Shown one piece after another: positions 1 through 64,000 of a stretch of 64,000 bases of DNA (position 1 is the first letter of the stretch; each line of letters opens with the position of its first letter). The translations under genes and the position numbers were made by a program. The notes under the pieces were generated by a model that had not been told where the DNA came from, searched no databases, and worked only from the letters and a program-made list of their open reading frames with translations. The stretch comes from Allobosea sp. Leaf344. Lineage in GTDB: Bacteria > Pseudomonadota > Alphaproteobacteria > Rhizobiales > Beijerinckiaceae. The stretch is from NCBI RefSeq assembly GCF_001426225.1, contig NZ_LMRT01000013.1, positions 145,803 to 209,802 of the forward strand. Reading direction: 5' to 3'.

Positions 1-165
1 TGGCGTTCCTCGCGATGAGCGGAGAACGCGGCGCGACCGCCGGCGTTCCTGCGGAGGAGTCGGCAGGCGCGCATGGGAGCGGCAGGCGCCCGGCCTCGCG
101 GCTGCGCCTTCTCACATCGCTCCTCACGTGACACCATGCCGGTCATCCCGACGACAACAGGTGCG

Positions 166-576
166 ATGATGAGTCTCGTCTCCGTCGAGTTGAGGAACAT
201 CCCGGGCACGCAGGCCGCTCTCGGCTGGGCCGGCGGGCATACGCTGGTGGTCGACCGGCCAGAGGGGAAAGCCGGCGGAATGGGGCTCGGCTTCAACGGG
301 GCGCAGATGCTCGCCCTCGCGCTCGGCGGCTGTTTCTGCAACGACCTGCGCTATGTCGCGGAGACGATGGGCGTCAGCCTCGGCAGCATCGAGGTCTCCG
401 TCTCGCTGACCCTGGCAGGCGAGCCGATGGTGGCGTCTGACGCAACGATGACGGTGCGCTGCGAGACGCGCGACGGCTCGGATCCGGCTCCGATCATCGC
501 CCGGGCGAGCGAGGGCTGCATGGTCGGCAATTCCCTGCGCCGAGGCTTGCCCGTCGCCATCATAGCGGCGGGGTGA
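166..576 (+). CDS. OsmC-like peroxiredoxin family protein
   Basis: A 136-residue protein with the OsmC/Ohr fold signature. The first redox cysteine region lies near residues 56-58 (LGGCFCND) and the second Cys near residue 118 (EGCMVGNSL). Family members reduce organic hydroperoxides using this cysteine pair in the cytoplasm. Several in-frame starts exist (73, 136, 166, 169). I chose 166 because similarity to the family begins about there and the upstream residues are low-complexity. The paired ATG codons make 166 or 169 equally likely. It is not obviously in an operon. Assignment to the superfamily is fairly secure, but the substrate is not known. Confidence 0.75.
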   Translation: MMSLVSVELRNIPGTQAALGWAGGHTLVVDRPEGKAGGMGLGFNGAQMLALALGGCFCNDLRYVAETMGVSLGSIEVSVSLTLAGEPMVASDATMTVRCETRDGSDPAPIIARASEGCMVGNSLRRGLPVAIIAAG

Positions 577-688
577 GCGGGTGAGGCCTTGGCGGGCGAT
601 CTGCGGCCGAAAGTCGAGATGTGTGGCGAGGCGAGCGCGCTGATCGGCGCGCCACTCGCGGCGTCGGATCGCGATGTCGCTGTCGAAA

Positions 689-765
689 TGGTAGCGGGAG
701 AGGGACTCGAACCCCCGACACGCGGATTATGATTCCGCTGCTCTAACCAGCTGAGCTACCCCGCC
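689..765 (-). tRNA. tRNA-Met (anticodon CAT)
   Basis: The minus strand folds as a full cloverleaf of 77 nt including an encoded CCA (TGG on the + strand at 689-691). The anticodon stem GCGGA/TCCGC encloses the loop ATCATAA, giving anticodon CAT. The T arm has the TTCGAGT loop with a 5-bp stem. The acceptor stem starts with a G1-U72 wobble pair, so it lacks the C1-A72 mismatch of initiator tRNA. This supports elongator tRNA-Met, although a tRNA-Ile2 (lysidine-modified CAT) cannot be excluded by eye. It sits between the OsmC-like gene and the methyltransferase gene. Confidence 0.93.
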
Positions 766-866
766 CCGGGGCCGGACAGGCCGGAGCCTGTTGCCGAGGG
801 CGCGATATAGGAGGGTGAGGGTGGCGCCGTCAACCCTGTCGTCGGGCTAAATTGCGCCGGCGCGGA

Positions 867-1505
867 TCAGCCGGCGGAGGCCGTCTTGCGCAGCCGCACC
901 ACCTTGAAGTAGCCGCCGCCGACATGGACGGTTTCATAGCGGCCGGTGCGCGCCGCCCAGCCGGTCAGGCGGCTGACCTTGAAGTCGGTGCTCCAGCCGA
1001 CGGCCTTGGCCAGGGGCGCGAGCCCGGCCCAGAAGGGCGCGAGCAGCCCGCCATCGTCGACGAGCCGGCTCGATATCACGATCTCGCCGCCGGGCTTCAG
1101 GACCCGGTCCATCTCGGCCAGCGCCTGCTCGGGATCGGGGACCAGCGTGATGACGAATTGCGCCGTCACCGCGTCAAAACGCTCGGCCTGGAAACCGAGG
1201 CGGCAGGCATCCATCACCATCAGCCCGCGGACATGGTCGAGATGCTGCTCGGCGACCTTGCGGTTGGCGACCTTCAGCATGTCGAGCGAGAGATCGGCGC
1301 CATAGACCCGGGATTCCCGGGTGAAATAGGGCAGGGTCAGCCCGGTGCCGACGCCGATCTCGAGGATGTCGGGCCCGCAGGCGCAGGCCGCCGCCACGGC
1401 CTCGCGCTGCGGCCGCGCCAGCATGCGCTGATAGACCTTGTCGTAGAATTTCGCCCAGGTCGCGTAGACGCGCTTCTGGCCTTCGAGATCATAGGTGACG
1501 GGCAT
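867..1505 (-). CDS. Class I SAM-dependent methyltransferase, PmtA-like
   Basis: A 212-residue Rossmann methyltransferase. Motif I is DILEIGVGTGLTLPYF at about residues 45-60, an acidic residue follows in the next strand (VYGADLSLDML), and a post-motif LKPGGEIVISSR lies near residue 140. The N-terminal YATWAKFYDKVY and overall length resemble bacterial phosphatidylethanolamine N-methyltransferases (PmtA) that make phosphatidylcholine in Hyphomicrobiales. Other class I enzymes such as UbiE-like ones look similar, so the lipid substrate is an inference. It lies 21 nt downstream of mnmA on the same strand and may be cotranscribed with it. Confidence 0.72.
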   Translation of the reverse strand: MPVTYDLEGQKRVYATWAKFYDKVYQRMLARPQREAVAAACACGPDILEIGVGTGLTLPYFTRESRVYGADLSLDMLKVANRKVAEQHLDHVRGLMVMDACRLGFQAERFDAVTAQFVITLVPDPEQALAEMDRVLKPGGEIVISSRLVDDGGLLAPFWAGLAPLAKAVGWSTDFKVSRLTGWAARTGRYETVHVGGGYFKVVRLRKTASAG

Positions 1506-1526
1506 GGCGGGTCTCGGGGGGAGCGG

Positions 1527-2711
1527 TCAGGAGCAGGCGAGGGCGGGGGTGGCGTCGCGCGGCGAGGCGGCGAGCTGCGGGCGCATGATGACGCCGCCGC
1601 CGAGGACGCGCGCGCCCGGCCCGGAATCGGCGTAGATCACGCAGGCCTGGCCCGGCGACACGCCCTCCTCGTCGGTGGCGAGGGTGATGCAGGCGCCCTG
1701 CGCATCGACGCTCAGCCGGGCCTCGCGCGGCTCGCGCGTCGAGCGCACCCGCACCGCCACCTCCAGCCCCTCGGGCGGCAGCGCGTCCAGCGCCGTCTCG
1801 CCCAGCCAGTTCAGGTCGCGCAGCCGGATCCGGCGGACGCCCAGCGCCTCGCGCGGGCCGACGACGACGCGGGCGGCCTCGGCATCGAGCCGCAGCACAT
1901 AGAGCGGCTCGGCGGTGCTGATCCCCAGCCCCTTGCGCTGGCCGACGGTGTAGCGCAGCACGCCGTCATGCCGGCCCAGCACGCGGCCGTCGAGATGGAC
2001 GATCTCGCCGGGGCGGGAGGCGCCGGGCTTCAGCCGCTCGATCACATCCGCATAGCGGCCATTGGGCACGAAGCAGATATCCTGGCTGTCGGGCTTGTCG
2101 GCGATGGCGAGGCCGAGCTCCGCGGCGAGCTGGCGTGTCCGCGCCTTGTCGAGATGGCCCAGCGGGAAGCGCAGCAGGTCGAGCTGGGCCTGCGTCGTGG
2201 CGTAGAGGAAATAGCTCTGGTCGCGGCTGGCATCGGCGGCGCGGAAGAGGCCGCGATGGCCGTCGCCGAGGTCGCGGCTGACGACGTAATGCCCCGTGGC
2301 CAGCGCATCGGCGCCGAGTTCGCGGGCGAGGTCGAGCAGATCGCGGAATTTGACCGTGCGATTGCAGTCGACGCAGGGGATCGGGGTTTCGCCGGCGAGA
2401 TAGCTCTCGGCGAAACGCTCGATGACCGCGTCCCTGAAGCGGCTCTCATAGTCCAGCACGTAATGGGGGATGCCGATCGCCTCGGCGACGCGGCGGGCGT
2501 CATGGATGTCCTGCCCGGCGCAGCAGGAGCCGGCGCGATGCACGGCCGCGCCGTGGTCGTAGAGCTGCAGGGTCACGCCGATGACCTCATAGCCCTCGCG
2601 CTTCAGCAAAGCCGCGACCACGGAGGAATCGACACCGCCCGACATCGCGGCGACCACGCGTGTCGCCTGCCTGGGTTTGGCGATGTCCAGCGAATTGAGA
2701 GGCGCGGTCAT
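1527..2711 (-). CDS. mnmA: tRNA-specific 2-thiouridylase MnmA
   Basis: Cytoplasmic enzyme that adenylates and thiolates U34 of tRNA-Lys, -Glu and -Gln. The PP-loop SGGVDSS lies at about residues 24-30. The catalytic cysteine motif CVDCN is at residues 113-117, and the second conserved cysteine region is [11 protein letters not shown]-terminal beta-barrel follows ([10 protein letters not shown] onward). I chose the ATG at 2711, giving 394 residues, the normal family size. An in-frame extension to 2876 has no family similarity and would run into the upstream intergenic region shared with fliK. It is transcribed divergently from fliK. Confidence 0.93.
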
Positions 2712-2952
2712 GCGGCGAACTCGTCCTGATCGCGCGCGAGCGCGGCTGGCGGGCTCTATAGCGGTTTTGCGGCGAGGCTGCCAGCCGCTCGGCAAATCCT
2801 GCCGGGCGGCGGGATCGCGCAGCGCAATTCTGCCGTCTCCCGAGGCGCACCCTCCGGGGTAAGCTACTGGAATCATGGGATGGAGGGGTTGGCGTGGGTC
2901 TTGCTGCCGCGATGCCTGGACGCGTTCTTGTCCGAGTGCTGGATTTTTCCCG

Positions 2953-4686
2953 ATGTCGGTTCAATCGCCTTTCCTGCCAGCTGCCGCCTTCGATCGCCCG
3001 GTGCCGCGTCCCTTGCGGCCCGAGACCGATCGGCGTGCGCCCGCGCCCGAATTCGCTCTGCCGGCGGCCGAACGTGCCGATGCCGAACCGCCGGCGCGGC
3101 CGGCCCGGGACGAGGCTCGCGACCCGCGCCGCGCGGCACCGGGCGAGCGGCGCGATCTGGCCCAGGCCGAACGCATCGAGCGCCGGGAAGAGGCCGATGG
3201 CCCGGCGCGGGGCCGGTCCGACGACAGGCCGGAGGGCGCGACCCCACGCAACGAGGCCGCCGAAGCCGGGCGCGCGCCATCCGAACCTGGCAGGCCCGAC
3301 CACGCGTCGCCAGCGGCCGACGCCTCGGAAGCCCGCCGCGAGGCGGCCGCGGCCGAAAGGCAAGCTGCCAAAGCCGAGCGGCAGGCCGCCAAAGCCGAGG
3401 CGCCACCGGCCGGCGGCGCCGCCGTAGTGCAGAACGGTGCCGGGCCATCCGCCGCGGTCCAGGTCGCTGCGGCCAAGGCGGCGGAGCTCGCGCTGGCGGC
3501 GGCACCGCAGACCAATATCACAGATACGCAAGGGGCCGGAGCGCCCGCCGCGGCGCAGCAGCTGTCGGTCGCGGTGCAGCTCGCCGCGGGCGAGGGCGGC
3601 ACGCTCGAGGCCGGCGCCAGCCAGGATGAGCCGGGCGCCGATGCGCCGGCCGCCACCGACACAGAGGGCAGCACCGGCGAGCCCGCGCAGCCAGCCACGA
3701 GCCTGCCGGCCGAGGCCGCCCCGGCCGCCCCGGCCGCTGCCGCGGGCCCCGGCCAAGGCGGCACGGATCAGCCGGTGGTCGCAACGGGCGATGGCGCCGT
3801 GCTGCTGCCCGCACCCGCACCGGCGACGAGCGGGGCGACGGAGGCACAAGCCGGTGGCGAGGCCGCGACCGGTGCGATCGGAACGCCGGGCCAGGGCAAG
3901 GGCGCCGCCAGGGGCCAGGACCAGGCAAAGGCGGTCTCGGTCGCCCATGCGGCGCGCGAGCAGCTCGCGCAGGCCCCGGAAGGCACCGAAGAGGTGCCGT
4001 TCGGCGCCGTAGTCTCGGCGCTGGCCAAGAGCCGCGAGGCGCCCGCCGAGGGCGCTCAGCCCGGCCCGGCGGGGGCAGCCGGCAAGGGCGAGGCGAAGCC
4101 CGCGGAGCCGGTCTCGGCGCCGCTGCAGCCGATCGATACGAGTTTCCTCTCGCAACTCCGCCAGACCAAGGCGGAGGGGCCTCTGTCAGCCCCGGCGGCA
4201 GCCGAGAGCGCGCCCGCGCCCGGTCAGGCCGGCGCCCAGGCCGCGGCATCGGGCCCGGCGACGCCGGTGCATGTCGTGCCGATCGAGATCGGCCTCAGGG
4301 CGCTGGCGGGCGGGCGGAAATTCGATATCAGGCTGGATCCGGCCGAGCTCGGGCGGGTCGACGTCAACCTCGAGATCTCCGATGCGGGCGAGGTCTCGGC
4401 CAAGCTCGTCGTCGACCGGGTGGAAACCCTGCAGCTGCTGCAGCGCGACGCGCGGACGCTGGAACGGGCGTTCGAACAGGCGGGGCTGAAGCCGAGCGAT
4501 TCCGGCGTGACGATCACGCTGCGCGATCCCTCGGACCAGTCCGGTTTCCGCCAGCACCGCCATGAGGACGAGCCGCCGCGCCGCGGCCGCTCCGGCACGA
4601 ATTCGATCGACGAGATCGCCGCCCCCGTCGAGGCAGGGGGCACGCGCCGCCTGGTCCGGCTCGGCGGCGTCGATCTCAGCATCTAG
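2953..4686 (+). CDS. fliK: Flagellar hook-length control protein FliK
   Basis: A 577-residue, Ala/Pro/Glu/Gly-rich protein, low-complexity over its first 430 residues. It ends in the conserved hook-length domain ([19 protein letters not shown], then [19 protein letters not shown]). In the family, the disordered N-terminal part acts as a secreted ruler and the C-terminal domain switches FlhB export specificity when the hook is complete. Start chosen at ATG 2953 (MSVQSPF), because the in-frame extension to 2875 is not conserved-looking. It is followed 17 nt later by flgD, the hook cap gene, as in many alphaproteobacterial clusters. Confidence 0.87.
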
Positions 4687-4703
4687 AGGCGAGGAGAACA
4701 GCC

Positions 4704-5438
4704 ATGGCCATCGCCAATACCGGCTCGACGACGAACAGCACCGGGACCGCCACGACCGGCGCCGCGAACACGAATGCGGCGTCCAGCTCGGCGACGAACA
4801 AGACCGGCGGGTCGACCACGAACATCGCCGGCAAGAGTGCCATCGCCGGCAATTTCGACCAGTTCCTGACCCTGCTGACGACGCAGCTCAAGAACCAGAG
4901 CCCGCTCGATCCGCTCGACACCAACCAGTTCACCCAGCAGCTCGTGCAGTTCGCAGGCGTCGAGCAGCAGCTGAAGACCAATGAATCGCTGACCGCGCTG
5001 CTCAGCCTGGACAAGGTGACCGCCGCGACCAATGCGGTGAACTTCATCGGTACCACCATCACCGCCGATGGCGCGACCGCCGGGCTGAAGGACGGCAAGG
5101 CCGAGTGGCACGTCAACATGCCGCGCGCCGGCACCGCCACCGTCACCATCAAGAACGCCGCCGGCAGCGTGGTGAAGACGGCGACCGTCTCGCTCTCGGC
5201 CGGGGACCAGACCTATGCCTGGGACGGCACGACCTCGACCGGGACCAAGGCGGCGGAGGGGGCCTATACGATCTCGATCGACGCCAAGGACACCTCCGGC
5301 GCGGCGATGACCGCGAAGACCCAGGTCACCGGCGTGGTCGATTCCGTCGATTTCTCGGGCGAGACCCCGATCCTGAAGGTCGGCTCCGTCAATGTGCCGA
5401 TCGTCAACCTGAAATCCGTGGTGCGTCCCAAGGGATGA
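4704..5438 (+). CDS. flgD: Flagellar hook assembly protein FlgD
   Basis: A 244-residue hook-capping scaffold protein. The first 45 residues are Thr/Asn/Ser/Gly-rich and probably disordered. Then comes the conserved FlgD core FDQFLTLLTTQLKNQSPLDP, followed by QFTQQLVQFAGVEQQLKTN. A C-terminal beta-rich FlgD Ig/tudor-like region contains AYTISIDAKD. FlgD is exported and caps the growing hook. A plausible Shine-Dalgarno (GAGGAGAA) precedes the ATG. It directly follows fliK. Confidence 0.93.
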   Translation: MAIANTGSTTNSTGTATTGAANTNAASSSATNKTGGSTTNIAGKSAIAGNFDQFLTLLTTQLKNQSPLDPLDTNQFTQQLVQFAGVEQQLKTNESLTALLSLDKVTAATNAVNFIGTTITADGATAGLKDGKAEWHVNMPRAGTATVTIKNAAGSVVKTATVSLSAGDQTYAWDGTTSTGTKAAEGAYTISIDAKDTSGAAMTAKTQVTGVVDSVDFSGETPILKVGSVNVPIVNLKSVVRPKG

Positions 5439-5470
5439 GCCGGCGAATCAGGACAGCCCGCGCAATCGCT

Positions 5471-5485
5471 TTAGCTAAATCTTAA
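5471..5485 (+). promoter_or_regulatory. CtrA-like site upstream of sciP
   Basis: TTAG-N7-TTAA (TTAGCTAAATCTTAA) lies 55 bp before the sciP ATG. It differs by one base from the CtrA consensus TTAA-N7-TTAA. This is a pattern match only. The background is very GC-rich, which makes a chance TTAA uncommon. Confidence 0.5.
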
Positions 5486-5539
5486 AACCGGGCCGATATG
5501 CTCACTTTCAGTAGCTCTGTTGAGTTGTGTGAGTGTACC

Positions 5540-5815
5540 ATGACCGAGCCTTTGCGACCGCGGGTGAAGTATGTGATCGGTCCGGACGGAAGTCCGCTGA
5601 CGATCGCCGATCTCCCGCCGATGAATACCCGCCGCTGGGTGATCCGGCGCAAGGCCGAAGTCGTCGCCGCCGTTCGCGGCGGGCTTCTCAGCCTGGAAGA
5701 GGCGTGCCAGCGCTACACGCTGACGGTCGACGAATTCCTGAGCTGGCAGATGTCGATCGACCAGCACGGCCTCGCCGGCCTGCGGACGACGCGGATCCAG
5801 CATTACCGCCAATAG
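5540..5815 (+). CDS. sciP: CtrA inhibitor SciP (DUF1153)
   Basis: A 91-residue protein of the DUF1153 family. It has the typical VKYVIGPDGSPLTIADLPP N-terminus and a helix-turn-helix (LEEACQRYTLTVDEFLSWQ). In Caulobacter, SciP binds CtrA and blocks recruitment of RNA polymerase at CtrA-activated promoters. I chose ATG 5540 (MTEPLRPR), since the family starts there and the earlier in-frame start at 5498 is unsupported. It is placed between flgD and fliF, with its own upstream CtrA-like site and a strong terminator behind it, so it is probably a single-gene unit. Confidence 0.9.
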   Translation: MTEPLRPRVKYVIGPDGSPLTIADLPPMNTRRWVIRRKAEVVAAVRGGLLSLEEACQRYTLTVDEFLSWQMSIDQHGLAGLRTTRIQHYRQ

Positions 5816-5841
5816 ACGGGCCGCATGCGGTCTCGAAGCAG

Positions 5842-5870
5842 GCGCCGGTCCCCCAGGGCCGGCGCTTTTT
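5842..5870 (+). terminator. Rho-independent terminator after sciP
   Basis: Perfect 7-bp arms GCGCCGG / CCGGCGC (5842-5848 and 5859-5865) with a 10-nt loop are followed immediately by TTTTT. It lies 27 nt past the sciP stop and separates sciP from the fliF promoter region. Confidence 0.85.
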
Positions 5871-5908
5871 CACGTTTTACAGCCCTTATTCGCGCAATCT
5901 CGAATTCG

Positions 5909-5946
5909 TTAACCTGCCGCTAACCATGCACTGGGAAAAACTTGCC
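5909..5946 (+). promoter_or_regulatory. Putative CtrA-dependent promoter of fliF
   Basis: A TTAA-N7-CTAA core (TTAACCTGCCGCTAACC, 5909-5925) is followed by CATGCAC, a GG..AA.A block and TTGCC ending at 5946. The same layout with identical spacing occurs before flhA (13721-13758). Resemblance to Caulobacter class II flagellar promoters is inferred from the CtrA-like core. No transcription start is known. Confidence 0.6.
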
Positions 5947-5999
5947 TAGTCGCCGCGCCCTTCGTGCGGAGGACCTGGCCTCGTGGGACGGATGACGGC

Positions 6000-7676
6000 G
6001 TGAACGGCATCGTCAATCAATTCTCGAAATTCGGAGCGGCACGCCTGGCGGCGATGCTGGGGGTGACGCTGGCGCTGGTCGGCTTCTTCGCCTTCGTCAT
6101 GATCAAGATGTCCCAGCCGGCCATGGGCGTGCTGTTTTCCGACCTGTCCTCCAGCGATGTCAGCACGATCCTCAAGGATCTCGACACGCGCGGCGTGAAA
6201 TACGAGCTGCGCGGCGACGGCCAGACCATCCTGGTCGACAAGACGGCGGTGCCGCGGCTGCGGCTCGACCTCGCCAGCAAGGGCATCCCGGCCGGGGGCG
6301 GGGTCGGCTACGAGATCTTCGACAAGGGCGACGCCTTCTCCTCGACCAGCTTCGTCCAGAACATCAACCATCTGCGGGCGCTGGAAGGCGAGCTCTCGCG
6401 CACCATCCGCTCGATCGGGCGGGTCCAGGCGGCCCGCGTCCATCTGGTGATCCCGGAGAAGCGTCTGTTCGAGCGCGACCGCGAGCCGCCGCGCGCCTCG
6501 ATCGTGCTGAAGCTGGCGGGCGAGCTCGACGCGGCGCAGGTGCGCGCCGTGCGCCACCTCGTCGCCTCGGCGGTGGACGGGCTGAAGCCCGACCGCGTCT
6601 CGATCGTCGACGAGCGCGGCCGTCTGCTGGCGGATGGCGCCCAGGGCGAGCAGGGGCTGGCCGGTCTCGGCATCGAGGAACGCCAGACGGCGGTGGAAAA
6701 GCGCACCAAGCTGCAGATCGAGGACATCGTCGCGAGCATCGTCGGCCATGGCCGCGCCCGGGTGCAGGTCTCGGCGCTGATCGACGCCAACCGGGTCGAA
6801 AGCCGCTCGGAGACCTTCGACCCGGAGAGCCGTGTCGTCCGCTCCAGCCAGAACCGCACCGAGAACGCCACCACCAGCGAAGGCGGCGGAGCCGTCACGG
6901 TCGGCAACGAGCTGCCGGGCGCACAGCAGAACCAGGGCGGCCAGGCATCGCCGAAGGATGCCTCCTCGAAGAACGAGGAGGTGGTCAATTACGAGATCTC
7001 CCGCACCACCCGCACGGAGGTGCTGGAGGGCGGCCGGGTGAAGAAGCTCTCGGTCGCCGTGCTCGTCGACGGCTCCTACAGCCGCAACGGCAACGACATC
7101 GTCTACCAGCCGCGCCCGCCGGAGGAGCTGGAGCGGATCGCGCAGCTGGTGCGCACGGCGATCGGCTTCGACGAGGCGCGCGGCGACAAGGTCGAGGTGG
7201 TCAATCTGCGCTTCGCCGAAGCGCCGCCCGCCATCACCGAGCTGCCGGAACAGTCGCTGATGCAGCAGTTGATGGCCTTCACCAAGGAGGATCTGCTGCG
7301 CGGCGCCGAGCTCGTGGTCATCGCCCTGCTGACGCTGATGGTGCTGATGGTGGTGGTGCGGCCGCTGGTCAAGCAGATGCTGGCGCCGGAACCGGGCGCG
7401 CTGCGCCAGATCCCCTCCTTCGCCCGCAACGGCGCGCTGATCGTCGACGAGAGCGGGGCGCAGGACGAGCCCGGCGCCTTCGGCGCGGTGAGCGGCACCG
7501 GCGGGCCCGTCGGCATCCCGATGGAAGCGCCCTCGGAGCGGATGCTGGCGGTCGCCCAGATCAAGGGCCAGCTCAAGGCTCAATCCGTCGAGAAGATCGG
7601 CGCGCTCGTCTCTCAGAATCCGGCCGATACGGTCGCCGTGCTGCGCGGCTGGATTCACGAGAAGGCCGCGGCATGA
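6000..7676 (+). CDS. fliF: Flagellar MS-ring protein FliF
   Basis: A 558-residue inner-membrane protein forming the MS ring, the base of the flagellum. It has an N-terminal membrane helix ([19 protein letters not shown]) and a periplasmic YscJ/FliF domain (ring-building motifs, e.g. [20 protein letters not shown]). A long disordered linker follows, then a second membrane helix ([19 protein letters not shown]). The FliG-binding C-terminus ends [21 protein letters not shown] chose GTG 6000 (MNGIVNQF), with another GTG at 5964 possible. It heads fliF-fliG-fliH-fliN-flbD, downstream of a CtrA-type promoter candidate. Confidence 0.93.
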
Positions 7677-7689
7677 CGGGCAATTAGAG

Positions 7690-8760
7690 ATGGCCGAACG
7701 TTCGCTCGCACCCCGCACCGGCAACAGGGACGACGCCGAAGGCTATGGCGGCGTCACCCTCGTCGACGAGATGAGCGGCCCGCAGCGCGCGGCCGTGATC
7801 CTGCTCGTCCTGGGCGAAGACCATGGCCGGCCGATCTGGCAGGAATTCGACGACGAAGAGATCCGCATCATCACGCGCGCCATGGCGGAGCTCGGCACGG
7901 TCGATGCCGACGAGGTCGAGCGGCTGATGCTCGATTTCGTCGGCAAGCTCTCCAGCGCCGGCGCCGTGACCGGCTCCTTCGACCGCACCATCTCGCTGCT
8001 GGAGAAGATCCTGCCGCAGGATCAGGTCGCGCTGATCATGGAGGAGATCCGCGGCCCGGCCGGCCGCAACATGTGGCAGAAGCTCGGCAATATCGACGCG
8101 GTGGTGCTGGCGAACTTCCTCAAGAACGAGTACCCGCAGACCATCGCCGTGATCCTCTCCAAGATCCGGGCGGACCACGCAGCCAATGTGCTGCGCAACC
8201 TGCCGAACGAGCTCTCGATCGACGTGGTCAGCCGCATGCTGCGGATGGAGGCGGTCCAGAAGGAGGCGCTGGACCACATCGAGAACACCTTGCGCACCGA
8301 ATTCGTCTCGACCCTGACCCAGACGCGCCGGCGCGATCCGCACGAGATGATGGCGGAGATCTTCAACGGCTTCGACCGGCAGACCGAGATGCGCTTCCTC
8401 TCCGCGCTCGATGCCTCGAACCAGGATGCGGCGGCCCGGATCCGCGCGCTGATGTTCACCTTCGAGGACCTTTCCAAGCTCGATCCGGCGGGGCTGCAGA
8501 CCCTGATGCGGCAGGTCGACAAGGACACGCTGGCGAGGGCGCTGAAGGGCGCGAACGAGGATATGCGCAAATTCTTCTACTCCGCCATGTCCACCCGTGC
8601 CGCCAAGACGATGCAGGACGACATCCAGAGCCTCGGCCCGCTGCGGCTGAAGGAGGTCGACGAGGCCCAGACCAAGATGGTCACGCTGACCAAGGAACTG
8701 GCCGACAAGGGCGAGATCATCCTGTCCAAGGGCAATTCCGAAGACGAGCTGGTGTATTGA
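7690..8760 (+). CDS. fliG: Flagellar motor switch protein FliG
   Basis: A 356-residue rotor protein that links FliF to FliM/FliN and meets the stator MotA. The N-terminal FliF-binding domain contains [17 protein letters not shown]. The middle armadillo segment is [18 protein letters not shown], then [13 protein letters not shown]. The C-terminal charged motor domain carries [17 protein letters not shown] and [28 protein letters not shown]. The start lies 13 nt after fliF. The stop overlaps the fliH start by one base. Confidence 0.94.
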
Positions 8761-9371
8761 TGGCTGCGGCGACGAAATTCATGTTCGGGGCGGATTTCCG
8801 CGAAGGCGGCCGCCGGGCCGCCGGCGAGGCCGATGTCGCGGCGGCGCGGGCCGAAGGTTTTCGCGATGGCGAGATGCAGGGGCGCCAGCAGGCCGACGCC
8901 CAGCTCCTCGCGGTCGCCGGGCAGATCGCGAGGACCGCCGAATATCTGCTGGCGCAGGACGATGCGCGGGCGCTGGCGGTCGAGGAACAGGCGGCGCAGG
9001 TCGCGCTGGCCGCGGCGCGCGCGCTGGGCGGGGCGGCGTTGGCCGACAAGCCGATGGCCGATCTCGAGGCGGCGATCCGCGAATGCATGGTCCATGCCCG
9101 CCTCGCGGCGCATCTCGTGGTGCGGGTGCATGAGGGGGCGGTCGAGGCGGTCGAGGCGCTGCTCAAGCGCGTCGCGCTGCAGAGCGGCTATGCCGGACGG
9201 CTGATCGTCATCGGCGAGCCGGATATCGCGCCCGGAGACGGGCGCATCGAATGGGCCGATGGCGGCCTCGCCATCGACCGGCAGGCCCTGTCGCGGCAGG
9301 TCGAGCAGACGGTGGACCGCCTCTTCGGCCGCGGTGTCGCGGCGATGGCGAACGAGGATAGCGTGCGATGA
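8760..9371 (+). CDS. fliH: Flagellar export regulator FliH-like protein
   Basis: A 203-residue protein placed exactly where fliH lies in alphaproteobacterial clusters, between fliG and fliN. The N-terminus has the short amphipathic segment FMFGADFREG, and the middle is a coiled-coil rich in Ala, Glu and Gln (residues 25-110). The C-terminal half resembles the FliH/YscL ATPase-binding domain (VEAVEALLKRVALQSGYAGRLIVIGEPDIAPGDG split over residues 120-165). FliH holds FliI and restrains its ATPase. Sequence is weakly conserved in this family, so context carries much of the call. It overlaps fliG by 1 nt and fliN by 4 nt. Confidence 0.83.
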   Translation: MAAATKFMFGADFREGGRRAAGEADVAAARAEGFRDGEMQGRQQADAQLLAVAGQIARTAEYLLAQDDARALAVEEQAAQVALAAARALGGAALADKPMADLEAAIRECMVHARLAAHLVVRVHEGAVEAVEALLKRVALQSGYAGRLIVIGEPDIAPGDGRIEWADGGLAIDRQALSRQVEQTVDRLFGRGVAAMANEDSVR

Positions 9372-9715
9372 GCGAGAACGACCTCAAGCTGCCGCCCCTC
9401 AACCAGGCGGATCTCTCCTTCGACAGCCAGGCGGGTTCGGTGGCGCAGTCAGGTCCGATCCCGGTGAAGACCGCGGAAGATCTGGAGCAGGTCTTCGACG
9501 TGCCCGTGACGGTCTCGGCCGTGCTCGGCTCGTCCCGGATCGCGATCGGGGACCTGCTGCAGATCGTGCCGGGCGCGGTGCTGGAGCTCGACCGCCGCGT
9601 CGGCGAGGCCATCGACATCTTCGTCAACGAGCGGCTGGTGGCGCGCGGCGAGGTCGTGGTGGTCGAGGAACGGCTCGGCGTCACCATGACGGAAATCATC
9701 AAGGCCGACCGGTGA
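9368..9715 (+). CDS. fliN: Flagellar motor switch protein FliN
   Basis: A 115-residue C-ring protein. The SpoA/FliN domain covers residues 35-112 (FDVPVTVSAVLGSSRIAIGD, LLQIVPGAVLELDR, DIFVNERLVARGEVVVVEE). FliN multimers form the lower C ring, bind CheY-P with FliM, and dock FliH. No fliM is present in this window. The 4-nt ATGA overlap with fliH indicates translational coupling. Confidence 0.93.
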   Translation: MSENDLKLPPLNQADLSFDSQAGSVAQSGPIPVKTAEDLEQVFDVPVTVSAVLGSSRIAIGDLLQIVPGAVLELDRRVGEAIDIFVNERLVARGEVVVVEERLGVTMTEIIKADR

Positions 9716-9759
9716 GACCCGGCCGGCCCCCGACACTCTCTCGCGGAAAGGCTTGAGCC

Positions 9760-11124
<1,365 letters not shown>

Positions 11125-11164
11125 GTTTCCGCAGGCCGCGGCTGACACGGCGCGATGCCGGGGA

Positions 11165-11182
11165 GCCGGGTCGAGACCCGGC
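11165..11182 (+). terminator. Hairpin after flbD
   Basis: Perfect 7-bp arms GCCGGGT / ACCCGGC enclose a CGAG tetraloop, 40 nt after the flbD stop. There is no T-run, so intrinsic termination is uncertain. It may only stabilise the mRNA end. Confidence 0.35.
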
Positions 11183-11266
11183 GCCGGCGGCTGCCGAGGC
11201 GGGGAGGCCTCAGCCCACCCGCCTCCGATACCTGTCAGGCGAGCGATTGAGCCCGCCCGGATTCCG

Positions 11267-11596
11267 TCACCAGCGGCGATAGCGCCGGTAGTAGCGCGGA
11301 CGCGCATAGTAGCGCGGGCGGTAATAGTAGCGCGGCCGGTAGTAGCGGGGCCGATAATAGCGCGGCCGCACATAATAGCGGGGGCGTCGCCGGTAATAGT
11401 AATACTGGCTGTATTCGGCATCGGCCTCGTCCAGCCCCTGCGCCACGGCCTCGGAGACCTGTTCCTCGGGGGCGGCGGGCGCAGCCGCGGGCTCGGGTGC
11501 CGGCTGGGGCGTCGCGGCCTGGGCGGCTGCCATGCCGCCGAGGCTGGCGGCCGCCATGCCGCCAAACAGCGTGACCAGGAATGAGCGTCTGTCCAT
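11267..11596 (-). CDS. Tat-signal protein with Tyr/Arg-rich tail
   Basis: A 109-residue protein of no recognised family. The N-terminus MDRRSFLVTLFGGMAAA is a twin-arginine-type signal, with likely cleavage after AQA. A Pro/Ala/Glu linker leads to the short motif GLDEADAEYSQ (about residues 54-64). Residues 65-109 consist almost only of Tyr, Arg and Pro (RPRYYRPRYYRPRYYY pattern). The gene at 13262-13579 has the same three-part plan, with Val/Arg in the tail. Both share MxRRSF and GLDxADAxxSQ, so they are paralogues. Export and a role binding anionic surface polymers or nucleic acids would be inference only. Confidence 0.72.
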   Translation of the reverse strand: MDRRSFLVTLFGGMAAASLGGMAAAQAATPQPAPEPAAAPAAPEEQVSEAVAQGLDEADAEYSQYYYYRRRPRYYVRPRYYRPRYYRPRYYYRPRYYARPRYYRRYRRW

Positions 11597-11678
11597 CGGG
11601 TTCCTCCGGGTTTGAAGCGTCGTACCTTTTCAACTTCGCAATTCGTTCAGCAGGCAGTGAACCTGGCAACCGAAATCT

Positions 11679-13193
11679 TCAAATCGCCTGATTCATTTTG
11701 CCCAGAACTTCGTCGGGCCGGCCCCGCAGCGGCGGGGGGTGGTCGTCGGGATGGGCCGCGTTGAGCGGCGTGGCGATGTCTTCGAGGCTGCGTCGCTCGG
11801 CCCGCACGGCATACAGCGCGGCGATCAGCGCCGCGCCGAGCATCAGCACGGCGCCGAAGAGATAGCCGCCGAACACGCTGGCGCGCGAGCCGGTGTCGAT
11901 CAGCGCGCCGAACAGCCAGGGACCCGCGACGCCGCCGACCCCGGTCCCGATGGCGTAGAAGGCGGCGATGGCGAGCGCGCGCATCTCGATCGGGAAGGTC
12001 TCGCTGACGGTGAGATAGGCCGAGCTCGCGGCCGCCGAGGCGAAGAAGAACACCACGCTCCAGCAGGCGGTGAGCTGCGCGGCGCTGAGCCAATCCTGCC
12101 AGAACAGATAGCCCGTCCCGGTCAGCAGCAGGCCCGACATCGCATAGGTCGTGGCGATCATCGTGCGCCGGCCGAGCGTGTCGAACAGCCGGCCGAGGAT
12201 CAGCGGTCCGAGGAAATTGCCGGCGGCGAAGGGCAGGATGAACCAGCCGATATTCTGCGAGGGCACGGCGTAGAAATCGGTGAGGATCAGCGCGTAGGTG
12301 AAGAAGATCGCGTTGTAGAAGAAAGCTTGCGACACCATCAGCGCGAGGCCGACCAGCGCGCGCGGGCGATGCCTGACGAAGAGAACATGCGCGATCTCGG
12401 CGAGCGGGGTCGCGCGGCGCGGCCGCAGATGGGTCAGCGGCAGGACCTCGTCGCGGCGGGTGACGACGCCGGCGCGGGCCTCGATGGCGGCGACGATGGT
12501 CTCCGCTTCCTGGGTGCGCCCATGCGAGATCAGCCAGCGCGGGCTCTCCGGGATCCATTGCCGCAACACCAGGATGATCAGGCCGAGCGCCGCGCCGAGG
12601 AAGAAGGCGACCCGCCAGCCGATCTCGGGGTCGATCCGGGCCGGGTCGAGCAGGATGATGGCGCCGACGGCACCCAGGGCCGCGCCGACCCAGAAGGAGC
12701 CGTTGATGACGAGGTCGACCCAGCCGCGGACGCGGGCGGGGACCAGCTCCTGGATGGTCGAGTTGATCGCCGTATATTCGCCGCCGATCCCCATGCCGGT
12801 GAAGAAGCGGAAGATGATGAAGCTCCAGAAGCTCCAGGAGAAGGCGGTGGCGGCCGTTGCCGCGAGATAGACGAAGAGCGTGATGGTGAAAAGCTTCTTG
12901 CGGCCGAGCCGGTCGGTCAGCCAGCCGAAGAACAGCGCTCCGAACACGGCTCCGGCGAGATAGGCCGCTCCCGCCATGCCGACTTCGCTGTTGGTGAAGC
13001 GCAGGACCGGGCTTTCCTTGAGCGCGCCGGAGACCGAGCCGGCCAGCGTCACCTCGAGCCCGTCGAGGATCCAGGTCACACCGAGCGCCACCACCACCAG
13101 CGTGTGGAAGGGCGACCAGGGCAGACGGTCCAGCCTGGCCGGGATGCTGGTGCTGATCACCGGTTCCTGCGGCATCATGCGCGGAGGCTCCAT
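11679..13193 (-). CDS. MFS transporter (sugar/metabolite:H+ symporter type)
   Basis: A 504-residue, 12-helix major facilitator. The loop 2-3 motif is GWLTDRLGRKKLFT, the segment after helix 4 is FFTGMGIGGEYTAINSTIQELVP, and loop 8-9 carries GRLFDTLGRRTMI. PESPRWL follows helix 6. These fit the sugar/aromatic-acid symporter branch. The substrate cannot be read from sequence. It is flanked on both sides, in the same orientation, by the paralogous Tat-signal basic proteins. The ATG at 13193 is the first of two close in-frame Met codons; MMPQEP slightly downstream is also possible. Confidence 0.88.
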   Translation of the reverse strand: MEPPRMMPQEPVISTSIPARLDRLPWSPFHTLVVVALGVTWILDGLEVTLAGSVSGALKESPVLRFTNSEVGMAGAAYLAGAVFGALFFGWLTDRLGRKKLFTITLFVYLAATAATAFSWSFWSFIIFRFFTGMGIGGEYTAINSTIQELVPARVRGWVDLVINGSFWVGAALGAVGAIILLDPARIDPEIGWRVAFFLGAALGLIILVLRQWIPESPRWLISHGRTQEAETIVAAIEARAGVVTRRDEVLPLTHLRPRRATPLAEIAHVLFVRHRPRALVGLALMVSQAFFYNAIFFTYALILTDFYAVPSQNIGWFILPFAAGNFLGPLILGRLFDTLGRRTMIATTYAMSGLLLTGTGYLFWQDWLSAAQLTACWSVVFFFASAAASSAYLTVSETFPIEMRALAIAAFYAIGTGVGGVAGPWLFGALIDTGSRASVFGGYLFGAVLMLGAALIAALYAVRAERRSLEDIATPLNAAHPDDHPPPLRGRPDEVLGKMNQAI

Positions 13194-13219
13194 TATGGCT
13201 GCACGATCCCTCTCGATGT

Positions 13220-13248
13220 GAAACGGGCGGCGCCGGTGACGCCGCCCG
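13220..13248 (-). terminator. Terminator between basic-tail gene and MFS gene
   Basis: Perfect 9-bp arms CGGGCGGCG / CGCCGCCCG (13224-13232 and 13240-13248) with a 7-nt loop lie just past the stop of the 13262-13579 gene. Read on the minus strand, the stem is followed by GTTTC, so the U-tract is short and termination is likely but not certain. Confidence 0.5.
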
Positions 13249-13261
13249 CCTCGGGCTTGGA

Positions 13262-13579
13262 TTAGCGGACGATCACGCGACGGCGCACGACGCGACGCGG
13301 GCGGCGGACGATGACGCGGCGGGTCACTACCGGTCCGCGGCGACGCACGACGACGCGACGCGTCACCACGGGCCGGCGCCGGCGCACGACGCGTTCGCGC
13401 ACGACCACCTGGCTGAAATCGGCATCTGCCTGATCGAGCCCCGCCTTGACCGCGGGAGCGAGCTCGCCGGTCGCAGCGTCGAGAGAGGTGGCCGCCGCCT
13501 CACGGGCGATCGCGGCGCCTCCGAGACCCGTGGCGGCGATGCCGCCGAAAAGGCCGATGACGAAAGAGCGTCTGTTCAT
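13262..13579 (-). CDS. Tat-signal protein with Val/Arg-rich tail
   Basis: A 105-residue paralogue of the 11267-11596 protein. It has a Tat-type signal MNRRSFVIGLFGGIAATG, a short acidic/alanine linker, the shared motif GLDQADADFSQ, then a tail from about residue 57 made almost only of Arg, Val and Pro (VVTRRVVVRRRGPVV pattern). The calculated charge must be extremely positive. The tail is encoded by imperfect DNA repeats of about 12-18 nt. No domain is recognised. The conserved start and motif argue that it is a real gene and not GC-rich noise. It is divergent from flhA, whose promoter lies in the 219-bp gap. Confidence 0.7.
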   Translation of the reverse strand: MNRRSFVIGLFGGIAATGLGGAAIAREAAATSLDAATGELAPAVKAGLDQADADFSQVVVRERVVRRRRPVVTRRVVVRRRGPVVTRRVIVRRPRRVVRRRVIVR

Positions 13580-13720
13580 GCAGGAATGTCTCCAGAAATT
13601 CGGCCGATCGGCCGTTGATGGTCCCCCGCTGCGAGTGGGACGACCGAATGCGGCCGGAGAGCGGCCATTCGATAACAGTCCGTTCAGACAAAGGTTCCGA
13701 GCCGGCTCTTTCGCCGAATC

Positions 13721-13758
13721 TTAACCAGTCGTTCACCATGCACCCGGCAAGAATTGCC
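13721..13758 (+). promoter_or_regulatory. Putative CtrA-dependent promoter of flhA
   Basis: The TTAA-N7-TTCA core (TTAACCAGTCGTTCACC) is followed by CATGCAC, a GG..AA.A block and TTGCC. It has the same 38-bp span and spacing as the element before fliF. A GAATC (GANTC, CcrM-type methylation site) abuts the core at 13716-13720. The distance to the flhA ATG is about 40 bp. Confidence 0.6.
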
Positions 13759-13798
13759 GGGTTCCGCACGCTGCGGGACGCGAGAGGGCTGACGGTCC

Positions 13799-15919
13799 AT
13801 GACCGATGTGACGGCAGGCGCGGGTGGGTTGAAGCTGCCGGGCGGGAGCGGCCTGGGCGGGCTGTTCAACCGACCGGACCTGTTCCTCGCGATCGGCGTG
13901 ATGGGCATCCTCGTGGTGCTCATCTTCCCGCTGCCCGGGTTCCTGCTCGACATCCTGCTGGCGGTCTCGATCATCCTGTCGGTGCTGGTGCTGATGACGG
14001 CGCTGTTCATCGAGGAGCCGCTGGAATTCTCGGCCTTCCCGACGGTGCTGCTGATCGTCACCATGCTGCGGCTGGCGCTCAACCTCGCCTCGACCCGCCT
14101 GATCCTGGCGCATGGCCATGAGGGCAGCGCCGCCGCCGGCCATGTCATCGAGGCCTTCGGCAATTTCGTGATGGGCGGCAATTTCGTGATCGGGGTGATC
14201 GTCTTCACCATCCTGATCATCGTCAATTTCGTCGTCATCACCAAGGGCTCGGGCCGCATCGCCGAGGTGGCGGCCCGCTTCGCGCTCGATGCGATGCCCG
14301 GCAAGCAGATGGCGATCGACGCCGATCTGTCGGCCGGGCTGATCGACCAGGATGTCGCCAAGGTGCGCCGCAAGGCGCTGGAGGACGAAGCCAATTTCTT
14401 CGGCTCGATGGACGGCGCCTCGAAATTCGTGCGCGGCGACGCCATTGCCGGCCTGCTGATCACCTTCATCAACGTGCTCGGCGGCATCATCATCGGCGTC
14501 GCCCAGCAGGGCATGAGCTTCGGCGATGCGGCCCGCAACTACACCCAGCTGACCGTCGGCGACGGTCTCGTCAGCCAGATCCCGGCGCTGATCGTGTCGA
14601 CGGCCGCCGGCCTGCTGGTCTCGAAATCCGGCGTGCGCGGCGCGGCCGACAAGGCGCTCGGCAAGCAGCTCTCCGGCTATCCCAAGGCGCTCGGCATGTC
14701 CGCCGCGGTGATGCTGCTGATCGCGATCCTGCCCGGCATCCCGATGCTGCCTTTCCTCGCCCTGGCGGGCGGTGCGGGCTGGCTCGCGCATTATTTCGGC
14801 AAGATCGCCAAGGCCGACGAGGTCAAGCTGGCGGCCGCCGCGCAGGAGGCGTCCCCGCTCGCCGCCGACGGGACGCCGAAGGAAGAGACGCTGAACGATC
14901 TGCTGAAGCTCGACGAGCTGAAGATCGAGATCGGCTACGGGCTGCTGCCGCTGGTCAACGCCCAGCAGGGGCAGGACCGGTTGACAGACCAGGTCAAGGC
15001 GCTGCGCCGGCAGCTGGCGGCGGAGCTCGGCTTCGTCATGCCGGCGGTGCGCATCGTCGACAACGTCCAGCTCGAGGCCAACCACTACTACATCAAGATC
15101 AAGGAGATCGATGCCGGGCAGGGGCTGGTCTATGTCGGCCAGTACATGGCGATGGATCCGATGGGCGGCAGCGTGAACCTGCCCGGCCACAATGTGCTCG
15201 AGCCGACCTTCGGCCTGCCCGCGACCTGGATCGACGCCGCCCTGCAGGACGAGGCGCAGCTGCGCGGCTACACGGTCGTCGACGCCGCCACCGTGATCTC
15301 GACGCATCTCACCGAGGTGCTGAAATCCAACATGCCGGAGCTGCTCTCGCATGGCGAGGTGCAGAAGCTGCTGCGCGAGCTGCCGAAGGACCATGCCGAT
15401 CTGGTGAAGGAGATCGTGCCTTCGCAGATCTCGACCACCGGAATCCAGCGCGTGCTGCAGCTGCTGCTCTCCGAGCGGATCTCGATCCGCGATCTCGGCA
15501 CGATCATCGAGGGCATCGCCGAGGTGGCGGGCGGGCTGAAGAACCCGCGCGAGATCGCCGAGCATGTCCGCAGCCGGCTCGCCCGTCAGATCTGCGCGCA
15601 ATTCTCGAACGGGCAGGGGAGCCTCGCGATCATCACCCTGTCGCCGGCCTGGGAAGGGGTGTTCGCGGAATCGATCATCGGCCAGGGCGAGGATCGCCAC
15701 CTCGCCATGCAGCCCTCCCGCCTGCAGGAATTCGTGCATCAGGTGCGCAACCGCTTCGAGGATGCGGCGCGCATGGGCGAGATGCCGGCGCTGGTGACCT
15801 CCGCACTGGTCAGGCCCTTCGCCCGGCAGATCATCGAGCGGTTCCGGCGCGAGACCCCGGTGATCTCCCAGGCCGAGATCCATCCGCGGGTGCGGCTGAA
15901 GACGGTCGGCACGGTCTAG
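13799..15919 (+). CDS. flhA: Flagellar export gate protein FlhA
   Basis: A 706-residue inner-membrane component of the flagellar type III export gate. The N-terminal half has about eight membrane helices (first at LFLAIGVMGILVVLIFPLPG). The conserved FHIPEP-type region lies in the loop: ALDAMPGKQMAIDADLSAGL, then FFGSMDGASKFVRGDAIAGL. The C-terminal cytosolic domain (from about residue 370) forms the nonameric ring that receives chaperone-substrate complexes. The ATG at 13799 gives the usual length. It stands alone on the + strand, away from flhB. Confidence 0.95.
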   Translation: MTDVTAGAGGLKLPGGSGLGGLFNRPDLFLAIGVMGILVVLIFPLPGFLLDILLAVSIILSVLVLMTALFIEEPLEFSAFPTVLLIVTMLRLALNLASTRLILAHGHEGSAAAGHVIEAFGNFVMGGNFVIGVIVFTILIIVNFVVITKGSGRIAEVAARFALDAMPGKQMAIDADLSAGLIDQDVAKVRRKALEDEANFFGSMDGASKFVRGDAIAGLLITFINVLGGIIIGVAQQGMSFGDAARNYTQLTVGDGLVSQIPALIVSTAAGLLVSKSGVRGAADKALGKQLSGYPKALGMSAAVMLLIAILPGIPMLPFLALAGGAGWLAHYFGKIAKADEVKLAAAAQEASPLAADGTPKEETLNDLLKLDELKIEIGYGLLPLVNAQQGQDRLTDQVKALRRQLAAELGFVMPAVRIVDNVQLEANHYYIKIKEIDAGQGLVYVGQYMAMDPMGGSVNLPGHNVLEPTFGLPATWIDAALQDEAQLRGYTVVDAATVISTHLTEVLKSNMPELLSHGEVQKLLRELPKDHADLVKEIVPSQISTTGIQRVLQLLLSERISIRDLGTIIEGIAEVAGGLKNPREIAEHVRSRLARQICAQFSNGQGSLAIITLSPAWEGVFAESIIGQGEDRHLAMQPSRLQEFVHQVRNRFEDAARMGEMPALVTSALVRPFARQIIERFRRETPVISQAEIHPRVRLKTVGTV

Positions 15920-15947
15920 GACGGCGCTCCGCAGGCGCTGCCGCGGG

Positions 15948-16508
15948 TCAGCGCTTGACCACCACGACGACGTAGCGCGCCGGCTCTGGGCCCGGATTAT
16001 GGAAGGCGCAATCGGCCGGCGGGCCGAGCTCCAGGCAATCTCCCGGCAGCAGCCGCACCGTCTCGCCGCCCTCGGTGAAATCGAGCACGCCCTGCTGCAG
16101 CCAGATCTGCTGGCGGATGAAGGCATAGGCGCTGGCGGGATAGGCGACGCGCGCCCCGGCCGGCAGCTCCGATTCGACCAGCTCGATCCCGGATTCGCCC
16201 GCCGGCGAGATGGCGCGGCGCCTGAAGCCCGTTTGGGGGTCGCGCCAGACCGGCTGCTGCTCCGCGCGGCGCAGGCGCTCGCTGGCAGCCTCTGCCCGCG
16301 CCAGCAGGCTCGACAGCGTCAGTCCGAACGCGCCGGAGAGCCGGCCGAGCAGCGATGCGGTGGGGCTGGCCTCGGCCCGCTCGATCTTGCTGATCATGGC
16401 GCGCGAGACGCCGGAGGCCGAAGCGAGATCGCTGAGGCTCCAGCCCCGCGCTTCGCGCTCGGTCCTTATGCGTTCCGCCAGCCTTGACGTCAGATCATCC
16501 ACGATCAT
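15948..16508 (-). CDS. XRE-family regulator with C-terminal cupin
   Basis: A 186-residue regulator. The helix-turn-helix occupies residues 8-62 (RTEREARGWSLSDLASASGVSRAMISKIERAEASPT). A small-molecule-binding cupin barrel fills the C-terminus (LQQGVLDFTEGGETVRLLPGDCLELGPP). I chose ATG 16508, because the longer in-frame reading to 16940 crosses the divergent acetyltransferase. Proteins of this design usually repress a neighbouring catabolic or resistance gene until ligand binds. The partner here is probably the GNAT gene, which starts 42 nt away on the opposite strand. Confidence 0.87.
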   Translation of the reverse strand: MIVDDLTSRLAERIRTEREARGWSLSDLASASGVSRAMISKIERAEASPTASLLGRLSGAFGLTLSSLLARAEAASERLRRAEQQPVWRDPQTGFRRRAISPAGESGIELVESELPAGARVAYPASAYAFIRQQIWLQQGVLDFTEGGETVRLLPGDCLELGPPADCAFHNPGPEPARYVVVVVKR

Positions 16509-16550
16509 AGCGTATCGTCTTCTATAGTAGATATCGCGGAGCGCAAGGCG

Positions 16551-17036
16551 ATGATCAGGCCGGCGGCGAAAGAGGATGTTCCGGCGATCCGGGAGATCTA
16601 CAACCATGTCGTGGCGAGCTCGACCGCCGTCTTCAACGAGCAGCCGGTGTCGCTCGAGGACCGGCTCGACTGGTTCGCGGCGAGGCAGGCGGCGGGTTAC
16701 CCGGTGCTCGTCGCCGAGATCGACGGCGAGGTGGCGGGCTATGCCAGCTATGGCAGCTTCCGCGCCGGCACCGGCTATCGTTTCACGGCCGAGCACAGCG
16801 TCCATATCCGCGCCGACAGGCAGGGGCAGGGGCTGGGCACCGCCCTGGTGACCGCGCTGTTTCCGCTGGCGCAGGCGCAGGGGCTGCATGCGCTCGTCGC
16901 CGGAATCGACGCCGGCAATCAAGGCTCGATCCGGCTGCATGAGCGCCTCGGCTTCGTCCAGACCGGGCTGATGCGCGAGGTCGGCCGCAAATTCGGTCGC
17001 TGGCTCGATCTCGCGCTGATGCAGCGCCTGCTGTGA
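16551..17036 (+). CDS. GNAT N-acetyltransferase, phosphinothricin-acetyltransferase-like
   Basis: A 161-residue GNAT enzyme. The acetyl-CoA loop is RQGQGLGTALV (about residues 88-98), and the C-terminal LHERLGFVQTGLMREVGRKFGRWLDLALMQ is typical of the PAT/MddA subfamily, split here by the motif GFVQTG. Members acetylate phosphinothricin or methionine sulfone and sulfoximine. Which of these applies is not visible. It is divergent from the XRE-cupin regulator. Its stop overlaps the start of the downstream DMT exporter, so a coupled acetylate-and-export unit is plausible. Confidence 0.85.
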   Translation: MIRPAAKEDVPAIREIYNHVVASSTAVFNEQPVSLEDRLDWFAARQAAGYPVLVAEIDGEVAGYASYGSFRAGTGYRFTAEHSVHIRADRQGQGLGTALVTALFPLAQAQGLHALVAGIDAGNQGSIRLHERLGFVQTGLMREVGRKFGRWLDLALMQRLL

Positions 17037-17935
17037 TCGCGATGCCCTCGCGCAATGGCGTGCTCTTCGCCTGCATGTGCCTTGTCTGGGGGCTGACCTT
17101 CCTGCCGGTGAAGATCGCCGCGGAGCATGTGCCGCCGATCTTCTTCGCCGCCGCCCGCTTCGTCCTCGCCGGGCCCCTGCTGCTGGCCTGGGCCGGACGG
17201 GACGCGCTGCGCGTGCCCGTGGAGGCGCGCGGGCGGCTGGTGGCCACGGCGATGCTGGTCAACACCGGCTGCTACAGCCTGGTGTTCTGGGGCACGGCCC
17301 ATGCGCCGACGGGTCTGGCGGCGATCGTCAATCTGGCCTCGATCCCGATCTGGTCGCTGCTGGCGAGCCGGCTGATCGAGGGCACGCGCATCACCCGGCG
17401 CCAGGTCGCGGCGGTGGGCCTCGGCTTCGTCGGCCTGTGCTTCTTGTTCTGGACGCGCGCGGCCGGCGGGCTCGGGAGCGCCCAGCGCGACCCGCTCGAA
17501 TTATGGGGGCTGGCCGCCGTCGCCCTGGGGACGCTGTCCTATTGCACCGGCGCGGTGCTGACCCGCAAAATCGCGCCGGCGATCCCGACGCTGACCTTGG
17601 CCGGCTGGCAATCGACGATCGGCGCGGTCGGCCTGGTCGCGCTCTCCCTGGCGATCGAGCCGGTCACGGCCGGGCATCTCGACGCGCTGGCCGCCTGGCC
17701 GACGGCGCAGGCGCTCGGCTTCATCATCGTCGCCGGCTCGCTGATCGGCTTCACGATCTATCTCAGGCTGCTGCGCGACTGGGGGGCGTTCTATGCCGGG
17801 CTCTATGCCTTCATCAGCCCGGTCATAGCGGTCGCGGCCGGGATGGCGGTGCTGGGCGAACCCTTCGGCGCGGCTGAAGCGCTGGGCGCGCTGCTGATGT
17901 TCGCCGCAGCCGGCATCGCGCTCTCCCAGCGCTGA
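17033..17935 (+). CDS. DMT-family (EamA) transporter
   Basis: A 300-residue membrane protein with ten predicted helices and two EamA repeats (first CMCLVWGLTFLPVKIAAEHVPP; second YCTGAVLTRKIAPAIPTLTLA, with SPVIAVAAGMAVLGEPF near the end). Such proteins export amino acids or other small metabolites. The GTG at 17033 overlaps the preceding stop by 4 nt (GTGA), and an ATG at 17042 is an alternative start. Linkage to the acetyltransferase suggests removal of a modified metabolite, but that is inference. Confidence 0.87.
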   Translation: MIAMPSRNGVLFACMCLVWGLTFLPVKIAAEHVPPIFFAAARFVLAGPLLLAWAGRDALRVPVEARGRLVATAMLVNTGCYSLVFWGTAHAPTGLAAIVNLASIPIWSLLASRLIEGTRITRRQVAAVGLGFVGLCFLFWTRAAGGLGSAQRDPLELWGLAAVALGTLSYCTGAVLTRKIAPAIPTLTLAGWQSTIGAVGLVALSLAIEPVTAGHLDALAAWPTAQALGFIIVAGSLIGFTIYLRLLRDWGAFYAGLYAFISPVIAVAAGMAVLGEPFGAAEALGALLMFAAAGIALSQR

Positions 17936-17937
17936 CC

Positions 17938-19017
17938 TCAGACGATCGGCGGATCGAGCGTGCGGGCCTTGGCGTCGGCCTGAGCGACGGCAGCGGCGAG
18001 CTTGGTCTTGCGCAATTGCGCCCGCTCGAAGGCGAGCACCACCGGCAGGGAGACGACCAGCGGGATGATCAGGTAATACATCCGCCAGACCAGCAGCGCG
18101 GCGAAGACCGCCGGCGCCGGGATCTGCGGCATCACCGCCAGGAACACGGCCTCCATCACGCCGACGCCGCCCGGGACCTGGCTCAGCAGCCCGGCCGAGA
18201 AGGACAGCAGGAAGGCCCCGAGCACGATCATGAAGCCGGGATTGCCCTGCTCGGGCAGCGCGAAATAGATGATCCCGGCGGCGCCCGCGAGTTCGAGCGG
18301 CGCGGCGAGATATTGCCGGGCGACGATCGGCAGGCGCGGATAGATCAGCTCGAACTTGCCGACGCGCAGCGGCCTGAACTTCAGCCAGGAGCCGATGGTG
18401 TAGAGCGCGACGAAGGCGAGCATACCGACGCCGATCCACCAGGCGGCGCCGTCGCCGATGGCGAAATGCCGCGACAGCCGCGTCAGCGGCCGCAGGATCT
18501 CCGGCTCGTAGAGCAGGACGAGGCCCATCAGCAGGATCGTCCCGAAGGCGAAGGTATAGGAGCAGAGCGCGATCAGCACCGCCACCTCGGCCGCGGTCAG
18601 GCCTTTGGCGGTGTAGGCGCGGAACCGCACCATGCCCCCGGAAAACACCGAGGCGCCGATATTATGCGACAGGGCATAGGTGACGAAGGAGCAGACGGAG
18701 ACGTAGAGCCAGGAAATCCCCTTCTCGCGGCCGAGATGGATCAGCGCAATCCGGTCGTACCAGGCGAGAGCGGCATAGGCGACGAGGGTCGCCAGACCGG
18801 CGTGGAGAAAGGCGTCGGGCGGGATGACCGCGATCTTCTGGCCGATGCGGCTGGCGACGACGACGATGTTGTCCCAGAGCCCGCCCTGTTCGAGCCGCGC
18901 CAGGATGGCGGCATCCGTGCCGGCCTCGGTCTTCAGCTTGTCCCAGAGCAGATCGACGGACCAGATCACCGCGACGAGCCCGATCAGCGGCCAGAGATAA
19001 TCCAGATACCGCTTCAT
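17938..19017 (-). CDS. YbhN/LPG-synthase-like (UPF0104) membrane protein
   Basis: A 359-residue integral membrane protein of the lysylphosphatidylglycerol synthase transmembrane (UPF0104, YbhN) family. About eight helices are visible. The conserved features are SHNIGASVFSGGMVRFRAY (about residue 105) and LLSQVPGGVGVMEAVFL (about residue 275). It lacks the soluble aminoacyl-transferase domain of MprF, so lysyl-PG synthesis is not expected. Its role may be lipid flipping or transport. I chose ATG 19017 (MKRYLDYLWP) over the in-frame extension to 19134. It is convergent with the DMT exporter, with 2 nt between stops. Confidence 0.85.
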   Translation of the reverse strand: MKRYLDYLWPLIGLVAVIWSVDLLWDKLKTEAGTDAAILARLEQGGLWDNIVVVASRIGQKIAVIPPDAFLHAGLATLVAYAALAWYDRIALIHLGREKGISWLYVSVCSFVTYALSHNIGASVFSGGMVRFRAYTAKGLTAAEVAVLIALCSYTFAFGTILLMGLVLLYEPEILRPLTRLSRHFAIGDGAAWWIGVGMLAFVALYTIGSWLKFRPLRVGKFELIYPRLPIVARQYLAAPLELAGAAGIIYFALPEQGNPGFMIVLGAFLLSFSAGLLSQVPGGVGVMEAVFLAVMPQIPAPAVFAALLVWRMYYLIIPLVVSLPVVLAFERAQLRKTKLAAAVAQADAKARTLDPPIV

Positions 19018-19216
19018 CGGAGGACGCAGGGCGCGAGCGGTGCCGGCGGGCGGCAGGTCATGATCGTCAGCACTGATATTACCTTGCGTCTGCCCCCGCG
19101 GCCTCGCTTCGACTGACGCTACGCCGCTCGGCAACCTCTGTGCCAGCCGGCGCAGGCCAGGGCAAGCGCCCCCGAGAGCGCCCGCCCTGGCCGATGCGGC
19201 TCCAGGCGGCGTCCGG

Positions 19217-19612
19217 TCAGTGGCCCTTGGCCTTGAGCCAGTCGCGCATCATCGCGATTTCACGCTCCTGATCGGCGATGATGCTGTTCGCCAGCGTCTT
19301 CAGCTGCGGGTCCTTGCCGTGCTGGAGCACGACGCGGGCCATGTCGATCGCACCCTGATGATGGGGGATCATGCCCTTGACGAAGTCGACATCGGCATCG
19401 CCGGTCAGGGGGATGTCCATGTCCTTGTGCATCTTGGCGTTGACCTCGCGATAGGCGGCCGAGGACGGGGTCTCCGCCGGCTTGGCCGGTGCCGCGGCAT
19501 GGCCGCCATGGCCGCCATGGCCGGCGTGACCGCCATGGCCCTGCTGGGCGAAGGCGGCGCCGCCGAAGGCGAGGGCGCCGAGCAGGGCGGGGATATAGAG
19601 CGCGTGCTTCAT
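19217..19612 (-). CDS. DUF305 protein with His-rich segment
   Basis: A 131-residue secreted protein: signal peptide MKHALYIPALLGALAFGGAAFAQ split before a His/Gly-rich run (HGGHAGHGGHGGHAAAP, residues 25-41), then a ferritin-like DUF305 four-helix region. The hallmark MIPHHQGAIDMA lies near residue 80. DUF305 proteins (CopM type) are periplasmic or envelope metal, mostly copper, binding proteins. The His-rich run here supports metal binding. It is the downstream member of a likely two-gene unit with 19685-20092 (72-nt gap). Confidence 0.87.
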   Translation of the reverse strand: MKHALYIPALLGALAFGGAAFAQQGHGGHAGHGGHGGHAAAPAKPAETPSSAAYREVNAKMHKDMDIPLTGDADVDFVKGMIPHHQGAIDMARVVLQHGKDPQLKTLANSIIADQEREIAMMRDWLKAKGH

Positions 19613-19684
19613 GATCGTTTCCAGTTCGGTCGGGGGCCGTCCCGGCGATGGGTGCCGGCCGGCCGTTGATGGGGATGGAGAGGG

Positions 19685-20092
19685 TCAGGCCAGGGAACGC
19701 GGGGGACGCTCGCCAGGCTCCGGGACGGTCTCGGCCGCCGCAGGATCCTGGCTGCCCGACAGCCGGGTCCAGAAGGCCGGCACCTGCGTCGGCGCGAGGC
19801 CCGACGGGATCGCCAGCAATGCGCAGCCGAGGCCGCAGCAGGCGGATGCGACCGGACCCTCGCGAGGATGGGTCGGCGCCTGCGTCTCGCCATGGCAGGG
19901 CGAAGCCGGCTCCGCTTCGGCATGCGTCACACCCGCGGGGGCTGCCGGCATGGCGGATAGTGTGGCATGCGGCAGCACGGTGCCCAGCATCACGACCAGC
20001 GCCAGGGCCAGCCGCAGCCAGCCCTGCCGGCGCCTCGCGGCGGCAGTTGACCTCGGGCCGGAGAATCGATCCATGATCGTGCTGAGCATCAT
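19685..20092 (-). CDS. Small secreted Cys-containing hypothetical protein
   Basis: A 135-residue protein with one N-terminal hydrophobic helix (WLRLALALVVMLGTVLPHATL), then a Pro/Ala-rich chain with Cys/His positions (SPCHGE and ACCGLGCALLAIP). It recalls DUF2946-like proteins found beside copper-handling genes, but the similarity is weak. The start is either ATG 20092 or the internal MDRFSGP. It sits upstream of the DUF305 gene on the same strand, so joint expression and a role in envelope metal handling is a reasonable inference. Confidence 0.6.
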   Translation of the reverse strand: MMLSTIMDRFSGPRSTAAARRRQGWLRLALALVVMLGTVLPHATLSAMPAAPAGVTHAEAEPASPCHGETQAPTHPREGPVASACCGLGCALLAIPSGLAPTQVPAFWTRLSGSQDPAAAETVPEPGERPPRSLA

Positions 20093-20158
20093 CGCGATAG
20101 TGACGCCTGCATCATGTCAGCATCGCGGCCGCCTGCCCAGTCCTCGAGCCAGCCAGCC

Positions 20159-20773
20159 ATGTCCGACAGCCTGACCATTTCGCTTTCCGGCACCACCGAT
20201 CTGCCACCCGGCAAGATCGCCGCCATCGTCACCTCGCTGGAGATGACTGCGCGCCCTCCGGTCAAGGCGGATCCGCCGGGCACCGAGCTCCTGTCGCTCG
20301 AGCCGATCGGCCGGGACGATGTGGAGCGCTATCTCGCGATCTACCGGGGGCTGGGCGAGCGCTGGATGTGGTTCAGCCGCCTCGTCAAACCGGTCTCGGA
20401 GCTGCGCGCCATCCTCGCCGACCCGGCCGTGCTGGTCTTCGCCCTGCGGCATGAAGGGCGCGATGTCGGCCTGCTGGAGCTGGATTTCCGCGTGGCGGGC
20501 GAGGGCGAGCTCGCCTTCTTCGGGCTCGACGACAGCGTCATCGGCATGGGGGCGGGACGCTGGCTGATGAACCGGGCGCTGGAATTTGCCTGGGAGCGGC
20601 CGATCCAGCGCTTCTGGGTTCATACCTGCACGCTCGACCATCCCTCGGCGCCGGACTTCTACCGGCGCTCCGGCTTCACCGCCTTCAGGCGCAGCGTCGA
20701 AGTGGCGGATGATCCGCGGCTCGGCGGGCATCTGCCGCGCGACAGCGTGGCGCATCATCCGGTGATCGCCTGA
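20159..20773 (+). CDS. GNAT-family N-acetyltransferase
   Basis: A 204-residue GNAT protein. The core is at residues 90-190: RDVGLLELDFRVAGEGELAF (beta 4), then the acetyl-CoA loop GMGAGRWLMNRALEFA and the HTCTLDHPSAPDFYRRSGF segment typical of the fold's beta 5. The acceptor is unknown. The first 40 residues have no recognised domain. I chose ATG 20159 (MSDSLT), with ATG 20114 as an alternative. It is divergent from the DUF305-associated gene with a short gap and has no clear operon partner. Confidence 0.8.
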   Translation: MSDSLTISLSGTTDLPPGKIAAIVTSLEMTARPPVKADPPGTELLSLEPIGRDDVERYLAIYRGLGERWMWFSRLVKPVSELRAILADPAVLVFALRHEGRDVGLLELDFRVAGEGELAFFGLDDSVIGMGAGRWLMNRALEFAWERPIQRFWVHTCTLDHPSAPDFYRRSGFTAFRRSVEVADDPRLGGHLPRDSVAHHPVIA

Positions 20774-20810
20774 CGGCTCAGCTCCGCCGCGGGGGCGGAG
20801 CGGATCGGGG

Positions 20811-21227
20811 TCAGAGGCTCGGGCGGGCGCGCAAGCCGATCGAATCCATCATCGCCTGGTCGCGGGCGGCTTCGGCGGCGCGTTCGCTGGCGCGTTCGCG
20901 GTCGTCGAGGATCTCGACCTTCTTCATGTCCTCGAAGGCTTCCTGCAGCGCGGCCTTGGCCTCGTCGAGCTGGCCCTTCAGATTATCGGCGGACTGGATC
21001 AGGTTGTCGCGGCGGCCGAGCGCGGCCTTGGCATAGGTCGGATAGGCGAAATGGGCGGGGTCGGAGATGCCGGCGCGCGCTTCCTCGCTCTGGATCTCGC
21101 GATCGAGATCGGACGCCATCCGATGGAATTCGGCGATCATCATCTCAATCTGGCTCACGCGCCGACGTTTTTCGTCGACCTGAAAGCGCTTGAGACGCAG
21201 CAGGGTGTCTCGCGACTTCATTGTCAA
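20811..21227 (-). CDS. fliJ: Flagellar export protein FliJ
   Basis: A 138-residue, almost entirely helical, charged protein of the FliJ type. It starts RDTLLRLKRFQVDEKRRRV and continues as coiled coil (IQSADNLKGQLDEAKAALQ). FliJ inserts in the FliI ATPase ring like the F1 gamma subunit and contacts FlhA. The start is TTG 21227, 5 nt after GGAG, or ATG 21221. FliJ normally follows fliI directly. Here it is separated from fliI by a convergent MFS gene of 1.2 kb, so it must have its own promoter. Confidence 0.85.
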   Translation of the reverse strand: MTMKSRDTLLRLKRFQVDEKRRRVSQIEMMIAEFHRMASDLDREIQSEEARAGISDPAHFAYPTYAKAALGRRDNLIQSADNLKGQLDEAKAALQEAFEDMKKVEILDDRERASERAAEAARDQAMMDSIGLRARPSL

Positions 21228-21456
21228 TTTAACTCCTGGTTACGCATTCGGCCGCGCATCGACCCCTCGACGCGCCGCCGGAACTCCGTCCGCGAGACAG
21301 ACGCACAATGAAGCAAGGAGGTTGATTGAATCTTACTGCAATCCAGTGCTTTTTTGCATGATGCGGCCGCGTCGCGCGGGCTGCCTCGCCGGCGCAATCT
21401 GGGATAGTTCCAATCCGAACGAATTCTGAGGCGGTTCGATCCGCCGGGACGAACGC

Positions 21457-22686
21457 TTGGCCTCTCCCCCACCCAATTCCCCGCCGACCGGCTGGCGACC
21501 GCCGCTGCACGCGCCGCTGCTCACCGGCCTGGCGCTGACCCGCATCATCGGCTGGGGCACGACCTATTGGGCACCGTCGGTGCTGGTGTTCGACCTGCAT
21601 CGCGAGATCGGGCTGAGCCCGGCGGTGGTCTTCGGCGGCGTCACCGTGCTGCTGGTGACCGGCGCGCTGATCGCCCCGGCGCTCGGACGGTATTTCGACA
21701 TGCGCGGCACGCGCCGCGCGATGAGCGTGGGCGCGGTGATCTGCGCGCTCGGCCTCGCGGCGCTGGCGTCGTCGCAGGGGCCGATCAGCTATCTCGCCAG
21801 CTGGATCGTGATCGGCATCGGCCATGCCATGACGCTCGCCAATGTCGGCAACGTCACCATCGCGCAATTGATGGGGGACAAGACGCGCCGGGTCATCGGG
21901 CTGATGATGGTGGTCGGCGGCCTGTCCTCGACCGTGTTCTGGCCGGTGGCGACGGTGCTGACCGAAGGCTTCGGCTGGCGCATGGCGCTGCTGGCCTTCG
22001 CCGCCATGCATCTCTTCATCGTCCTGCCGATCCATCTCTGCATCCCGGCCTATCGCCAGGCGCCGGCGCCGAGCCGCGTGCCGGGCGCGCCGCCGCCCGT
22101 CGACGGCGGCCGCGTGCCGCAGGCGGACAGGCGCGCGGTGTTCTGGCTGGTGGCGCTGGTGTTCTCGGTCAGCGGCCTGGTGTCCTGGGGGCTGCCGCTG
22201 CACCTGATCAGCCTGCTGCAGAATGCCGGGCTCGACCAGCAGGCGGCGGTCGGCATCGCCTCGCTGGGCGGGCCGGCGGTGCTGGTCTCGCGCCTCACCG
22301 AACTCGCCATCGGCGACCGCGTCCGGGTCGAGAGCTTCATGCTGGCCGGGCTGATCTTCGGGCCGCTGGCCTGTCTGATCCTGGCGTTCGGGCCGGGGAG
22401 TTTCACGCTGGCCGTTGTCTTCGTGCTGATGTTCAACGCCGCTATGGGGGTGATCGCGGTGGCGCGGGCGACGCTGCCGCTGGTGCTGTTCGGGCGCCAG
22501 GGCTTCGGCGCCATGCTCGGGCGGCTGACCGTGCCGCAGAACCTCGCCTTCGCCATGGCGCCGCTGCTCTTCGCCTGGCTGATCGGCTGGCTCGGCGCGG
22601 CCGGGGCGCTGCTGGTGTCGGGCGCGCTGCAGGGCGTGGCGCTGGCGGCGATGCTGGTCCTGCTCGGACGGCTCAGGAACTCATGA
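21457..22686 (+). CDS. MFS transporter inserted between fliI and fliJ
   Basis: A 409-residue major facilitator with about 12 hydrophobic helices ([18 protein letters not shown] at the start; [13 protein letters not shown] as loop 2-3). It resembles the oxalate/formate-antiporter-like and UhpC-like 'GWGTTYW' group of uncharacterised MFS proteins. No ATG lies upstream in frame, and TTG 21457 is the likely start. The last 14 nt overlap the 3' end of fliI on the opposite strand. Its location inside what is usually a fliI-fliJ operon suggests local insertion. Confidence 0.82.
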
Positions 22687-24013
22687 TCGCCTCGAGACGG
22701 GCATAGGTCTCGGGCAGCGAGGTCGCGTCGTCCTTGGCCTGTTTCAGGAAGGCTTCCAGCGCCGGGTTCAGCCTTATCGCCTCGTCCACCTCGGCCGAGG
22801 CGCCCTGGCGATAGGCGCCGAGCCGGATCAGCTCCTCCATATCGGCATAGGTGGCGAGCGTCGCGCGCGCCTTCTGCACCACCGGATAGAAGGCCGGGTC
22901 GCAGGAGCGCGGCATCGTGCGCGAGACGGATTTGAGGATGTTGACCGCGGGATAGCGCCCGCGCTCGGCGATGGAGCGCTCCATCACGATATGCCCGTCC
23001 AGAATGCCGCGCACCGCATCCGCCACCGGCTCGTCATGGTCGCCGCCATCGACCAGCACGGTGAAGAGCCCGGTGATCGCGCCTTCGCCGATGCCGGGGC
23101 CGGCGCGTTCCAGCAGGCGCGGCAGCTCGGCGAAGACCGTCGGCGTATAGCCCTTGGTGGTCGGCGGCTCGCCCGCGGCGAGGCCGATCTCGCGCATCGC
23201 CATGGCGAAACGCGTGACGGAATCCATCAGGCACATCACCTGCCGATCCCGGTCGCGGAAATATTCGGCGATGGTGAGCGTGGTCAGCGCCGCCTGCTTG
23301 CGCATCAGCGCCGGCTCGTCCGAGGTCGCGACGACGACGACGGAACGCGCCAGCCCGTCCGGGCCGAGATCGTCCTGCAGGAACTCCTGCACCTCGCGCC
23401 CCCGCTCGCCGACCAGGCCGATGACGTTGACGTCCGAGCGGGCATAGCGGGCCAGCATCGACAGGAGCACCGATTTGCCGACGCCCGACCCGGCGAAAAT
23501 GCCCATGCGCTGGCCGATGCAACAGGTCAGGAAGGCGTTGAGAGCCCTGACGCCGAGATCGAGCGGCGGGCCGACGCGCCGCCGGGCATGGGCCGCGGGC
23601 GGATCGTTGCGGAAGGCGTAAAGCCTTTCGCCCTGGGGCAGAGGCGGGCCGCCATCGACCGGGCGGCCGAGCGCGTCGACGACGCGGCCGAGCCAGGCGT
23701 CGCAGGGCTTCAGCCCGGGCAGCGTCTTGTCGACATAGGCGGGGCAGCCGCGGCGAACGCCGTCGAGCCCGCCGAACGGCATCACCAGCGCCTTCTCGCC
23801 GGAAAAGCCGATGACCTCGCAGGGAACGCGCGTGCCGGTGGCGATTTCGATCAGCACCCGGCCGCCCAGGCTCATCGCGCCGATCGGGCCGGAAACCTCG
23901 ACCAGAAGCCCCTTCACTGCCGTTACGCGACCATAGACCGTGATCCCGTCGAGTTCGCCGATGCGGGCGGCGAGCGTCGGGAGCCGATCGGTGAGGCGCG
24001 AGGGGGCTGTCAT
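22673..24013 (-). CDS. fliI: Flagellum-specific ATPase FliI
   Basis: A 446-residue hexameric ATPase that energises flagellar type III export. Walker A is [13 protein letters not shown] (about residues 168-180), Walker B is [13 protein letters not shown], and the export-ATPase signature [18 protein letters not shown] lies near residue 290. It is related to the F1 beta subunit. It starts at ATG 24013, divergent from ctrA across 342 bp, an arrangement suited to CtrA control of both. Its 3' end overlaps the convergent MFS gene. Confidence 0.95.
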
Positions 24014-24355
24014 GAGGCGTCCGTCAACCTTTCGTTTACCTGTGTGATTAACACTGCGGATCGAGGCTGTGACATGCCACGGGGTGATTTGGCCCCCGGT
24101 TCAGGTCGCTGCCTCCGCGAAAGGGTGTTTCGCGGAAGAAAGCGCTACCGATCCGTGTCAAATTCGACTCACCTCGACAACGATCGTTCACTTTCTTTCA
24201 CGAACCGCTTGCGCTCAGGAATCACGGTTTGTTAACCAATTCTCCGTAGCGTGTCGCGTGGCGTTTCATCGGGCAAGCACGTCGTCGTCGAGAGCCGCGG
24301 TGGTTCGGACGATAAGAGCGGATTGTTTGCCTCGGGGCGAAATTGGGGACGTGAC
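24014..24355 (+). promoter_or_regulatory. fliI-ctrA divergent regulatory region
   Basis: This 342-bp gap has lower GC than its neighbours and no convincing gene. It holds two GANTC sites (24166-24170 GACTC; 24219-24223 GAATC) and a TTAACC half-site at 24232-24237. In Caulobacter the ctrA P1 promoter is controlled by CcrM methylation at a GANTC site and by CtrA itself. Similar logic here is inference from these motifs. Confidence 0.5.
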
Positions 24356-25057
24356 ATGCGGGTTCTGCTGATCGAAGACGATAGCGCAACCGCCCAAAGC
24401 ATCGAGCTCATGCTCAAATCGGAGAGCTTCAACGTCTACACCACCGATCTCGGTGAAGAAGGCGTCGATCTCGGCAAGCTCTACGACTATGACATCATCC
24501 TGCTCGATCTGAACCTCCCCGACATGTCGGGCTACGAGGTCCTGCGGTCTCTGCGCGTCGCCAAGGTCAAGACGCCGATCCTGATCCTCTCCGGGCTCGC
24601 CGGCATCGAGGACAAGGTCAAGGGGCTGGGTTTCGGCGCGGATGATTATCTGACCAAGCCCTTCCACAAGGACGAGCTCGTCGCCCGCATCCATGCGATC
24701 GTGCGCCGCTCGAAGGGACATGCGCAGTCGGTGATCACGACGGGCGATCTCGTCGTCAATCTCGACACCAAGACGGTCGAGGTCGATGCCGCCCGGGTGC
24801 ACCTGACCGGCAAGGAATACCAGATGCTGGAGCTGCTCTCGCTCCGCAAGGGCACCACCCTGACCAAGGAAATGTTCCTCAACCACCTCTATGGCGGGAT
24901 GGACGAGCCCGAACTCAAGATCATCGACGTCTTCATCTGCAAGCTGCGCAAGAAGCTGGCCAACGCCTCCGACGGCAAGAACTACATCGAGACGGTGTGG
25001 GGCCGCGGCTATGTGCTGCGCGAGCCGAGCGACGTCGACGAGCGGATCCCCGCCTGA
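24356..25057 (+). CDS. ctrA: Cell-cycle master response regulator CtrA
   Basis: A 233-residue OmpR-class response regulator. In the receiver, the acidic residues are E7-D8-D9, the phospho-acceptor is Asp51 (LLDLNLP) and Lys101 is in LTKPF. The C-terminal winged helix carries the nearly invariant CtrA segment [20 protein letters not shown], followed by [20 protein letters not shown] (about residues 175-195). It receives phosphate from ChpT and binds TTAA-N7-TTAA. The start is ATG 24356 (MRVLLIEDD), since a longer in-frame reading to 24251 is not family-like. A strong terminator follows. Confidence 0.97.
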
Positions 25058-25141
25058 GCGGGAGCGTCACGGGCCTGTCATGGGGCGACGCTATAACGAC
25101 ATCTAGCCTGACCGTCGGATGTACACGGCAGGCTGACGGGG

Positions 25142-25169
25142 ACCCCGCCGCGAGGCGGGGTTTTTGTTT
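25142..25169 (+). terminator. Rho-independent terminator after ctrA
   Basis: Perfect 8-bp arms ACCCCGCC / GGCGGGGT with a GCGA tetraloop are followed by TTTTGTTTG. It lies 84 nt after the ctrA stop and before the convergent end of cheR. This is the clearest intrinsic terminator in the window. Confidence 0.92.
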
Positions 25170-25219
25170 GCGCGGTCCGAGCGGAGCCGTCGCCACCCGC
25201 CGCGCGGCGGAGGCCGGCG

Positions 25220-26098
25220 TCAGGCCGTGGCCGCGAGCTTGCGGGGCGGCTGGAAGGGCAGGGCGAAGGCGGTGGAGGCGCGCAGCGAGCCCTGCTGGCG
25301 GTAGAGCCCGCGCTGGAGCTTGTCCGGGGCGATGGTGGTCGTGATGCCGATCACGGTTTCCGCGGCGCCCAGCACGAAGGCACCCTCCGGCGTCAGCCGC
25401 TGCGACAGCTCGGCCATGACCTTGGCCTTGGTCTCGACGTCGAAATAGATCAGCACGTTGCGGCAGAAGATGATGTCGAACTGGCCGAAGCGCGCGCTCG
25501 GCTCCAGCAGATTATGCGGCTTCAGCTCCACCATGCTGCGGATCCGCTCGGATATCTGCCAGGTGTCGCCGATCTGGCTGAAATGGCGCAGCAGCATCTG
25601 CACGGGCAGCCCGCGCTGCACCTCGAACTGCGAGTAGATGCCGCGGCGCGCCTTGGCCAGCACCTCCTCGGAAATGTCGGTGCCGAGGATCTCGATGGTC
25701 CAGCCCGCGAGATCGGGCGCGAGATCGTCGATGATCATCGCGAGCGAATAGGCTTCCTGCCCCGTCGAGACGGCGGCGCACCAGATCCTGAGGGTGCGGC
25801 TGGCCGCGTTCTCGGCCCGCTTCTCCGGCAGCAGCACGTTGCGGAACAGGTCGAACGGCGTGGAGTCGCGGAAGAACAGCGTCTCGTTGGTGGTCATGGC
25901 CTCGACCACCGCCGCCTCGAGCGCCGCGTCCTGGCCCTGGCGCAGCGCCTGGACGAGCACCGCGATGGATGAGATGCCGCGCCGCCGGCACAGCATGCCG
26001 AGCCTGCTATCCACGAGGTAGCGCTTGTCCGGCCCCAGATAGAGACCGGAGCGCTGCTTCAGCAGGGCGCGCAGAAAGGCGAAATCGGCGTCTGTCAC
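25220..26098 (-). CDS. cheR: Chemotaxis methyltransferase CheR
   Basis: A 292-residue enzyme that methylates glutamates of chemoreceptors using SAM. The N-terminal all-helical domain is followed by TNETLFFRDSTPFD, the SAM site IWCAAVSTGQEAYSLAMII (about residues 107-125), and the FCRNVLIYFD motif near residue 205. It is the last gene of the chpT-che operon. Its start overlaps the cheB stop by 4 nt (ATGA). It lacks the TPR extension of some CheR proteins. Confidence 0.94.
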   Translation of the reverse strand: MTDADFAFLRALLKQRSGLYLGPDKRYLVDSRLGMLCRRRGISSIAVLVQALRQGQDAALEAAVVEAMTTNETLFFRDSTPFDLFRNVLLPEKRAENAASRTLRIWCAAVSTGQEAYSLAMIIDDLAPDLAGWTIEILGTDISEEVLAKARRGIYSQFEVQRGLPVQMLLRHFSQIGDTWQISERIRSMVELKPHNLLEPSARFGQFDIIFCRNVLIYFDVETKAKVMAELSQRLTPEGAFVLGAAETVIGITTTIAPDKLQRGLYRQQGSLRASTAFALPFQPPRKLAATA

Positions 26099-27306
26099 GA
26101 CGGGCGGGCTCCGCGCAGGAGAGCGTGGATCGCGCCGCCGAGATGGTCGAGCGAGACGACGGCACTGGCATGGCGCGCCCGCACCACGGAACCCGGCATG
26201 CCCCAGATCGTGCTGGAGAATTCATCCTGGGCGAGGATCGCGGCGCCGGCGGCGCGCAGCGCGCCCGCGCCTTCGGTGCCGTCGCTGCCCATCCCGGTCA
26301 GGACGAGGCCCAGCGCCGCCGCGCCGAGATGCTGCGCGCCGTCCCGGAAGAGGACGTCGACGGCCGGGCGGCAATAGCGCACGGGAGGCGCGTCGCTGAT
26401 CCGCGCGACGAGATGCCCGAGGCTGCGGCCGATGCCGAGATGGCGCCCTCCCGGCGCGACATAGATCGCGCCCCGCGACAGCCGCTCGCCATCATAGGGC
26501 TCGCGCGTCGGGATGCCGGTCAGCGCGCCGACCTGTTCGGCATAGGAGGCCGTGAACAGCGGCGGCATATGTTGGACGATCAGCGTGGTCAGGTCGTTCA
26601 GCGCGTCGCCGATATCGGTCAGGACCTTCGATACCGCCCTCGGCCCGCCGGTGGAGGCGCCGATCAGCAGATAGCGCGGCATCACCGCCACCAGCCCGCG
26701 GAGATCGACGGGGCCGGCCGTCGGCAGATCGAGATCGAGCTGCGGCGGCAGATGGCCCTGCCGCGCCGGGGCCTGCACGATATTGCTGAGCTTGAGCAGG
26801 AATTCGCTGCGGAAATCCAGCGACAGCGTCATGCCGTTGCGGCTGTCCGGCTTGGAGAGCACGTCCATCGCGCCCTTGGTCATGCATTCCAGCGCGATCC
26901 GCGCATTGGTCTCGGTCAGGGTGGTGGCCAGCAGCACCCCCGTATGCGGGCTCTCCCGCAGGATCACCGGCAGCGCCGTGGCGCCGTCGACCCCCGGCAT
27001 GTTGAGATCGAGGACCATCAGGTCCGGCTGGAAACGCGCCGCATGGGCGATCGCGGTCTCGCCGTCTCCGGCCACCGCCACGACGTGGAACTGCCCGCTC
27101 TCGCCGAGCCAGCGCGCGAACAGCCCGCGGGCGACGACGGAATCATCCGCGATCACCACCGTTTTCGGGCGCGTCGCCGGACTGGCGAAAATCCCGTCGG
27201 GCCGTCCCGGCAAGCCGGTCTCGCCGCCATCGGCCTGATGGCGGGCAACAGGGCCCGTCGCCTCGGCGGCCGAGGCGAAAAACCCCGCTGCCGCCATGGC
27301 TTTCAA
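26095..27306 (-). CDS. cheB: Chemotaxis methylesterase/deamidase CheB
   Basis: A 403-residue response-regulator enzyme that removes methyl groups from chemoreceptors. The receiver domain (about residues 48-165) has DDSVVARG and the phosphorylated Asp in DLNMPGVDG. The catalytic domain carries Ser in GASTGGPRAV, His in VQHMP and Asp in GMGSDGTEGA. The N-terminal 45 residues before the receiver are extra and poorly conserved; the second Met (MAAAGFF) is an alternative start. It overlaps cheY and cheR by 4 nt each. Confidence 0.94.
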   Translation of the reverse strand: MKAMAAAGFFASAAEATGPVARHQADGGETGLPGRPDGIFASPATRPKTVVIADDSVVARGLFARWLGESGQFHVVAVAGDGETAIAHAARFQPDLMVLDLNMPGVDGATALPVILRESPHTGVLLATTLTETNARIALECMTKGAMDVLSKPDSRNGMTLSLDFRSEFLLKLSNIVQAPARQGHLPPQLDLDLPTAGPVDLRGLVAVMPRYLLIGASTGGPRAVSKVLTDIGDALNDLTTLIVQHMPPLFTASYAEQVGALTGIPTREPYDGERLSRGAIYVAPGGRHLGIGRSLGHLVARISDAPPVRYCRPAVDVLFRDGAQHLGAAALGLVLTGMGSDGTEGAGALRAAGAAILAQDEFSSTIWGMPGSVVRARHASAVVSLDHLGGAIHALLRGARPS

Positions 27307-27668
27307 AGCAGGCCGACCTGATGGAATTTCGACGCGACGATCTCCTTGTCGAAAGGCTTCATGATGTATTCGTCGGCCCCGGCATGCATGGCGCGGGCGA
27401 TATGGGCGATATCGTTCTCGGTGGTGCAGAACACCACTTTCGGCCGCCGTCCGCCCGGCATCTGGCGCAGGGCGCGCAGGAAATCATAGCCGTCCATGAT
27501 CGGCATGTTCCAGTCGAGCAGCACGGCATCGGGCATCTCGCCCTTGCAGGCATCGATGGCGCGGGCGCCGTCCTCGGCCTCGGCGATGCGAAACTGCAGG
27601 CCTTCGAGGATGCGGCGCGCGACCTTGCGGATGACGGCGGAGTCATCGACGACGAGGCAGTACTTCAT
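27303..27668 (-). CDS. cheY: CheY-type single-domain response regulator
   Basis: A 121-residue stand-alone receiver. Acidic pair VVDDSAVIRK (D8-D9), phospho-Asp in LLDWNMPIMDGYDFL (about residue 53), Thr/Ser switch at FCTTEND, and Lys in IMKPFDKE. Its place between cheW and cheB makes it the motor-switch or phosphate-sink CheY of this pathway. It starts 31 nt after cheW and shares 4 nt with cheB. Confidence 0.93.
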   Translation of the reverse strand: MKYCLVVDDSAVIRKVARRILEGLQFRIAEAEDGARAIDACKGEMPDAVLLDWNMPIMDGYDFLRALRQMPGGRRPKVVFCTTENDIAHIARAMHAGADEYIMKPFDKEIVASKFHQVGLL

Positions 27669-27699
27669 GGCTTGGTCTCCGGAGCGATGAGGCGGCGCA

Positions 27700-28209
27700 T
27701 CAGGCAGCCACGGGAATGTCGATGGACAGGACGGCGTCGACGTCGAGGATGACGAGCAGCCGGTCTTCCAGGCGGTGGACGCCGCTGGCGAGCGTCGCCC
27801 AATTCGGATCGAGATTGACCGGCACGGCCTCGAAGGTGGACCGGTCGAGGCGCGTCACCTCGCCGACCGCGTCGACGATCAGCGCATAGGGCTCGCCCGC
27901 ATCCTCTACGCCGACCGAGACGAGCTCGCAGCGGCCATCCGGCTGGCATTCGACGATGGGATCGAGCCCCAGCCTCTTCCTGAGGCAGATCGCCGTGACG
28001 ACGCGGCCGCGCAGGTTCAACAGGCCGACGATATCGCGCGGCGCGCGCGGGACGGGGGTGAAGCGGGTGGCGATGAAGACGTCGTTGACGCGTTCGATCG
28101 GCAGGCCGAGCATCTGCTCGCCGATCATCACGGTGACGTAATCCAGGGACGCGGCGGGCGCGGCGCCGGCGCTGGGTCTCGGGGCCTTCCCTGCGAAGCG
28201 ATAGCTCAT
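27700..28209 (-). CDS. cheW: Chemotaxis coupling protein CheW
   Basis: A 169-residue adaptor with one CheW/SH3-like domain (residues 25-165: LDYVTVMIGEQMLGLPIERVNDVF, split by motifs, then GLLNLRGRVVTAICLRKRLGL). It bridges receptors to CheA. The first 25 residues are Ala/Pro-rich and non-conserved. Its ATG overlaps the cheA stop by 4 nt, so the two are translationally coupled. Confidence 0.94.
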   Translation of the reverse strand: MSYRFAGKAPRPSAGAAPAASLDYVTVMIGEQMLGLPIERVNDVFIATRFTPVPRAPRDIVGLLNLRGRVVTAICLRKRLGLDPIVECQPDGRCELVSVGVEDAGEPYALIVDAVGEVTRLDRSTFEAVPVNLDPNWATLASGVHRLEDRLLVILDVDAVLSIDIPVAA

Positions 28210-30824
28210 GCCGCCAGCCTCACCGCCGCCTTGGATTCGCTGAGCTCGTTCAGCAGGGCGCGCCGGTCGAATTTCGCCACCACCTCGTCGAGCCGGGCCT
28301 GGAGCGCGCGCATCTGCAGATCCGGCGTCGCCAGGCTGGTCATCCCGATGATGCGCAGATCGCGGCCGCCCTCGCCGCCGCGCAGCGCGGACACCAGCGC
28401 GAAGCTGGCCTCGCCGTCGCGGTCGAGATCGAGCAGCAGGACGGCGATGCCCCCCTGCTGCACCAGGCGCCGCGCCGTCTCGTGGTCGGCCGCGAGCTGC
28501 ACCGGCTGGCCCGAGGCCTTGAGCACCGGGGTGAGCATCTCGCGCAGGAAATCCGAGGGTTCCATCAGCAGGATCTGCGCGCCGGCCGCCGGCTTCTCGG
28601 GATTGCGGCGCGCGCTGAGCCAGTCCGGGTCGCCCTGCGGCAGATAATGCGCGAGGTCGACGATATCGGTGGCGCGGCCGCGGATCACGGCGGAGCCGAT
28701 CACGCTCTTGTCGCGGGTCTCCTGGATTTCGACGTCCAGCGTCTCCTCGACGATGTCGATGATCGCGTCGACGGCCAGCGCCATCGTCAGCTCGCCCTCC
28801 GAGATGATGACCAGCGGCTGCAGGCCCTCGCGCCGGATCTGCGTCTCTCCCACCGGCACGATCGGCATCAGCCGGCCCCGGTAGTGCAGCAGGGTGCGGC
28901 CGCCGCTGAACTGGAATTCCGCGGCATCGACCTCTTCGAGCCGGGTGACCAGCGAGAGCGGCAGAGCCTTGAGCCCGTCCTGCCCGGTGGTGAAGACCAG
29001 CATCGTCGTGGTCTCGCCGACGGCGGAGACGGGCGCGGCCTGCGCCTCGTCGCGGCCGCCCTCCGAGACCGCGGCGCCGACATGGCGGGCGATGCCGTTG
29101 GGATCGATGATCAGCACCACCGCGCCGTCGCCCAGCACCGTGTTGCCGGAGAAGATCGGGATGTGCCGAAGCTTCATCGACATCGGCTTCACCACGATTT
29201 CCTCGGTGTGGAAGACGCTGTCGACCAGGATGCCGAATTGCCGCTCGCCGATCTGCGTCACCACGATGAAGCCGTCGGTCATCGCGGTCTCGCCGGCGCC
29301 CATCAGCGAGGCGAGCGAGATCACCGGCAGCAGCCGCTCGCGCAGGCGCAGCACCGGGGCGCCGTTGATCCGCTCGATGCGATGATCCGCCCCCGGCTTA
29401 ACGCGGACCAGCTCGCGCACCACGATCTGCGGGATGGCGTAGCGCATCGCGCCGGCGGATACGATCAGCGCCGAGACGATCGCCAAAGTGAGCGGGATCT
29501 TGACGGTGAAGGTCGTGCCGAGCCCGGGCGTGCTGGCGATGTCGATCAGCCCGCCGATCGTGTCGACATTGACCTTGACGACGTCCATGCCGACGCCGCG
29601 CCCGGAGACGGCGGTGATCGTCTCGGCGGTCGAGAAGCCGGGATGGAAGATGAAGCGGGCGATCTGGGCATCGCTCATCCGCTCGATCTCGGCCTCCTGC
29701 GCCAGGCCGCGCTGCAGAGCCTTGCGCCTGATGCGCCCGATATCGAGCCCGCGCCCGTCATCGGAGACCGCGATGGTGACCGAGCCGCCCTCGTGATAGG
29801 CGGCGAGGCGGATGGTGCCGTGCGGCGGCTTGCCGGCGGCTTTCCGCTCCTCGGGCAGTTCGATGGCGTGATCGGCGCAGTTGCGCACCATATGGGTGAG
29901 CGGATCCTTGATCAGGTCGAGGATCTGGCGGTCGATCTCGGTGTCGTCGCCCTCCATCACCAGCTCGATGCGCTTGCCGAGCTCGGCGCCGAGGTCGCGG
30001 ACGATGCGCGGCAGCTTCGACCAGGCATTGCCGATCGGCTGCATGCGCGTCTTCATCACGCCTTCCTGCAGCTCGGCCGTGATCAGCGAGAGGCGCTGGA
30101 GCGGCGCCTTGAGCTGCGCATCCTCCTGCTGGCGTGAGATCTCGAGCAGCTGGTTGCGGGTCAGCACCAGCTCCGAGACCATGGTCATCAGATGTTCGAT
30201 CGTATCGACGGTGACGCGCAGTGTGGCGGGGCCGGTCGAGGCGCGGATCTCGCGGGGCAGGCCGTCCTCGCCCGGCGCGGCTTCGGGCTGGGCTTCGAGG
30301 CGCCCGTCGAGCCCGCGGGCCTCCGGCGCGGCGCGGAATTCGAGATCGATCGCGTCCGCGGCGGCGGCTCCGCCATGCCGGGCGAGATAGGCGGCGACGG
30401 CGTCCTGCGTCTCGGTATCGGGGGGGCGGGTGGTCGCCAGCTCCTGCTTGGCCTGCTCGTCCAGCGCGCGCAGCTCGGCGATCAGATTATCGTCGTTGCC
30501 GGCCGGCTCCTCGCCCTTGTCGGCGAGCTCGGCCAGGATGTCCTTCATCCGGTCGATGGTCTCGAGGATCGCGGTGACGCAGAGCGCGTTGACGGTGGCG
30601 CCCTCGCGCAGCTGCCCCATCACCGATTCCGCCGCATGGGTCAGCGCTTCCAGCCGGGGCAGGCCGATGAAGCCGCAGGTGCCCTTCACGGTATGCACCA
30701 GGCGGAAGATGTTGTTGAGGATCTCGCGGTTGTTCGGCTCCTGCTCGAAGCGCACGAGTTCCCGATCCACCGTGTCGATGCTTTCGCCGGTCTCGCTCAG
30801 GAATTCTTGTAGCAGCTCATCCAT
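28206..30824 (-). CDS. cheA: Hybrid chemotaxis histidine kinase CheA with C-terminal receiver
   Basis: An 872-residue kinase. Hpt domain with His44 (RLVHTVKGTCGFIG), then a dimerisation helix pair, an HATPase domain (MVRNCADHAIELPEERKAAG; DDGRGLD; GRGVGMDVVK), and CheW-like regulatory modules. The C-terminal 120 residues look like a receiver: ILLMEPSDFLREML in place of the acidic pair, LLLDLDRDGE with a candidate Asp, and VAKFDRRAL with the Lys. The acidic pocket is only partly conserved, so phosphorylation of this domain is uncertain. It follows chpT by 110 nt and begins the che part of the operon. Confidence 0.94.
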   Translation of the reverse strand: MDELLQEFLSETGESIDTVDRELVRFEQEPNNREILNNIFRLVHTVKGTCGFIGLPRLEALTHAAESVMGQLREGATVNALCVTAILETIDRMKDILAELADKGEEPAGNDDNLIAELRALDEQAKQELATTRPPDTETQDAVAAYLARHGGAAAADAIDLEFRAAPEARGLDGRLEAQPEAAPGEDGLPREIRASTGPATLRVTVDTIEHLMTMVSELVLTRNQLLEISRQQEDAQLKAPLQRLSLITAELQEGVMKTRMQPIGNAWSKLPRIVRDLGAELGKRIELVMEGDDTEIDRQILDLIKDPLTHMVRNCADHAIELPEERKAAGKPPHGTIRLAAYHEGGSVTIAVSDDGRGLDIGRIRRKALQRGLAQEAEIERMSDAQIARFIFHPGFSTAETITAVSGRGVGMDVVKVNVDTIGGLIDIASTPGLGTTFTVKIPLTLAIVSALIVSAGAMRYAIPQIVVRELVRVKPGADHRIERINGAPVLRLRERLLPVISLASLMGAGETAMTDGFIVVTQIGERQFGILVDSVFHTEEIVVKPMSMKLRHIPIFSGNTVLGDGAVVLIIDPNGIARHVGAAVSEGGRDEAQAAPVSAVGETTTMLVFTTGQDGLKALPLSLVTRLEEVDAAEFQFSGGRTLLHYRGRLMPIVPVGETQIRREGLQPLVIISEGELTMALAVDAIIDIVEETLDVEIQETRDKSVIGSAVIRGRATDIVDLAHYLPQGDPDWLSARRNPEKPAAGAQILLMEPSDFLREMLTPVLKASGQPVQLAADHETARRLVQQGGIAVLLLDLDRDGEASFALVSALRGGEGGRDLRIIGMTSLATPDLQMRALQARLDEVVAKFDRRALLNELSESKAAVRLAA

Positions 30825-30934
30825 GCCGGAGATCGACCCGCGCGCTCATTTGCCCGGCAATCTAAGCCCCACAAGGGTTTATGATCGGTTGAGATCATCC
30901 GGCCAAGCGTGGGAATTCGCAGCTAGGTGGCGAA

Positions 30935-31576
30935 TCAATCCTGCTTTTCCGAGGTGATGGTGACGGTGTCGCCATCGATGGCGAAGCTGACGCTCATCCC
31001 GGCGGCACGCGCCACCATGCCGGTATAGAGCGGCTGCACGGCATGGGCGTCGATCGTCCCGGTTTCCGAGCGGCCGGCGAGCAGATCCTCGACATGGGCG
31101 GGGATGCGGGCATGGGAGCCGGTGGCGGTGATCACGAAGCGGCCCTGCTCGCCCTCCACCGTGGCGCGCGAGACGAGCTTGCCGCCGCGCGGCACCGCAT
31201 GGGTTGCCAGGGTCAAAAGGTTGAGCAGCAGCTTCACCTGGTTCTTCGGTAGCAGCGCGCGGGGCGCATCCCAGTCCAGCGAGAGTTTCTCGTCGTTGAG
31301 GAAGCCGTTGGCGACATTGCCGGCATCGCCGAGATCGATCATCGCCCCGGCCGAACCGGCCGCGCCGAAGGCGAGCCGGGCGAATTGCAGCCGGGCCGAA
31401 GCGTTGCGGGCGCTCTTCTTGATCAGGTCGAGGGCGAAGTCCCGCATCGACGGGTCATCCTCCTCCAGAACCTCCAGCGCGTTGACAACCGCTCCGACGG
31501 GGCTGATCACATCATGGCAGACGCGGCTGCAGAGGAGCGCAGCCAGGTCGAGCGGATCGAGCGTGATGGCGGTCAT
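30935..31576 (-). CDS. chpT: Histidine phosphotransferase ChpT
   Basis: A 213-residue dimeric phosphotransferase. The N-terminal helical hairpin holds the phospho-accepting His21 (CSRVCHDVISPVGAVVNALE), and a degenerate Bergerat-like C-terminal domain lacks ATP-binding boxes (KLLLNLLTLATHAVPRGGKL). ChpT carries phosphate from the CckA hybrid kinase to CtrA and CpdR. I chose ATG 31576, and the longer upstream reading is unsupported. It lies just upstream of cheA on the same strand, 6.5 kb from ctrA. Confidence 0.9.
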   Translation of the reverse strand: MTAITLDPLDLAALLCSRVCHDVISPVGAVVNALEVLEEDDPSMRDFALDLIKKSARNASARLQFARLAFGAAGSAGAMIDLGDAGNVANGFLNDEKLSLDWDAPRALLPKNQVKLLLNLLTLATHAVPRGGKLVSRATVEGEQGRFVITATGSHARIPAHVEDLLAGRSETGTIDAHAVQPLYTGMVARAAGMSVSFAIDGDTVTITSEKQD

Positions 31577-31758
31577 GGCGGGTCCCGGGGGTCGAAGGCG
31601 TGAGATCGAAGAGGGGTCGCGGGCTTGCATCGAAACAGGAAACCATCGCTTTTCGTCGATACGGGAAAGCGCCGGTCGAGGAAGATATGGTGCCAGCCTG
31701 GTTTGCATGTGGTTAACCCGGGCGGCGCGATGTCGCGAGACGAGGATGCAGGGCCGCG

Positions 31759-32607
31759 ATGATCGCTCCGGATGACCCGGTCTTCTTGGATTGCGACGCC
31801 CTTGCCCGCAAGGTGGCGGAGGCGGCCTGCCTGGCCGGCGCAAAGCTTCTGGCGATGCGCGCCGCCCGGGACGTCAAGCTCAAGCCCGACGGCTCGCCGG
31901 TCTGCTCGGCCGATCTCGCGGCCGACCATGCCGCGAAACAGGCGCTGGCGCGGCTCCTGCCGGATTTCCCGGTGATCAGCGAGGAAAGCGCCGGCGAGAT
32001 CGCGCCCGGCCCGGTCTTCATCCTGCTCGATCCGCTGGACGGCACACGCGAATTTTTGGCCGGGGGCGAGAGCTATTGCGTCGCCATCGCGGTGGTGCGG
32101 GCGGGCAGGCCGGTCGCCGGAGCGATCGCGGCGCCGCAGCTGGCCAGGCTCTGGTTCGCCGGGGACCGCGCCTATTCGCAGAGGCTGGCGCAGGATGGCG
32201 CCGCGTTGGGCACGCCGCAGCCGGCCCGGGTGCGGCCTTTGCCCGCGGCGGGTCCGACGACGCTGGTCAGCCGCTTCCATGGCGACGCGCTCAGCGACGC
32301 GGTGGCGCGGGAGATGGGCTCGGCCAGCACGATGCCGGCCTCTTCGGCCGTGAAATTCGGGCTGATCGCCGGTGGCGAGGCCGATCTCCATATCCGCGCC
32401 GGCCAGACCATGGAGTGGGACATCGCGGCGGGAGAGGCGATTTTATGTGCCGCCGGCGGCGCGGTTCTGACCCTCGACGGGGAGCGGCCGCGCTATGGCT
32501 GCGCCGATCGCGGCTTCCGCAACCCATCCTTCGTCGCCGCGGCGAGCGAAGATCTGGCCAGGCAGGCCGTGGCGGCGGCCCGGCACCTCACTGAGGAAAA
32601 AAGCTGA
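31759..32607 (+). CDS. cysQ: 3'(2'),5'-bisphosphate nucleotidase CysQ-like
   Basis: A 282-residue, Mg-dependent, Li-sensitive-type phosphatase of the inositol monophosphatase superfamily. Metal-site motifs are visible: PVISEESAGE (about residues 72-81), LLDPLDGTREFLAG (about 92-105) and the C-terminal WDIAAGEAILCAAGG (about 213). The DPLDGT-REF form is typical of CysQ, which dephosphorylates adenosine 3',5'-bisphosphate produced in sulfate assimilation. It is divergent from chpT with 182 bp between. The repeat array lies downstream. Confidence 0.9.
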   Translation: MIAPDDPVFLDCDALARKVAEAACLAGAKLLAMRAARDVKLKPDGSPVCSADLAADHAAKQALARLLPDFPVISEESAGEIAPGPVFILLDPLDGTREFLAGGESYCVAIAVVRAGRPVAGAIAAPQLARLWFAGDRAYSQRLAQDGAALGTPQPARVRPLPAAGPTTLVSRFHGDALSDAVAREMGSASTMPASSAVKFGLIAGGEADLHIRAGQTMEWDIAAGEAILCAAGGAVLTLDGERPRYGCADRGFRNPSFVAAASEDLARQAVAAARHLTEEKS

Positions 32608-33162
32608 GGCGACGAGGCTTGCGCGCCTGATCCGTTCGGGGTGGGGGAGGGTCGCTGGGGCAGGGGGGCGCGTAGCAGCGTAGCCATCGGAGATCTGGTG
32701 ATCTTCTTCTTGCTCGCGATGCCGATGCCGAAGCCGTGTCGATGCCGCGCTAATACCGGTGCCGCACCGATGCCGCGCTGATGCCGTTGCCGCATCGATG
32801 CCGAAGCCCGCACCGCTGCCTTGGCCGATGCGGATGCCGTGCCCACGCCGCGCTGATGCCGTGCCGCGCTAATGCTGGTGCCATGTCGATGCCGATGCTG
32901 CACCGATGCCGGTGCCGCACCGCTGCCTTGGCCGATGCTGACACCGGTGCCGCACCGTTGCCGAAGCCGTGCCGATGCCGCGCTGTATGCCGAGCCGACG
33001 CAGATGCCGCACCGATGCCGAAGCCCGCACCGCTGCCTTGACCGATGCAGATGCCGCTGATGCCGTGCCTCGGCCGATGCCGCGTCGCTCGCGCACCGAG
33101 CCTCGGCTCCTTTCCCTCCGAAACCGCTGTGCGCGAGCCTTGCCCGTTCGGGCCGCCTTGCG
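32608..33162. other. Convergent intergenic region without credible gene
   Basis: A 555-bp gap between the ends of cysQ (+) and the small HTH gene (-). The first 90 bp are unremarkable, about 365 bp is the GATGCC-rich repeat array, and the rest is ordinary. Long open frames cross it on both strands, but they encode only low-complexity Arg/His/Ala/Ser or Met/Pro/Cys strings. Confidence 0.6.
32718..33080. repeat. Degenerate GATGCC-based repeat array
   Basis: By my count the hexamer GATGCC occurs 16 times in about 365 bp, often in GATGCCGATGCC or GATGCCGCGCT(G/A)AT contexts. A longer unit containing CACCGCTGCCTTG recurs at 32811, 32918 and 33028, a spacing of 107 and 110 bp. The array is thus a microsatellite-like sequence with a superimposed higher-order period. 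There are no unique spacers of even size, so it is not CRISPR. Confidence 0.85.
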
Positions 33163-33429
33163 TCAGAGCCGCTGCTCCGCCGGGTGGCGTTGGCAATATT
33201 CGGTGACGGAGAGGCGGCGGCGGATGCCGATGCCGTCGGCGTCGTTGAGGAATTCGATGCCGCTGACGGTGAACACCGCGCGCAGCCTGTTGCGGGTGGT
33301 ATCGAGGATCGGCCGCCCGCCCGCTTCGAATTCGCGGATCGTCCGCAGCCCGACATTGGCGCGGCGGCTGAGTTCGGCGGCGCTCCAGCCCAGCATGGCG
33401 CGGGCCAGCCTGCACTGCTCTTCGGTCAT
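33163..33429 (-). CDS. Small XRE-type helix-turn-helix regulator
   Basis: An 88-residue protein. Helix-turn-helix at residues 4-45 (QCRLARAMLGWSAAELSRRA, then NVGLRTIREFEAGGRP), then a short tail with LRAVFTVSGIEFLNDADGIGIR. This compact form is common in Hyphomicrobiales genomes, where one-domain regulators of this kind often occur singly. The target is unknown. It lies downstream of the porin terminator, facing the repeat array. Confidence 0.82.
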   Translation of the reverse strand: MTEEQCRLARAMLGWSAAELSRRANVGLRTIREFEAGGRPILDTTRNRLRAVFTVSGIEFLNDADGIGIRRRLSVTEYCQRHPAEQRL

Positions 33430-33472
33430 GATCGGGCTCCGGCGGTCGAGATCCGGGGAGGGCGGAAACGCG

Positions 33473-33501
33473 AAAAGGCCCCCGGCTTGCGCCGGGAGCC
33501 T
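33473..33501 (-). terminator. Rho-independent terminator of the porin gene
   Basis: An 11-bp stem with one mismatch (33476-33486 pairing with 33491-33501, loop TTGC) is followed on the minus strand by TTTT. It lies directly after the porin stop at 33516. Confidence 0.8.
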
Positions 33502-33515
33502 CTGAGGCGGGTGGT

Positions 33516-34805
33516 TCAGAACTCGCGCTGCACGCGGAAGCGGGCCGACAGGCTGTCGTCGCTGCCGAGCGTGAAGGTACCGCCGCGGTTGGAATCGGCG
33601 ACGCGGCCCTTGGGATCGAGCTTGGCGTAGAGCACCTCGACACCGATATCGAGCCCGCTGACGGGGGACCAGATCAGGTTCGAACCGACACGAAATTCCT
33701 TGTAGTCGGTCTGGCCGGTCGCAGCGCCTTTGAAGCGGTCGAAGGTGTTGACGTCGAGATACGACCCGAACACCGCCTGGCGAATCGCCGGCGTCCAGTA
33801 ATGCTGGAAGGCGGCCGTAATCGCGTAGCCCTTGGAGAGCTTGAGGCTCGAGGTCGAGCCGTTGACGGCTTCGTAGGCATCATCCGCAGTGGTCTTCACG
33901 CCGCCGGCGCTGATGGAGCCTGCCTGCAGATAGCTCAGCGCGCCTTCGGCATAGGCGCCCTGGAGCCAAAGCACGTCACCCTGCGCCAGCATCGGCAGGT
34001 TGAGCTTCAAGCCCGCCTGCACGGCAAAGCCGTATTTGCTGTCGACCTGCTGTGCGGCGCGGGCCGAACTGGCCGTGATCTCGTGCAGGGCACCGGAGAG
34101 TTGAGCGGAGCCCCAGCCCTGCGTCACGTTGAGATTGGCCACCAGGTCGGGCAAGCGATTGCCGCCCTGCAGATTGGTGTCAGCCTTCCTCTTGAAGTCG
34201 TCGGCGCGCTGCCAGCTGTCGTTGCGACGCTCTGTCCCGTCTTCCAGCGAGAGCGTGGCACTGACGCCGCTGCCGAAGGTGGCGGTATAGGCGAACATCT
34301 GCGTCGACTGGTCCGAACCGCGCAGCGTGCCCCAGTTCAGATCATCCGCGTAGAAGTCGAACATCGACTGGGCGCGACCGGCGGTCAGCGGGCCGAACTG
34401 CACGAAGCCCTTGTCGAGCGCGACTGTGGTCTCGTTGGCCTGCAGGCCGCCCTTGCTGTAGGCGCCGCTCTGGCGGATCGCGTCGTAGCGGATGAACGTG
34501 CGCAGCGTGCCATAGGCCGTCGCCGTGCGTGCGTCGACGTTCACGCGGCCATAGGCCCGCAAGCCGGTGACGTCGTCGTTCTTCTTGACAGGCTGGAGGT
34601 AAAGGCCTTCGGCGCGCAGGCGGCCGCTGACGCGCAGGCAGGTCTGGGTGCCCGGAATATAGAAGAAGCCTGCGCCATAGGTGTTGCAGACGCGGACATA
34701 TTCGACCGGCGCCGCCTTGCGGGACGGCAGGTCGGCAGCGCCGGCGCCACTGGCGGCCACCAGGGCGCTGGCCGTCGAAAGGAGAAGAGTAGTGATCTTT
34801 TTCAC
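33516..34805 (-). CDS. Omp2b-type outer-membrane porin
   Basis: A 429-residue porin. Signal peptide VKKITTLLLSTASALVAASG ending AGAADLP, then the alphaproteobacterial porin hallmarks: VEYVRVCNTYGAGFFYIPGT and CLRVSGRLRAEG, with the two cysteines of the family's first loop. The rest alternates beta-strand-like segments, ends in a terminal Phe (RFRVQREF) for Bam recognition, and probably forms a trimeric 16-strand barrel. The start is GTG 34805, just before the Lys-Lys of the signal. The upstream region carries two CRP-type palindromes. Confidence 0.92.
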   Translation of the reverse strand: MKKITTLLLSTASALVAASGAGAADLPSRKAAPVEYVRVCNTYGAGFFYIPGTQTCLRVSGRLRAEGLYLQPVKKNDDVTGLRAYGRVNVDARTATAYGTLRTFIRYDAIRQSGAYSKGGLQANETTVALDKGFVQFGPLTAGRAQSMFDFYADDLNWGTLRGSDQSTQMFAYTATFGSGVSATLSLEDGTERRNDSWQRADDFKRKADTNLQGGNRLPDLVANLNVTQGWGSAQLSGALHEITASSARAAQQVDSKYGFAVQAGLKLNLPMLAQGDVLWLQGAYAEGALSYLQAGSISAGGVKTTADDAYEAVNGSTSSLKLSKGYAITAAFQHYWTPAIRQAVFGSYLDVNTFDRFKGAATGQTDYKEFRVGSNLIWSPVSGLDIGVEVLYAKLDPKGRVADSNRGGTFTLGSDDSLSARFRVQREF

Positions 34806-34890
34806 AGGGACCCCCAAAAGAGTTCGCTTAATCTGGTTCGGCAATCTCAATCTGCCGATCTCAGGATTAGTGAATACGGGTGTTACCTCA

Positions 34891-34906
34891 TGTGAAATTG
34901 TTCACA
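34891..34906. promoter_or_regulatory. CRP-type palindrome 1
   Basis: TGTGAAATTGTTCACA is a perfect TGTGA-N6-TCACA match to the CRP/Vfr-type operator consensus. It lies 86 bp upstream of the porin start. The CRP/FNR gene nearby encodes a recognition helix beginning RETV, as in E. coli CRP, making autogenous or porin control likely. Confidence 0.7.
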
Positions 34907-34946
34907 TCATTGTTTCAATACCTCCAATAGTTGCGCCAATGGCACA

Positions 34947-34962
34947 TGTGAAATATTTCACC
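34947..34962. promoter_or_regulatory. CRP-type palindrome 2
   Basis: TGTGAAATATTTCACC matches TGTGA-N6-TCAC(A) with one mismatch at the end, and its inner 14 bp are a perfect palindrome. Its centre is 56 bp from the centre of palindrome 1, a little over five helical turns. Confidence 0.6.
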
Positions 34963-34989
34963 GCATCGAACAAAATCATCTTATATATA

Positions 34990-35006
34990 AATTACGTTAC
35001 GTAATT
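34990..35006. promoter_or_regulatory. AATTACGT palindrome
   Basis: AATTACGTTACGTAATT has perfect 8-bp arms around one central base. It differs in sequence from the CRP-type sites, so it would be the operator of some other dimeric regulator, or a structural element of the promoter. No regulator is assigned. Confidence 0.45.
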
Positions 35007-35230
35007 TTCAGATTGGCGAGGTGATGGATTTGCGGTTCGCAGCATGGGATCGGGTTCGGGGTACGCCTGCGGGAATGGCAGACAGTGTCAATCTACGAAA
35101 TTCCCATAGGCCGCAGCCGCGCGTTTGTGTATAGCGGCAAATATATTCGATACTACGCCGCGATCTATCTAATTAAATACTGAAATGTCTTTTTTTCAGT
35201 TGCAGTACTTCGGCATTGAGTGGGGGCGAT

Positions 35231-35953
35231 ATGCTGAGAAACTACGAAACCGTCCACGCGATGGAGCGTCTGCCCCGCCGCAGTTTCGAGAAGGGCGCCG
35301 TCATCAGGCAGCCCGACGATCTGTCCGAGACCGTCCTGCTGATCGAAAGCGGGCGGGCGCAATGTTTCTACATGACGCCGCAGGGGTCGGATGCCGTGCT
35401 CGGCGAGCTCGGGGCGGGGGATTTCATCGGCGATCTCCAGGCCCTGGACGGCGGCATTCCCGATGCCTGCTACGAGGCGCTGGAGCGCACCAGCGCCATC
35501 CTGTTCCGGCGCGACGAGTTTCTCGAGCGGCTGCGGCTCTCGGCGCCCTTCGCGGAAGCCTATACGCGCCGCCTCTGCACGCGCGTGCGCCTGCTGAACC
35601 AGCTTTATGTGGAGAGCCGGGTGCTGCCGATGCGCGAGCGGCTGTTTGCCGAACTGATCCGGCTCAGCCTGCGCACCGAGACCGGGCGGATCGTCATCGC
35701 GCCGGCCCCGACCCATGCCGAGCTGGCGCGGCGGATCGCCTCGCAGCGCGAGACCGTCACCAAGCAGATGAGCGCGCTGGCGCGGAGCGGGATCATCAGC
35801 CTCGAGGGCCAGACCATCATCATCGAGAAGCCGGGCGATCTGCAGGCCGCGCTGCGCGATCATCTCGGCGACATGGCCGCCTGCCCGCCGGATTCACCGG
35901 CCCCGGAACGTGAACTTCGTCACCGACCGAGGGCCGCCGCCATGGCACGATGA
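35231..35953 (+). CDS. CRP/FNR-family transcriptional regulator
   Basis: A 240-residue regulator. Cyclic-nucleotide-binding-fold domain at about residues 15-125 (LLIESGRAQCFYMTPQGSDA; LGELGAGDFIGDLQALDGG), a long dimer helix, and a C-terminal winged helix (THAELARRIASQRETVTKQM, RETV at 173-176). The FNR-type cysteine cluster at the N-terminus is absent, so it is not an iron-sulfur oxygen sensor. The ligand is unknown. ATG 35231 follows GTGGGGGC as ribosome site. The recognition helix suits the TGTGA boxes upstream. Confidence 0.87.
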   Translation: MLRNYETVHAMERLPRRSFEKGAVIRQPDDLSETVLLIESGRAQCFYMTPQGSDAVLGELGAGDFIGDLQALDGGIPDACYEALERTSAILFRRDEFLERLRLSAPFAEAYTRRLCTRVRLLNQLYVESRVLPMRERLFAELIRLSLRTETGRIVIAPAPTHAELARRIASQRETVTKQMSALARSGIISLEGQTIIIEKPGDLQAALRDHLGDMAACPPDSPAPERELRHRPRAAAMAR

Positions 35954-36416
35954 TCACCGGTTGGCGTCCTCGGTCATCAACCTCCAGAAGTAGAGACCTG
36001 ACTTGTGAGGGCCGGACCAGGAATTCGGCCCTCACCTTTGTCCTGGGGGGAGGGATGTCGGCGCCTAAGTCGGCAGGCGAGGGCGGCTGCAGGGCGTTTT
36101 GCTGCGCTGGGTCTGGCTGCAGGACGTCTGGCCGCCGGGGGGGTCGGGTTGTTTGTGGGGGCCGGGCTGCTCGGGGGCCGGCCGAATGTGTTTTGACCTG
36201 ACGGAATTCGGCGGCGCCCGGCGTCCAGTTGCCTAGGGTACCAGCCGCATGGCTACCTGCTGCGCGGCGAGCGGATCGCACTCCGCTCGCTCCAGCCTTG
36301 CAGAGCCACGCGCTGCCCGCAATCTGCGTAACGCCCCGGCGTCAGCGGCTCGGCGGGGGCGCGTCCGGCCACCGCGGCGGCGCTCGCCTCAGCGTATCAC
36401 GGAGCGGGCGGTCGCC
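35954..36416. other. Intergenic region after CRP/FNR gene
   Basis: A 463-bp gap. It contains a strong hairpin at 36005-36035 and a 28-bp tandem repeat at its right end. I see no gene: open frames here are short, G-rich and lack family-like sequence. Confidence 0.5.
36005..36039 (+). terminator. Hairpin/terminator after CRP/FNR gene
   Basis: Perfect 10-bp arms GTGAGGGCCG / CGGCCCTCAC with an 11-nt loop lie 52 nt past the stop and are followed by CTTTG. The stem is strong but the T-tract is short. Confidence 0.55.
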
Positions 36417-36438
36417 TCAGCGTATTACGGCGCGGGCG
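36385..36438. repeat. 28-bp tandem repeat at 3' end of YHS gene
   Basis: Two 26-nt copies of CGCCTCAGCGTAT(C/T)ACGG followed by (A/C)GCGGGCG, 28 bp apart, differ at two positions. The right copy covers the stop codon of the YHS-domain gene, and the left copy is outside it, so the gene's 3' end was duplicated locally. Confidence 0.7.
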
Positions 36439-36953
36439 ACGTCGCCCCAATGCGCTACGGCCTGGGCGATCAGCCCCTTGTCCTTCAGGAAGGCGCGGCG
36501 GTTTTCCGCCGTGCGGAACAGGAACAGGCGGCCATCGATGATCGCGAATTCGGCCGGGCTGGTCTCGACGGCATGGCCGTCCGCGACGCCCAGCGGGTCG
36601 AAGCCTTCGAAGGCCGGGGCGTAGATCTCGGGAGCGGCGAGGAAGGTGTCGCGATTGGCCGCCGAGGCGAAGCGCCAGACGGAGCCGTTATAGAGGATCT
36701 CGAATTCCGGGCGGCCCGGCGTCGGCCGGCCGTGCAGGTGATAGCCGATCGGGTCGAAGCCGCTGAGCGCGATGCCGCTGCGCAGATGCCGCTGCATGCT
36801 CTCGCCCAGGCGCGGCAGCTCGGGCAGCCCGTCGGGCAGGCCGGCCACCATGGACGTGTCCGGCTGGGAGGCGAAAGCCGGCTGCAGGACCAGCGACATC
36901 GCCAGCACCCCGCCCGCGACCGAAATCCAGCGCTGCCATGTTATGGCCTTCAT
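36417..36953 (-). CDS. Secreted YHS-domain protein
   Basis: A 178-residue protein. Signal peptide WISVAGGVLAMSLVLQPAFA (residues 8-27), then a YHS-type domain (GFDPIGYHLHGRPTPGRPEF, EILYNGSVWRFASAANRDTF, APEIYAPAFEGF). YHS domains often bind metals in copper or other metal proteins, but the usual cysteine of the YHS core is not present here, so metal binding is uncertain. It is divergent from the DUF1134 gene, with 271 bp between. Confidence 0.8.
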   Translation of the reverse strand: MKAITWQRWISVAGGVLAMSLVLQPAFASQPDTSMVAGLPDGLPELPRLGESMQRHLRSGIALSGFDPIGYHLHGRPTPGRPEFEILYNGSVWRFASAANRDTFLAAPEIYAPAFEGFDPLGVADGHAVETSPAEFAIIDGRLFLFRTAENRRAFLKDKGLIAQAVAHWGDVARAVIR

Positions 36954-37224
36954 GCCGTCAAATCCCTGGGGCTGCTTCCATCCGCGCGGAGAGCGCTGGA
37001 ATCTTCACGGGTTGGATACACTTGCACCGTATCAATCTCCTTACCGAAAAGCTGCGCATTCGAGTGGCGTCACGATTTTCCGGCTCCCGGCCCCGTCTAG
37101 CGGGCGGGATCCGGAGCCAGCCCGCCCGGGCGACGGACTCCGGCAGCTCGCCTTCCGCGGGTGCTGCCGCCTTCCGAGCACCGGCCGCCAGGCGAGACCG
37201 GACGCCCATCCTGGAGAGGACACG

Positions 37225-37812
37225 ATGACACAGACCCGTCGCAATTTCGTCGCTGGAGGCCTCGCGGCCACGGGGGCGGCGCTGGCGCTGCCGCTGCCGG
37301 CTCTGGCACAGGGCGCCAATGCGCCCGCGCGGTCCTTCAGCCAGAACGAGCTCGTCAATTCCGGCCATCAGTTCTTCGGCAATGTCTCGCGCGGGCTGGC
37401 GCTGACGATCGAGGAAGCGGTGCGGCGCTGGGGCGAGCCCAACGGCTATGTGCTGGGCCAGGAAGCCTCCGGCGCCTTCGTCGGCGGGCTGCGCTATGGC
37501 GAGGGGCAGCTCTTCACCCGCAATGCCGGGGACCGCAAGGTGTTCTGGCAGGGCCCCTCCGTCGGCTTCGATTTCGGCGGCGAGGGCGCCCGCACGATGA
37601 TGCTGGTCTATAATCTTCCGAGCGTCGACGCGCTGTATCAGCGCTTCGTCGGCGTCGACGGCTCCGCCTATTTCATCGGCGGTTTCGGCTTCACGGCCAT
37701 GGCCGCCGAGGGCGTGACGCTGGTGCCGATCCGCACCGGGGTCGGCTGGCGGCTCGGCGTCAATCTCGGCTATCTCAAATTCACGCCGCAGGCGACGTGG
37801 AATCCCTTCTGA
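37225..37812 (+). CDS. eipA: DUF1134 protein, EipA-like envelope protein
   Basis: A 195-residue exported protein with a Tat-like signal (TRRNFVAGGLAATGAALALP) and a DUF1134 beta-barrel domain (VSRGLALTIEEAVRRWGEPN; GLRYGEGQL; KVFWQGPSVGFDFGGEGART; LVYNLPSVDALYQRF). In Brucella the DUF1134 protein EipA is a small periplasmic barrel needed for envelope integrity and is CtrA-regulated. Transferring that role here is inference. ATG 37225 follows GGAGAGGA. Confidence 0.87.
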   Translation: MTQTRRNFVAGGLAATGAALALPLPALAQGANAPARSFSQNELVNSGHQFFGNVSRGLALTIEEAVRRWGEPNGYVLGQEASGAFVGGLRYGEGQLFTRNAGDRKVFWQGPSVGFDFGGEGARTMMLVYNLPSVDALYQRFVGVDGSAYFIGGFGFTAMAAEGVTLVPIRTGVGWRLGVNLGYLKFTPQATWNPF

Positions 37813-37910
37813 TCCGGCGCCTCTGACGGCGCGGGCCGGCGCGAGATGCTGGCTTTCCCGCGCCCGGCGTGCCAAATTCAAGACTGTATGGTCTCGTTGC
37901 GGAGCGGCCC

Positions 37911-38894
37911 TTGATCGAAGCCGTCATGCTGGTCACGCTCGGCTTCCTGTCGGCGACGCTGATCGCGCTCGCCGCGGTGCCGGCCCTGGCCCGCCGCGCC
38001 GACAGGCTGGCGCGCCGCCGGGCCGAAGCCGCCTTTCCCCTGTCCCTGGCCGAGATCGCCGCCGATCGCGATCATCTGCGGGCGGAGCTCGCTCTGCGCG
38101 AACGCGTGCTGGAGCAGCAGGCTGAGCGCGGCTTCCAGGCCAAGGCCGCCGCGATGCAGGAGGCCGGCCGCCGCGACATGGAAAACGCCGCGCTGAAGCG
38201 CGAGATCGCCGCGCATCTGAGCAGCATCGCCGGGCTGGAGGCCGAGCTGTCGGCCACGAGCGCGGCGCTGTCGGCGACGCGCGAGGCGCTCGCGGCCGAG
38301 CAGGGCGCGCATCGCGAGACGGGTGCGACGCTGCAATCGCGGCTGGCCGAGCTCGCCCAAGTCGAACAGGCGCTGGCCGAGGAGCGCGCCGCGCTGAAGC
38401 GGCTCGCTGCCGATCTCGCCGCCCGCAACAACGAGCTCGCCGGTTTGCACGAGACGCTGGAGCGGGCCGAGGCGTCGCTGGCGGAGCGCGAGCACGAGCT
38501 CGCCGGCTTGCGCACGGAAGCGGACGGGCTGAAGGTGGCGCTGGTCGAGGGCCGCACCCAGCAGCTGATGCTGGAAGCCGCCCGCGACGACGTCGCGCGC
38601 AAGCTCGCCGCCAGCGAAGCGACGCTGGCCGCCGAGCGTGCCCTGCGGCAGGAGGAGGCGGTAGCGATGCAGGAGCAGATGCGCGAGCGCGACGAGCGGC
38701 TCGAGGTGCTGCATGCGGAGATCCAGACGCTGCAGGGCGCTCTCGCGCAATCGCGCGAGGACAGGCTGCAGTTGAAGCGCGAGATGAGGCAGGCGGGCCC
38801 GTCCGGCCAGGACCATGCCGCGCTGCGGGCCGAAATCAGCCGCGTCGCCGAGCAGCTGCTGGCGCTGCCGCCCCGGCAGGAGGCGGCGGAATAG
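37911..38894 (+). CDS. Single-span coiled-coil membrane protein
   Basis: A 327-residue protein. One N-terminal membrane helix (AVMLVTLGFLSATLIALAAV) is followed by the conserved-looking FPLSLAEIAADRDHLRAELA. From about residue 60 to 300 it is an unbroken Ala/Glu/Leu/Arg heptad coiled coil. I chose TTG 37911 (LIEAVMLV), since GGAG lies 6-10 nt before it and similar Hyphomicrobiales proteins begin there; GTG 37869 is possible. The topology suggests a cytoplasmic rod tethered to the inner membrane. Its function is unknown. Confidence 0.75.
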   Translation: MIEAVMLVTLGFLSATLIALAAVPALARRADRLARRRAEAAFPLSLAEIAADRDHLRAELALRERVLEQQAERGFQAKAAAMQEAGRRDMENAALKREIAAHLSSIAGLEAELSATSAALSATREALAAEQGAHRETGATLQSRLAELAQVEQALAEERAALKRLAADLAARNNELAGLHETLERAEASLAEREHELAGLRTEADGLKVALVEGRTQQLMLEAARDDVARKLAASEATLAAERALRQEEAVAMQEQMRERDERLEVLHAEIQTLQGALAQSREDRLQLKREMRQAGPSGQDHAALRAEISRVAEQLLALPPRQEAAE

Positions 38895-39047
38895 CCTGCC
38901 GCGCTCCTCCCGCGACCCCCACGGAAGGCGAAGCCCCGACCCTAGAGGCCCGACGCGGCGGCGCCGCGCGCCCGACAAATCCGGTTTCCCGCGGGCCGCT
39001 CCTGTTCTAGTAAGGCCGGCCTGTTGCTCCCACCGCCGGATGGTGCC

Positions 39048-40001
39048 TTGCCCGTGATATCACCAAGCTTCGATCTTCTGTGCATCGGCGAACCGCTGGG
39101 CGAGTTCAACGCCACTCGCGGCGAGCCCGGCACTTTCCAGTTCGGCCATGGCGGCGACACCTCGAATTGCGCCGTCGCGGCGGCGCGGCAGGGGGCGCGC
39201 GTCGCCTATGCCGGTGCGCTGGGCGATGATGCGGCCGGCCGCGCCTTCCGCACGCTCTGGGCGCGGGAAGGGGTGGACGACAGCCATGTCGCCACCCATC
39301 CTTCCGCGCCGACGGGGCTGTATTTCGTCGATCACGGCCCCTCCGGCCATGTGTTCTCCTATGCGCGCGCCGGTTCGGCGGCGAGCCTCTACGGCCCGCG
39401 CGATCTGCCGCGCGAGGCCATCGCCGCCGCAAAGGTGATCCAGGCCTCGGGCATCAGCCAGGCGATTTCCGCCAGCGCCTGCGACGCGGTGTTCGAAGCC
39501 TTCGAGCTGGCGCGCGGTGCCGGGGTGCTGACCGCCTATGACACGAATCTGCGCCTGAAGCTCTGGCCGCTGACCCGGGCGCGGGCGATCATCGAGGCCG
39601 CCTGCGCCATGGCCGACATCGTGCTGCCGGGGCTCGACGATGCGATCCTGCTGACCGGGCTGCAGCAGCCGGACGCGATCGCCGATCATTATCTCGCCAA
39701 GGGCGCCAAGGTCGTGGCGCTGACGCTGGGCCATGAAGGCTCGCTGGTGGCGACGCCCGAGCGGCGCGAGCGGCTGGTGCCGATCGCGGTCGAGGCGATC
39801 GACGCGACCGGCGCCGGCGATTGCTATGACGGCGCCTTCCTCGCCGAATTCATCCGCAGCGGCGATGCCTTCGCCGCCGGTGCCTATGCCAATGTCGCCG
39901 CCGCGCTCTCGACGCAGGGCTACGGCGCCGTGGCGCCGCTGCCGAGCCGTGCCGTCGTGGAAGCGCGCATGGCCCAGGATTTTGCCGGAACGAGCCGCTG
40001 A
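39048..40001 (+). CDS. kdgK: PfkB-family sugar kinase, 2-keto-3-deoxygluconate kinase-like
   Basis: A 317-residue ribokinase-fold enzyme. N-terminal substrate motif FQFGHGGDTSNCAVAAARQG (residues 32-51) and the C-terminal ATP/catalytic motif DATGAGDCYDGAFLAEF (about residues 257-273, catalytic Asp in GAGD). The wider sequence resembles KdgK, which phosphorylates 2-keto-3-deoxygluconate in the Entner-Doudoroff or uronate routes, but other PfkB substrates are possible. No ATG is available; TTG 39048, GTG 39054 and TTG 39024 are candidate starts. Its stop overlaps the next gene by 1 nt. Confidence 0.8.
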   Translation: MPVISPSFDLLCIGEPLGEFNATRGEPGTFQFGHGGDTSNCAVAAARQGARVAYAGALGDDAAGRAFRTLWAREGVDDSHVATHPSAPTGLYFVDHGPSGHVFSYARAGSAASLYGPRDLPREAIAAAKVIQASGISQAISASACDAVFEAFELARGAGVLTAYDTNLRLKLWPLTRARAIIEAACAMADIVLPGLDDAILLTGLQQPDAIADHYLAKGAKVVALTLGHEGSLVATPERRERLVPIAVEAIDATGAGDCYDGAFLAEFIRSGDAFAAGAYANVAAALSTQGYGAVAPLPSRAVVEARMAQDFAGTSR

Positions 40002-40861
40002 TGACCTTGCCGATCCTGACCGAGGCGGGCGATCTGCTCGCGCGCTACGACGTGCTGATCAGCGATGTCTGGGGCGTCGTGCATGACGGGCTCTGGGCGC
40101 TGGAGCCGGCCTGCGCGGCGCTGACGCGCTATCGCGAGGCCGGCGGCGCGGTGGTGCTGCTGTCGAATGCACCGGGGCCCTCGGCCCAGGTGGCCGAGGT
40201 CATCGACGGGAAGCGGGTGCCGCGCAGCTGCTGGGACAGGCTGGTCACCTCCGGCGATGTCACCCGCGCCTTGATCGCCGCCAGCCACCACCAGAAGGCC
40301 TATCATATCGGCTGCGAGAGCGATCTCGCCGTGTTCGAGGGGCTGGGCATGGAGATCGTCGGCGAGGAGGAGGCCGAAATCGTCGTCGCCACCGAGCTCA
40401 ACGATTATCGCACCGAACAGCCGGAGCAGTACCGGCCGCTGCTGCAGCGCTTCGCGTCGCGCGGGCTGCCCTTCATCTGCGGCAATCCCGATCTCGTCGT
40501 CCATGTCGGGCATGATCTGCTGCCCTGCGCCGGATCGCTGGCGACGATCTATGAGGAGCTGGGCGGTTCGGTGGCATGGGCCGGCAAGCCGCATCGCCCG
40601 GCCTATGACCTCGCTCTGGCCGCCGCCCGCGAGGCGCGCGGCGGGCGCGAGGTCGATCCGGCCAAGGTGCTGGTGATCGGCGATGCGGTCCGCACCGATC
40701 TCGCCGGCGCGCAGCTGATGGGCTTCGACAGCCTGTTCATCGCCGGCGGCATCCATCGCGACGAGACGATGCGCGGCGGGGTGCTGGACCCGGCGGGCGT
40801 GGCGAAGGTGCTGGCGGGGCAGAAGGCGCGGCCGATCGCGGCGATGGCGGCTTTGGTTTAG
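40001..40861 (+). CDS. HAD-superfamily class IIA hydrolase (TIGR01459-like)
   Basis: A 286-residue phosphatase. Motif I is LISDVWGVVHDG (Asp nucleophile near residue 21), motif II LLSNAP, motif III Lys in WAGKPHRPAYDL, and motif IV VIGDAVRTDLAGA. The DVWGV form of motif I is typical of a family of uncharacterised proteobacterial NagD-like phosphatases. Coupled to the sugar kinase by a 1-nt overlap, it may act on the same sugar phosphate pool. That link is inference. Confidence 0.87.
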   Translation: MTLPILTEAGDLLARYDVLISDVWGVVHDGLWALEPACAALTRYREAGGAVVLLSNAPGPSAQVAEVIDGKRVPRSCWDRLVTSGDVTRALIAASHHQKAYHIGCESDLAVFEGLGMEIVGEEEAEIVVATELNDYRTEQPEQYRPLLQRFASRGLPFICGNPDLVVHVGHDLLPCAGSLATIYEELGGSVAWAGKPHRPAYDLALAAAREARGGREVDPAKVLVIGDAVRTDLAGAQLMGFDSLFIAGGIHRDETMRGGVLDPAGVAKVLAGQKARPIAAMAALV

Positions 40862-40905
40862 AGCGAGACGGGCAGGGGCAGTGTAACCTGCGAGCGCGGC
40901 ATCTT

Positions 40906-43281
40906 TCAGCGGTCCGACCCGGCAGGCGGAGAGGGGCGGGCGCCGAGCCGCCTCCCCACATCCGCGTACAGCCCCTGTAGCGGCGCGAAGGTAAAGCGCA
41001 CGGTCGAGCGGCCGGGCGGCACGGCGACGGCGCGGAAGAGCACATTGGCGCGCAGCAGCTCGGCCGGCCTCTCGTCGATGCTGACCCGCCACCAGGGGTG
41101 GTAGACGTCGTTCAGCACGAGATAGCCGCCGGAGGGGGCGTCGACCGCGATCGCCACCTCGGTCGTGCCATAGTCGAGGATGCTGGCCGAGCCGGGCAGC
41201 GCCGGGCCGGGCGGGCGGGCGGGCGCCTCCCTGTCGAGCAGGACCTGGCGGCGCGGGTCGAAACGCTCGGGCCACCGGCCGCTCGCCAGGATCTGGTCGA
41301 AATCGGCTTTGGCGGCATCGGCGACCAGGAGCACGCGCGGCAAGGCGCGCGGGTTCTCGTAGACATAGGCGTCTTTGGTGCGGGCGATCTGCGGCAGGTC
41401 GCCCGGCTTCAGCGCCTTGTCGATCTGCTCGACCGGTACGCCGGTGGCGATGAAGCGCAGGCCCAGCATATCCGCCAGCAGCGAGCGGTAGGACGGCATC
41501 AGCGGCGAGAAGCTGCGTTGGTCGGGCAGGGCGACATGGTCGCCCGCCCCGGTCGCCTTGCTGTAGAGGCCGAGACGCAGCGGATTATAGCCCAGCGTGT
41601 TGTCCAGCCCATGAATGAGGCTGGCATTGGGCCAGTGGAAATCGATGCCGGCGAGTTCGATGCGGTCGCGCCGGTCGGGGGCGGCGGTGCGCGCGGTCTC
41701 GCGCTTCAGCAGCGCGATCGTATCGTTGCGGCTGTCGGGGCGCAGCACCTCGTACATCCCGGCGGGGAGGGCGGTGGACTCGCTCGGCCCGTTATTGACC
41801 GCGAGATCGACGGTCAGCGTCGCGCCGAGCACGATCGCCGCGGTCAGCCCCGCGCCCTGCAGGCTCAGCCCGCGGGCCGCGACCAGCGCGCCGAGGCTCA
41901 GCACCCCGCACAGCCCGGCGGTGAGGATCGCCACAGCAGCGACATCCAGCCGGCCGACGGTCCAGGCCAGCCACAGCGCGAGCAGCGTCGCGCCGAGAAA
42001 GAGCCCGATCTCGACCAGGCGCTGCCATGGTTTGGCGCGCGGTGCGGCGTCGCTCATCACGAGATGGGTGAGGTAGCCGCCGAGCAGGGCCAGCATCGCG
42101 CCGACCAGGAAGAGCGCATCGGCGGGGCGGCGGTAGAAATCGATCCCCGGCAGCTCGAACAACAGGCGGAAGGCCGGGGTGTAGCGGCCGAGCGCGAAGA
42201 GCAGCAGCAGCAGCGCCGCCAGGCTGAGCGCCCTGATCTCCCGCCGCCACAGCGCGCCTCTGACGATGCCGATGGTCAGGATCAGCCCGGCCGGCAGCAG
42301 GCCGAGATAGAGCTGGCTCATATTGCGGGCGAGATAGAGCTCCAGCGCGCCGAAACGCGCCTCCCAGCCGGGGCTGGGCGCACCCCAGAAATTCTCGAGC
42401 GGGCCGGCGGCGCCGTAGAGATTGGCAAAAAGCCCGGTCAACAGCGCGGCGGGATGCAGCGACCCCTTGCCGGCGCCGATGAAATCGATCGCCGGCCGGT
42501 TCGATTCCTGGGCGAGGAAGGCGGTCAGCAGGATCGGCACGGTGGCCACGGCGACCGCGCCGATCACGCCGGCGAGCAGCGGCAGCAGGCTGGTGCGCAG
42601 CGCCTGCCAGGGCCGGCGATCCATGGCGATGGCGGCGAGGACGAGGCCGGCCAGCGCGTAGACGCCGAGCAGCGCCACCTGATCCCGCCCCAGCACCATA
42701 AAGCCGGCGACGATCCCCGCGGCGAGCCCGTACAGCACCGAGCCGCGCTCCAGCGCGCGCGAGACCAGCAGCAGCGTGACCGCGAAATAGCCGAGGCTGA
42801 GCACCTGCCCGATATGCTGGATGCGCCAGGCGGCCGAGGCGCCGAAGGCGAAGGCCAGCGCCGCGACCACCGCGCCAGCGGGGTGCCAGCCGCGATCCTT
42901 GAACAGCAGCACGAAACACAGCGCCCCGGCCAGCAGCATGCCGAGCACGGCGCCATCGCTCCAGCTGAAATCGGGCGAGGGATTGAGCGCGGCGATCAGC
43001 GCGAAGGGGGGCGAGAAGATCAGCGATTGCGGATCGGCGACCTGCGGCGAGCCGGCGAAGACATTGGGTGTCCAGAAGGCGGAGAGCCCCTTGTGCCAGC
43101 TGCCGGCGAGGAATTGCAGCTGCGGGTAGAAATGCGCCTTGGCGTCCCAGGGAATGGTGACGAGCCCCGACAGCCACGGCCAGGACAGGGCAAACCAGGC
43201 GAGGCAGACGATCAGGACCACGCCGGCCAGGGGCCAGCGCGGGGGCTGCGTCTCGTCCGGGTCGTAGAGAGGCGGTGGCAT
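40906..43281 (-). CDS. YfhO-like large membrane protein
   Basis: A 791-residue inner-membrane protein. About 12-14 helices span residues 18-470 (first LAGVVLIVCLAWFALSWPW), with the early loop WDAKAHFYPQLQFLAGSWHKG and FSPPFALIAALNPS. A soluble beta-rich C-terminal domain ends with YLVLNDVYHPWWRVSID. Loop and tail motifs match YfhO-type proteins, which are GT-C-like and glycosylate teichoic acid in Firmicutes. In Gram-negatives the role is unknown, but lipid-linked sugar transfer is plausible. The stop lies close to the convergent HAD gene. Confidence 0.8.
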   Translation of the reverse strand: MPPPLYDPDETQPPRWPLAGVVLIVCLAWFALSWPWLSGLVTIPWDAKAHFYPQLQFLAGSWHKGLSAFWTPNVFAGSPQVADPQSLIFSPPFALIAALNPSPDFSWSDGAVLGMLLAGALCFVLLFKDRGWHPAGAVVAALAFAFGASAAWRIQHIGQVLSLGYFAVTLLLVSRALERGSVLYGLAAGIVAGFMVLGRDQVALLGVYALAGLVLAAIAMDRRPWQALRTSLLPLLAGVIGAVAVATVPILLTAFLAQESNRPAIDFIGAGKGSLHPAALLTGLFANLYGAAGPLENFWGAPSPGWEARFGALELYLARNMSQLYLGLLPAGLILTIGIVRGALWRREIRALSLAALLLLLFALGRYTPAFRLLFELPGIDFYRRPADALFLVGAMLALLGGYLTHLVMSDAAPRAKPWQRLVEIGLFLGATLLALWLAWTVGRLDVAAVAILTAGLCGVLSLGALVAARGLSLQGAGLTAAIVLGATLTVDLAVNNGPSESTALPAGMYEVLRPDSRNDTIALLKRETARTAAPDRRDRIELAGIDFHWPNASLIHGLDNTLGYNPLRLGLYSKATGAGDHVALPDQRSFSPLMPSYRSLLADMLGLRFIATGVPVEQIDKALKPGDLPQIARTKDAYVYENPRALPRVLLVADAAKADFDQILASGRWPERFDPRRQVLLDREAPARPPGPALPGSASILDYGTTEVAIAVDAPSGGYLVLNDVYHPWWRVSIDERPAELLRANVLFRAVAVPPGRSTVRFTFAPLQGLYADVGRRLGARPSPPAGSDR

Positions 43282-43312
43282 CAGGCGGGTGTGCCCGAAG
43301 CCGGCGGCGCGA

Positions 43313-44440
43313 TCAATCCTTCGGAGCGGCCCGCGCCATCAGCGCGTCCATATCGATGAAATGGCCGGCGCGATCCCGCTTGGAGGCGAGGTAGCGGACA
43401 TTATGGACGTTCGGTCGGCCGAGCACCCGCTGCGTCGCCGCGACCTCGAGGCCCGCGGCCTTGATCGCGCCGATCTTGATCGGGTTGTTGGTCAGAGCGG
43501 TGACTTTGCTGACGCCGAGCTGCTTCAGCATCACGGCGGCGAAGTCGAAATGGCGCTGGTCGAGGTCGAAGCCCAGCACCTCGTCGGCATCATAGGTGTC
43601 CCAGCCCTGGCTCTGCAGCTTATAGGCCCGCATCTTGTTGGAGATGCCGTTGCCGCGGCCTTCCTGGTCGAGATAGAGCAGGATGCCGCCGTCATTCTCG
43701 GCCATCCACTGCACCGTCTCGCGCAGCTGGTCGCCGCAATCGCATTTCAGCGAGCCGAACAGGTCGCCGGTGAGGCAGGCCGAGTGCAGCCGCACCGGGA
43801 CGGCCTCGCCCAGGTCGGGCTTGCCGACGATGATCGCGACCTGGTCGCGCAGGCCTTCGCCGCCGCGGAACACCACGAATTCGGTTTCCGGCGCGCCTTC
43901 CAGAGGCACGGGGGCGCGGCCGACGATGGTCAGCGTCTCGGTCTGCGCGCTGCGATAGGCGTTGATCGCGGCGATATCGACCGAGACCAGCGGCTCGCCG
44001 GCGATAGCCTCGGCCGTGACGGGAACCATGATGACGGCGGGCACGACGAGCGAGAGCCGCGCCAGCTCGAGCGCGGCGGTGTCGATCTCGCCGGCCGGCG
44101 CGACGGGGGCGTCCATCTTCGCATCGGTCTTCATGGCCAGCGTCTCGACCCGCGAGGGGTCGATCGTCGGCATGGCGAAGACGCCGGTCTCGGTCCGGCC
44201 CTTGGCGCCGATCCGGCGCAGCCGCGCGGCGCTGAGGATGAGGTAGCCATGGCCCTGCGCCAGCGTATCCAGCCGCGCGACGAGACCCGGCTCCGACAGC
44301 TCCGCCGACATCGCCAGCGCCAGCGTCTCGCCGGCACGCAGCAGCACCGGGCGGGCGGCCCGGAACTCGGCGATGGCGCGGTCGACGGTGACGAGGTCAG
44401 TGTCCTGCGGGCGGCCGAATAGGGTACGCGACTGAGACAT
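43313..44440 (-). CDS. ribA: GTP cyclohydrolase II (RibA) with RibB-like N-terminal half
   Basis: A 375-residue enzyme opening GTP to the first riboflavin intermediate. The RibA half (about residues 185-365) has the zinc motif C-x10-C-x-C in HSACLTGDLFGSLKCDCGDQ, the catalytic LDQEGRGNGISNKMRAYKLQ and the C-terminal NNPIKIGAIKAAG. The N-terminal 180 residues have the RibB (DHBP synthase) shape, for example GHGYLILSAARLRRIG, but I do not see intact catalytic acidic clusters, so only the RibA reaction is expected. It lies next to the pterin-synthase-like operon. Confidence 0.9.
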   Translation of the reverse strand: MSQSRTLFGRPQDTDLVTVDRAIAEFRAARPVLLRAGETLALAMSAELSEPGLVARLDTLAQGHGYLILSAARLRRIGAKGRTETGVFAMPTIDPSRVETLAMKTDAKMDAPVAPAGEIDTAALELARLSLVVPAVIMVPVTAEAIAGEPLVSVDIAAINAYRSAQTETLTIVGRAPVPLEGAPETEFVVFRGGEGLRDQVAIIVGKPDLGEAVPVRLHSACLTGDLFGSLKCDCGDQLRETVQWMAENDGGILLYLDQEGRGNGISNKMRAYKLQSQGWDTYDADEVLGFDLDQRHFDFAAVMLKQLGVSKVTALTNNPIKIGAIKAAGLEVAATQRVLGRPNVHNVRYLASKRDRAGHFIDMDALMARAAPKD

Positions 44441-44699
44441 GGGAAGTATCCGTCAGATTGCGCCGCGGGACGGCGGAGGATTGTAGCATCTACGTGCGAA
44501 AGCCCGATCTGGATGCGTACCGAGGCCGCGGGGCAGAACGCGACAGGTCCGACACTGTTCCAAGGCGATCAGGCCTTACCGACTGAACTCGCAGCCATCC
44601 AATCTGTTGACAGGGCGTATAGGGGTGAGACGTTGAACGACAGATGAATGATTAACGCGCAATGCCTGCCCGCGACAGGGGCAGCAACCGGGGACAGCC

Positions 44700-45293
44700 G
44701 TGACGCAGGATCATGACCAGTCCGCGAGGCAAGCGACGAACCACCCCGTCTACCGCCCCGCCGCACGGCATCTGCACTGGGCGACGGCCGCCGGCATCCT
44801 CGTCATGCTGCCGCTGGGTTTCGCAATGACCTATCGCGGCGAGACGATGGATGTCTGGGACGGCATCACCAATGCGATGTTCAGCACGCATAAGCTGCTC
44901 GGCTTCCTGCTGCTCTGGCTGGTCGCCGGCCGGCTGCTCTACCGGCTGCTGAAGGGAGCGCCGCCGGACGAGCCGAGCCTGCGTCCCTGGCAGAAGCATC
45001 TGTCGCATGCGGTGCACTGGCTGCTCTATGGCCTGCTGCTGGTGGTGCCGCTGCTCGGCTGGATCGGCATATCGCTTTATCCCTCGCTGACCATCTTCGG
45101 CCTGTTCGACCTGCCGGCGCTGACCGGGCCCGACCAGCCGCGGGCCGAGCGGGCGCTCGCGGTGCACGGCCTGCTGGCGCGGGTGCTGATGGTGCTGGCG
45201 GCGCTGCATGTCGCGGCGGCGCTGCAGCATCATTTTCTGCGCCGCGACGGGGTGCTCAGGCGGATGCTGCCGGGGCTGAAGCCGCGCGGCTGA
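44700..45293 (+). CDS. Cytochrome b561-type membrane protein
   Basis: A 197-residue, four-helix membrane cytochrome. Histidines placed for two b hemes are visible: RHLHW (residue 24) in helix 1, FSTHKLLGFLLLW in helix 2, SHAVHWLLYGLLLVVPLLGW in helix 3 and VHGLLARVLMVLAALHVAAA in helix 4. Family members move electrons from quinol to periplasmic acceptors or superoxide. GTG 44700 is the only good start. It is transcribed opposite to ribA and to the pterin-like operon and is flanked by both. Confidence 0.87.
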   Translation: MTQDHDQSARQATNHPVYRPAARHLHWATAAGILVMLPLGFAMTYRGETMDVWDGITNAMFSTHKLLGFLLLWLVAGRLLYRLLKGAPPDEPSLRPWQKHLSHAVHWLLYGLLLVVPLLGWIGISLYPSLTIFGLFDLPALTGPDQPRAERALAVHGLLARVLMVLAALHVAAALQHHFLRRDGVLRRMLPGLKPRG

Positions 45294-45308
45294 GCGCGGC
45301 CGCCCGGT

Positions 45309-46145
45309 TCAGACCGGACGGGCCCAGAGGTCGAGATGGCCGACGAGGCCGGTCGCGCTGCGCTTGGCCGCGAGCCATTCCGACACCCGCGCCGGCTCGA
45401 TCTGCCCGGTCTCCAGCACCGCGTCGGCGATGCCGCGCGTCAGCGCCTCGACGAGCTCGCGCTGCGCCTCGCCGAGCTGCCAGGCGCTGTCGCCGGTGGA
45501 GACGGCGAAGCCGGTCTTGCGGAAGGCCTCGGCCATCGCCTCGGTTGCATCGGGGCCGGCGGCGGGGCCGAAGCCCTTATCCCCGCGCTGGTGATGCAGG
45601 AAGGCCTGGAGCATCGCCCGGTCGGCGGCATGGGCCGGGGTCCAGCTCTCGCGGCCATCGAAGGTCAGCACGGTGTAGAGCGGCAGTTTCTGGCTGGCGA
45701 GAGCGGCGACGAAGCGCTCGATCCAGCGGCGCGACACCAGATCGAACAGGGCCGCCGCGGTGATCAGATCGGGCTGCCAGCCCAGAATCCATTCGAGATC
45801 GCGGGTCAGGTCGGCCTGCCGGAAATCCACGGTCAGGGATTTGCCGGCCTTGGAAAGGATGATCTCCTCGCCCTGTTCGCGCGCCTCGTCCGCCCAGGCG
45901 ATCAGGCGCGCGCGGGCGGTGGCGAGCAGGTTCTCGTCGTAATCGACCAGTGTCCAGTGCTGGCGGTCGGGCAGGGCGGCATAGGCGCCGCGCAGGTTCG
46001 AGCCCGCGCCGCAGCCGAGATCGACGATCGAGATGGCGTGTCTGGGAGCGAAATGGACGCCGACGGCGGCGAGGACCTGCGGGTTGCGAGCCGCATGATC
46101 GGCCGGCTCGCGCAGCGCCAGCCAATCGGGAGAGAAACCACCCAT
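45309..46145 (-). CDS. Class I SAM-dependent methyltransferase
   Basis: A 278-residue methyltransferase. Motif I is ISIVDLGCGAGSNLRGAYAAL (about residues 38-58, split after 20 here) and the acidic motif II is WTLVDYDENLL. There is a DFRQADLTRDLEW segment and a typical C-terminal sheet. The acceptor is unknown. It is the last gene of the five-gene operon 49112-45309 and begins directly after the glycosyltransferase stop with no gap, so it probably modifies that enzyme's product. Confidence 0.82.
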   Translation of the reverse strand: MGGFSPDWLALREPADHAARNPQVLAAVGVHFAPRHAISIVDLGCGAGSNLRGAYAALPDRQHWTLVDYDENLLATARARLIAWADEAREQGEEIILSKAGKSLTVDFRQADLTRDLEWILGWQPDLITAAALFDLVSRRWIERFVAALASQKLPLYTVLTFDGRESWTPAHAADRAMLQAFLHHQRGDKGFGPAAGPDATEAMAEAFRKTGFAVSTGDSAWQLGEAQRELVEALTRGIADAVLETGQIEPARVSEWLAAKRSATGLVGHLDLWARPV

Positions 46146-47195
46146 TCACATCACCTTCCGGCAGATCCGCGCGACGATCGCGGCCGTTTCGGCCCAGGCA
46201 GGCAAGGTCGATGCCGCCGCCCAGGCCGCATCCGCCATGTGCGCCCGCCTCGCGCCGTCGTCAATCACCTGCCGCAAGGCTGCTGCCATCCCAGCGACAT
46301 CTCCGGGCTCCACCTTGATGGCGGCTGCGTCCGGCGCGGTTTCGGCGGCCGCGCCACCCGTGGTGCAGATCAGCGGCAGCCCGCGCGCCAGCGCCTCGGT
46401 GAGGACCATGCCATAGCCTTCGAACAGCGAGGGCATCACGAAGAGGTCGGCAGCGGCATAGGCGCGCGCCAGCGCCGCGTCGTCGACGGCGCCGGCCAGG
46501 GTGATGCGGTCGCCGAGGCCGGCCTCCGCGATCTGCTGCCGCAGGGCTTCCGTGGTTTCCGGCGCGCGGTCTTCAGCCCCGATGATGGTCAGCCGCCAGG
46601 GCAGATCCGCGAGCCCGGCCAGCGCCGCGACCAGCACGTCATAGCCCTTGCGCGGCACGATCGAGCCGACGGCGAGCAGGGCGAGCCCGCTGCCGGGCGG
46701 CGAACCCGCGGCCCGTTCGGCGCGGTCGACCCCCGGGACGGCCACCGTGATGCGATCCTCGGGCACGCCATAGTCCGAGATCAGGAGCCGCTTCGTCGCC
46801 GGGCTGGTGACGATGACGGCGCTGGCATAGCGCAGGGCGGCCGTCTCGCTCGCCCGCAGCGCGCTGGCCCGATCGACCGTCAGCCCCGTCTCATAGGCGA
46901 GGGGGTGATGAACCAGCGCGACGACGCGGCCGGCGAGGCCGGCGGCGATGCTCTCGGGTAAGGCGCCATAGGCGAGGCCGTCGATCAGCAGCGCGGCGTC
47001 GAAGGGCTGGGACAGGATCGAGCGGCCGGTCTCGGCGAGGTCCTCAGGCGTCGGAGCCGGGAAGGAGCCGGGCAGCGGGAGATGGCGCGCCGCCACCCCG
47101 CTGGCCCGCCATTCCGCGAGGAGCCGCCGGTCATAGGCGTAGCCGCCGGTCGGCAGGTCGATGTCGCCGGGGATGGCGAAGGCGATCTCGCTCAC
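46146..47195 (-). CDS. Family 4 glycosyltransferase
   Basis: A 349-residue GT-B enzyme. The N-terminal acceptor domain starts FAIPGDIDLPTGGYAYDRRL. The donor domain has VGSIVPRKGYDVLVAAL (about residues 178-194) and the retaining-GT4 E-x7-E motif in SLFEGYGMVLTEALARGLPL (about residues 263-282). It uses a nucleotide sugar. The acceptor is unknown. It overlaps the preceding pterin-synthase-like gene by 4 nt. GT4 enzymes glycosylate biopterin in cyanobacteria, which makes a pterin acceptor worth testing. Confidence 0.85.
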   Translation of the reverse strand: MSEIAFAIPGDIDLPTGGYAYDRRLLAEWRASGVAARHLPLPGSFPAPTPEDLAETGRSILSQPFDAALLIDGLAYGALPESIAAGLAGRVVALVHHPLAYETGLTVDRASALRASETAALRYASAVIVTSPATKRLLISDYGVPEDRITVAVPGVDRAERAAGSPPGSGLALLAVGSIVPRKGYDVLVAALAGLADLPWRLTIIGAEDRAPETTEALRQQIAEAGLGDRITLAGAVDDAALARAYAAADLFVMPSLFEGYGMVLTEALARGLPLICTTGGAAAETAPDAAAIKVEPGDVAGMAAALRQVIDDGARRAHMADAAWAAASTLPAWAETAAIVARICRKVM

Positions 47196-47593
47196 GCGAG
47201 CGCACCCTCATAGCTCGCCCGCGCCAGATCGGTCTCGTGCAAGGTCACGCGGATGCGGGAGAGGCCGCCAGCGTCCTCGCCCAGGGCGCCGCTGCGCGCC
47301 GCCGCGGCCATGGCGTCGAAGATGTGCCTGCACAGGAATTCGGTGGTGGTCAGCACGCCGGCGAATTGCGGCAGCGTGTCGAGGTTCTGGTAGTTGAGCG
47401 GCTTCAGCGTCGCGTTCAGCACGGTCAGCGCGGCGCCGATATCGACCACGACGTTCTGCCGGGTCAGCTGCTCCCGGAAGAAGGCGACGTCGACGACGAA
47501 GGTGGCGCCATGCATGTTCTGCGCGGGGCCGAAGAACGGGTCCGGCAGCGAATGGCCGATCATGATGCGATCGCGGACTTCGACTGAGAACAT
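47192..47593 (-). CDS. Atypical 6-pyruvoyl-tetrahydropterin synthase family protein
   Basis: A 133-residue T-fold protein of the PTPS/QueD family. Aligned by eye to E. coli QueD, the first zinc His (H14, IGHSL) and second (H28, MHGA) are kept, but the third is Ala30 (HGH to HGA). The catalytic Cys has no counterpart, and the Asp-His pair (LDHHYLN) reads LNYQNLD. The pterin-ring Glu residues appear kept (E85 in TTTE, E120 in LHET). A normal QueD or PTPS reaction is therefore unlikely, although pterin binding may remain. It is in the middle of the operon, with overlap to the GT4 gene. Confidence 0.83.
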   Translation of the reverse strand: MFSVEVRDRIMIGHSLPDPFFGPAQNMHGATFVVDVAFFREQLTRQNVVVDIGAALTVLNATLKPLNYQNLDTLPQFAGVLTTTEFLCRHIFDAMAAAARSGALGEDAGGLSRIRVTLHETDLARASYEGALA

Positions 47594-47625
47594 GCGGTTT
47601 CCTTCGGAGAGTGGGGAGCGGATGA

Positions 47626-48078
47626 TCAGGCCGCGATCGGGCGGCGGCCTAGGGATTGCGAGAAGCGCAGGAGGTACCCGTCCGGATCCTGCACGAGAAA
47701 CTGGTGGACGCCCGTCTCCTCATCCGCAGCGATTCGGTACCACCGCTCTTCGGGCCCGAAGAACAGCGGCCAGGCGGCGCGGTTCAGGGCGGCCAGCAGG
47801 ATGTCGAGATCGTCCACGCCGATCTCGAAATTAATGCCGCGGCCATAGGGTTTCTCGCGCGCGCCCGTATCCCAGCAGCGCTCGGAGGGCCCCGTCTCGT
47901 ATTCCTCCAGCATGAACTCGACGCCGTCGCGCTCGATCGCCGCGAAACCCTGTTCCGGCCGGTCATAGAGCACGCGGAAACCGAGCAGTTCGCGCCAGAA
48001 GGCGAGGCTCGCGGGGAGCGAGGTGATGTAGAGTTCCGGCACGAGCGACGGACGGGGATGCGAACGTGGCGACGTCAT
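47626..48078 (-). CDS. VOC-superfamily protein (bleomycin-resistance/glyoxalase fold)
   Basis: A 150-residue protein with paired beta-alpha-beta-beta-beta modules: VPELYITSLPASLAFWRELL at the start and FLVQDPDGYLLRFSQSL at the end. It resembles BLMA-type drug-binding proteins, which lack catalytic metal. It overlaps the upstream dehydrogenase gene by 4 nt (ATGA) and is followed 32 nt later by the PTPS-like gene. In this setting it might be an isomerase or binding protein for the pathway intermediate, which is speculation. Confidence 0.82.
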   Translation of the reverse strand: MTSPRSHPRPSLVPELYITSLPASLAFWRELLGFRVLYDRPEQGFAAIERDGVEFMLEEYETGPSERCWDTGAREKPYGRGINFEIGVDDLDILLAALNRAAWPLFFGPEERWYRIAADEETGVHQFLVQDPDGYLLRFSQSLGRRPIAA

Positions 48079-49112
48079 GGCGCGGCTTCATAGCAGATCG
48101 CGGCCGTCAGGCCACGCGCGCCGGGGGCGAGAAGCAGCGGGAGCCTGGCGGGCGCCTCGTCGAACGCGATCTCCTCGGTGATCAGCGCGTCGAGCAGCGG
48201 CTCGGCGAGGAGGGCCATCGCCGCGGCGCTGCGGCGGGCATAATCCCAGCGGGGGCGGCGGCTGGGGGCGATCGCACCGACCTGGCTCGAGACCAGTTGC
48301 AGCCGCCGCGCATGGAAGGCGCCGCCGAGCGGAGCGGCGACGGCGCCCTCGCCATACCAGCTCATCTCGACGATGCAGCCTTCCTGCCCGGCCGCGGCGA
48401 TGGCGGTGGCGAGCCCCGGCGCGGAGGCGCTGGCGTGGAAGACGATGTCGGCCTCGCGCGGCGCCTCGCCCGGCAGGGCGAAGCCGAGCCCCAGCCAGGC
48501 GGCGATGGCGGCGCGGGCGGGGTCGAGATCGACCAGCGTCACCTCCGCGCCGGGCAGCCTTGCGGCGAGCCAGGCCACCAGCAGGCCGAGCACCCCGCCG
48601 CCGACCACGACGATACGGTCGGCCGGGCCGGAGCCGGCATCCCAATGCGCGTTCAGCGCCGTCTCCATATTGGCGGCGAGGACAGCGCGCCGGGCCGGCA
48701 CCTCGGCGGGGACGGGGACCAGCCGGTCGGCCGGCGCCACGAAGCGGTCCTGATGGGGGTGCAGGCAGAAGACGATGCGGCCGAGCAGCCGCGCCGGCCC
48801 GGCTTCAACGATACCGACGGCGCAATAGCCGTATTTGACCGGAAACGGGAAATCGCCCTCCTGGAACGGCGCCCGCATGCGCTCGAACTCGCTCGGCGGC
48901 ACCCGCCCTTCGAAGACCAGCCGCTCGGTGCCGCGGCTGATGCCGCTCCAGAGCGTGCGCACCACGCAATCCTCGGGACCGGGCTCCGGAAGCGAAACCG
49001 CGTTCAGGGCGCATTCACCCGCCGCGACATACCAGAGCGCCCGGGCCGTGCGGCCTGCGCCCGGGACCGTTGCCGGACGTCCCTCCTGCGCCATATCGAC
49101 CCGGTCCCGCAT
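48075..49112 (-). CDS. BchC-like medium-chain dehydrogenase without zinc ligands
   Basis: A 345-residue MDR-fold oxidoreductase. Rossmann motif VVVGGGVLGLLVAWLAA (about residues 150-166), then LVDLDPAR as the NAD-binding acidic strand. The usual catalytic zinc ligands (GxCGxxxxD and GHE) are replaced by LWSGISRGTERLVFEG and YGYCAVG, as seen in BchC-type enzymes. A structural zinc Cys4 loop is absent. Start ATG 49112 has GAGG 4 nt before it; ATG 49094 is also possible. It is the first gene of the operon, 58 nt from the divergent opgH. Confidence 0.82.
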   Translation of the reverse strand: MRDRVDMAQEGRPATVPGAGRTARALWYVAAGECALNAVSLPEPGPEDCVVRTLWSGISRGTERLVFEGRVPPSEFERMRAPFQEGDFPFPVKYGYCAVGIVEAGPARLLGRIVFCLHPHQDRFVAPADRLVPVPAEVPARRAVLAANMETALNAHWDAGSGPADRIVVVGGGVLGLLVAWLAARLPGAEVTLVDLDPARAAIAAWLGLGFALPGEAPREADIVFHASASAPGLATAIAAAGQEGCIVEMSWYGEGAVAAPLGGAFHARRLQLVSSQVGAIAPSRRPRWDYARRSAAAMALLAEPLLDALITEEIAFDEAPARLPLLLAPGARGLTAAICYEAAP

Positions 49113-49170
49113 CGTGCCTCGTCTGTCCATCCGTTCCCGTTCGTCCCGCCAGCCCCTGACGGAAGCCGCC

Positions 49171-50982
49171 ATGAACCAGCGCCCCGCTCCGACCACGTTC
49201 CAGCCGGGCGCGCAAGGGCTCGCGGCCACGCAGACGACGCCGGCCGGGCTGCAGGGGCTGGCGGTGCTGCGGTTCCGCCGCCTGCTGGTGCTCGGCCTCA
49301 ACCTCGCGACGCTCGCCTTGCTGCTGCTCGGCCTGGCCGAGGTGCTCGGCGCGGGCGGCTGGAGTGTCGCCGATTACGCGATCTTTGTCGCCTTCCTGTT
49401 CGGCGCGCCCTGGACGGTGCTGGGCTTCTGGAACGCGGTGATCGGGCTCTGGCTGCTGCATGGCGTGCGCGACGGGCTGGCGCGCGTCGCGCCTTTCGCC
49501 GAGGCCGGAGAGCTGGCGACGCCGATCAGCATCCGCACCGCCATTCTGATGACGCTGCGCAACGAGGATCCGGAGCGGGCGTTCCGCCGGCTGCGCGTCG
49601 TCCGCGACAGTGTCGATGCGACGGGGGAGGGGGCGGCCTTCGATTATTTCGTGCTGTCCGACACCAATGACGCGGCGGTCGGCGCGGTCGAGGAGCGGCT
49701 CGCGGCGGAATGGGCGCGCGATCTCGGCGAGGCCGGCCGGCTGCTCTATCGCCGCCGCAGCGACAATGCCGGGTTCAAGGCTGGCAATGTCCGCGATTTC
49801 TGCGAGCGCTGGGGCGCGGATTACGAGGTCATGCTGCCGCTCGACGCCGACAGCGTGATGTCGGGCGAGGCGATCGTGACGTTGACCAGGATGATGCAGG
49901 CCCATCCAAGGCTCGGTATCCTGCAGAGCCTGGTGGTGGGCATGCCGAGCCGCTCGGCCTTCGCCCGGATCTTCCAGTTCGGCATGCGCCACGGGATGCG
50001 GCCCTACACCATGGGCTCGGCCTGGTGGATCGGCGATTGCGGGCCGTTCTGGGGTCACAACGCCATGGTCCGGATCGCGCCCTTCCGCGACGAATGCCAT
50101 CTGCCGGTGCTGCCGGGCGGGCCGCCGCTCGGCGGGGCGGTGATGAGCCACGACCAGGTCGAGGCCACCCTGATGCGGCGCGCCGGCTACGAGGTGCGCG
50201 TGCTGCCGACCGAGATGGGGAGCTGGGAGGAAAACCCGCCGACCATGCTCGACTTCGCCAAGCGCGACCTGCGCTGGTGCCTCGGCAATCTGCAATATCT
50301 GAAGCTGCTCGACCTGCCCGGCCTGAAGCCGATGAGCCGCTTCCAGCTGGTCTGGGCGATCCTGATGTTCCTCGGCCTGCCGGCCTGGACGCTGATGATC
50401 GCGCTGCTGCCGGTGAAGGTGATCGAGGATGCCGGCATCCCCGCCTATCCCGCGACGCTCGCCGCCGGTCTCTACGTGCTGTTCTTCGCGATGTATCTCT
50501 CGCCGAAACTGGCGGGCTTCGCTGACATCCTGCTGACGCGCGGCGGTACGTCCCGCTATGGCGGCACGGGCCGCTTCATCCTGTCCTCGCTGATCGAGAT
50601 CGTCTTCGCCTTCCTGCAGGGCGCGGTCTCCACCTTCCGCACGACGCTGTTCATGATCGGCCTCGCCTTCGGCCGGGCCCGGATCGGCTGGAACGGCCAG
50701 GCCCGCGACGCGCATGCGCTCTCCTTCGCCACGGCCTTCGCCGGGCTCTGGCCGCATCTGCTGTTCGGGCTCTACATCTTCGCGACGCTGTCGGTGCTGT
50801 CGCCGACGGTGCTGATCTGGTCCCTGCCCTTGACAGCGGGCTATGTGCTGGGGATCCCCTTCGCGATGATCACCGCGCTGCCGGCGCTCGGGCACTGGTT
50901 CGCCAAGGCCGGGCTGTGCGGCATCCCCGAGGATTTCGACCCGCCGGCCGAACTCCGCGCCATCCGCAACGAGGCTGACTGA
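49171..50982 (+). CDS. opgH: Osmoregulated periplasmic glucan glucosyltransferase OpgH (MdoH)
   Basis: A 603-residue GT2 membrane enzyme that polymerises glucose from UDP-glucose and moves the chain across the inner membrane. Membrane helices at about residues 38-100 flank a cytosolic catalytic domain with LSDTNDAAVGAVEERLAA, LDADSVMSGEAIV, and the QxxRW-like RDLRWCLGNLQY. Four or five C-terminal helices follow. It lacks the long N-terminal cytosolic part of E. coli OpgH (847 residues), as is usual in alphaproteobacteria. No opgG/opgD partner is in the window. The next two genes look cotranscribed. Confidence 0.92.
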   Translation: MNQRPAPTTFQPGAQGLAATQTTPAGLQGLAVLRFRRLLVLGLNLATLALLLLGLAEVLGAGGWSVADYAIFVAFLFGAPWTVLGFWNAVIGLWLLHGVRDGLARVAPFAEAGELATPISIRTAILMTLRNEDPERAFRRLRVVRDSVDATGEGAAFDYFVLSDTNDAAVGAVEERLAAEWARDLGEAGRLLYRRRSDNAGFKAGNVRDFCERWGADYEVMLPLDADSVMSGEAIVTLTRMMQAHPRLGILQSLVVGMPSRSAFARIFQFGMRHGMRPYTMGSAWWIGDCGPFWGHNAMVRIAPFRDECHLPVLPGGPPLGGAVMSHDQVEATLMRRAGYEVRVLPTEMGSWEENPPTMLDFAKRDLRWCLGNLQYLKLLDLPGLKPMSRFQLVWAILMFLGLPAWTLMIALLPVKVIEDAGIPAYPATLAAGLYVLFFAMYLSPKLAGFADILLTRGGTSRYGGTGRFILSSLIEIVFAFLQGAVSTFRTTLFMIGLAFGRARIGWNGQARDAHALSFATAFAGLWPHLLFGLYIFATLSVLSPTVLIWSLPLTAGYVLGIPFAMITALPALGHWFAKAGLCGIPEDFDPPAELRAIRNEAD

Positions 50983-51744
50983 ATGATGCCCGGCATCGCC
51001 TATCCCAGGGGCACGGCCAAGGCGCTCGCGCGGTCGCTGCGGGTCTATCACGGCGATGCCGAGCGCAACCGCGCCATGGATGCGCTCTATGCGCAATTCC
51101 TGGCGCCGGGCGACCTGGCCTTCGACATCGGCGCGCATGTCGGCGACCGGATCTCCTCCTTCCGCAGGCTCGGCGCCCGCGTCGTCGCGCTGGAGCCGCA
51201 ACCCGGGCCGGCGCGCGCCATCAGGCTGATCCATGGCCGTGATCCGCTGGTCACGCTGGTCCAGGCCGCCTGCGGCGACCGCGAGGGCGTGATCGAGCTG
51301 AAGATCAACAGCGCGAACCCCACCGTCTCCACCGCCTCCGACGCCTTCGTCGGCGCGGCCGCGGGGGCCGATGGCTGGCAGGACCAGGTCTGGGACCGCA
51401 GCCTCGGCGTGCCATGCACGACGCTGGACGCGCTGATCGCCGCGCATGGCGTACCGGCCCTGGCCAAGATCGACGTCGAGGGCTTCGAGGCCCATGTGCT
51501 GGCCGGGCTGACGCGGCCGATCCCGGTCATCTCCTTCGAATTCACCACCATTCAGCGCGACGTGGCCGAGGCCTGCCTCGCGCTGCTCGAGACGCTCGGA
51601 CCCTATCGCTTCAACGTGGCGCTGGGCGAGAGCCAGCGGCTCGAACTGAGCGAGGGCGCCAGCGCCGAGGCGATGGGCCAGTTCCTGCGGGAGCTTCCGC
51701 ACGCCGCCAATTCCGGCGATGTGTATGCGGTGCTCGGCGCCTGA
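50983..51744 (+). CDS. FkbM-family methyltransferase
   Basis: A 253-residue SAM enzyme. Motif I is LAFDIGAHVGDRISSFRRLG (about residues 46-65), followed by VVALEPQP, and the FkbM hallmark is AKIDVEGFEAHVLAGL (about residues 161-176). FkbM enzymes methylate hydroxyls of sugars, polyketides or lipids. It starts directly at the opgH stop with no gap, so the natural guess is methylation of the glucan or its precursor. That assignment is inference. Confidence 0.88.
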   Translation: MMPGIAYPRGTAKALARSLRVYHGDAERNRAMDALYAQFLAPGDLAFDIGAHVGDRISSFRRLGARVVALEPQPGPARAIRLIHGRDPLVTLVQAACGDREGVIELKINSANPTVSTASDAFVGAAAGADGWQDQVWDRSLGVPCTTLDALIAAHGVPALAKIDVEGFEAHVLAGLTRPIPVISFEFTTIQRDVAEACLALLETLGPYRFNVALGESQRLELSEGASAEAMGQFLRELPHAANSGDVYAVLGA

Positions 51745-51802
51745 TGCTTCTTCACGGCGCCAGCGCGCGCTCGACACTGCCCGCCACCATCGGAAGACGT
51801 CC

Positions 51803-52771
51803 ATGCAAGCCAAGCTCGTAACCCTGTTCCTGTCCCTGCTGCTCGCGTCTAGCCTGCCGGTACGGGCCGCAAGCGACGTGGCGGTGGAGGTGAAGAACGA
51901 ATCCGAGCCGGTGCTCTGCGCCGAGAAGGACAACGTCACCATCAAGGCGCTCTCGCCCGAGGTGCGGCGCTTCCAGATCGAGGCCGCGCATCCGGCCTAT
52001 ATCGCCGGGCTGGTCAAGGATAATTGGGAGGCGGACTGGACCGCCTGCGACATGACCGGCGACCCGGTGTTCAAGGCGCCGGTGCCGCCGCGCCGCGTCA
52101 CCTTCTATGAGAGCATCGAGTACTGGCTGGTCGGCTATACCTTCCCGACCTTCTGGCGGCCGGCCGACACGGTCTTCAAGGTCGGGGATCGTGTCGAGAA
52201 GGGGCTGCATCTCGTCCAGCTCTGGAAGCTCGGCAAGGACAAATCCTATGAGGTGTTGGTGGTCTATCCGCAGGATGGTTACTGGCGCGCCAGGCCGATG
52301 CCACCCGGGCATCTCGGCTTCTCCTCCTATGGCTCCTCCTTCCTGTTCGGGCCGATCGAGCAGGATGGCGCGCGCCCGGTCGTGAACATCCGCGAAATCG
52401 AGTTCGATCCGGCGACGCTGTCCTTCAAGATGGCGTTCAAGGATGGCAGCAACGGCACGCTGAAGCTCGACAGCGTCGACGAGAACCGGATGGTTCTCGA
52501 CGCGCTGCTCGACAAGCCGGTGACCGGCGGCAAGGCCTTCGTGGCGCTGCGCTCGATGTATGTCACGGAGTTCAACAACGACGTGGCGCGGATCGCGGTG
52601 CGGGAGCCCGGCGCCAAGGGCTGGCGCGAGGAGCCGCTGATGCCCTTCGCCGGCGCCAAGGCGACCGATGTCTGGATGGGCCGCACCACCCATTCGCGGC
52701 ACAACACCTCCTCGCCCGACATGGTCTTCCGCAATTTCTCCAAGGATCCGAACCCTCCGGCGAAGAAGTAG
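51803..52771 (+). CDS. Secreted protein of unknown family
   Basis: A 322-residue protein with an N-terminal signal peptide (LVTLFLSLLLASSLPVRAA, residues 5-23). The mature part is beta-rich, has few cysteines and shows the pattern WEADWTACDMTGDP, then FYESIEYWLVGYTFPTFWRP and GHLGFSSYGSSFLFGPIEQD. No domain is recognised. It lies 58 nt after the FkbM gene on the same strand and probably belongs to the OpgH group, so a periplasmic role in glucan handling is possible but unproven. Confidence 0.78.
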   Translation: MQAKLVTLFLSLLLASSLPVRAASDVAVEVKNESEPVLCAEKDNVTIKALSPEVRRFQIEAAHPAYIAGLVKDNWEADWTACDMTGDPVFKAPVPPRRVTFYESIEYWLVGYTFPTFWRPADTVFKVGDRVEKGLHLVQLWKLGKDKSYEVLVVYPQDGYWRARPMPPGHLGFSSYGSSFLFGPIEQDGARPVVNIREIEFDPATLSFKMAFKDGSNGTLKLDSVDENRMVLDALLDKPVTGGKAFVALRSMYVTEFNNDVARIAVREPGAKGWREEPLMPFAGAKATDVWMGRTTHSRHNTSSPDMVFRNFSKDPNPPAKK

Positions 52772-52906
52772 GCGAGCCTGCCGCGCGGGGAACGCATCCG
52801 CCGCGGTCGCGTTGAGATGCGACGGGGGCGGCAGCCGAAAACCGGTTCGCAGGTTCAGGCATCATGCTTTAGCGTATGGCGCTCCCGCTCCAGACCTGAG
52901 GCCGAC

Positions 52907-53695
52907 ATGCCGCGCTTTGCCGCCAATCTCTCGATGATGTTCACCGAATGGGACTTTCTCGACCGCTTCAAGGCGGCCGCGGATGCGGGTTTCGAGGCGG
53001 TCGAGTTCCTCTTCCCCTATGAGCACGCTTCCGAAAAGGTCGGGCTGGCGCTGGCCGGCGCCGAGGTCGAGCAGGCGCTCTTCAACCTGCCGCCGGGCGA
53101 TTGGGAGAAGGGCGAGCGCGGCATGGCCGCGATCCCGGGGCGCGAGCGCGAATTCCGCGAGGGGATCGAGACGGCGCTGGCCTATGTCCATGAAACCGGG
53201 GCGAAGCGGCTGCACATGATGGCGGGCCATGCCGATCCGCAGGACAAGGCGGCGCAGGCCGCCTATCGCGCCTCGCTCGCCCATGCCGCCGACCGTCTCG
53301 GCGAGTTCGGCATCGACCTGCTGATCGAGCCGATCAACGGCAAGGACATGCCGGGCTATTTCCTCTGCGATTTCGACCAGGCCGCCGCCTATGTCCGCGA
53401 AGCCGGCCGGCCGAACGTGAAGCTGCAATTCGACATGTATCATTGCGAACTGATCCATGGCGACGTGCCGGGGCGGCTCGAGGAGCTCTTCCCGCTGATC
53501 GGCCATGTCCAGATCGCGCGCGCCGCCGGGCGGCACGAGCCGGACGCGTCGGGGCCCGATTACCCGCTGCTGTTCGATCGCCTCGACGCGCTGGGCTATG
53601 CCGGCTTCGTCGGCTGCGAATACAGGCCCGAGGCCGGCACGCTCGAAGGGCTCGGCTGGTTCTCGCCCTATAAGAAGCGAGCGGCGGAGGCATGA
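52907..53695 (+). CDS. hyi: Hydroxypyruvate isomerase family protein
   Basis: A 262-residue TIM-barrel sugar isomerase. The start MPRFAANLSMMFTEWDFLDRF and the metal/catalytic glutamates in LLIEPINGKDMPGYFL (about residues 139-154) and GCEYRPEAGT (about 241-250) match Hyi/OtnI-type enzymes, which interconvert hydroxypyruvate with tartronate semialdehyde or 2-oxotetronates. ATG 52907 is chosen over the longer in-frame reading from 52817. It overlaps glk by 4 nt. Confidence 0.87.
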   Translation: MPRFAANLSMMFTEWDFLDRFKAAADAGFEAVEFLFPYEHASEKVGLALAGAEVEQALFNLPPGDWEKGERGMAAIPGREREFREGIETALAYVHETGAKRLHMMAGHADPQDKAAQAAYRASLAHAADRLGEFGIDLLIEPINGKDMPGYFLCDFDQAAAYVREAGRPNVKLQFDMYHCELIHGDVPGRLEELFPLIGHVQIARAAGRHEPDASGPDYPLLFDRLDALGYAGFVGCEYRPEAGTLEGLGWFSPYKKRAAEA

Positions 53696-54690
53696 GCGTC
53701 TTCCCGCATCCGGTTCTGGTCGCCGATATCGGCGGCACGAATTGCCGGTTGTCGCTGGTCGAGGCGCCCGGTGCGCCGCACCAGCCGCTGGCGCGGATCG
53801 GCACCGGCACCCATGCCACGCCGGAGGCGGCGTTCGAGGCGGTTCTGGAGACGCTGACGATGCGGCCGCGCAGTGCCATCCTGGCGGTCGCCGGGCCGCT
53901 CGAGGGGCGGCGCTCGCAGCTGACCAATGCCAGCTGGATCTTCCAGGGCGAGGACATCGCCCGGGCGCTGACGCTGGATCAGGGGCTGCTGGTCAATGAT
54001 TTCGAGGCGCTGGCCGCCTCGCTCCCGGTCCTGCAACCGTCGAGCATCGAGACGCTGGTCGCCGGTGCGGCGGAGCCGGATGGGCTCAAGCTGGTGCTGG
54101 GTCCGGGCACCGGCTTCGGCGCGGCGGCTTTCCTGCCGAAGGGTGGGCGCGGCGTGCTGGTGCCGACCGAGGCCGGCCATATCGGGCTCGGCCCCGAGGA
54201 TGCGACCGAGGAGAAGCTCTGGCCGGCGCTGTCCGCCGGGCTGCCGCGCGTCACGGTCGAGAGCCTGCTGAGCGGCGACGGGCTGGTGCGGCTGCACCGC
54301 GCCGTCGCCAGCGCCAGCGGCGCGGCGGAGCCTGATGTCAGCGCCGCCGACGTCACCACCCTGGCCCGCGACGGAGACCCCTCCGCGCTGATGGCCGTGG
54401 TCTGTTTCTGGCGGCTTCTGGCGCGGGTGGCGGGCGATCTGGCGCTCGCCTTCAAGGCGACCGGCGGCGTCTATATCGCCGGCGGCATCGTGCCGCGGCT
54501 GCTGCCTCTGGCCGATCTCGGCACGGTGGAGCGGGTCTTCCGGGCCAAGCCGCCAATGGAGGATCTGACCGCGCGCTTCGCCCTGCACGTGATCACGGCG
54601 GCCGACGCAGCGGAGCAGGGGCTCGCCGCGATCGCGGCCGATCCGGCCCGCTTCGGGCTCGACGATCCCGCTCGCCTCTGGGTGGGATGA
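53692..54690 (+). CDS. glk: Glucokinase
   Basis: A 332-residue ASKHA-fold kinase of the bacterial glucokinase group. Phosphate-1 motif VADIGGTNCRL (residues 10-20), LVNDFEALAASLP with the catalytic Asp, LGPGTGFGAAAF, PTEAGHIGL, and IAGGIVPRLLPLADLGTV near the end. It phosphorylates glucose in the cytoplasm. ATG 53692 overlaps the hyi stop by 4 nt, which implies coexpression. Confidence 0.9.
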   Translation: MSVFPHPVLVADIGGTNCRLSLVEAPGAPHQPLARIGTGTHATPEAAFEAVLETLTMRPRSAILAVAGPLEGRRSQLTNASWIFQGEDIARALTLDQGLLVNDFEALAASLPVLQPSSIETLVAGAAEPDGLKLVLGPGTGFGAAAFLPKGGRGVLVPTEAGHIGLGPEDATEEKLWPALSAGLPRVTVESLLSGDGLVRLHRAVASASGAAEPDVSAADVTTLARDGDPSALMAVVCFWRLLARVAGDLALAFKATGGVYIAGGIVPRLLPLADLGTVERVFRAKPPMEDLTARFALHVITAADAAEQGLAAIAADPARFGLDDPARLWVG

Positions 54691-54770
54691 GGACGGCGCC
54701 GGAGGCGAGGGCGCGCGTGACAGAGCCGCCCTGCCGGTCTATCCCCGGCGCCTGACCGATTGGATAGTTC

Positions 54771-56582
54771 ATGGCCCCTCTGCTTCACCTGCGCGACGTG
54801 GCGCTCACCTTCGGCGGACAGCCTCTGTTGGAGGCGGCCGAGATCGCGGTCTCGCCCGGCGAACGCGTCTGCCTGGTCGGGCGCAACGGATCGGGCAAAT
54901 CGACGCTGCTGAAGATCGCCGCAGGGTTGGTCGAGCCCGACAGCGCCGAGCGTTTCGTCCAGCCCGGCGCGACCATCCGCTACCTCCCGCAGGAACCGGA
55001 TTTCACTGGCTACAAGAGCTCGCTCGCCTATGTCGAGGCCGGGCTCGGGCCCGGCGACGACGCCTATCGCGCGCAATATCTGATCAGCGAGCTCGGGCTG
55101 ACCGGCGAGGAAGATCCCGCCACCATGTCGGGCGGCGAATCCCGCCGTGCGGCGCTGGCGCGGGTGCTGGCGCCGGAGCCCGACATCCTGCTGCTCGACG
55201 AGCCGACCAACCATCTCGACCTGCCGGTGATCGAATGGCTGGAGCAGGAGCTGAAATCGCTGCGTTCGGCGATGGTGCTGATCAGCCATGACCGGCGCTT
55301 CCTGACCTCGCTGTCGCGGGCGACGATCTGGCTCGATCGCGGGCTGACGCGGCGGATGGATCGCGGTTTCGGCGAGTTCGAGGCCTGGCGCGACGAGGTG
55401 CTGGCGCAGGAGGAGCTCGACCGCCACAAGCTCGACCGCAAGATCGCCCGCGAGGAGGATTGGCTGCGCTATGGCGTCAGCGCCCGGCGCACCCGCAACC
55501 AGCGCCGCCTCGGCGAATTGCACGCGCTGCGCGACCAGCGTCGCACGGCGCGCAGCGCGCAGGGCAATGTGAGGCTGGAGGCCAGCGAGGCGCAGACCTC
55601 CGGCAAGCTGGTGATCGAGGCGATCGACGTCGCCAAATCCTTCGGCGACACCGTCGTCGTCAAGGATCTGTCGCTGCGGGTCGGTCGCGGCGACCGCATC
55701 GGCATCGTCGGCCCCAACGGGGCCGGCAAGACGACGCTGATCAACCTGCTGACCGGCGCGCTCAAGCCGGATTCGGGCAAGGTCAAGCTCGGCGTCTCGC
55801 TGGAGATGGTGACGCTCGACCAGCGCCGCGAAAGCCTGGACCCGGCGACGCCGCTGGGCGACGCGCTGACCGGCGGCGGCTCGGACCATGTCAGCGTCGG
55901 CGGCCAGCCCCGCCATGTCATCGCCTATATGAAGGACTTCCTGTTCCAGCCGATCCAGCGCGGCACGCCTGTCGGGGCGCTGTCGGGGGGCGAGCGCGGC
56001 CGGCTGATGCTGGCGCGAGCGCTGGCCAAGCCGTCCAATCTGCTGGTGCTGGACGAGCCGACCAATGATCTCGACCTCGAGACGCTCGACCTGCTGCAGG
56101 AATTGCTGGCGGACTATCAGGGCACGGTGCTGCTCGTCAGCCATGATCGCGACTTCATCGACCGCGTCGTCTCGGCCACGCTGATCTCGGATGGCGACGG
56201 GGTCTGGACGGAATTCGCCGGCGGCTACACCGATATGCTGGCCCAGCGCGGCCGCGGCGTCGGGGCGAGGCAGCGGGCCCCCGCAACCAAGCCAGCGGCG
56301 ACCGAGAAGCCGGTCGCGGCGGCGGCGACGGTAGCGCCTTCCGCCAAGCGCCGGCTGTCCTTCAACGAGAAACACGCGCTGGAGACGCTGCCGAAGCGCC
56401 TTGAGGTGCTGCAGGCCGAGGCGGCGAAGCTCAATGCGGCCCTGGCCGGGGATCTCTACACCCGCGATCCGAAGCTCTTCGCCAAGGTCACGGCCCGGCT
56501 GGAGGAGGTGGCGCGCGAGATCGCCGATGCCGAGAGCCGCTGGCTGGAGCTCGAAATGCTGCGCGAGGAATTGGGGGCCTGA
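54771..56582 (+). CDS. uup: ABC-F ATPase, Uup-like
   Basis: A 603-residue soluble protein with two ABC cassettes and no membrane part. Cassette 1: GRNGSGKST, MSGGESRRAALARVL, LLLDEPTNHLD. Cassette 2: GPNGAGKTT, LSGGERGRLMLARAL, LVLDEPTNDLD. The inter-domain linker RYGVSARRTRNQRRLGEL and the C-terminal coiled-coil domain (about residues 530-600) fit the Uup branch, which acts on ribosomes or branched DNA. ATG 54771 follows a short leader. Confidence 0.88.
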   Translation: MAPLLHLRDVALTFGGQPLLEAAEIAVSPGERVCLVGRNGSGKSTLLKIAAGLVEPDSAERFVQPGATIRYLPQEPDFTGYKSSLAYVEAGLGPGDDAYRAQYLISELGLTGEEDPATMSGGESRRAALARVLAPEPDILLLDEPTNHLDLPVIEWLEQELKSLRSAMVLISHDRRFLTSLSRATIWLDRGLTRRMDRGFGEFEAWRDEVLAQEELDRHKLDRKIAREEDWLRYGVSARRTRNQRRLGELHALRDQRRTARSAQGNVRLEASEAQTSGKLVIEAIDVAKSFGDTVVVKDLSLRVGRGDRIGIVGPNGAGKTTLINLLTGALKPDSGKVKLGVSLEMVTLDQRRESLDPATPLGDALTGGGSDHVSVGGQPRHVIAYMKDFLFQPIQRGTPVGALSGGERGRLMLARALAKPSNLLVLDEPTNDLDLETLDLLQELLADYQGTVLLVSHDRDFIDRVVSATLISDGDGVWTEFAGGYTDMLAQRGRGVGARQRAPATKPAATEKPVAAAATVAPSAKRRLSFNEKHALETLPKRLEVLQAEAAKLNAALAGDLYTRDPKLFAKVTARLEEVAREIADAESRWLELEMLREELGA

Positions 56583-56730
56583 CCGGCCCCCGCCAAGGCG
56601 GTTCCGTCGCCTAGCGGGCCTGGCGCGGCCGGGCCATACGATTTCCGTATCCGTCCGATCGCGAAAACGCATTTGTGGCGCCTCGCCATTGCCCGCCATG
56701 ATCGCCGCAGGCACAGAACGAGGAGACATC

Positions 56731-57477
56731 ATGCGACTTGCGGGCAAGACGGCGCTGATCACCGGCGCGGCACAGGGCTTCGGCTATGGCATCGCCGAGA
56801 CCTTCCTGCGCGAGGGGGCGAAGGTCGCGCTGCTCGACCTCAATGCCGAGAAGGCGGAGGAGGCGGCCCATACGCTCGGCGGCGGCGCTTTCGCGGTCGG
56901 CTGCGACGTGGCGATCGCCGCCAGCGTCGATGCGGCGGTCGAACAGGTGCTGGGCCGGCTCGGCCGGCTCGATATCGTCGTCAACAATGCCGGCACCACC
57001 CATCGCAACAAGCCGATGGTCGAGGTCACGGAAGAGGAGTTCGACAGGGTCTTCGCCGTCAACGTCAAGTCGATCTATCTGATGGCGAAGGCGGTGGTGC
57101 CGCATTTCAAGGCGCAGGGCGGCGGCGTCATCCTCAATATCGGCTCGACCGCCGGGCTGCGGCCGCGCCCGGGCCTGACCTGGTACAATGGATCGAAGGG
57201 CGCGGCGAACCTGCTCTCGCAATCCATGGCGGTCGAGCTGGCGCCGGACCGGATCCGCGTCAACGCGATCGCGCCCGTCGCCGGCGAAACGCCGCTGCTC
57301 GCGACCTTCATGGGTGAGGATACGCCGGAGAAGCGCGCGCAGTTCAAGAGCGTCATTCCGTGGGGGCGGTTCTCCACCCCGCAGGACATCGCCAATGCGG
57401 CGCTGTTCCTGTGCAGCGACGAGGCGGAGATGGTGACCGGCACGGTGCTGGCCGTGGATGGCGGGCGCTGCGTCTGA
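56731..57477 (+). CDS. SDR-family oxidoreductase
   Basis: A 248-residue classical short-chain dehydrogenase. Cofactor motif TGAAQGFGYGIA (residues 11-22), Asp in LLDLNAEK indicating NAD preference, NNAG at about residue 89, active-site Ser in NIGSTAG and Tyr/Lys in WYNGSKGAANL. The C-terminal VTGTVLAVDGGRCV is typical. It may be a 3-oxoacyl reductase or sugar dehydrogenase, and the substrate is not visible. The ATG follows AGGAGA. It is convergent with the metallophosphoesterase. Confidence 0.87.
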   Translation: MRLAGKTALITGAAQGFGYGIAETFLREGAKVALLDLNAEKAEEAAHTLGGGAFAVGCDVAIAASVDAAVEQVLGRLGRLDIVVNNAGTTHRNKPMVEVTEEEFDRVFAVNVKSIYLMAKAVVPHFKAQGGGVILNIGSTAGLRPRPGLTWYNGSKGAANLLSQSMAVELAPDRIRVNAIAPVAGETPLLATFMGEDTPEKRAQFKSVIPWGRFSTPQDIANAALFLCSDEAEMVTGTVLAVDGGRCV

Positions 57478-57486
57478 GCGCCCGCG

Positions 57487-58380
57487 TCACACCGGCTTGG
57501 CGTGCAGCGCGATCTCCTGGCGCAGCCGGACGCTGCCATCGGGCTCGAAACAGCGCTGCTCGAAGCTGATCTGGGGGCGCTCGGCGTCGCCCTCGATCTT
57601 GAACAGGTGCCAGCTCGCCTTCTCGCCGCGGCCGAGCGGGCCGATGGAGCAGGAGGGAACGCCGACGATCGGCACGTCGCGGCCAAGGCCGCGGCGCCAG
57701 GCCAACGAGAAGGTGTGGTTGTGGCCGTGGATGACGAGGTCGGCGCCCTGTCTTGCCAGCATCGCCTCGAAGGCCTCGGCATCCACCAGCTCGCGGGACC
57801 GCCGGGCCCCGCCGACATAGGGCGGGTGGTGGATCAGCACCACGCGGATCAGCGCGTCGCGCCTGGCCCGCGCGAGCAAAATCTCCGCCTGGGCGATCTG
57901 CTCGCGGCCGAGCCGGCCCGTCGCCATCATCGGCAGGGTCGGGACGCCGCTGTTGAGCCCGATCAGCGCCACCGGGCCACGGCGGCGCAGCCAGGGATAG
58001 CCCCGCATGCCGTCATCCCCGGTGGCCCAGGGCGCCATGTCGGCGGCCAGATGCTTCAGCGAGGAGCGGGCATAGGCGTCATGATTGCCCGGCACGAAGC
58101 TGACGCTCTCATGCGAGCCCAGCGTGTCCAGGAAGGTGATCGCCGTCTTGAACTCGTTGGGCAGGCCGATATGCGAGACGTCGCCGGTGCAGGCGTAATG
58201 ATCCGGCGCCTGCGCCTGCATGTCGGCGACGATCAGCGCCAGGATCTGCATGTCATGGGCATGGCGACGCTTGCGCCGCCAATTGACATAGCCGGTAGCG
58301 CGCTTGCCCAGGAGCTGGTGCAGCGAGAACCGCGCCAGCGGGCCGAGATGCGGGTCCGAGAGATGCGCGAGCTTGAACAC
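57487..58380 (-). CDS. Calcineurin-like metallophosphoesterase
   Basis: A 297-residue cytoplasmic phosphoesterase. Metal ligands appear in order: HLSDPHLG (residues 6-13), CTGDVSH (about 63-69), PGNHD (about 95-99), LIHHPP (about 191) and GHNHTF (about 234). Proteins of this type include cAMP phosphodiesterases (CpdA-like) and other diesterases. The substrate is unassigned. No operon partner is evident. Confidence 0.87.
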   Translation of the reverse strand: MFKLAHLSDPHLGPLARFSLHQLLGKRATGYVNWRRKRRHAHDMQILALIVADMQAQAPDHYACTGDVSHIGLPNEFKTAITFLDTLGSHESVSFVPGNHDAYARSSLKHLAADMAPWATGDDGMRGYPWLRRRGPVALIGLNSGVPTLPMMATGRLGREQIAQAEILLARARRDALIRVVLIHHPPYVGGARRSRELVDAEAFEAMLARQGADLVIHGHNHTFSLAWRRGLGRDVPIVGVPSCSIGPLGRGEKASWHLFKIEGDAERPQISFEQRCFEPDGSVRLRQEIALHAKPV

Positions 58381-58463
58381 GGCTGAGCGTTGGCCCCTGA
58401 GCCTGTCGGCGTCAAGCGCGCAAACCGCGCAGGCGTGCCCTCAGCCCCGCAGGGCGCAGGCGC

Positions 58464-58688
58464 TCAGTTGGCCGAGCCGGCCAGCTCCGAGACGATGCGC
58501 GGATCGGTCAGCGTCACGGCCGGCTTCCAGACATAAGCGGGCTTTGACGAGACGAGGGAGATGATGAAAGAGAGCAGCATGACGAATGGCCCAAGCGTTG
58601 AAGCGATCTTCTCTGCCCGATTTGCGGCGCGTTTGTGACGGGACGCGTCTCCATCGGGGCCTCTGTCATGCGTCATATGCATAGACAA
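58464..58688 (-). CDS. Possible small membrane protein
   Basis: A 74-residue reading frame with a basic N-terminus (RHKRAANRAEKIAS), one hydrophobic helix (PFVMLLSFIISLVSSKPAYV) and a short tail. No family is recognised and no clear ribosome site precedes the start, whose position is unsure (MSMHM or the second Met). It fills an otherwise empty 340-bp gap between the phosphoesterase and Nudix genes. I call it tentatively. Confidence 0.4.
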   Translation of the reverse strand: MSMHMTHDRGPDGDASRHKRAANRAEKIASTLGPFVMLLSFIISLVSSKPAYVWKPAVTLTDPRIVSELAGSAN

Positions 58689-58727
58689 TAAACCGGGCGT
58701 TAAACTCTGCGCGGGACGGGCGGCGCG

Positions 58728-59219
58728 ATGATGAGAGAGTCGACGGAGTCTTTACGGGGTCTGCGACACCGCCTGCTGCGGCGGGCGCTGCATCTCTATT
58801 TCCGGCTGTCGCGGGGGATGACGCTGGGGGTTCGCGCCGCGGTGCTGGACGATCGCGCGCAGGTCTTCCTGATCCGCCACACCTATACCGCCGGCTGGCA
58901 TCTGCCGGGCGGCGGCGTCGAGACGGGCGAGACCGTGCTGGAGGCCCTCGCCAAGGAGCTGCGCGAGGAGGGCAATCTGGAACTGGCGGGGCCGGCACGG
59001 CTGCATGGCGTGTTCTTCAACCGGCACATGTCGCGCCGCGACCATGTCGCGGTGTTCGAGGTCCGGCACTTCACGGTGCTGGGGGCGAAACAGCCGGATC
59101 GCGAGATCGCCGAGGCCGGCTTCTTCCCGCTTGCGGCGCTCCCCGATGGCACCACGCCGGGCACGCGGCGGCGGCTCGCGGAGATCCTCGGGCGGCAGGC
59201 GCCGTCGCAGGATTGGTGA
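58728..59219 (+). CDS. Nudix hydrolase
   Basis: A 163-residue protein. The Nudix box (G-x5-E-x7-REUxEExGU) is present as GGGVETGETVLEALAKELRE followed by EGNLEL (about residues 63-88), and the upstream WHLPGGGVE strand is typical. It hydrolyses a nucleoside diphosphate linked to some other group. The substrate is unknown. The first 30 residues are basic and may be an extension. ATG 58728 or 58731. Confidence 0.87.
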   Translation: MMRESTESLRGLRHRLLRRALHLYFRLSRGMTLGVRAAVLDDRAQVFLIRHTYTAGWHLPGGGVETGETVLEALAKELREEGNLELAGPARLHGVFFNRHMSRRDHVAVFEVRHFTVLGAKQPDREIAEAGFFPLAALPDGTTPGTRRRLAEILGRQAPSQDW

Positions 59220-59387
59220 TGCCGCGGCGCCATGGACGCCCGTGCCCGGCTCTGCTAAGTCGCTGGCATGACTGACGGGCTCATCGACTCCCTGCTGCTG
59301 CGACGACCGACGCGCTGACCGCGCCTCAACGGCATCTCCGCGTCGAGCGGCGATGCCTTCACGTTCCCGCCCTGCAGGTCGCCCGTC

Positions 59388-59897
59388 ATGACATCCTTGC
59401 CCCTGACCATTCGCCATGAACTGCCCGTCGACGCCGCCGCCATCGAGCGCCTGCACGAGCGGGCCTTCGGCCCCGGCCGCTTCGCCCGCACCGCCTTCCG
59501 CCTGCGCGAGGGCGTGCCGGCCGATGCGGAGCTGAGCTTCGCGTCGCATGTCGGCACCTTCCTGGTCGGCTCCGTCCGCGTCACCCGCGTCAGGGCCGGG
59601 GCGCATCCGGCGCTGATGCTCGGGCCGCTGACCGTCGACCCCGCCTTCGAGGGGCGCGGCATCGGCGCGGCGCTGATGAACCGCTCGATCGAGGCCGCGC
59701 GGGCCGCCGGGCATGATCTGGTGATGCTGGTCGGGGACGCGCCCTATTATGCGCGCTTCGGCTTCGAGCCGATCCGCCCCGGGCAGCTCAGCCTGCCGGG
59801 CCCGGCGGATCCCGGGCGCTTCCTGGCGCTCGAACTGGTCGAGGGCGTGCTCGCCCAGCGCAGCGGCGCGGTGACCGCGCTCCGCCCGGGCGCCTGA
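59388..59897 (+). CDS. GNAT N-acetyltransferase (YhbS-like)
   Basis: A 169-residue acetyltransferase. LGPLTVDPAFEGRGIGAALM (about residues 80-99) is the acetyl-CoA pyrophosphate loop, and LVMLVGDAPYYARFGFEPIR (about 115-134) is the conserved beta-5/alpha-4 region of the YhbS-type group. The acceptor is unknown. It lies between the Nudix gene and the convergent Bat-like membrane gene. Confidence 0.85.
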   Translation: MTSLPLTIRHELPVDAAAIERLHERAFGPGRFARTAFRLREGVPADAELSFASHVGTFLVGSVRVTRVRAGAHPALMLGPLTVDPAFEGRGIGAALMNRSIEAARAAGHDLVMLVGDAPYYARFGFEPIRPGQLSLPGPADPGRFLALELVEGVLAQRSGAVTALRPGA

Positions 59898-59909
59898 GCC
59901 GAACCCGGC

Positions 59910-62006
59910 TCAGGCCGTATCGGTGTTGCGGCGCAGCCTGCGGCCGCTTTCGCCGAGCCAGCCGGCCACGACGGCGCCGAAGAGCAGCACCAGCCCCAGC
60001 AGCCCCAGGAACAGCGGCGAGACCGAAACGCCGCGGACGATGCCGGAATCGCTGATGCGCAGGCCGATCCAGTCGGCGCCGGCGAATTGCGAGCCGGAGC
60101 GCACCGGGACGATGCGCGGGACCGAGACGCCCGAGCCGGTCTCCTGGCCGATGCGGCGGCTGGACCCGCCCGTAGCTTCGGCGAGGGCCTGGAGCTGGCC
60201 GGGATTGCTGACCACCTCCACCAGCTCGCGCGGATTCTCCGGGCCGACGCTGGCGAAAGCGGTGAGATTATCCGCCGAGACGCGGTGGAGGCCGAATTCG
60301 CTGGAGGGGATGCGGGCGGTGAACAGCCCGGGCCGGCCGGGCTCGAGCGGGACCGAACGCGACTGGCCGTCCGGCCCGGTGATCGTGACGGGGGAGGGCG
60401 TCTCGCCCAGCGTCTGGCGCTCGACCTCGATGATCCCGCCGCGGGCCGAGGCACGCAGCGCCTCCTCCTCGAGATCGGGCTCCTTCATCAGCCAATGGCC
60501 GAGCCGGCGCAGCAGATCGAGATGCGGCCCGCCATCGCGGAAGCCGCGGGCCCAGAGCCAGGCGTGGTCGGAGAGGAAGAGGGCGACGCGGCCCTTCTGC
60601 TCGCGCGCGAGCATCAGCAGCGGCCGGTCGCCCGGGCCGGTCATGACGGAGGATCCGGTGCGGGCGCGGGCGCCGACCATGCGCAGCCATTCGCCCCAGC
60701 GCGGCGGCTCCACCTCCGAGCCCGGCAGGTCGCGGGTGACGGGATGGCGCTTGCCGGGGTCGCTGACCCGCGCGCGATAGGCCTCGTCCACCACCGAGCC
60801 GTCGGGCAGCGCCGGCAGGATCTGGTTCAGCGGCGTCCGCGCCAGGGATTGGGCGCCGGCATATTCCGGTCCCGCGGCGATCAATAGTGCGCCGCCTTCG
60901 CGGACATAGCGGACGATGTTCTCGAAATAAAGCAGCGGCAGGATCGACTGGTTGGCGTAGCGATCGAAGATGATCAGGTCGAATTCCTTGATCTTGACCT
61001 GGAACAGCTCGCGCGTCGGGAAGGCGATCAGCGAGAGCTCGTTGATCGGCGTGCCGTCCTGCTTCTCCGGGGGGCGCAGGATGGTGAAATGCACGAGGTC
61101 GACATTGGCGTCGGCCTTGAGGAGATTGCGCCAGGTGCGCTCGCCGGGATGCGGCTCGCCCGAGACCAGGAGCACGCGCAGCTTGTCGCGCACGCCCTCG
61201 ATGGTGATCACGGCGCGGTTGTTGGCGAGGGTCAGTTCGTTGTCGAGCGCCGCCGCCTCGATCTCGATGACATTGGGGCCGCCGCGATCGATGCGCACCG
61301 GCACTTGCACGATCTGCCCCGCGGTGACCTCGCGCCGCGCGATGATCTCGCCGTCGCGGCGGATGACCAGGCCGGAGCGGCCGGGGCCGTTCTTCTCCAG
61401 CACCCGCAGCCGGATTGTCTGGTCCTTGCCGACGATGCCGAAGCGGGGCGAATCGACCAGCACGATGCGCCGGTCGATCTCGCCGTTGCGGCCGGTCGTC
61501 AGCACATGCAGCGGCGCCTTCAGCCCCAGCGCATCGGCCTGGGCCGGCGCATCATGGGCCAGGCCGTCGCTGATCACGATGGCGCCGGCGACCCGCTCGC
61601 TCGGCACGTCGGCCAGGCTCGCGGCCAGCGCCTCGAACAGGCGCGTGCCGTCGCCCGAGCCCTGGGAGTCGCGGACTTCGACGATCCGCGATTCGACATT
61701 GCCGACGCCCCGCAGCTGCCGCTCGACCTCGGCCTGGGCGGCCTGGGTCTGCACGCTACGATCGGCGAGGCGGTTCGAGCCGGAGCGATCGACGACCACG
61801 GAGACGACGTCCTTCACCGGCTCGCGCTCCTCGAAGACGAGGGAGGGGTCGGCCAGGGCGATCGTCAGGACGATCAGCGCCAGAGCGCGCAGGATGGCGC
61901 TGCGCCCGGCCAGCACCAGCGCGACGCCGGCCGCCAACGCGGCGATCAGGCTCAGCCCGATCAGCAGCGGCAGCGGCACCAGCGGGGCGAGCGAAAGGCT
62001 CCACAT
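59910..62006 (-). CDS. Large membrane protein with VWA/GATase-like domains, Bat-associated
   Basis: A 698-residue protein. Two N-terminal helices (LIGLSLIAALAAGVALVLAG and ILRALALIVLTIALADPSLV), then a periplasmic region with VVSVVVDRSGSNRLADRS recalling a VWA metal-site-like strand (DxSxS), beta-sandwich segments, a glutamine-amidotransferase-like region (LIIFDRYANQSILPLLYFEN; VREGGALLIAAGPEY), and a last helix near residue 665. It lies directly after a DUF4159 gene, as in MoxR-Bat clusters of alphaproteobacteria, where these proteins are thought to help envelope protein maturation. Confidence 0.8.
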   Translation of the reverse strand: MWSLSLAPLVPLPLLIGLSLIAALAAGVALVLAGRSAILRALALIVLTIALADPSLVFEEREPVKDVVSVVVDRSGSNRLADRSVQTQAAQAEVERQLRGVGNVESRIVEVRDSQGSGDGTRLFEALAASLADVPSERVAGAIVISDGLAHDAPAQADALGLKAPLHVLTTGRNGEIDRRIVLVDSPRFGIVGKDQTIRLRVLEKNGPGRSGLVIRRDGEIIARREVTAGQIVQVPVRIDRGGPNVIEIEAAALDNELTLANNRAVITIEGVRDKLRVLLVSGEPHPGERTWRNLLKADANVDLVHFTILRPPEKQDGTPINELSLIAFPTRELFQVKIKEFDLIIFDRYANQSILPLLYFENIVRYVREGGALLIAAGPEYAGAQSLARTPLNQILPALPDGSVVDEAYRARVSDPGKRHPVTRDLPGSEVEPPRWGEWLRMVGARARTGSSVMTGPGDRPLLMLAREQKGRVALFLSDHAWLWARGFRDGGPHLDLLRRLGHWLMKEPDLEEEALRASARGGIIEVERQTLGETPSPVTITGPDGQSRSVPLEPGRPGLFTARIPSSEFGLHRVSADNLTAFASVGPENPRELVEVVSNPGQLQALAEATGGSSRRIGQETGSGVSVPRIVPVRSGSQFAGADWIGLRISDSGIVRGVSVSPLFLGLLGLVLLFGAVVAGWLGESGRRLRRNTDTA

Positions 62007-62160
62007 CAGCGATCGATCCTGTCTGGGGCCGTATAGCCCTCACGGCCGGCCCGGCCGCAGCCCGGCATGGCGGAACCGGCGGGGTTGCGGCATCCTCGCG
62101 GGCGCAGCCTGCAGCGGGCGCCGCGATGAGGCCCGGGCCGAGGGGCGGCGAGATCCGCGA

Positions 62161-64000
62161 TCATTGCCCCAGCCTCTCGAGCAGAGCCGGGACATGCACC
62201 TGGTCGGCCTTGTAGTTGCCGGTCAGCGCATACATCACGAGGTTGACGCCGCCGCGCAGCGCCATTTCGCGCTGGCGCGGATCGGAGCCGGAAAGCGGCA
62301 GCAGCGCCTCGCCGCGCCGCCCCACCGCCCAGGCCGCGGCCAGATCGTTGGAGGTGATCACGATGGGCGAGACATTGTCGCCGGCGCGCGCCGGGCGGCG
62401 GCCGTCCTCGCCGGCGGGCGGCAGGATTTCGACCCAGGTCGTGCCGGTGTCGTAGCGGCCGACGAAGCTGTCGAGGATGTAGAAGGTCTTGGTCAGGACA
62501 TGGTCGCGCGGCAGCGGCTCGAGCTCCGGAATGTCGAGCGTCTGCAGCATGCGGCGCAGATGGTCGCCTTCCGGCGTGGCGCTGCCGCCGGGCCGCGCGC
62601 TCATCGCGTCGCGCGTGTCGAAGATCACGAGGCCGCCGCCCTTCATATAGGCTTCGAGCTTGCGCAGGGTCTCCGGCGCCGGGATCGGCCGTCCGGCGAC
62701 GATGGGCCAGTAGAGCACCGGGAAGAAGGCCAGCTCGTCGCGCTCGGCATTGACGCCGACGGCCTCGCCCGGCTCCAGCGCGGTGCGGGCTCCGAGGACG
62801 GTGTTGAGCCCGGCGAGCCCGGCCTTGGAGATGTCGTCGACCGCCCTGTCGCCGGTGACGACATAGGCCAGGCGCGTCACCGCGCCGGCGGCGAAGAGCT
62901 CGCGCGGGATCGGCGGGCGCTGGTCTGCCTGCGCAGCCGGAGGCGGCTGGGTCGGCGCCGGCTGCGCGCGGGCCGGCTCGGGCGCGCCGGTGGCGAGGCC
63001 GAGCGCCAGCAGGAGGGCGGCGGGTGCGGCGCGCCTGGCGCCGCGGCGCAGCGAGAGCCGCCCGGCCAGCCACAGCGTCGCCAGCGTGTCGGCGACGAGA
63101 AGCAGCAGCGCCAGGACCAGCAGCTGCGGCCTTATGTCGACGGCGACCGGCTTGTCGACCGGCAGGATCGGCGCGCCCAGCCCGGCGAGGTCGATCGGGC
63201 GCAGCATGTCGGTCGGGTTCAGGGCGTTGACCGCCAGCGACCCATCGGCCGGCCCGTAGATGCCGGGGGGATGGGCGAGGGTGGCGCGTCCGCCGAAGCT
63301 GCGTGCCACGGGCTGCGCCGTCGCCGGCGGGCTGCGGAAGGCACCCTGGCCATCGAGCACACGGGTCGGCGAGAGTGTCTCCACGCGGGCATCCTCCCCT
63401 TGCGCCTCCGCCGGGCCGGTGCCGGAGAGGTTGACGATTCGGCGCAGCATCTCGACGAACAATCCCGATAGCGGAAGGTTCGACCAGGTCGTGTCGGCGG
63501 TGACGTGCATCATCGCGATCAGCCCGTCGCCGCGGCGCTCGCCGGTGACGACGGGCGTCCCGTCCTCCAGCGCCGCCCAGGTCTTGCGGGCGAGGTCGGC
63601 CTCGGGCTCGGCCAGGATCTGGCGGGTGACGCGGACGTCGTCGGTGATCGGCGTGCCGTAGAACGGGCTCTCGCGCGTGAAGGGGGCGAGCTTGCGCGGG
63701 GTCTCCCAGGACAGGCCGCCGCCCAGCGTGCGGCCGCCGCGGCGCAGGCGCACGGGGGTGAGATCGTCGGAGGCCGCGGCGAGACGCGCGCCGGCGAAGC
63801 GCAGCAGCACGCCGCCACGCTCGATGAAGCCGGTGATCTTGGCGGCGGTGTCCCTGTCGAGCGCGCCGATATCGGCCAGGACGAGCACGGACAGGTTCTG
63901 GGCCAGCAATTCGCCGACAGGGTCGGTCGAGCCGGGGCGGGGCTCGCGGATCTCGGCGAAGGGCTGCAGCGCCCGGGAGACGTAATAGGTCGGCGAGAGC
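62161..64000 (-). CDS. DUF4159-domain membrane protein (5' end outside window)
   Basis: The frame is open to the window edge, so only the C-terminal 612 residues or so are seen. They include a glutamine-amidotransferase-like stretch (LLAQNLSVLVLADIGALDRD and ITGFIERGGVLLRFAG), a membrane helix pair (VDIRPQLLVLALLLLVADTL), and a C-terminal DUF4159 domain (LAYVVTGDRAVDDISKAGLA; GGGLVIFDTRDAMSARPGG). The missing N-terminus probably carries a BatA-type segment. It is upstream of the 59910-62006 gene with a 154-bp gap and presumably in the same operon. Confidence 0.83.
   Translation of the reverse strand, partial: LSPTYYVSRALQPFAEIREPRPGSTDPVGELLAQNLSVLVLADIGALDRDTAAKITGFIERGGVLLRFAGARLAAASDDLTPVRLRRGGRTLGGGLSWETPRKLAPFTRESPFYGTPITDDVRVTRQILAEPEADLARKTWAALEDGTPVVTGERRGDGLIAMMHVTADTTWSNLPLSGLFVEMLRRIVNLSGTGPAEAQGEDARVETLSPTRVLDGQGAFRSPPATAQPVARSFGGRATLAHPPGIYGPADGSLAVNALNPTDMLRPIDLAGLGAPILPVDKPVAVDIRPQLLVLALLLLVADTLATLWLAGRLSLRRGARRAAPAALLLALGLATGAPEPARAQPAPTQPPPAAQADQRPPIPRELFAAGAVTRLAYVVTGDRAVDDISKAGLAGLNTVLGARTALEPGEAVGVNAERDELAFFPVLYWPIVAGRPIPAPETLRKLEAYMKGGGLVIFDTRDAMSARPGGSATPEGDHLRRMLQTLDIPELEPLPRDHVLTKTFYILDSFVGRYDTGTTWVEILPPAGEDGRRPARAGDNVSPIVITSNDLAAAWAVGRRGEALLPLSGSDPRQREMALRGGVNLVMYALTGNYKADQVHVPALLERLGQ

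Follow-up and report, generated by a model that had tools for sequence, protein, structure and literature searches.

The window (i.e., the 64,000-nucleotide stretch of Allobosea sp. Leaf344 DNA analyzed here) carries five closely spaced genes, all on the minus strand. They encode a BchC-like dehydrogenase of the MDR type that lacks the customary zinc ligands (DH; 48075 to 49112; TIGR01202, 5.6e-16, and an AF2 model), a VOC/glyoxalase-fold protein (47626 to 48078; PF00903, 1.4e-6), a T-fold protein related to SCO6650 with the FGPAQ signature of the PTPS-IV subfamily (47192 to 47593; PF01242, 5.4e-21; 3d7j, 6.3e-53), a GT4 glycosyltransferase (46146 to 47195; PF00534, 2.8e-29), and a class I SAM methyltransferase without a close family (MT; 45309 to 46145; PF13649, 8e-7). 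The DH and VOC genes overlap by 4 bases, as do the PTPS-IV and GT4 genes; 32 bases separate the VOC gene from the PTPS-IV gene, and the GT4 and MT genes abut. These coordinates confirm the first-pass annotation, which described five genes that overlap or nearly abut.

Several neighbors of this unit are conserved. The ribA gene (GTP cyclohydrolase II with an intact Cys zinc motif and Tyr; 43313 to 44440, minus strand; PRK08815) lies 868 bases from the MT gene, in agreement with the 0.9 kb given previously, and the gap holds a cytochrome b561 gene on the opposite strand (44700 to 45293, plus strand). On the other side are a divergent opgH gene (MdoH-like glucan glucosyltransferase; 49180 to 50982, plus strand) followed by an FkbM methyltransferase gene (50983 to 51744, plus strand), while a large membrane protein with a weak YfhO/PMT match below the cutoffs is encoded at 40906 to 43281 (minus strand). 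One scan placed the cluster at no fewer than 549 sites, spread over two phyla and including plasmids. Among the best 80 of these (the named loci, a set rich in Bosea and Hyphomicrobiales), the b561 gene was present at 50, opgH at 66, the FkbM gene at 42, and the membrane protein gene at 25.

Conservation of the gene cluster

The DH, PTPS-IV, GT4, and MT genes were found in this order at 27 of 32 class-level loci (drawn from 32 of the 44 genomes that matched, the window's own not counted), 4 of 7 phylum-level loci, and 63 of the 80 named loci, compared with none of the 20 control stretches, which were taken from carrier genomes at arbitrary, hand-chosen round-number positions. The gene set is tightly packed and conserved beyond chance. 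A survey of the same genus found the locus in 29 of 36 other genomes. The first-pass annotation had made its proposal depend on a neighborhood conserved in relatives, and copies of the core do occur throughout Alphaproteobacteria (e.g., in Methylosinus trichosporium OB3b), in the gammaproteobacterium Thiodictyon, and in Actinomycetota; together with RibA and/or RibD_C, it is also found on plasmids of Streptomyces, Thiodictyon, Microbacterium, and Agrobacterium. The "five-gene operon" of that annotation stands as one conserved unit but not in its number of genes: because the VOC gene occurs in the window and at only 8 of the 29 other same-genus loci (plus L032, 1/80 named loci, and 0/32 class-level loci), we describe a four-gene core with an optional VOC passenger. 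Other loci sometimes add a creatininase-family hydrolase, a CDP-alcohol phosphatidyltransferase, or a flippase.

For remote members the counts are minimum values, since the profile HMMs were derived from these same loci, and the 137 loci and sequences discussed below are not all independent, because the sets overlap slightly (e.g., L038 and L108, on contigs of equal length, look like one locus). The 17 named loci that missed the full core comprise 12 shorter than 12 kb, L138 (GT4 in two pieces), and four full-length loci of about 20 kb each without a DH match (L101, L104, L113, and L141, the last with PTPS-IV only). The misses in the class-level set are L157, L179, and L181 (no MT match), L177 (short, no DH), and L183 (DH apart; GT4 and MT not found). 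DH-PTPS-GT4 arrangements without an MT match make up 3/7 phylum-level and 3/32 class-level loci, and one Rhodobacteraceae cluster is without GT4. The PTPS-IV tree (75 rows) is built on few columns and has 28 open forks; its actinobacterial rows fall in two places, a pattern that would fit horizontal transfer and does not prove it.

Altered active site of the PTPS-IV protein and features of the other core enzymes

The FGPAQ signature occupies residues 21 to 25 of the window protein; FGPA is present in 137/137 sequences and Q25 in 135/137. Aligned to 1b66 and 3i2b, all 137 sequences have Ala (A24) in place of the catalytic Cys and Ala (A30) in place of the second His of HGH, a zinc ligand. The Asp-His pair is also lost (His at that place in 0/137 sequences, with Asp beside it in 6). 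Other residues are invariant in 137/137 sequences, i.e., H14, FGPA (21 to 24), H28-G-A30, D51, D72, E85, and E120, so the losses at A24 and A30 are fixed in a protein under constraint. By position, the Glu E120 corresponds to the pterin-anchoring site of PTPS. The 137-sequence set omits short rows, rows with stops or ambiguous letters, and L191 and L202; the latter two, which are lone relatives, also have A24 and A30.

In the treatment of PTPS motifs in Zallot 2016 (PMC5041015), canonical PTPS and QueD proteins are characterized by a catalytic Cys and an HGH zinc motif (CxxxHGH or CxxxxxHGH), neither form of which occurs in PTPS-IV. The curated models failed as well (TIGR03367, 30.8 bits versus a cutoff of 89.25; TIGR00039, 23.7 bits versus 125.5), and an assignment to canonical PTPS or QueD was rejected on both grounds. 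The window protein did match the profile of the SCO6650 structure (3d7j) from Streptomyces coelicolor over all 132 positions (6.3e-53), and the two share FGPAQ and HGA. Judged by its motifs, the PTPS-like protein is a member of PTPS-IV and not a pterin synthase. SCO6650 reportedly contains no zinc and has no PTPS activity, and the literature searched yielded no reaction or product for PTPS-IV or SCO6650. Fourteen of the 20 plasmid records matched are labeled 6-carboxytetrahydropterin synthase, a widely copied annotation that knowledge of the gene set and of a RibA/RibD_C entry would correct.

The best NCBIfam model for DH is BchC (TIGR01202), but its 58.5 bits are far below the cutoff of 291.25, and an identification as the bacteriochlorophyll enzyme BchC was rejected. 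The columns S59-R-G-T-E63 and Y94-G-Y96 are invariant in 28 sequences, at places where MDRs, as we understand them, have the catalytic zinc ligands CGTD and GHE; databases name relatives zinc-dependent alcohol dehydrogenases, a class whose ligand motifs are absent here. The AF2 model of DH (pLDDT, 89.3) broadly matched threonine, polyol, and alcohol dehydrogenases as its nearest folds; its residues 1 to 19 are of low confidence, and the start of the protein is uncertain. Since the AF2 model of MT (pLDDT, 96.5) matched generic class I enzymes only, it suggests no methyl acceptor.

RibA and RibD-type enzymes near the core

The window RibA scored 491.5 bits against PRK08815 (cutoff, 464), and its translation contains the three-Cys pattern CLTGDLFGSLKCDCG, which we take to be the zinc motif of GTP cyclohydrolase II. 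RibD_C is encoded at 24/32 class-level loci and RibA at 13/32, compared with 0/20 controls for each. RibA is absent from 19/32 class-level and 5/7 phylum-level loci, and the class-level count may be 12/32, because the RibA of L176, which is without the Cys motif, probably does not belong to the cluster. Most of the RibD_C genes in the class- and phylum-level sets (23/30) are no more than 500 bases from the core. The Lys of housekeeping RibD is replaced by Gln or His in 72/74 cluster RibD_C sequences and is retained in 0/74; by this residue, the cluster RibD_C is a subfamily of its own. No stand-alone RibD_C was found in the window's own genome, where the single RibD_C domain lies inside a RibD of bifunctional length.

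A Streptomyces fungicidicus plasmid carries the DH-PTPS-GT4-MT core together with RibA and a creatininase; its RibA has Met at the position of the Tyr of the Bosea RibA. The Bosea locus has no creatininase, CDP-alcohol transferase, or flippase. The Tyr was not detected in the RibAs of L097, L133, L160, and L176. A rule pairing Met-type RibA with creatininase and Tyr-type RibA with its absence was rejected, as creatininase accompanies Tyr-type RibA at L033, L151, L155, L180, and L184.

The cluster shares RibA and a RibD_C-type reductase with the riboflavin/archaeal RibA-Arf-RibD_C route but differs from it in the reductase subfamily and in the additional PTPS-IV, DH, GT4, and MT. The creatininase-family protein of some clusters resembles ArfB weakly (19.2 bits) and matches MftE/creatininase models better, and the annotated plasmid stretches contain no riboflavin synthase genes. 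The neighborhood was already apparent in the AGeNNT study of 2017, whose account of cluster 62 gives FGPAQ for PTPS-IV with PF00925 and PF01872 as neighbors (PMC5445326). The Bosea locus has the same FGPAQ, but its ribA is 868 bases away and its genome is without a stand-alone RibD_C. That account labels PF00925 as GTP cyclohydrolase I/FolE2, whereas the Pfam name is GTP cyclohydrolase II; its text on PTPS-IV mentions no DH, GT4, MT, CDP-alcohol transferase, or flippase and proposes no product (PMC5445326).

Possible products of the cluster

On balance, we lean toward viewing the operon as the form taken in Bosea by a widespread PTPS-IV cluster that makes a GTP-derived small molecule via GTP cyclohydrolase II and not via FolE. 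RibA, with its motifs intact, would open GTP to 2,5-diamino-6-ribosylamino-pyrimidinone phosphate. The stand-alone RibD-type reductase of most carriers sampled may reduce either the ribosyl side chain or a ring formed later; in the Bosea genome, which is without it, this step would fall to the housekeeping RibD or to no reductase at all. PTPS-IV, a T-fold enzyme whose pocket has lost the customary metal and triad residues, could rearrange or cyclize the intermediate, to judge from those losses and from its other, invariant residues. DH, with a polyol-dehydrogenase-like fold and no zinc ligands, might oxidize or reduce a side-chain hydroxyl, after which GT4 and MT, going by family function, would add a sugar and a methyl group. 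A glycosylated, methylated product derived from GTP, as the first-pass annotation proposed, is still the likeliest output of this RibA-linked unit, though probably not by way of dihydroneopterin triphosphate and FolE. In favor of this reading are the conserved core order, the enrichment of RibD_C and RibA near the core, the rarity of FolE there, the invariant residues of PTPS-IV, the distinct RibD_C subfamily, and the plasmid-borne copies. Counting against it are the envelope genes that flank the core in many carriers, the missing stand-alone RibD_C of the Bosea genome, the chance that its RibA sits here only as the riboflavin enzyme, the loci without RibA, and the loci without GT4, MT, or DH.

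Pterin glycosides exist in cyanobacteria, and a glycosylated, methylated tetrahydropterin would follow if PTPS-IV acted on dihydroneopterin triphosphate as PTPS and QueD do. The PF01242 fold, the invariant E120, and a FolE gene elsewhere in the genome favor this reading, which we nevertheless regard as rather improbable: the residues lost from PTPS-IV include the Cys, one zinc His, and the Asp-His pair, and a scan of the neighborhoods found a FolE-like gene (GTP cyclohydrolase I) at 1/137 loci, compared with 1/20 control stretches, with RibA and RibD_C enriched instead. The earlier claim that the enzyme uses dihydroneopterin triphosphate is not upheld by these results. A role as the QueD of Bosea in queuosine synthesis is very improbable, even though the genome has QueC and has PTPS-IV as its only PF01242 protein: CxxxHGH is missing, full-length QueC (E, <1e-50) occurs in 46/78 PTPS-IV genomes (66/78 over the cutoff, including short partial matches), the window genome's queC is some 37 kb distant, and no que genes are listed in the annotated plasmid stretches. 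Service in F420 biosynthesis, which Zallot 2016 states for the subfamily as an unpublished result (PMC5041015), is scarcely credible, as a census found CofH over the cutoff in 8/78 PTPS-IV genomes (in one more, G207, it is split and below the cutoff) and no CofH in the window's own genome.

It is unlikely, if less so than these three, that GT4, MT, OpgH, FkbM, the YfhO-like protein, the CDP-alcohol transferase, and the flippase assemble or modify a glycan or lipid of the cell surface, with the PTPS-like protein binding a regulator or acting on a sugar. OpgH does lie near the core at most named loci, and it stands beside the core in G054 and G060, where OpgG was not found; the phylum-level loci have CDP-alcohol transferase (7/7) and flippase-like (6/7) genes; and in Agrobacterium, genes for a sulfatase, a flippase-like protein, and a CDP-alcohol enzyme are part of the locus. 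This leaves RibD_C and RibA unexplained, however, and 18/32 class-level loci have neither OpgH nor the CDP-alcohol transferase. Moreover, because the window genome keeps four OpgG-family genes elsewhere, its OpgH may simply serve glucans. The Bosea RibA may sit here only as the housekeeping riboflavin enzyme, the operon using another precursor. The cluster RibA is the only one of three GCHII-domain genes in the genome to keep the Cys motif, and one half of the RibBA copy is degenerate. We hold this reading to be quite improbable, since RibA is also near the core at 3/5 loci belonging to other families in the order (L033, L035, and L036; the sequence of L034 runs out 1.2 kb beyond the core). 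It also accompanies the core on plasmids of Agrobacterium and Streptomyces, for which a second copy dedicated to the cluster would seem the simpler reading.

Vicine is a pyrimidine glucoside made by a plant pathway that, to our knowledge, has no PTPS-like protein. Its synthesis in faba bean is a precedent for a RibA-started compound (PMC12202586). The first-pass annotation's statement that no described pathway has this gene set stands in that no product was found in the literature searched, but the PTPS-IV subfamily and its RibA/RibD_C neighborhood were already in print in the cluster 62 account (PMC5445326). Knowledge of the gene set and of the linked RibA/RibD_C entry makes the product findable. 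As a long shot, the GTP cyclohydrolase II route could yield a pterin or pyrimidine cofactor independently of FolE: the RibA product would be rearranged and closed by a metal-free T-fold enzyme, PTPS-IV, reduced by the DHFR-like RibD_C, oxidized, glycosylated, and methylated. In some carriers the CDP-alcohol transferase would then join it to a lipid for flipping to the other side of the membrane, where electron exchange with the b561 or YceI proteins that some clusters encode could follow. The carriers of the CDP-alcohol transferase in this lipid-linked version are an Agrobacterium plasmid, two actinobacterial plasmids, and most of the phylum-level proteobacterial loci.

Organization and distribution of the cluster

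The five operon genes occupy 45309-49112, where the first-pass annotation had placed them, and run in the same direction with two 4-base overlaps, one 32-base gap, and one abutting pair. The nearby ribA noted there was also recovered, at 868 bases from the last operon gene, with an oppositely oriented cytochrome b561 gene in between. The claim of a five-gene unit held for the genes encoding the BchC-like dehydrogenase (DH), the PTPS-like protein, the GT4 glycosyltransferase, and the methyltransferase (MT), whose order is conserved, but not for the VOC gene, which was seen at 8 of 29 loci from other genomes of the genus and was rare elsewhere (1 of 80 named loci, these being the best of at least 549, and none of 32 class-level loci). 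The closest named relatives among the matches listed belong to Bosea, and the PTPS-like gene is single copy in each of the 36 same-genus genomes searched.

We searched genomes of the order, class, and phylum with a profile of the PTPS-like protein, which matched 91 of 297 (2 weakly), 45 of 385, and 59 of 398 genomes (27 strongly), respectively. The scores were bimodal (strong, >130 bits, plus a split match of 98 bits in genome G119; weak, ≤41 bits). The core genes were in order at 27 of the 32 class-level loci, and over all 32 there were genes for DH (31), GT4 (31), MT (28), RibD_C (24), RibA (13), CDP-alcohol transferase (8), YceI (8), and, more rarely, creatininase, OpgH, and b561 (6 each); none of these 32 loci carried a flippase-like gene. 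The seven phylum-level loci contained DH (7), GT4 (7), MT (4), CDP-alcohol transferase (7), flippase-like (6), RibD_C (6), creatininase (3), and RibA (2) genes, and the same best 80 of at least 549 named loci contained GT4 (78), MT (74), DH (68), OpgH (66), b561 (50), FkbM (42), RibD_C (36), and RibA (33) genes. Twenty control stretches of 18 kb elsewhere in 20 carrier genomes yielded one creatininase and no other cluster gene.

OpgH and CDP-alcohol transferase did not co-occur among the 32 class-level loci and were both present at two of the seven phylum-level loci. OpgH adjoins the core at L033:5095 and L034:4680 (loci of genomes G054 and G060); no OpgG-family gene was found in either genome (G060 is 93% complete), and the Leaf344 genome has four. 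Downstream of opgH-FkbM in the window, 51788-52771 encodes a protein without a Pfam match (E values up to 0.01) that is present at 46 of the 80 named loci. A tRNA-Glu called by ARAGORN within the FkbM gene (51575-51662) is unsupported by Rfam at the gathering score and is probably false.

Conserved residues of PTPS-IV and RibD_C

The PTPS-like protein of the window bears FGPAQ, the PTPS-IV signature given in PMC5445326. Its closest solved structure is SCO6650 (PDB 3d7j), the one close match, with the next ones at 1e-5. In a profile alignment with rat and human PTPS, Ala occupies the positions of both the catalytic Cys and the second HGH histidine, and the Asp-His pair is Asn/Tyr. Both Ala residues (A24 and A30) are invariant in 137 PTPS-IV sequences, as are H14, H28, D51, D72, E85, and E120; the His place of the pair holds Tyr in 123 of the 137 and His in none, and the Asp place holds Asp in 6. 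This pattern fits changed chemistry rather than gene decay.

The RibD_C proteins of the cluster make up a distinct subfamily (motifs GQSLDGRIAT and HLH). In 72 of 74 of them, Gln or His takes the place of the Lys of housekeeping RibD, so they may act on another substrate than the one used in riboflavin synthesis. Leaf344 has a single RibD_C domain, part of a RibD of bifunctional length, and the next gene resembles riboflavin synthase (named from its translation).

Proposed GTP entry and alternative pathways

PTPS-IV is already known, through published or deposited data, as a subfamily with one structure and with PF00925 and PF01872 neighbors. PF00925 is labeled GTP cyclohydrolase I/FolE2 by AGeNNT (PMC5445326) and is GTP cyclohydrolase II (GCHII) in Pfam. 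The literature searched, with few subscription papers in it, gave no account of the complete core, of its lipid-type partners, or of a product. The likeliest reading of the cluster is a GTP-derived pathway entered through RibA and built on PTPS-IV.

The Cys zinc motif is intact in the RibA of the window and is kept in 56 of 57 RibA genes at the loci (a count without L195 and L196, which are other regions of the Leaf344 genome). Seven of these 57 genes are shorter and stand several kilobases away; each of the seven is at a Hyphomicrobium-type locus. FolE, probed with that of Leaf344, was present at 1 of 137 loci and in 1 of 20 stretches of the small control set, so that FolE is not a cluster partner. 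The reading as a RibA-entry pathway is weakened by the lack of a stand-alone RibD_C in the Leaf344 genome, by the absence of RibA from 19 of the 32 class-level loci, by the envelope-type genes common beside the core, and by loci without an MT or DH match. A further point against it is that the cluster RibA of Leaf344 may have its place for the sake of riboflavin synthesis, since it alone of three GCHII-domain genes there has the Cys motif. L195 is a RibBA (named from its translation) whose RibA half lacks this motif.

A QueD role in queuosine synthesis would agree with Leaf344 having QueC and no other PF01242 protein, but is disfavored by the PTPS-IV motif; full-length QueC occurs in 46 of 78 carriers. 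The Leaf344 QueC lies at G000:C12:232348-233016 (L204:6301-7047), beside a YhhQ-like gene (named from its translation), and no PTPS-family protein other than PTPS-IV turned up in that genome. A role in F420 biosynthesis, given as an unpublished statement in PMC5041015, is disfavored: CofH exceeded the cut-off in 8 of the 78 carriers, plus one split match, and was not found in Leaf344.

Plasmid-borne clusters

The core occurs on annotated plasmids of Streptomyces fungicidicus, Microbacterium, Thiodictyon, Methylosinus, Neorhizobium, and Agrobacterium (the MT of the Methylosinus and Neorhizobium clusters, annotated as hypothetical, was detected by HMM), and a Rhodobacteraceae strain plasmid carries the cluster without GT4. 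The RibA of S. fungicidicus has Met where that of the window has Tyr; in SCO6655 this replacement reportedly halts the enzyme at the formyl compound, which would fit the creatininase-family neighbor. Creatininase also accompanies Tyr-type RibA. In plasmid records (L190, L192, L193, L198, and others), PTPS-IV bears the name 6-carboxytetrahydropterin synthase and is assigned a queuosine GO term, labels for which the motif gives no support. Two further Streptomyces plasmids (L191 and L202) carry lone PTPS-IV relatives without the core, possibly put to a different use, with MEKHLA, cupin, and MBL-fold genes nearby.
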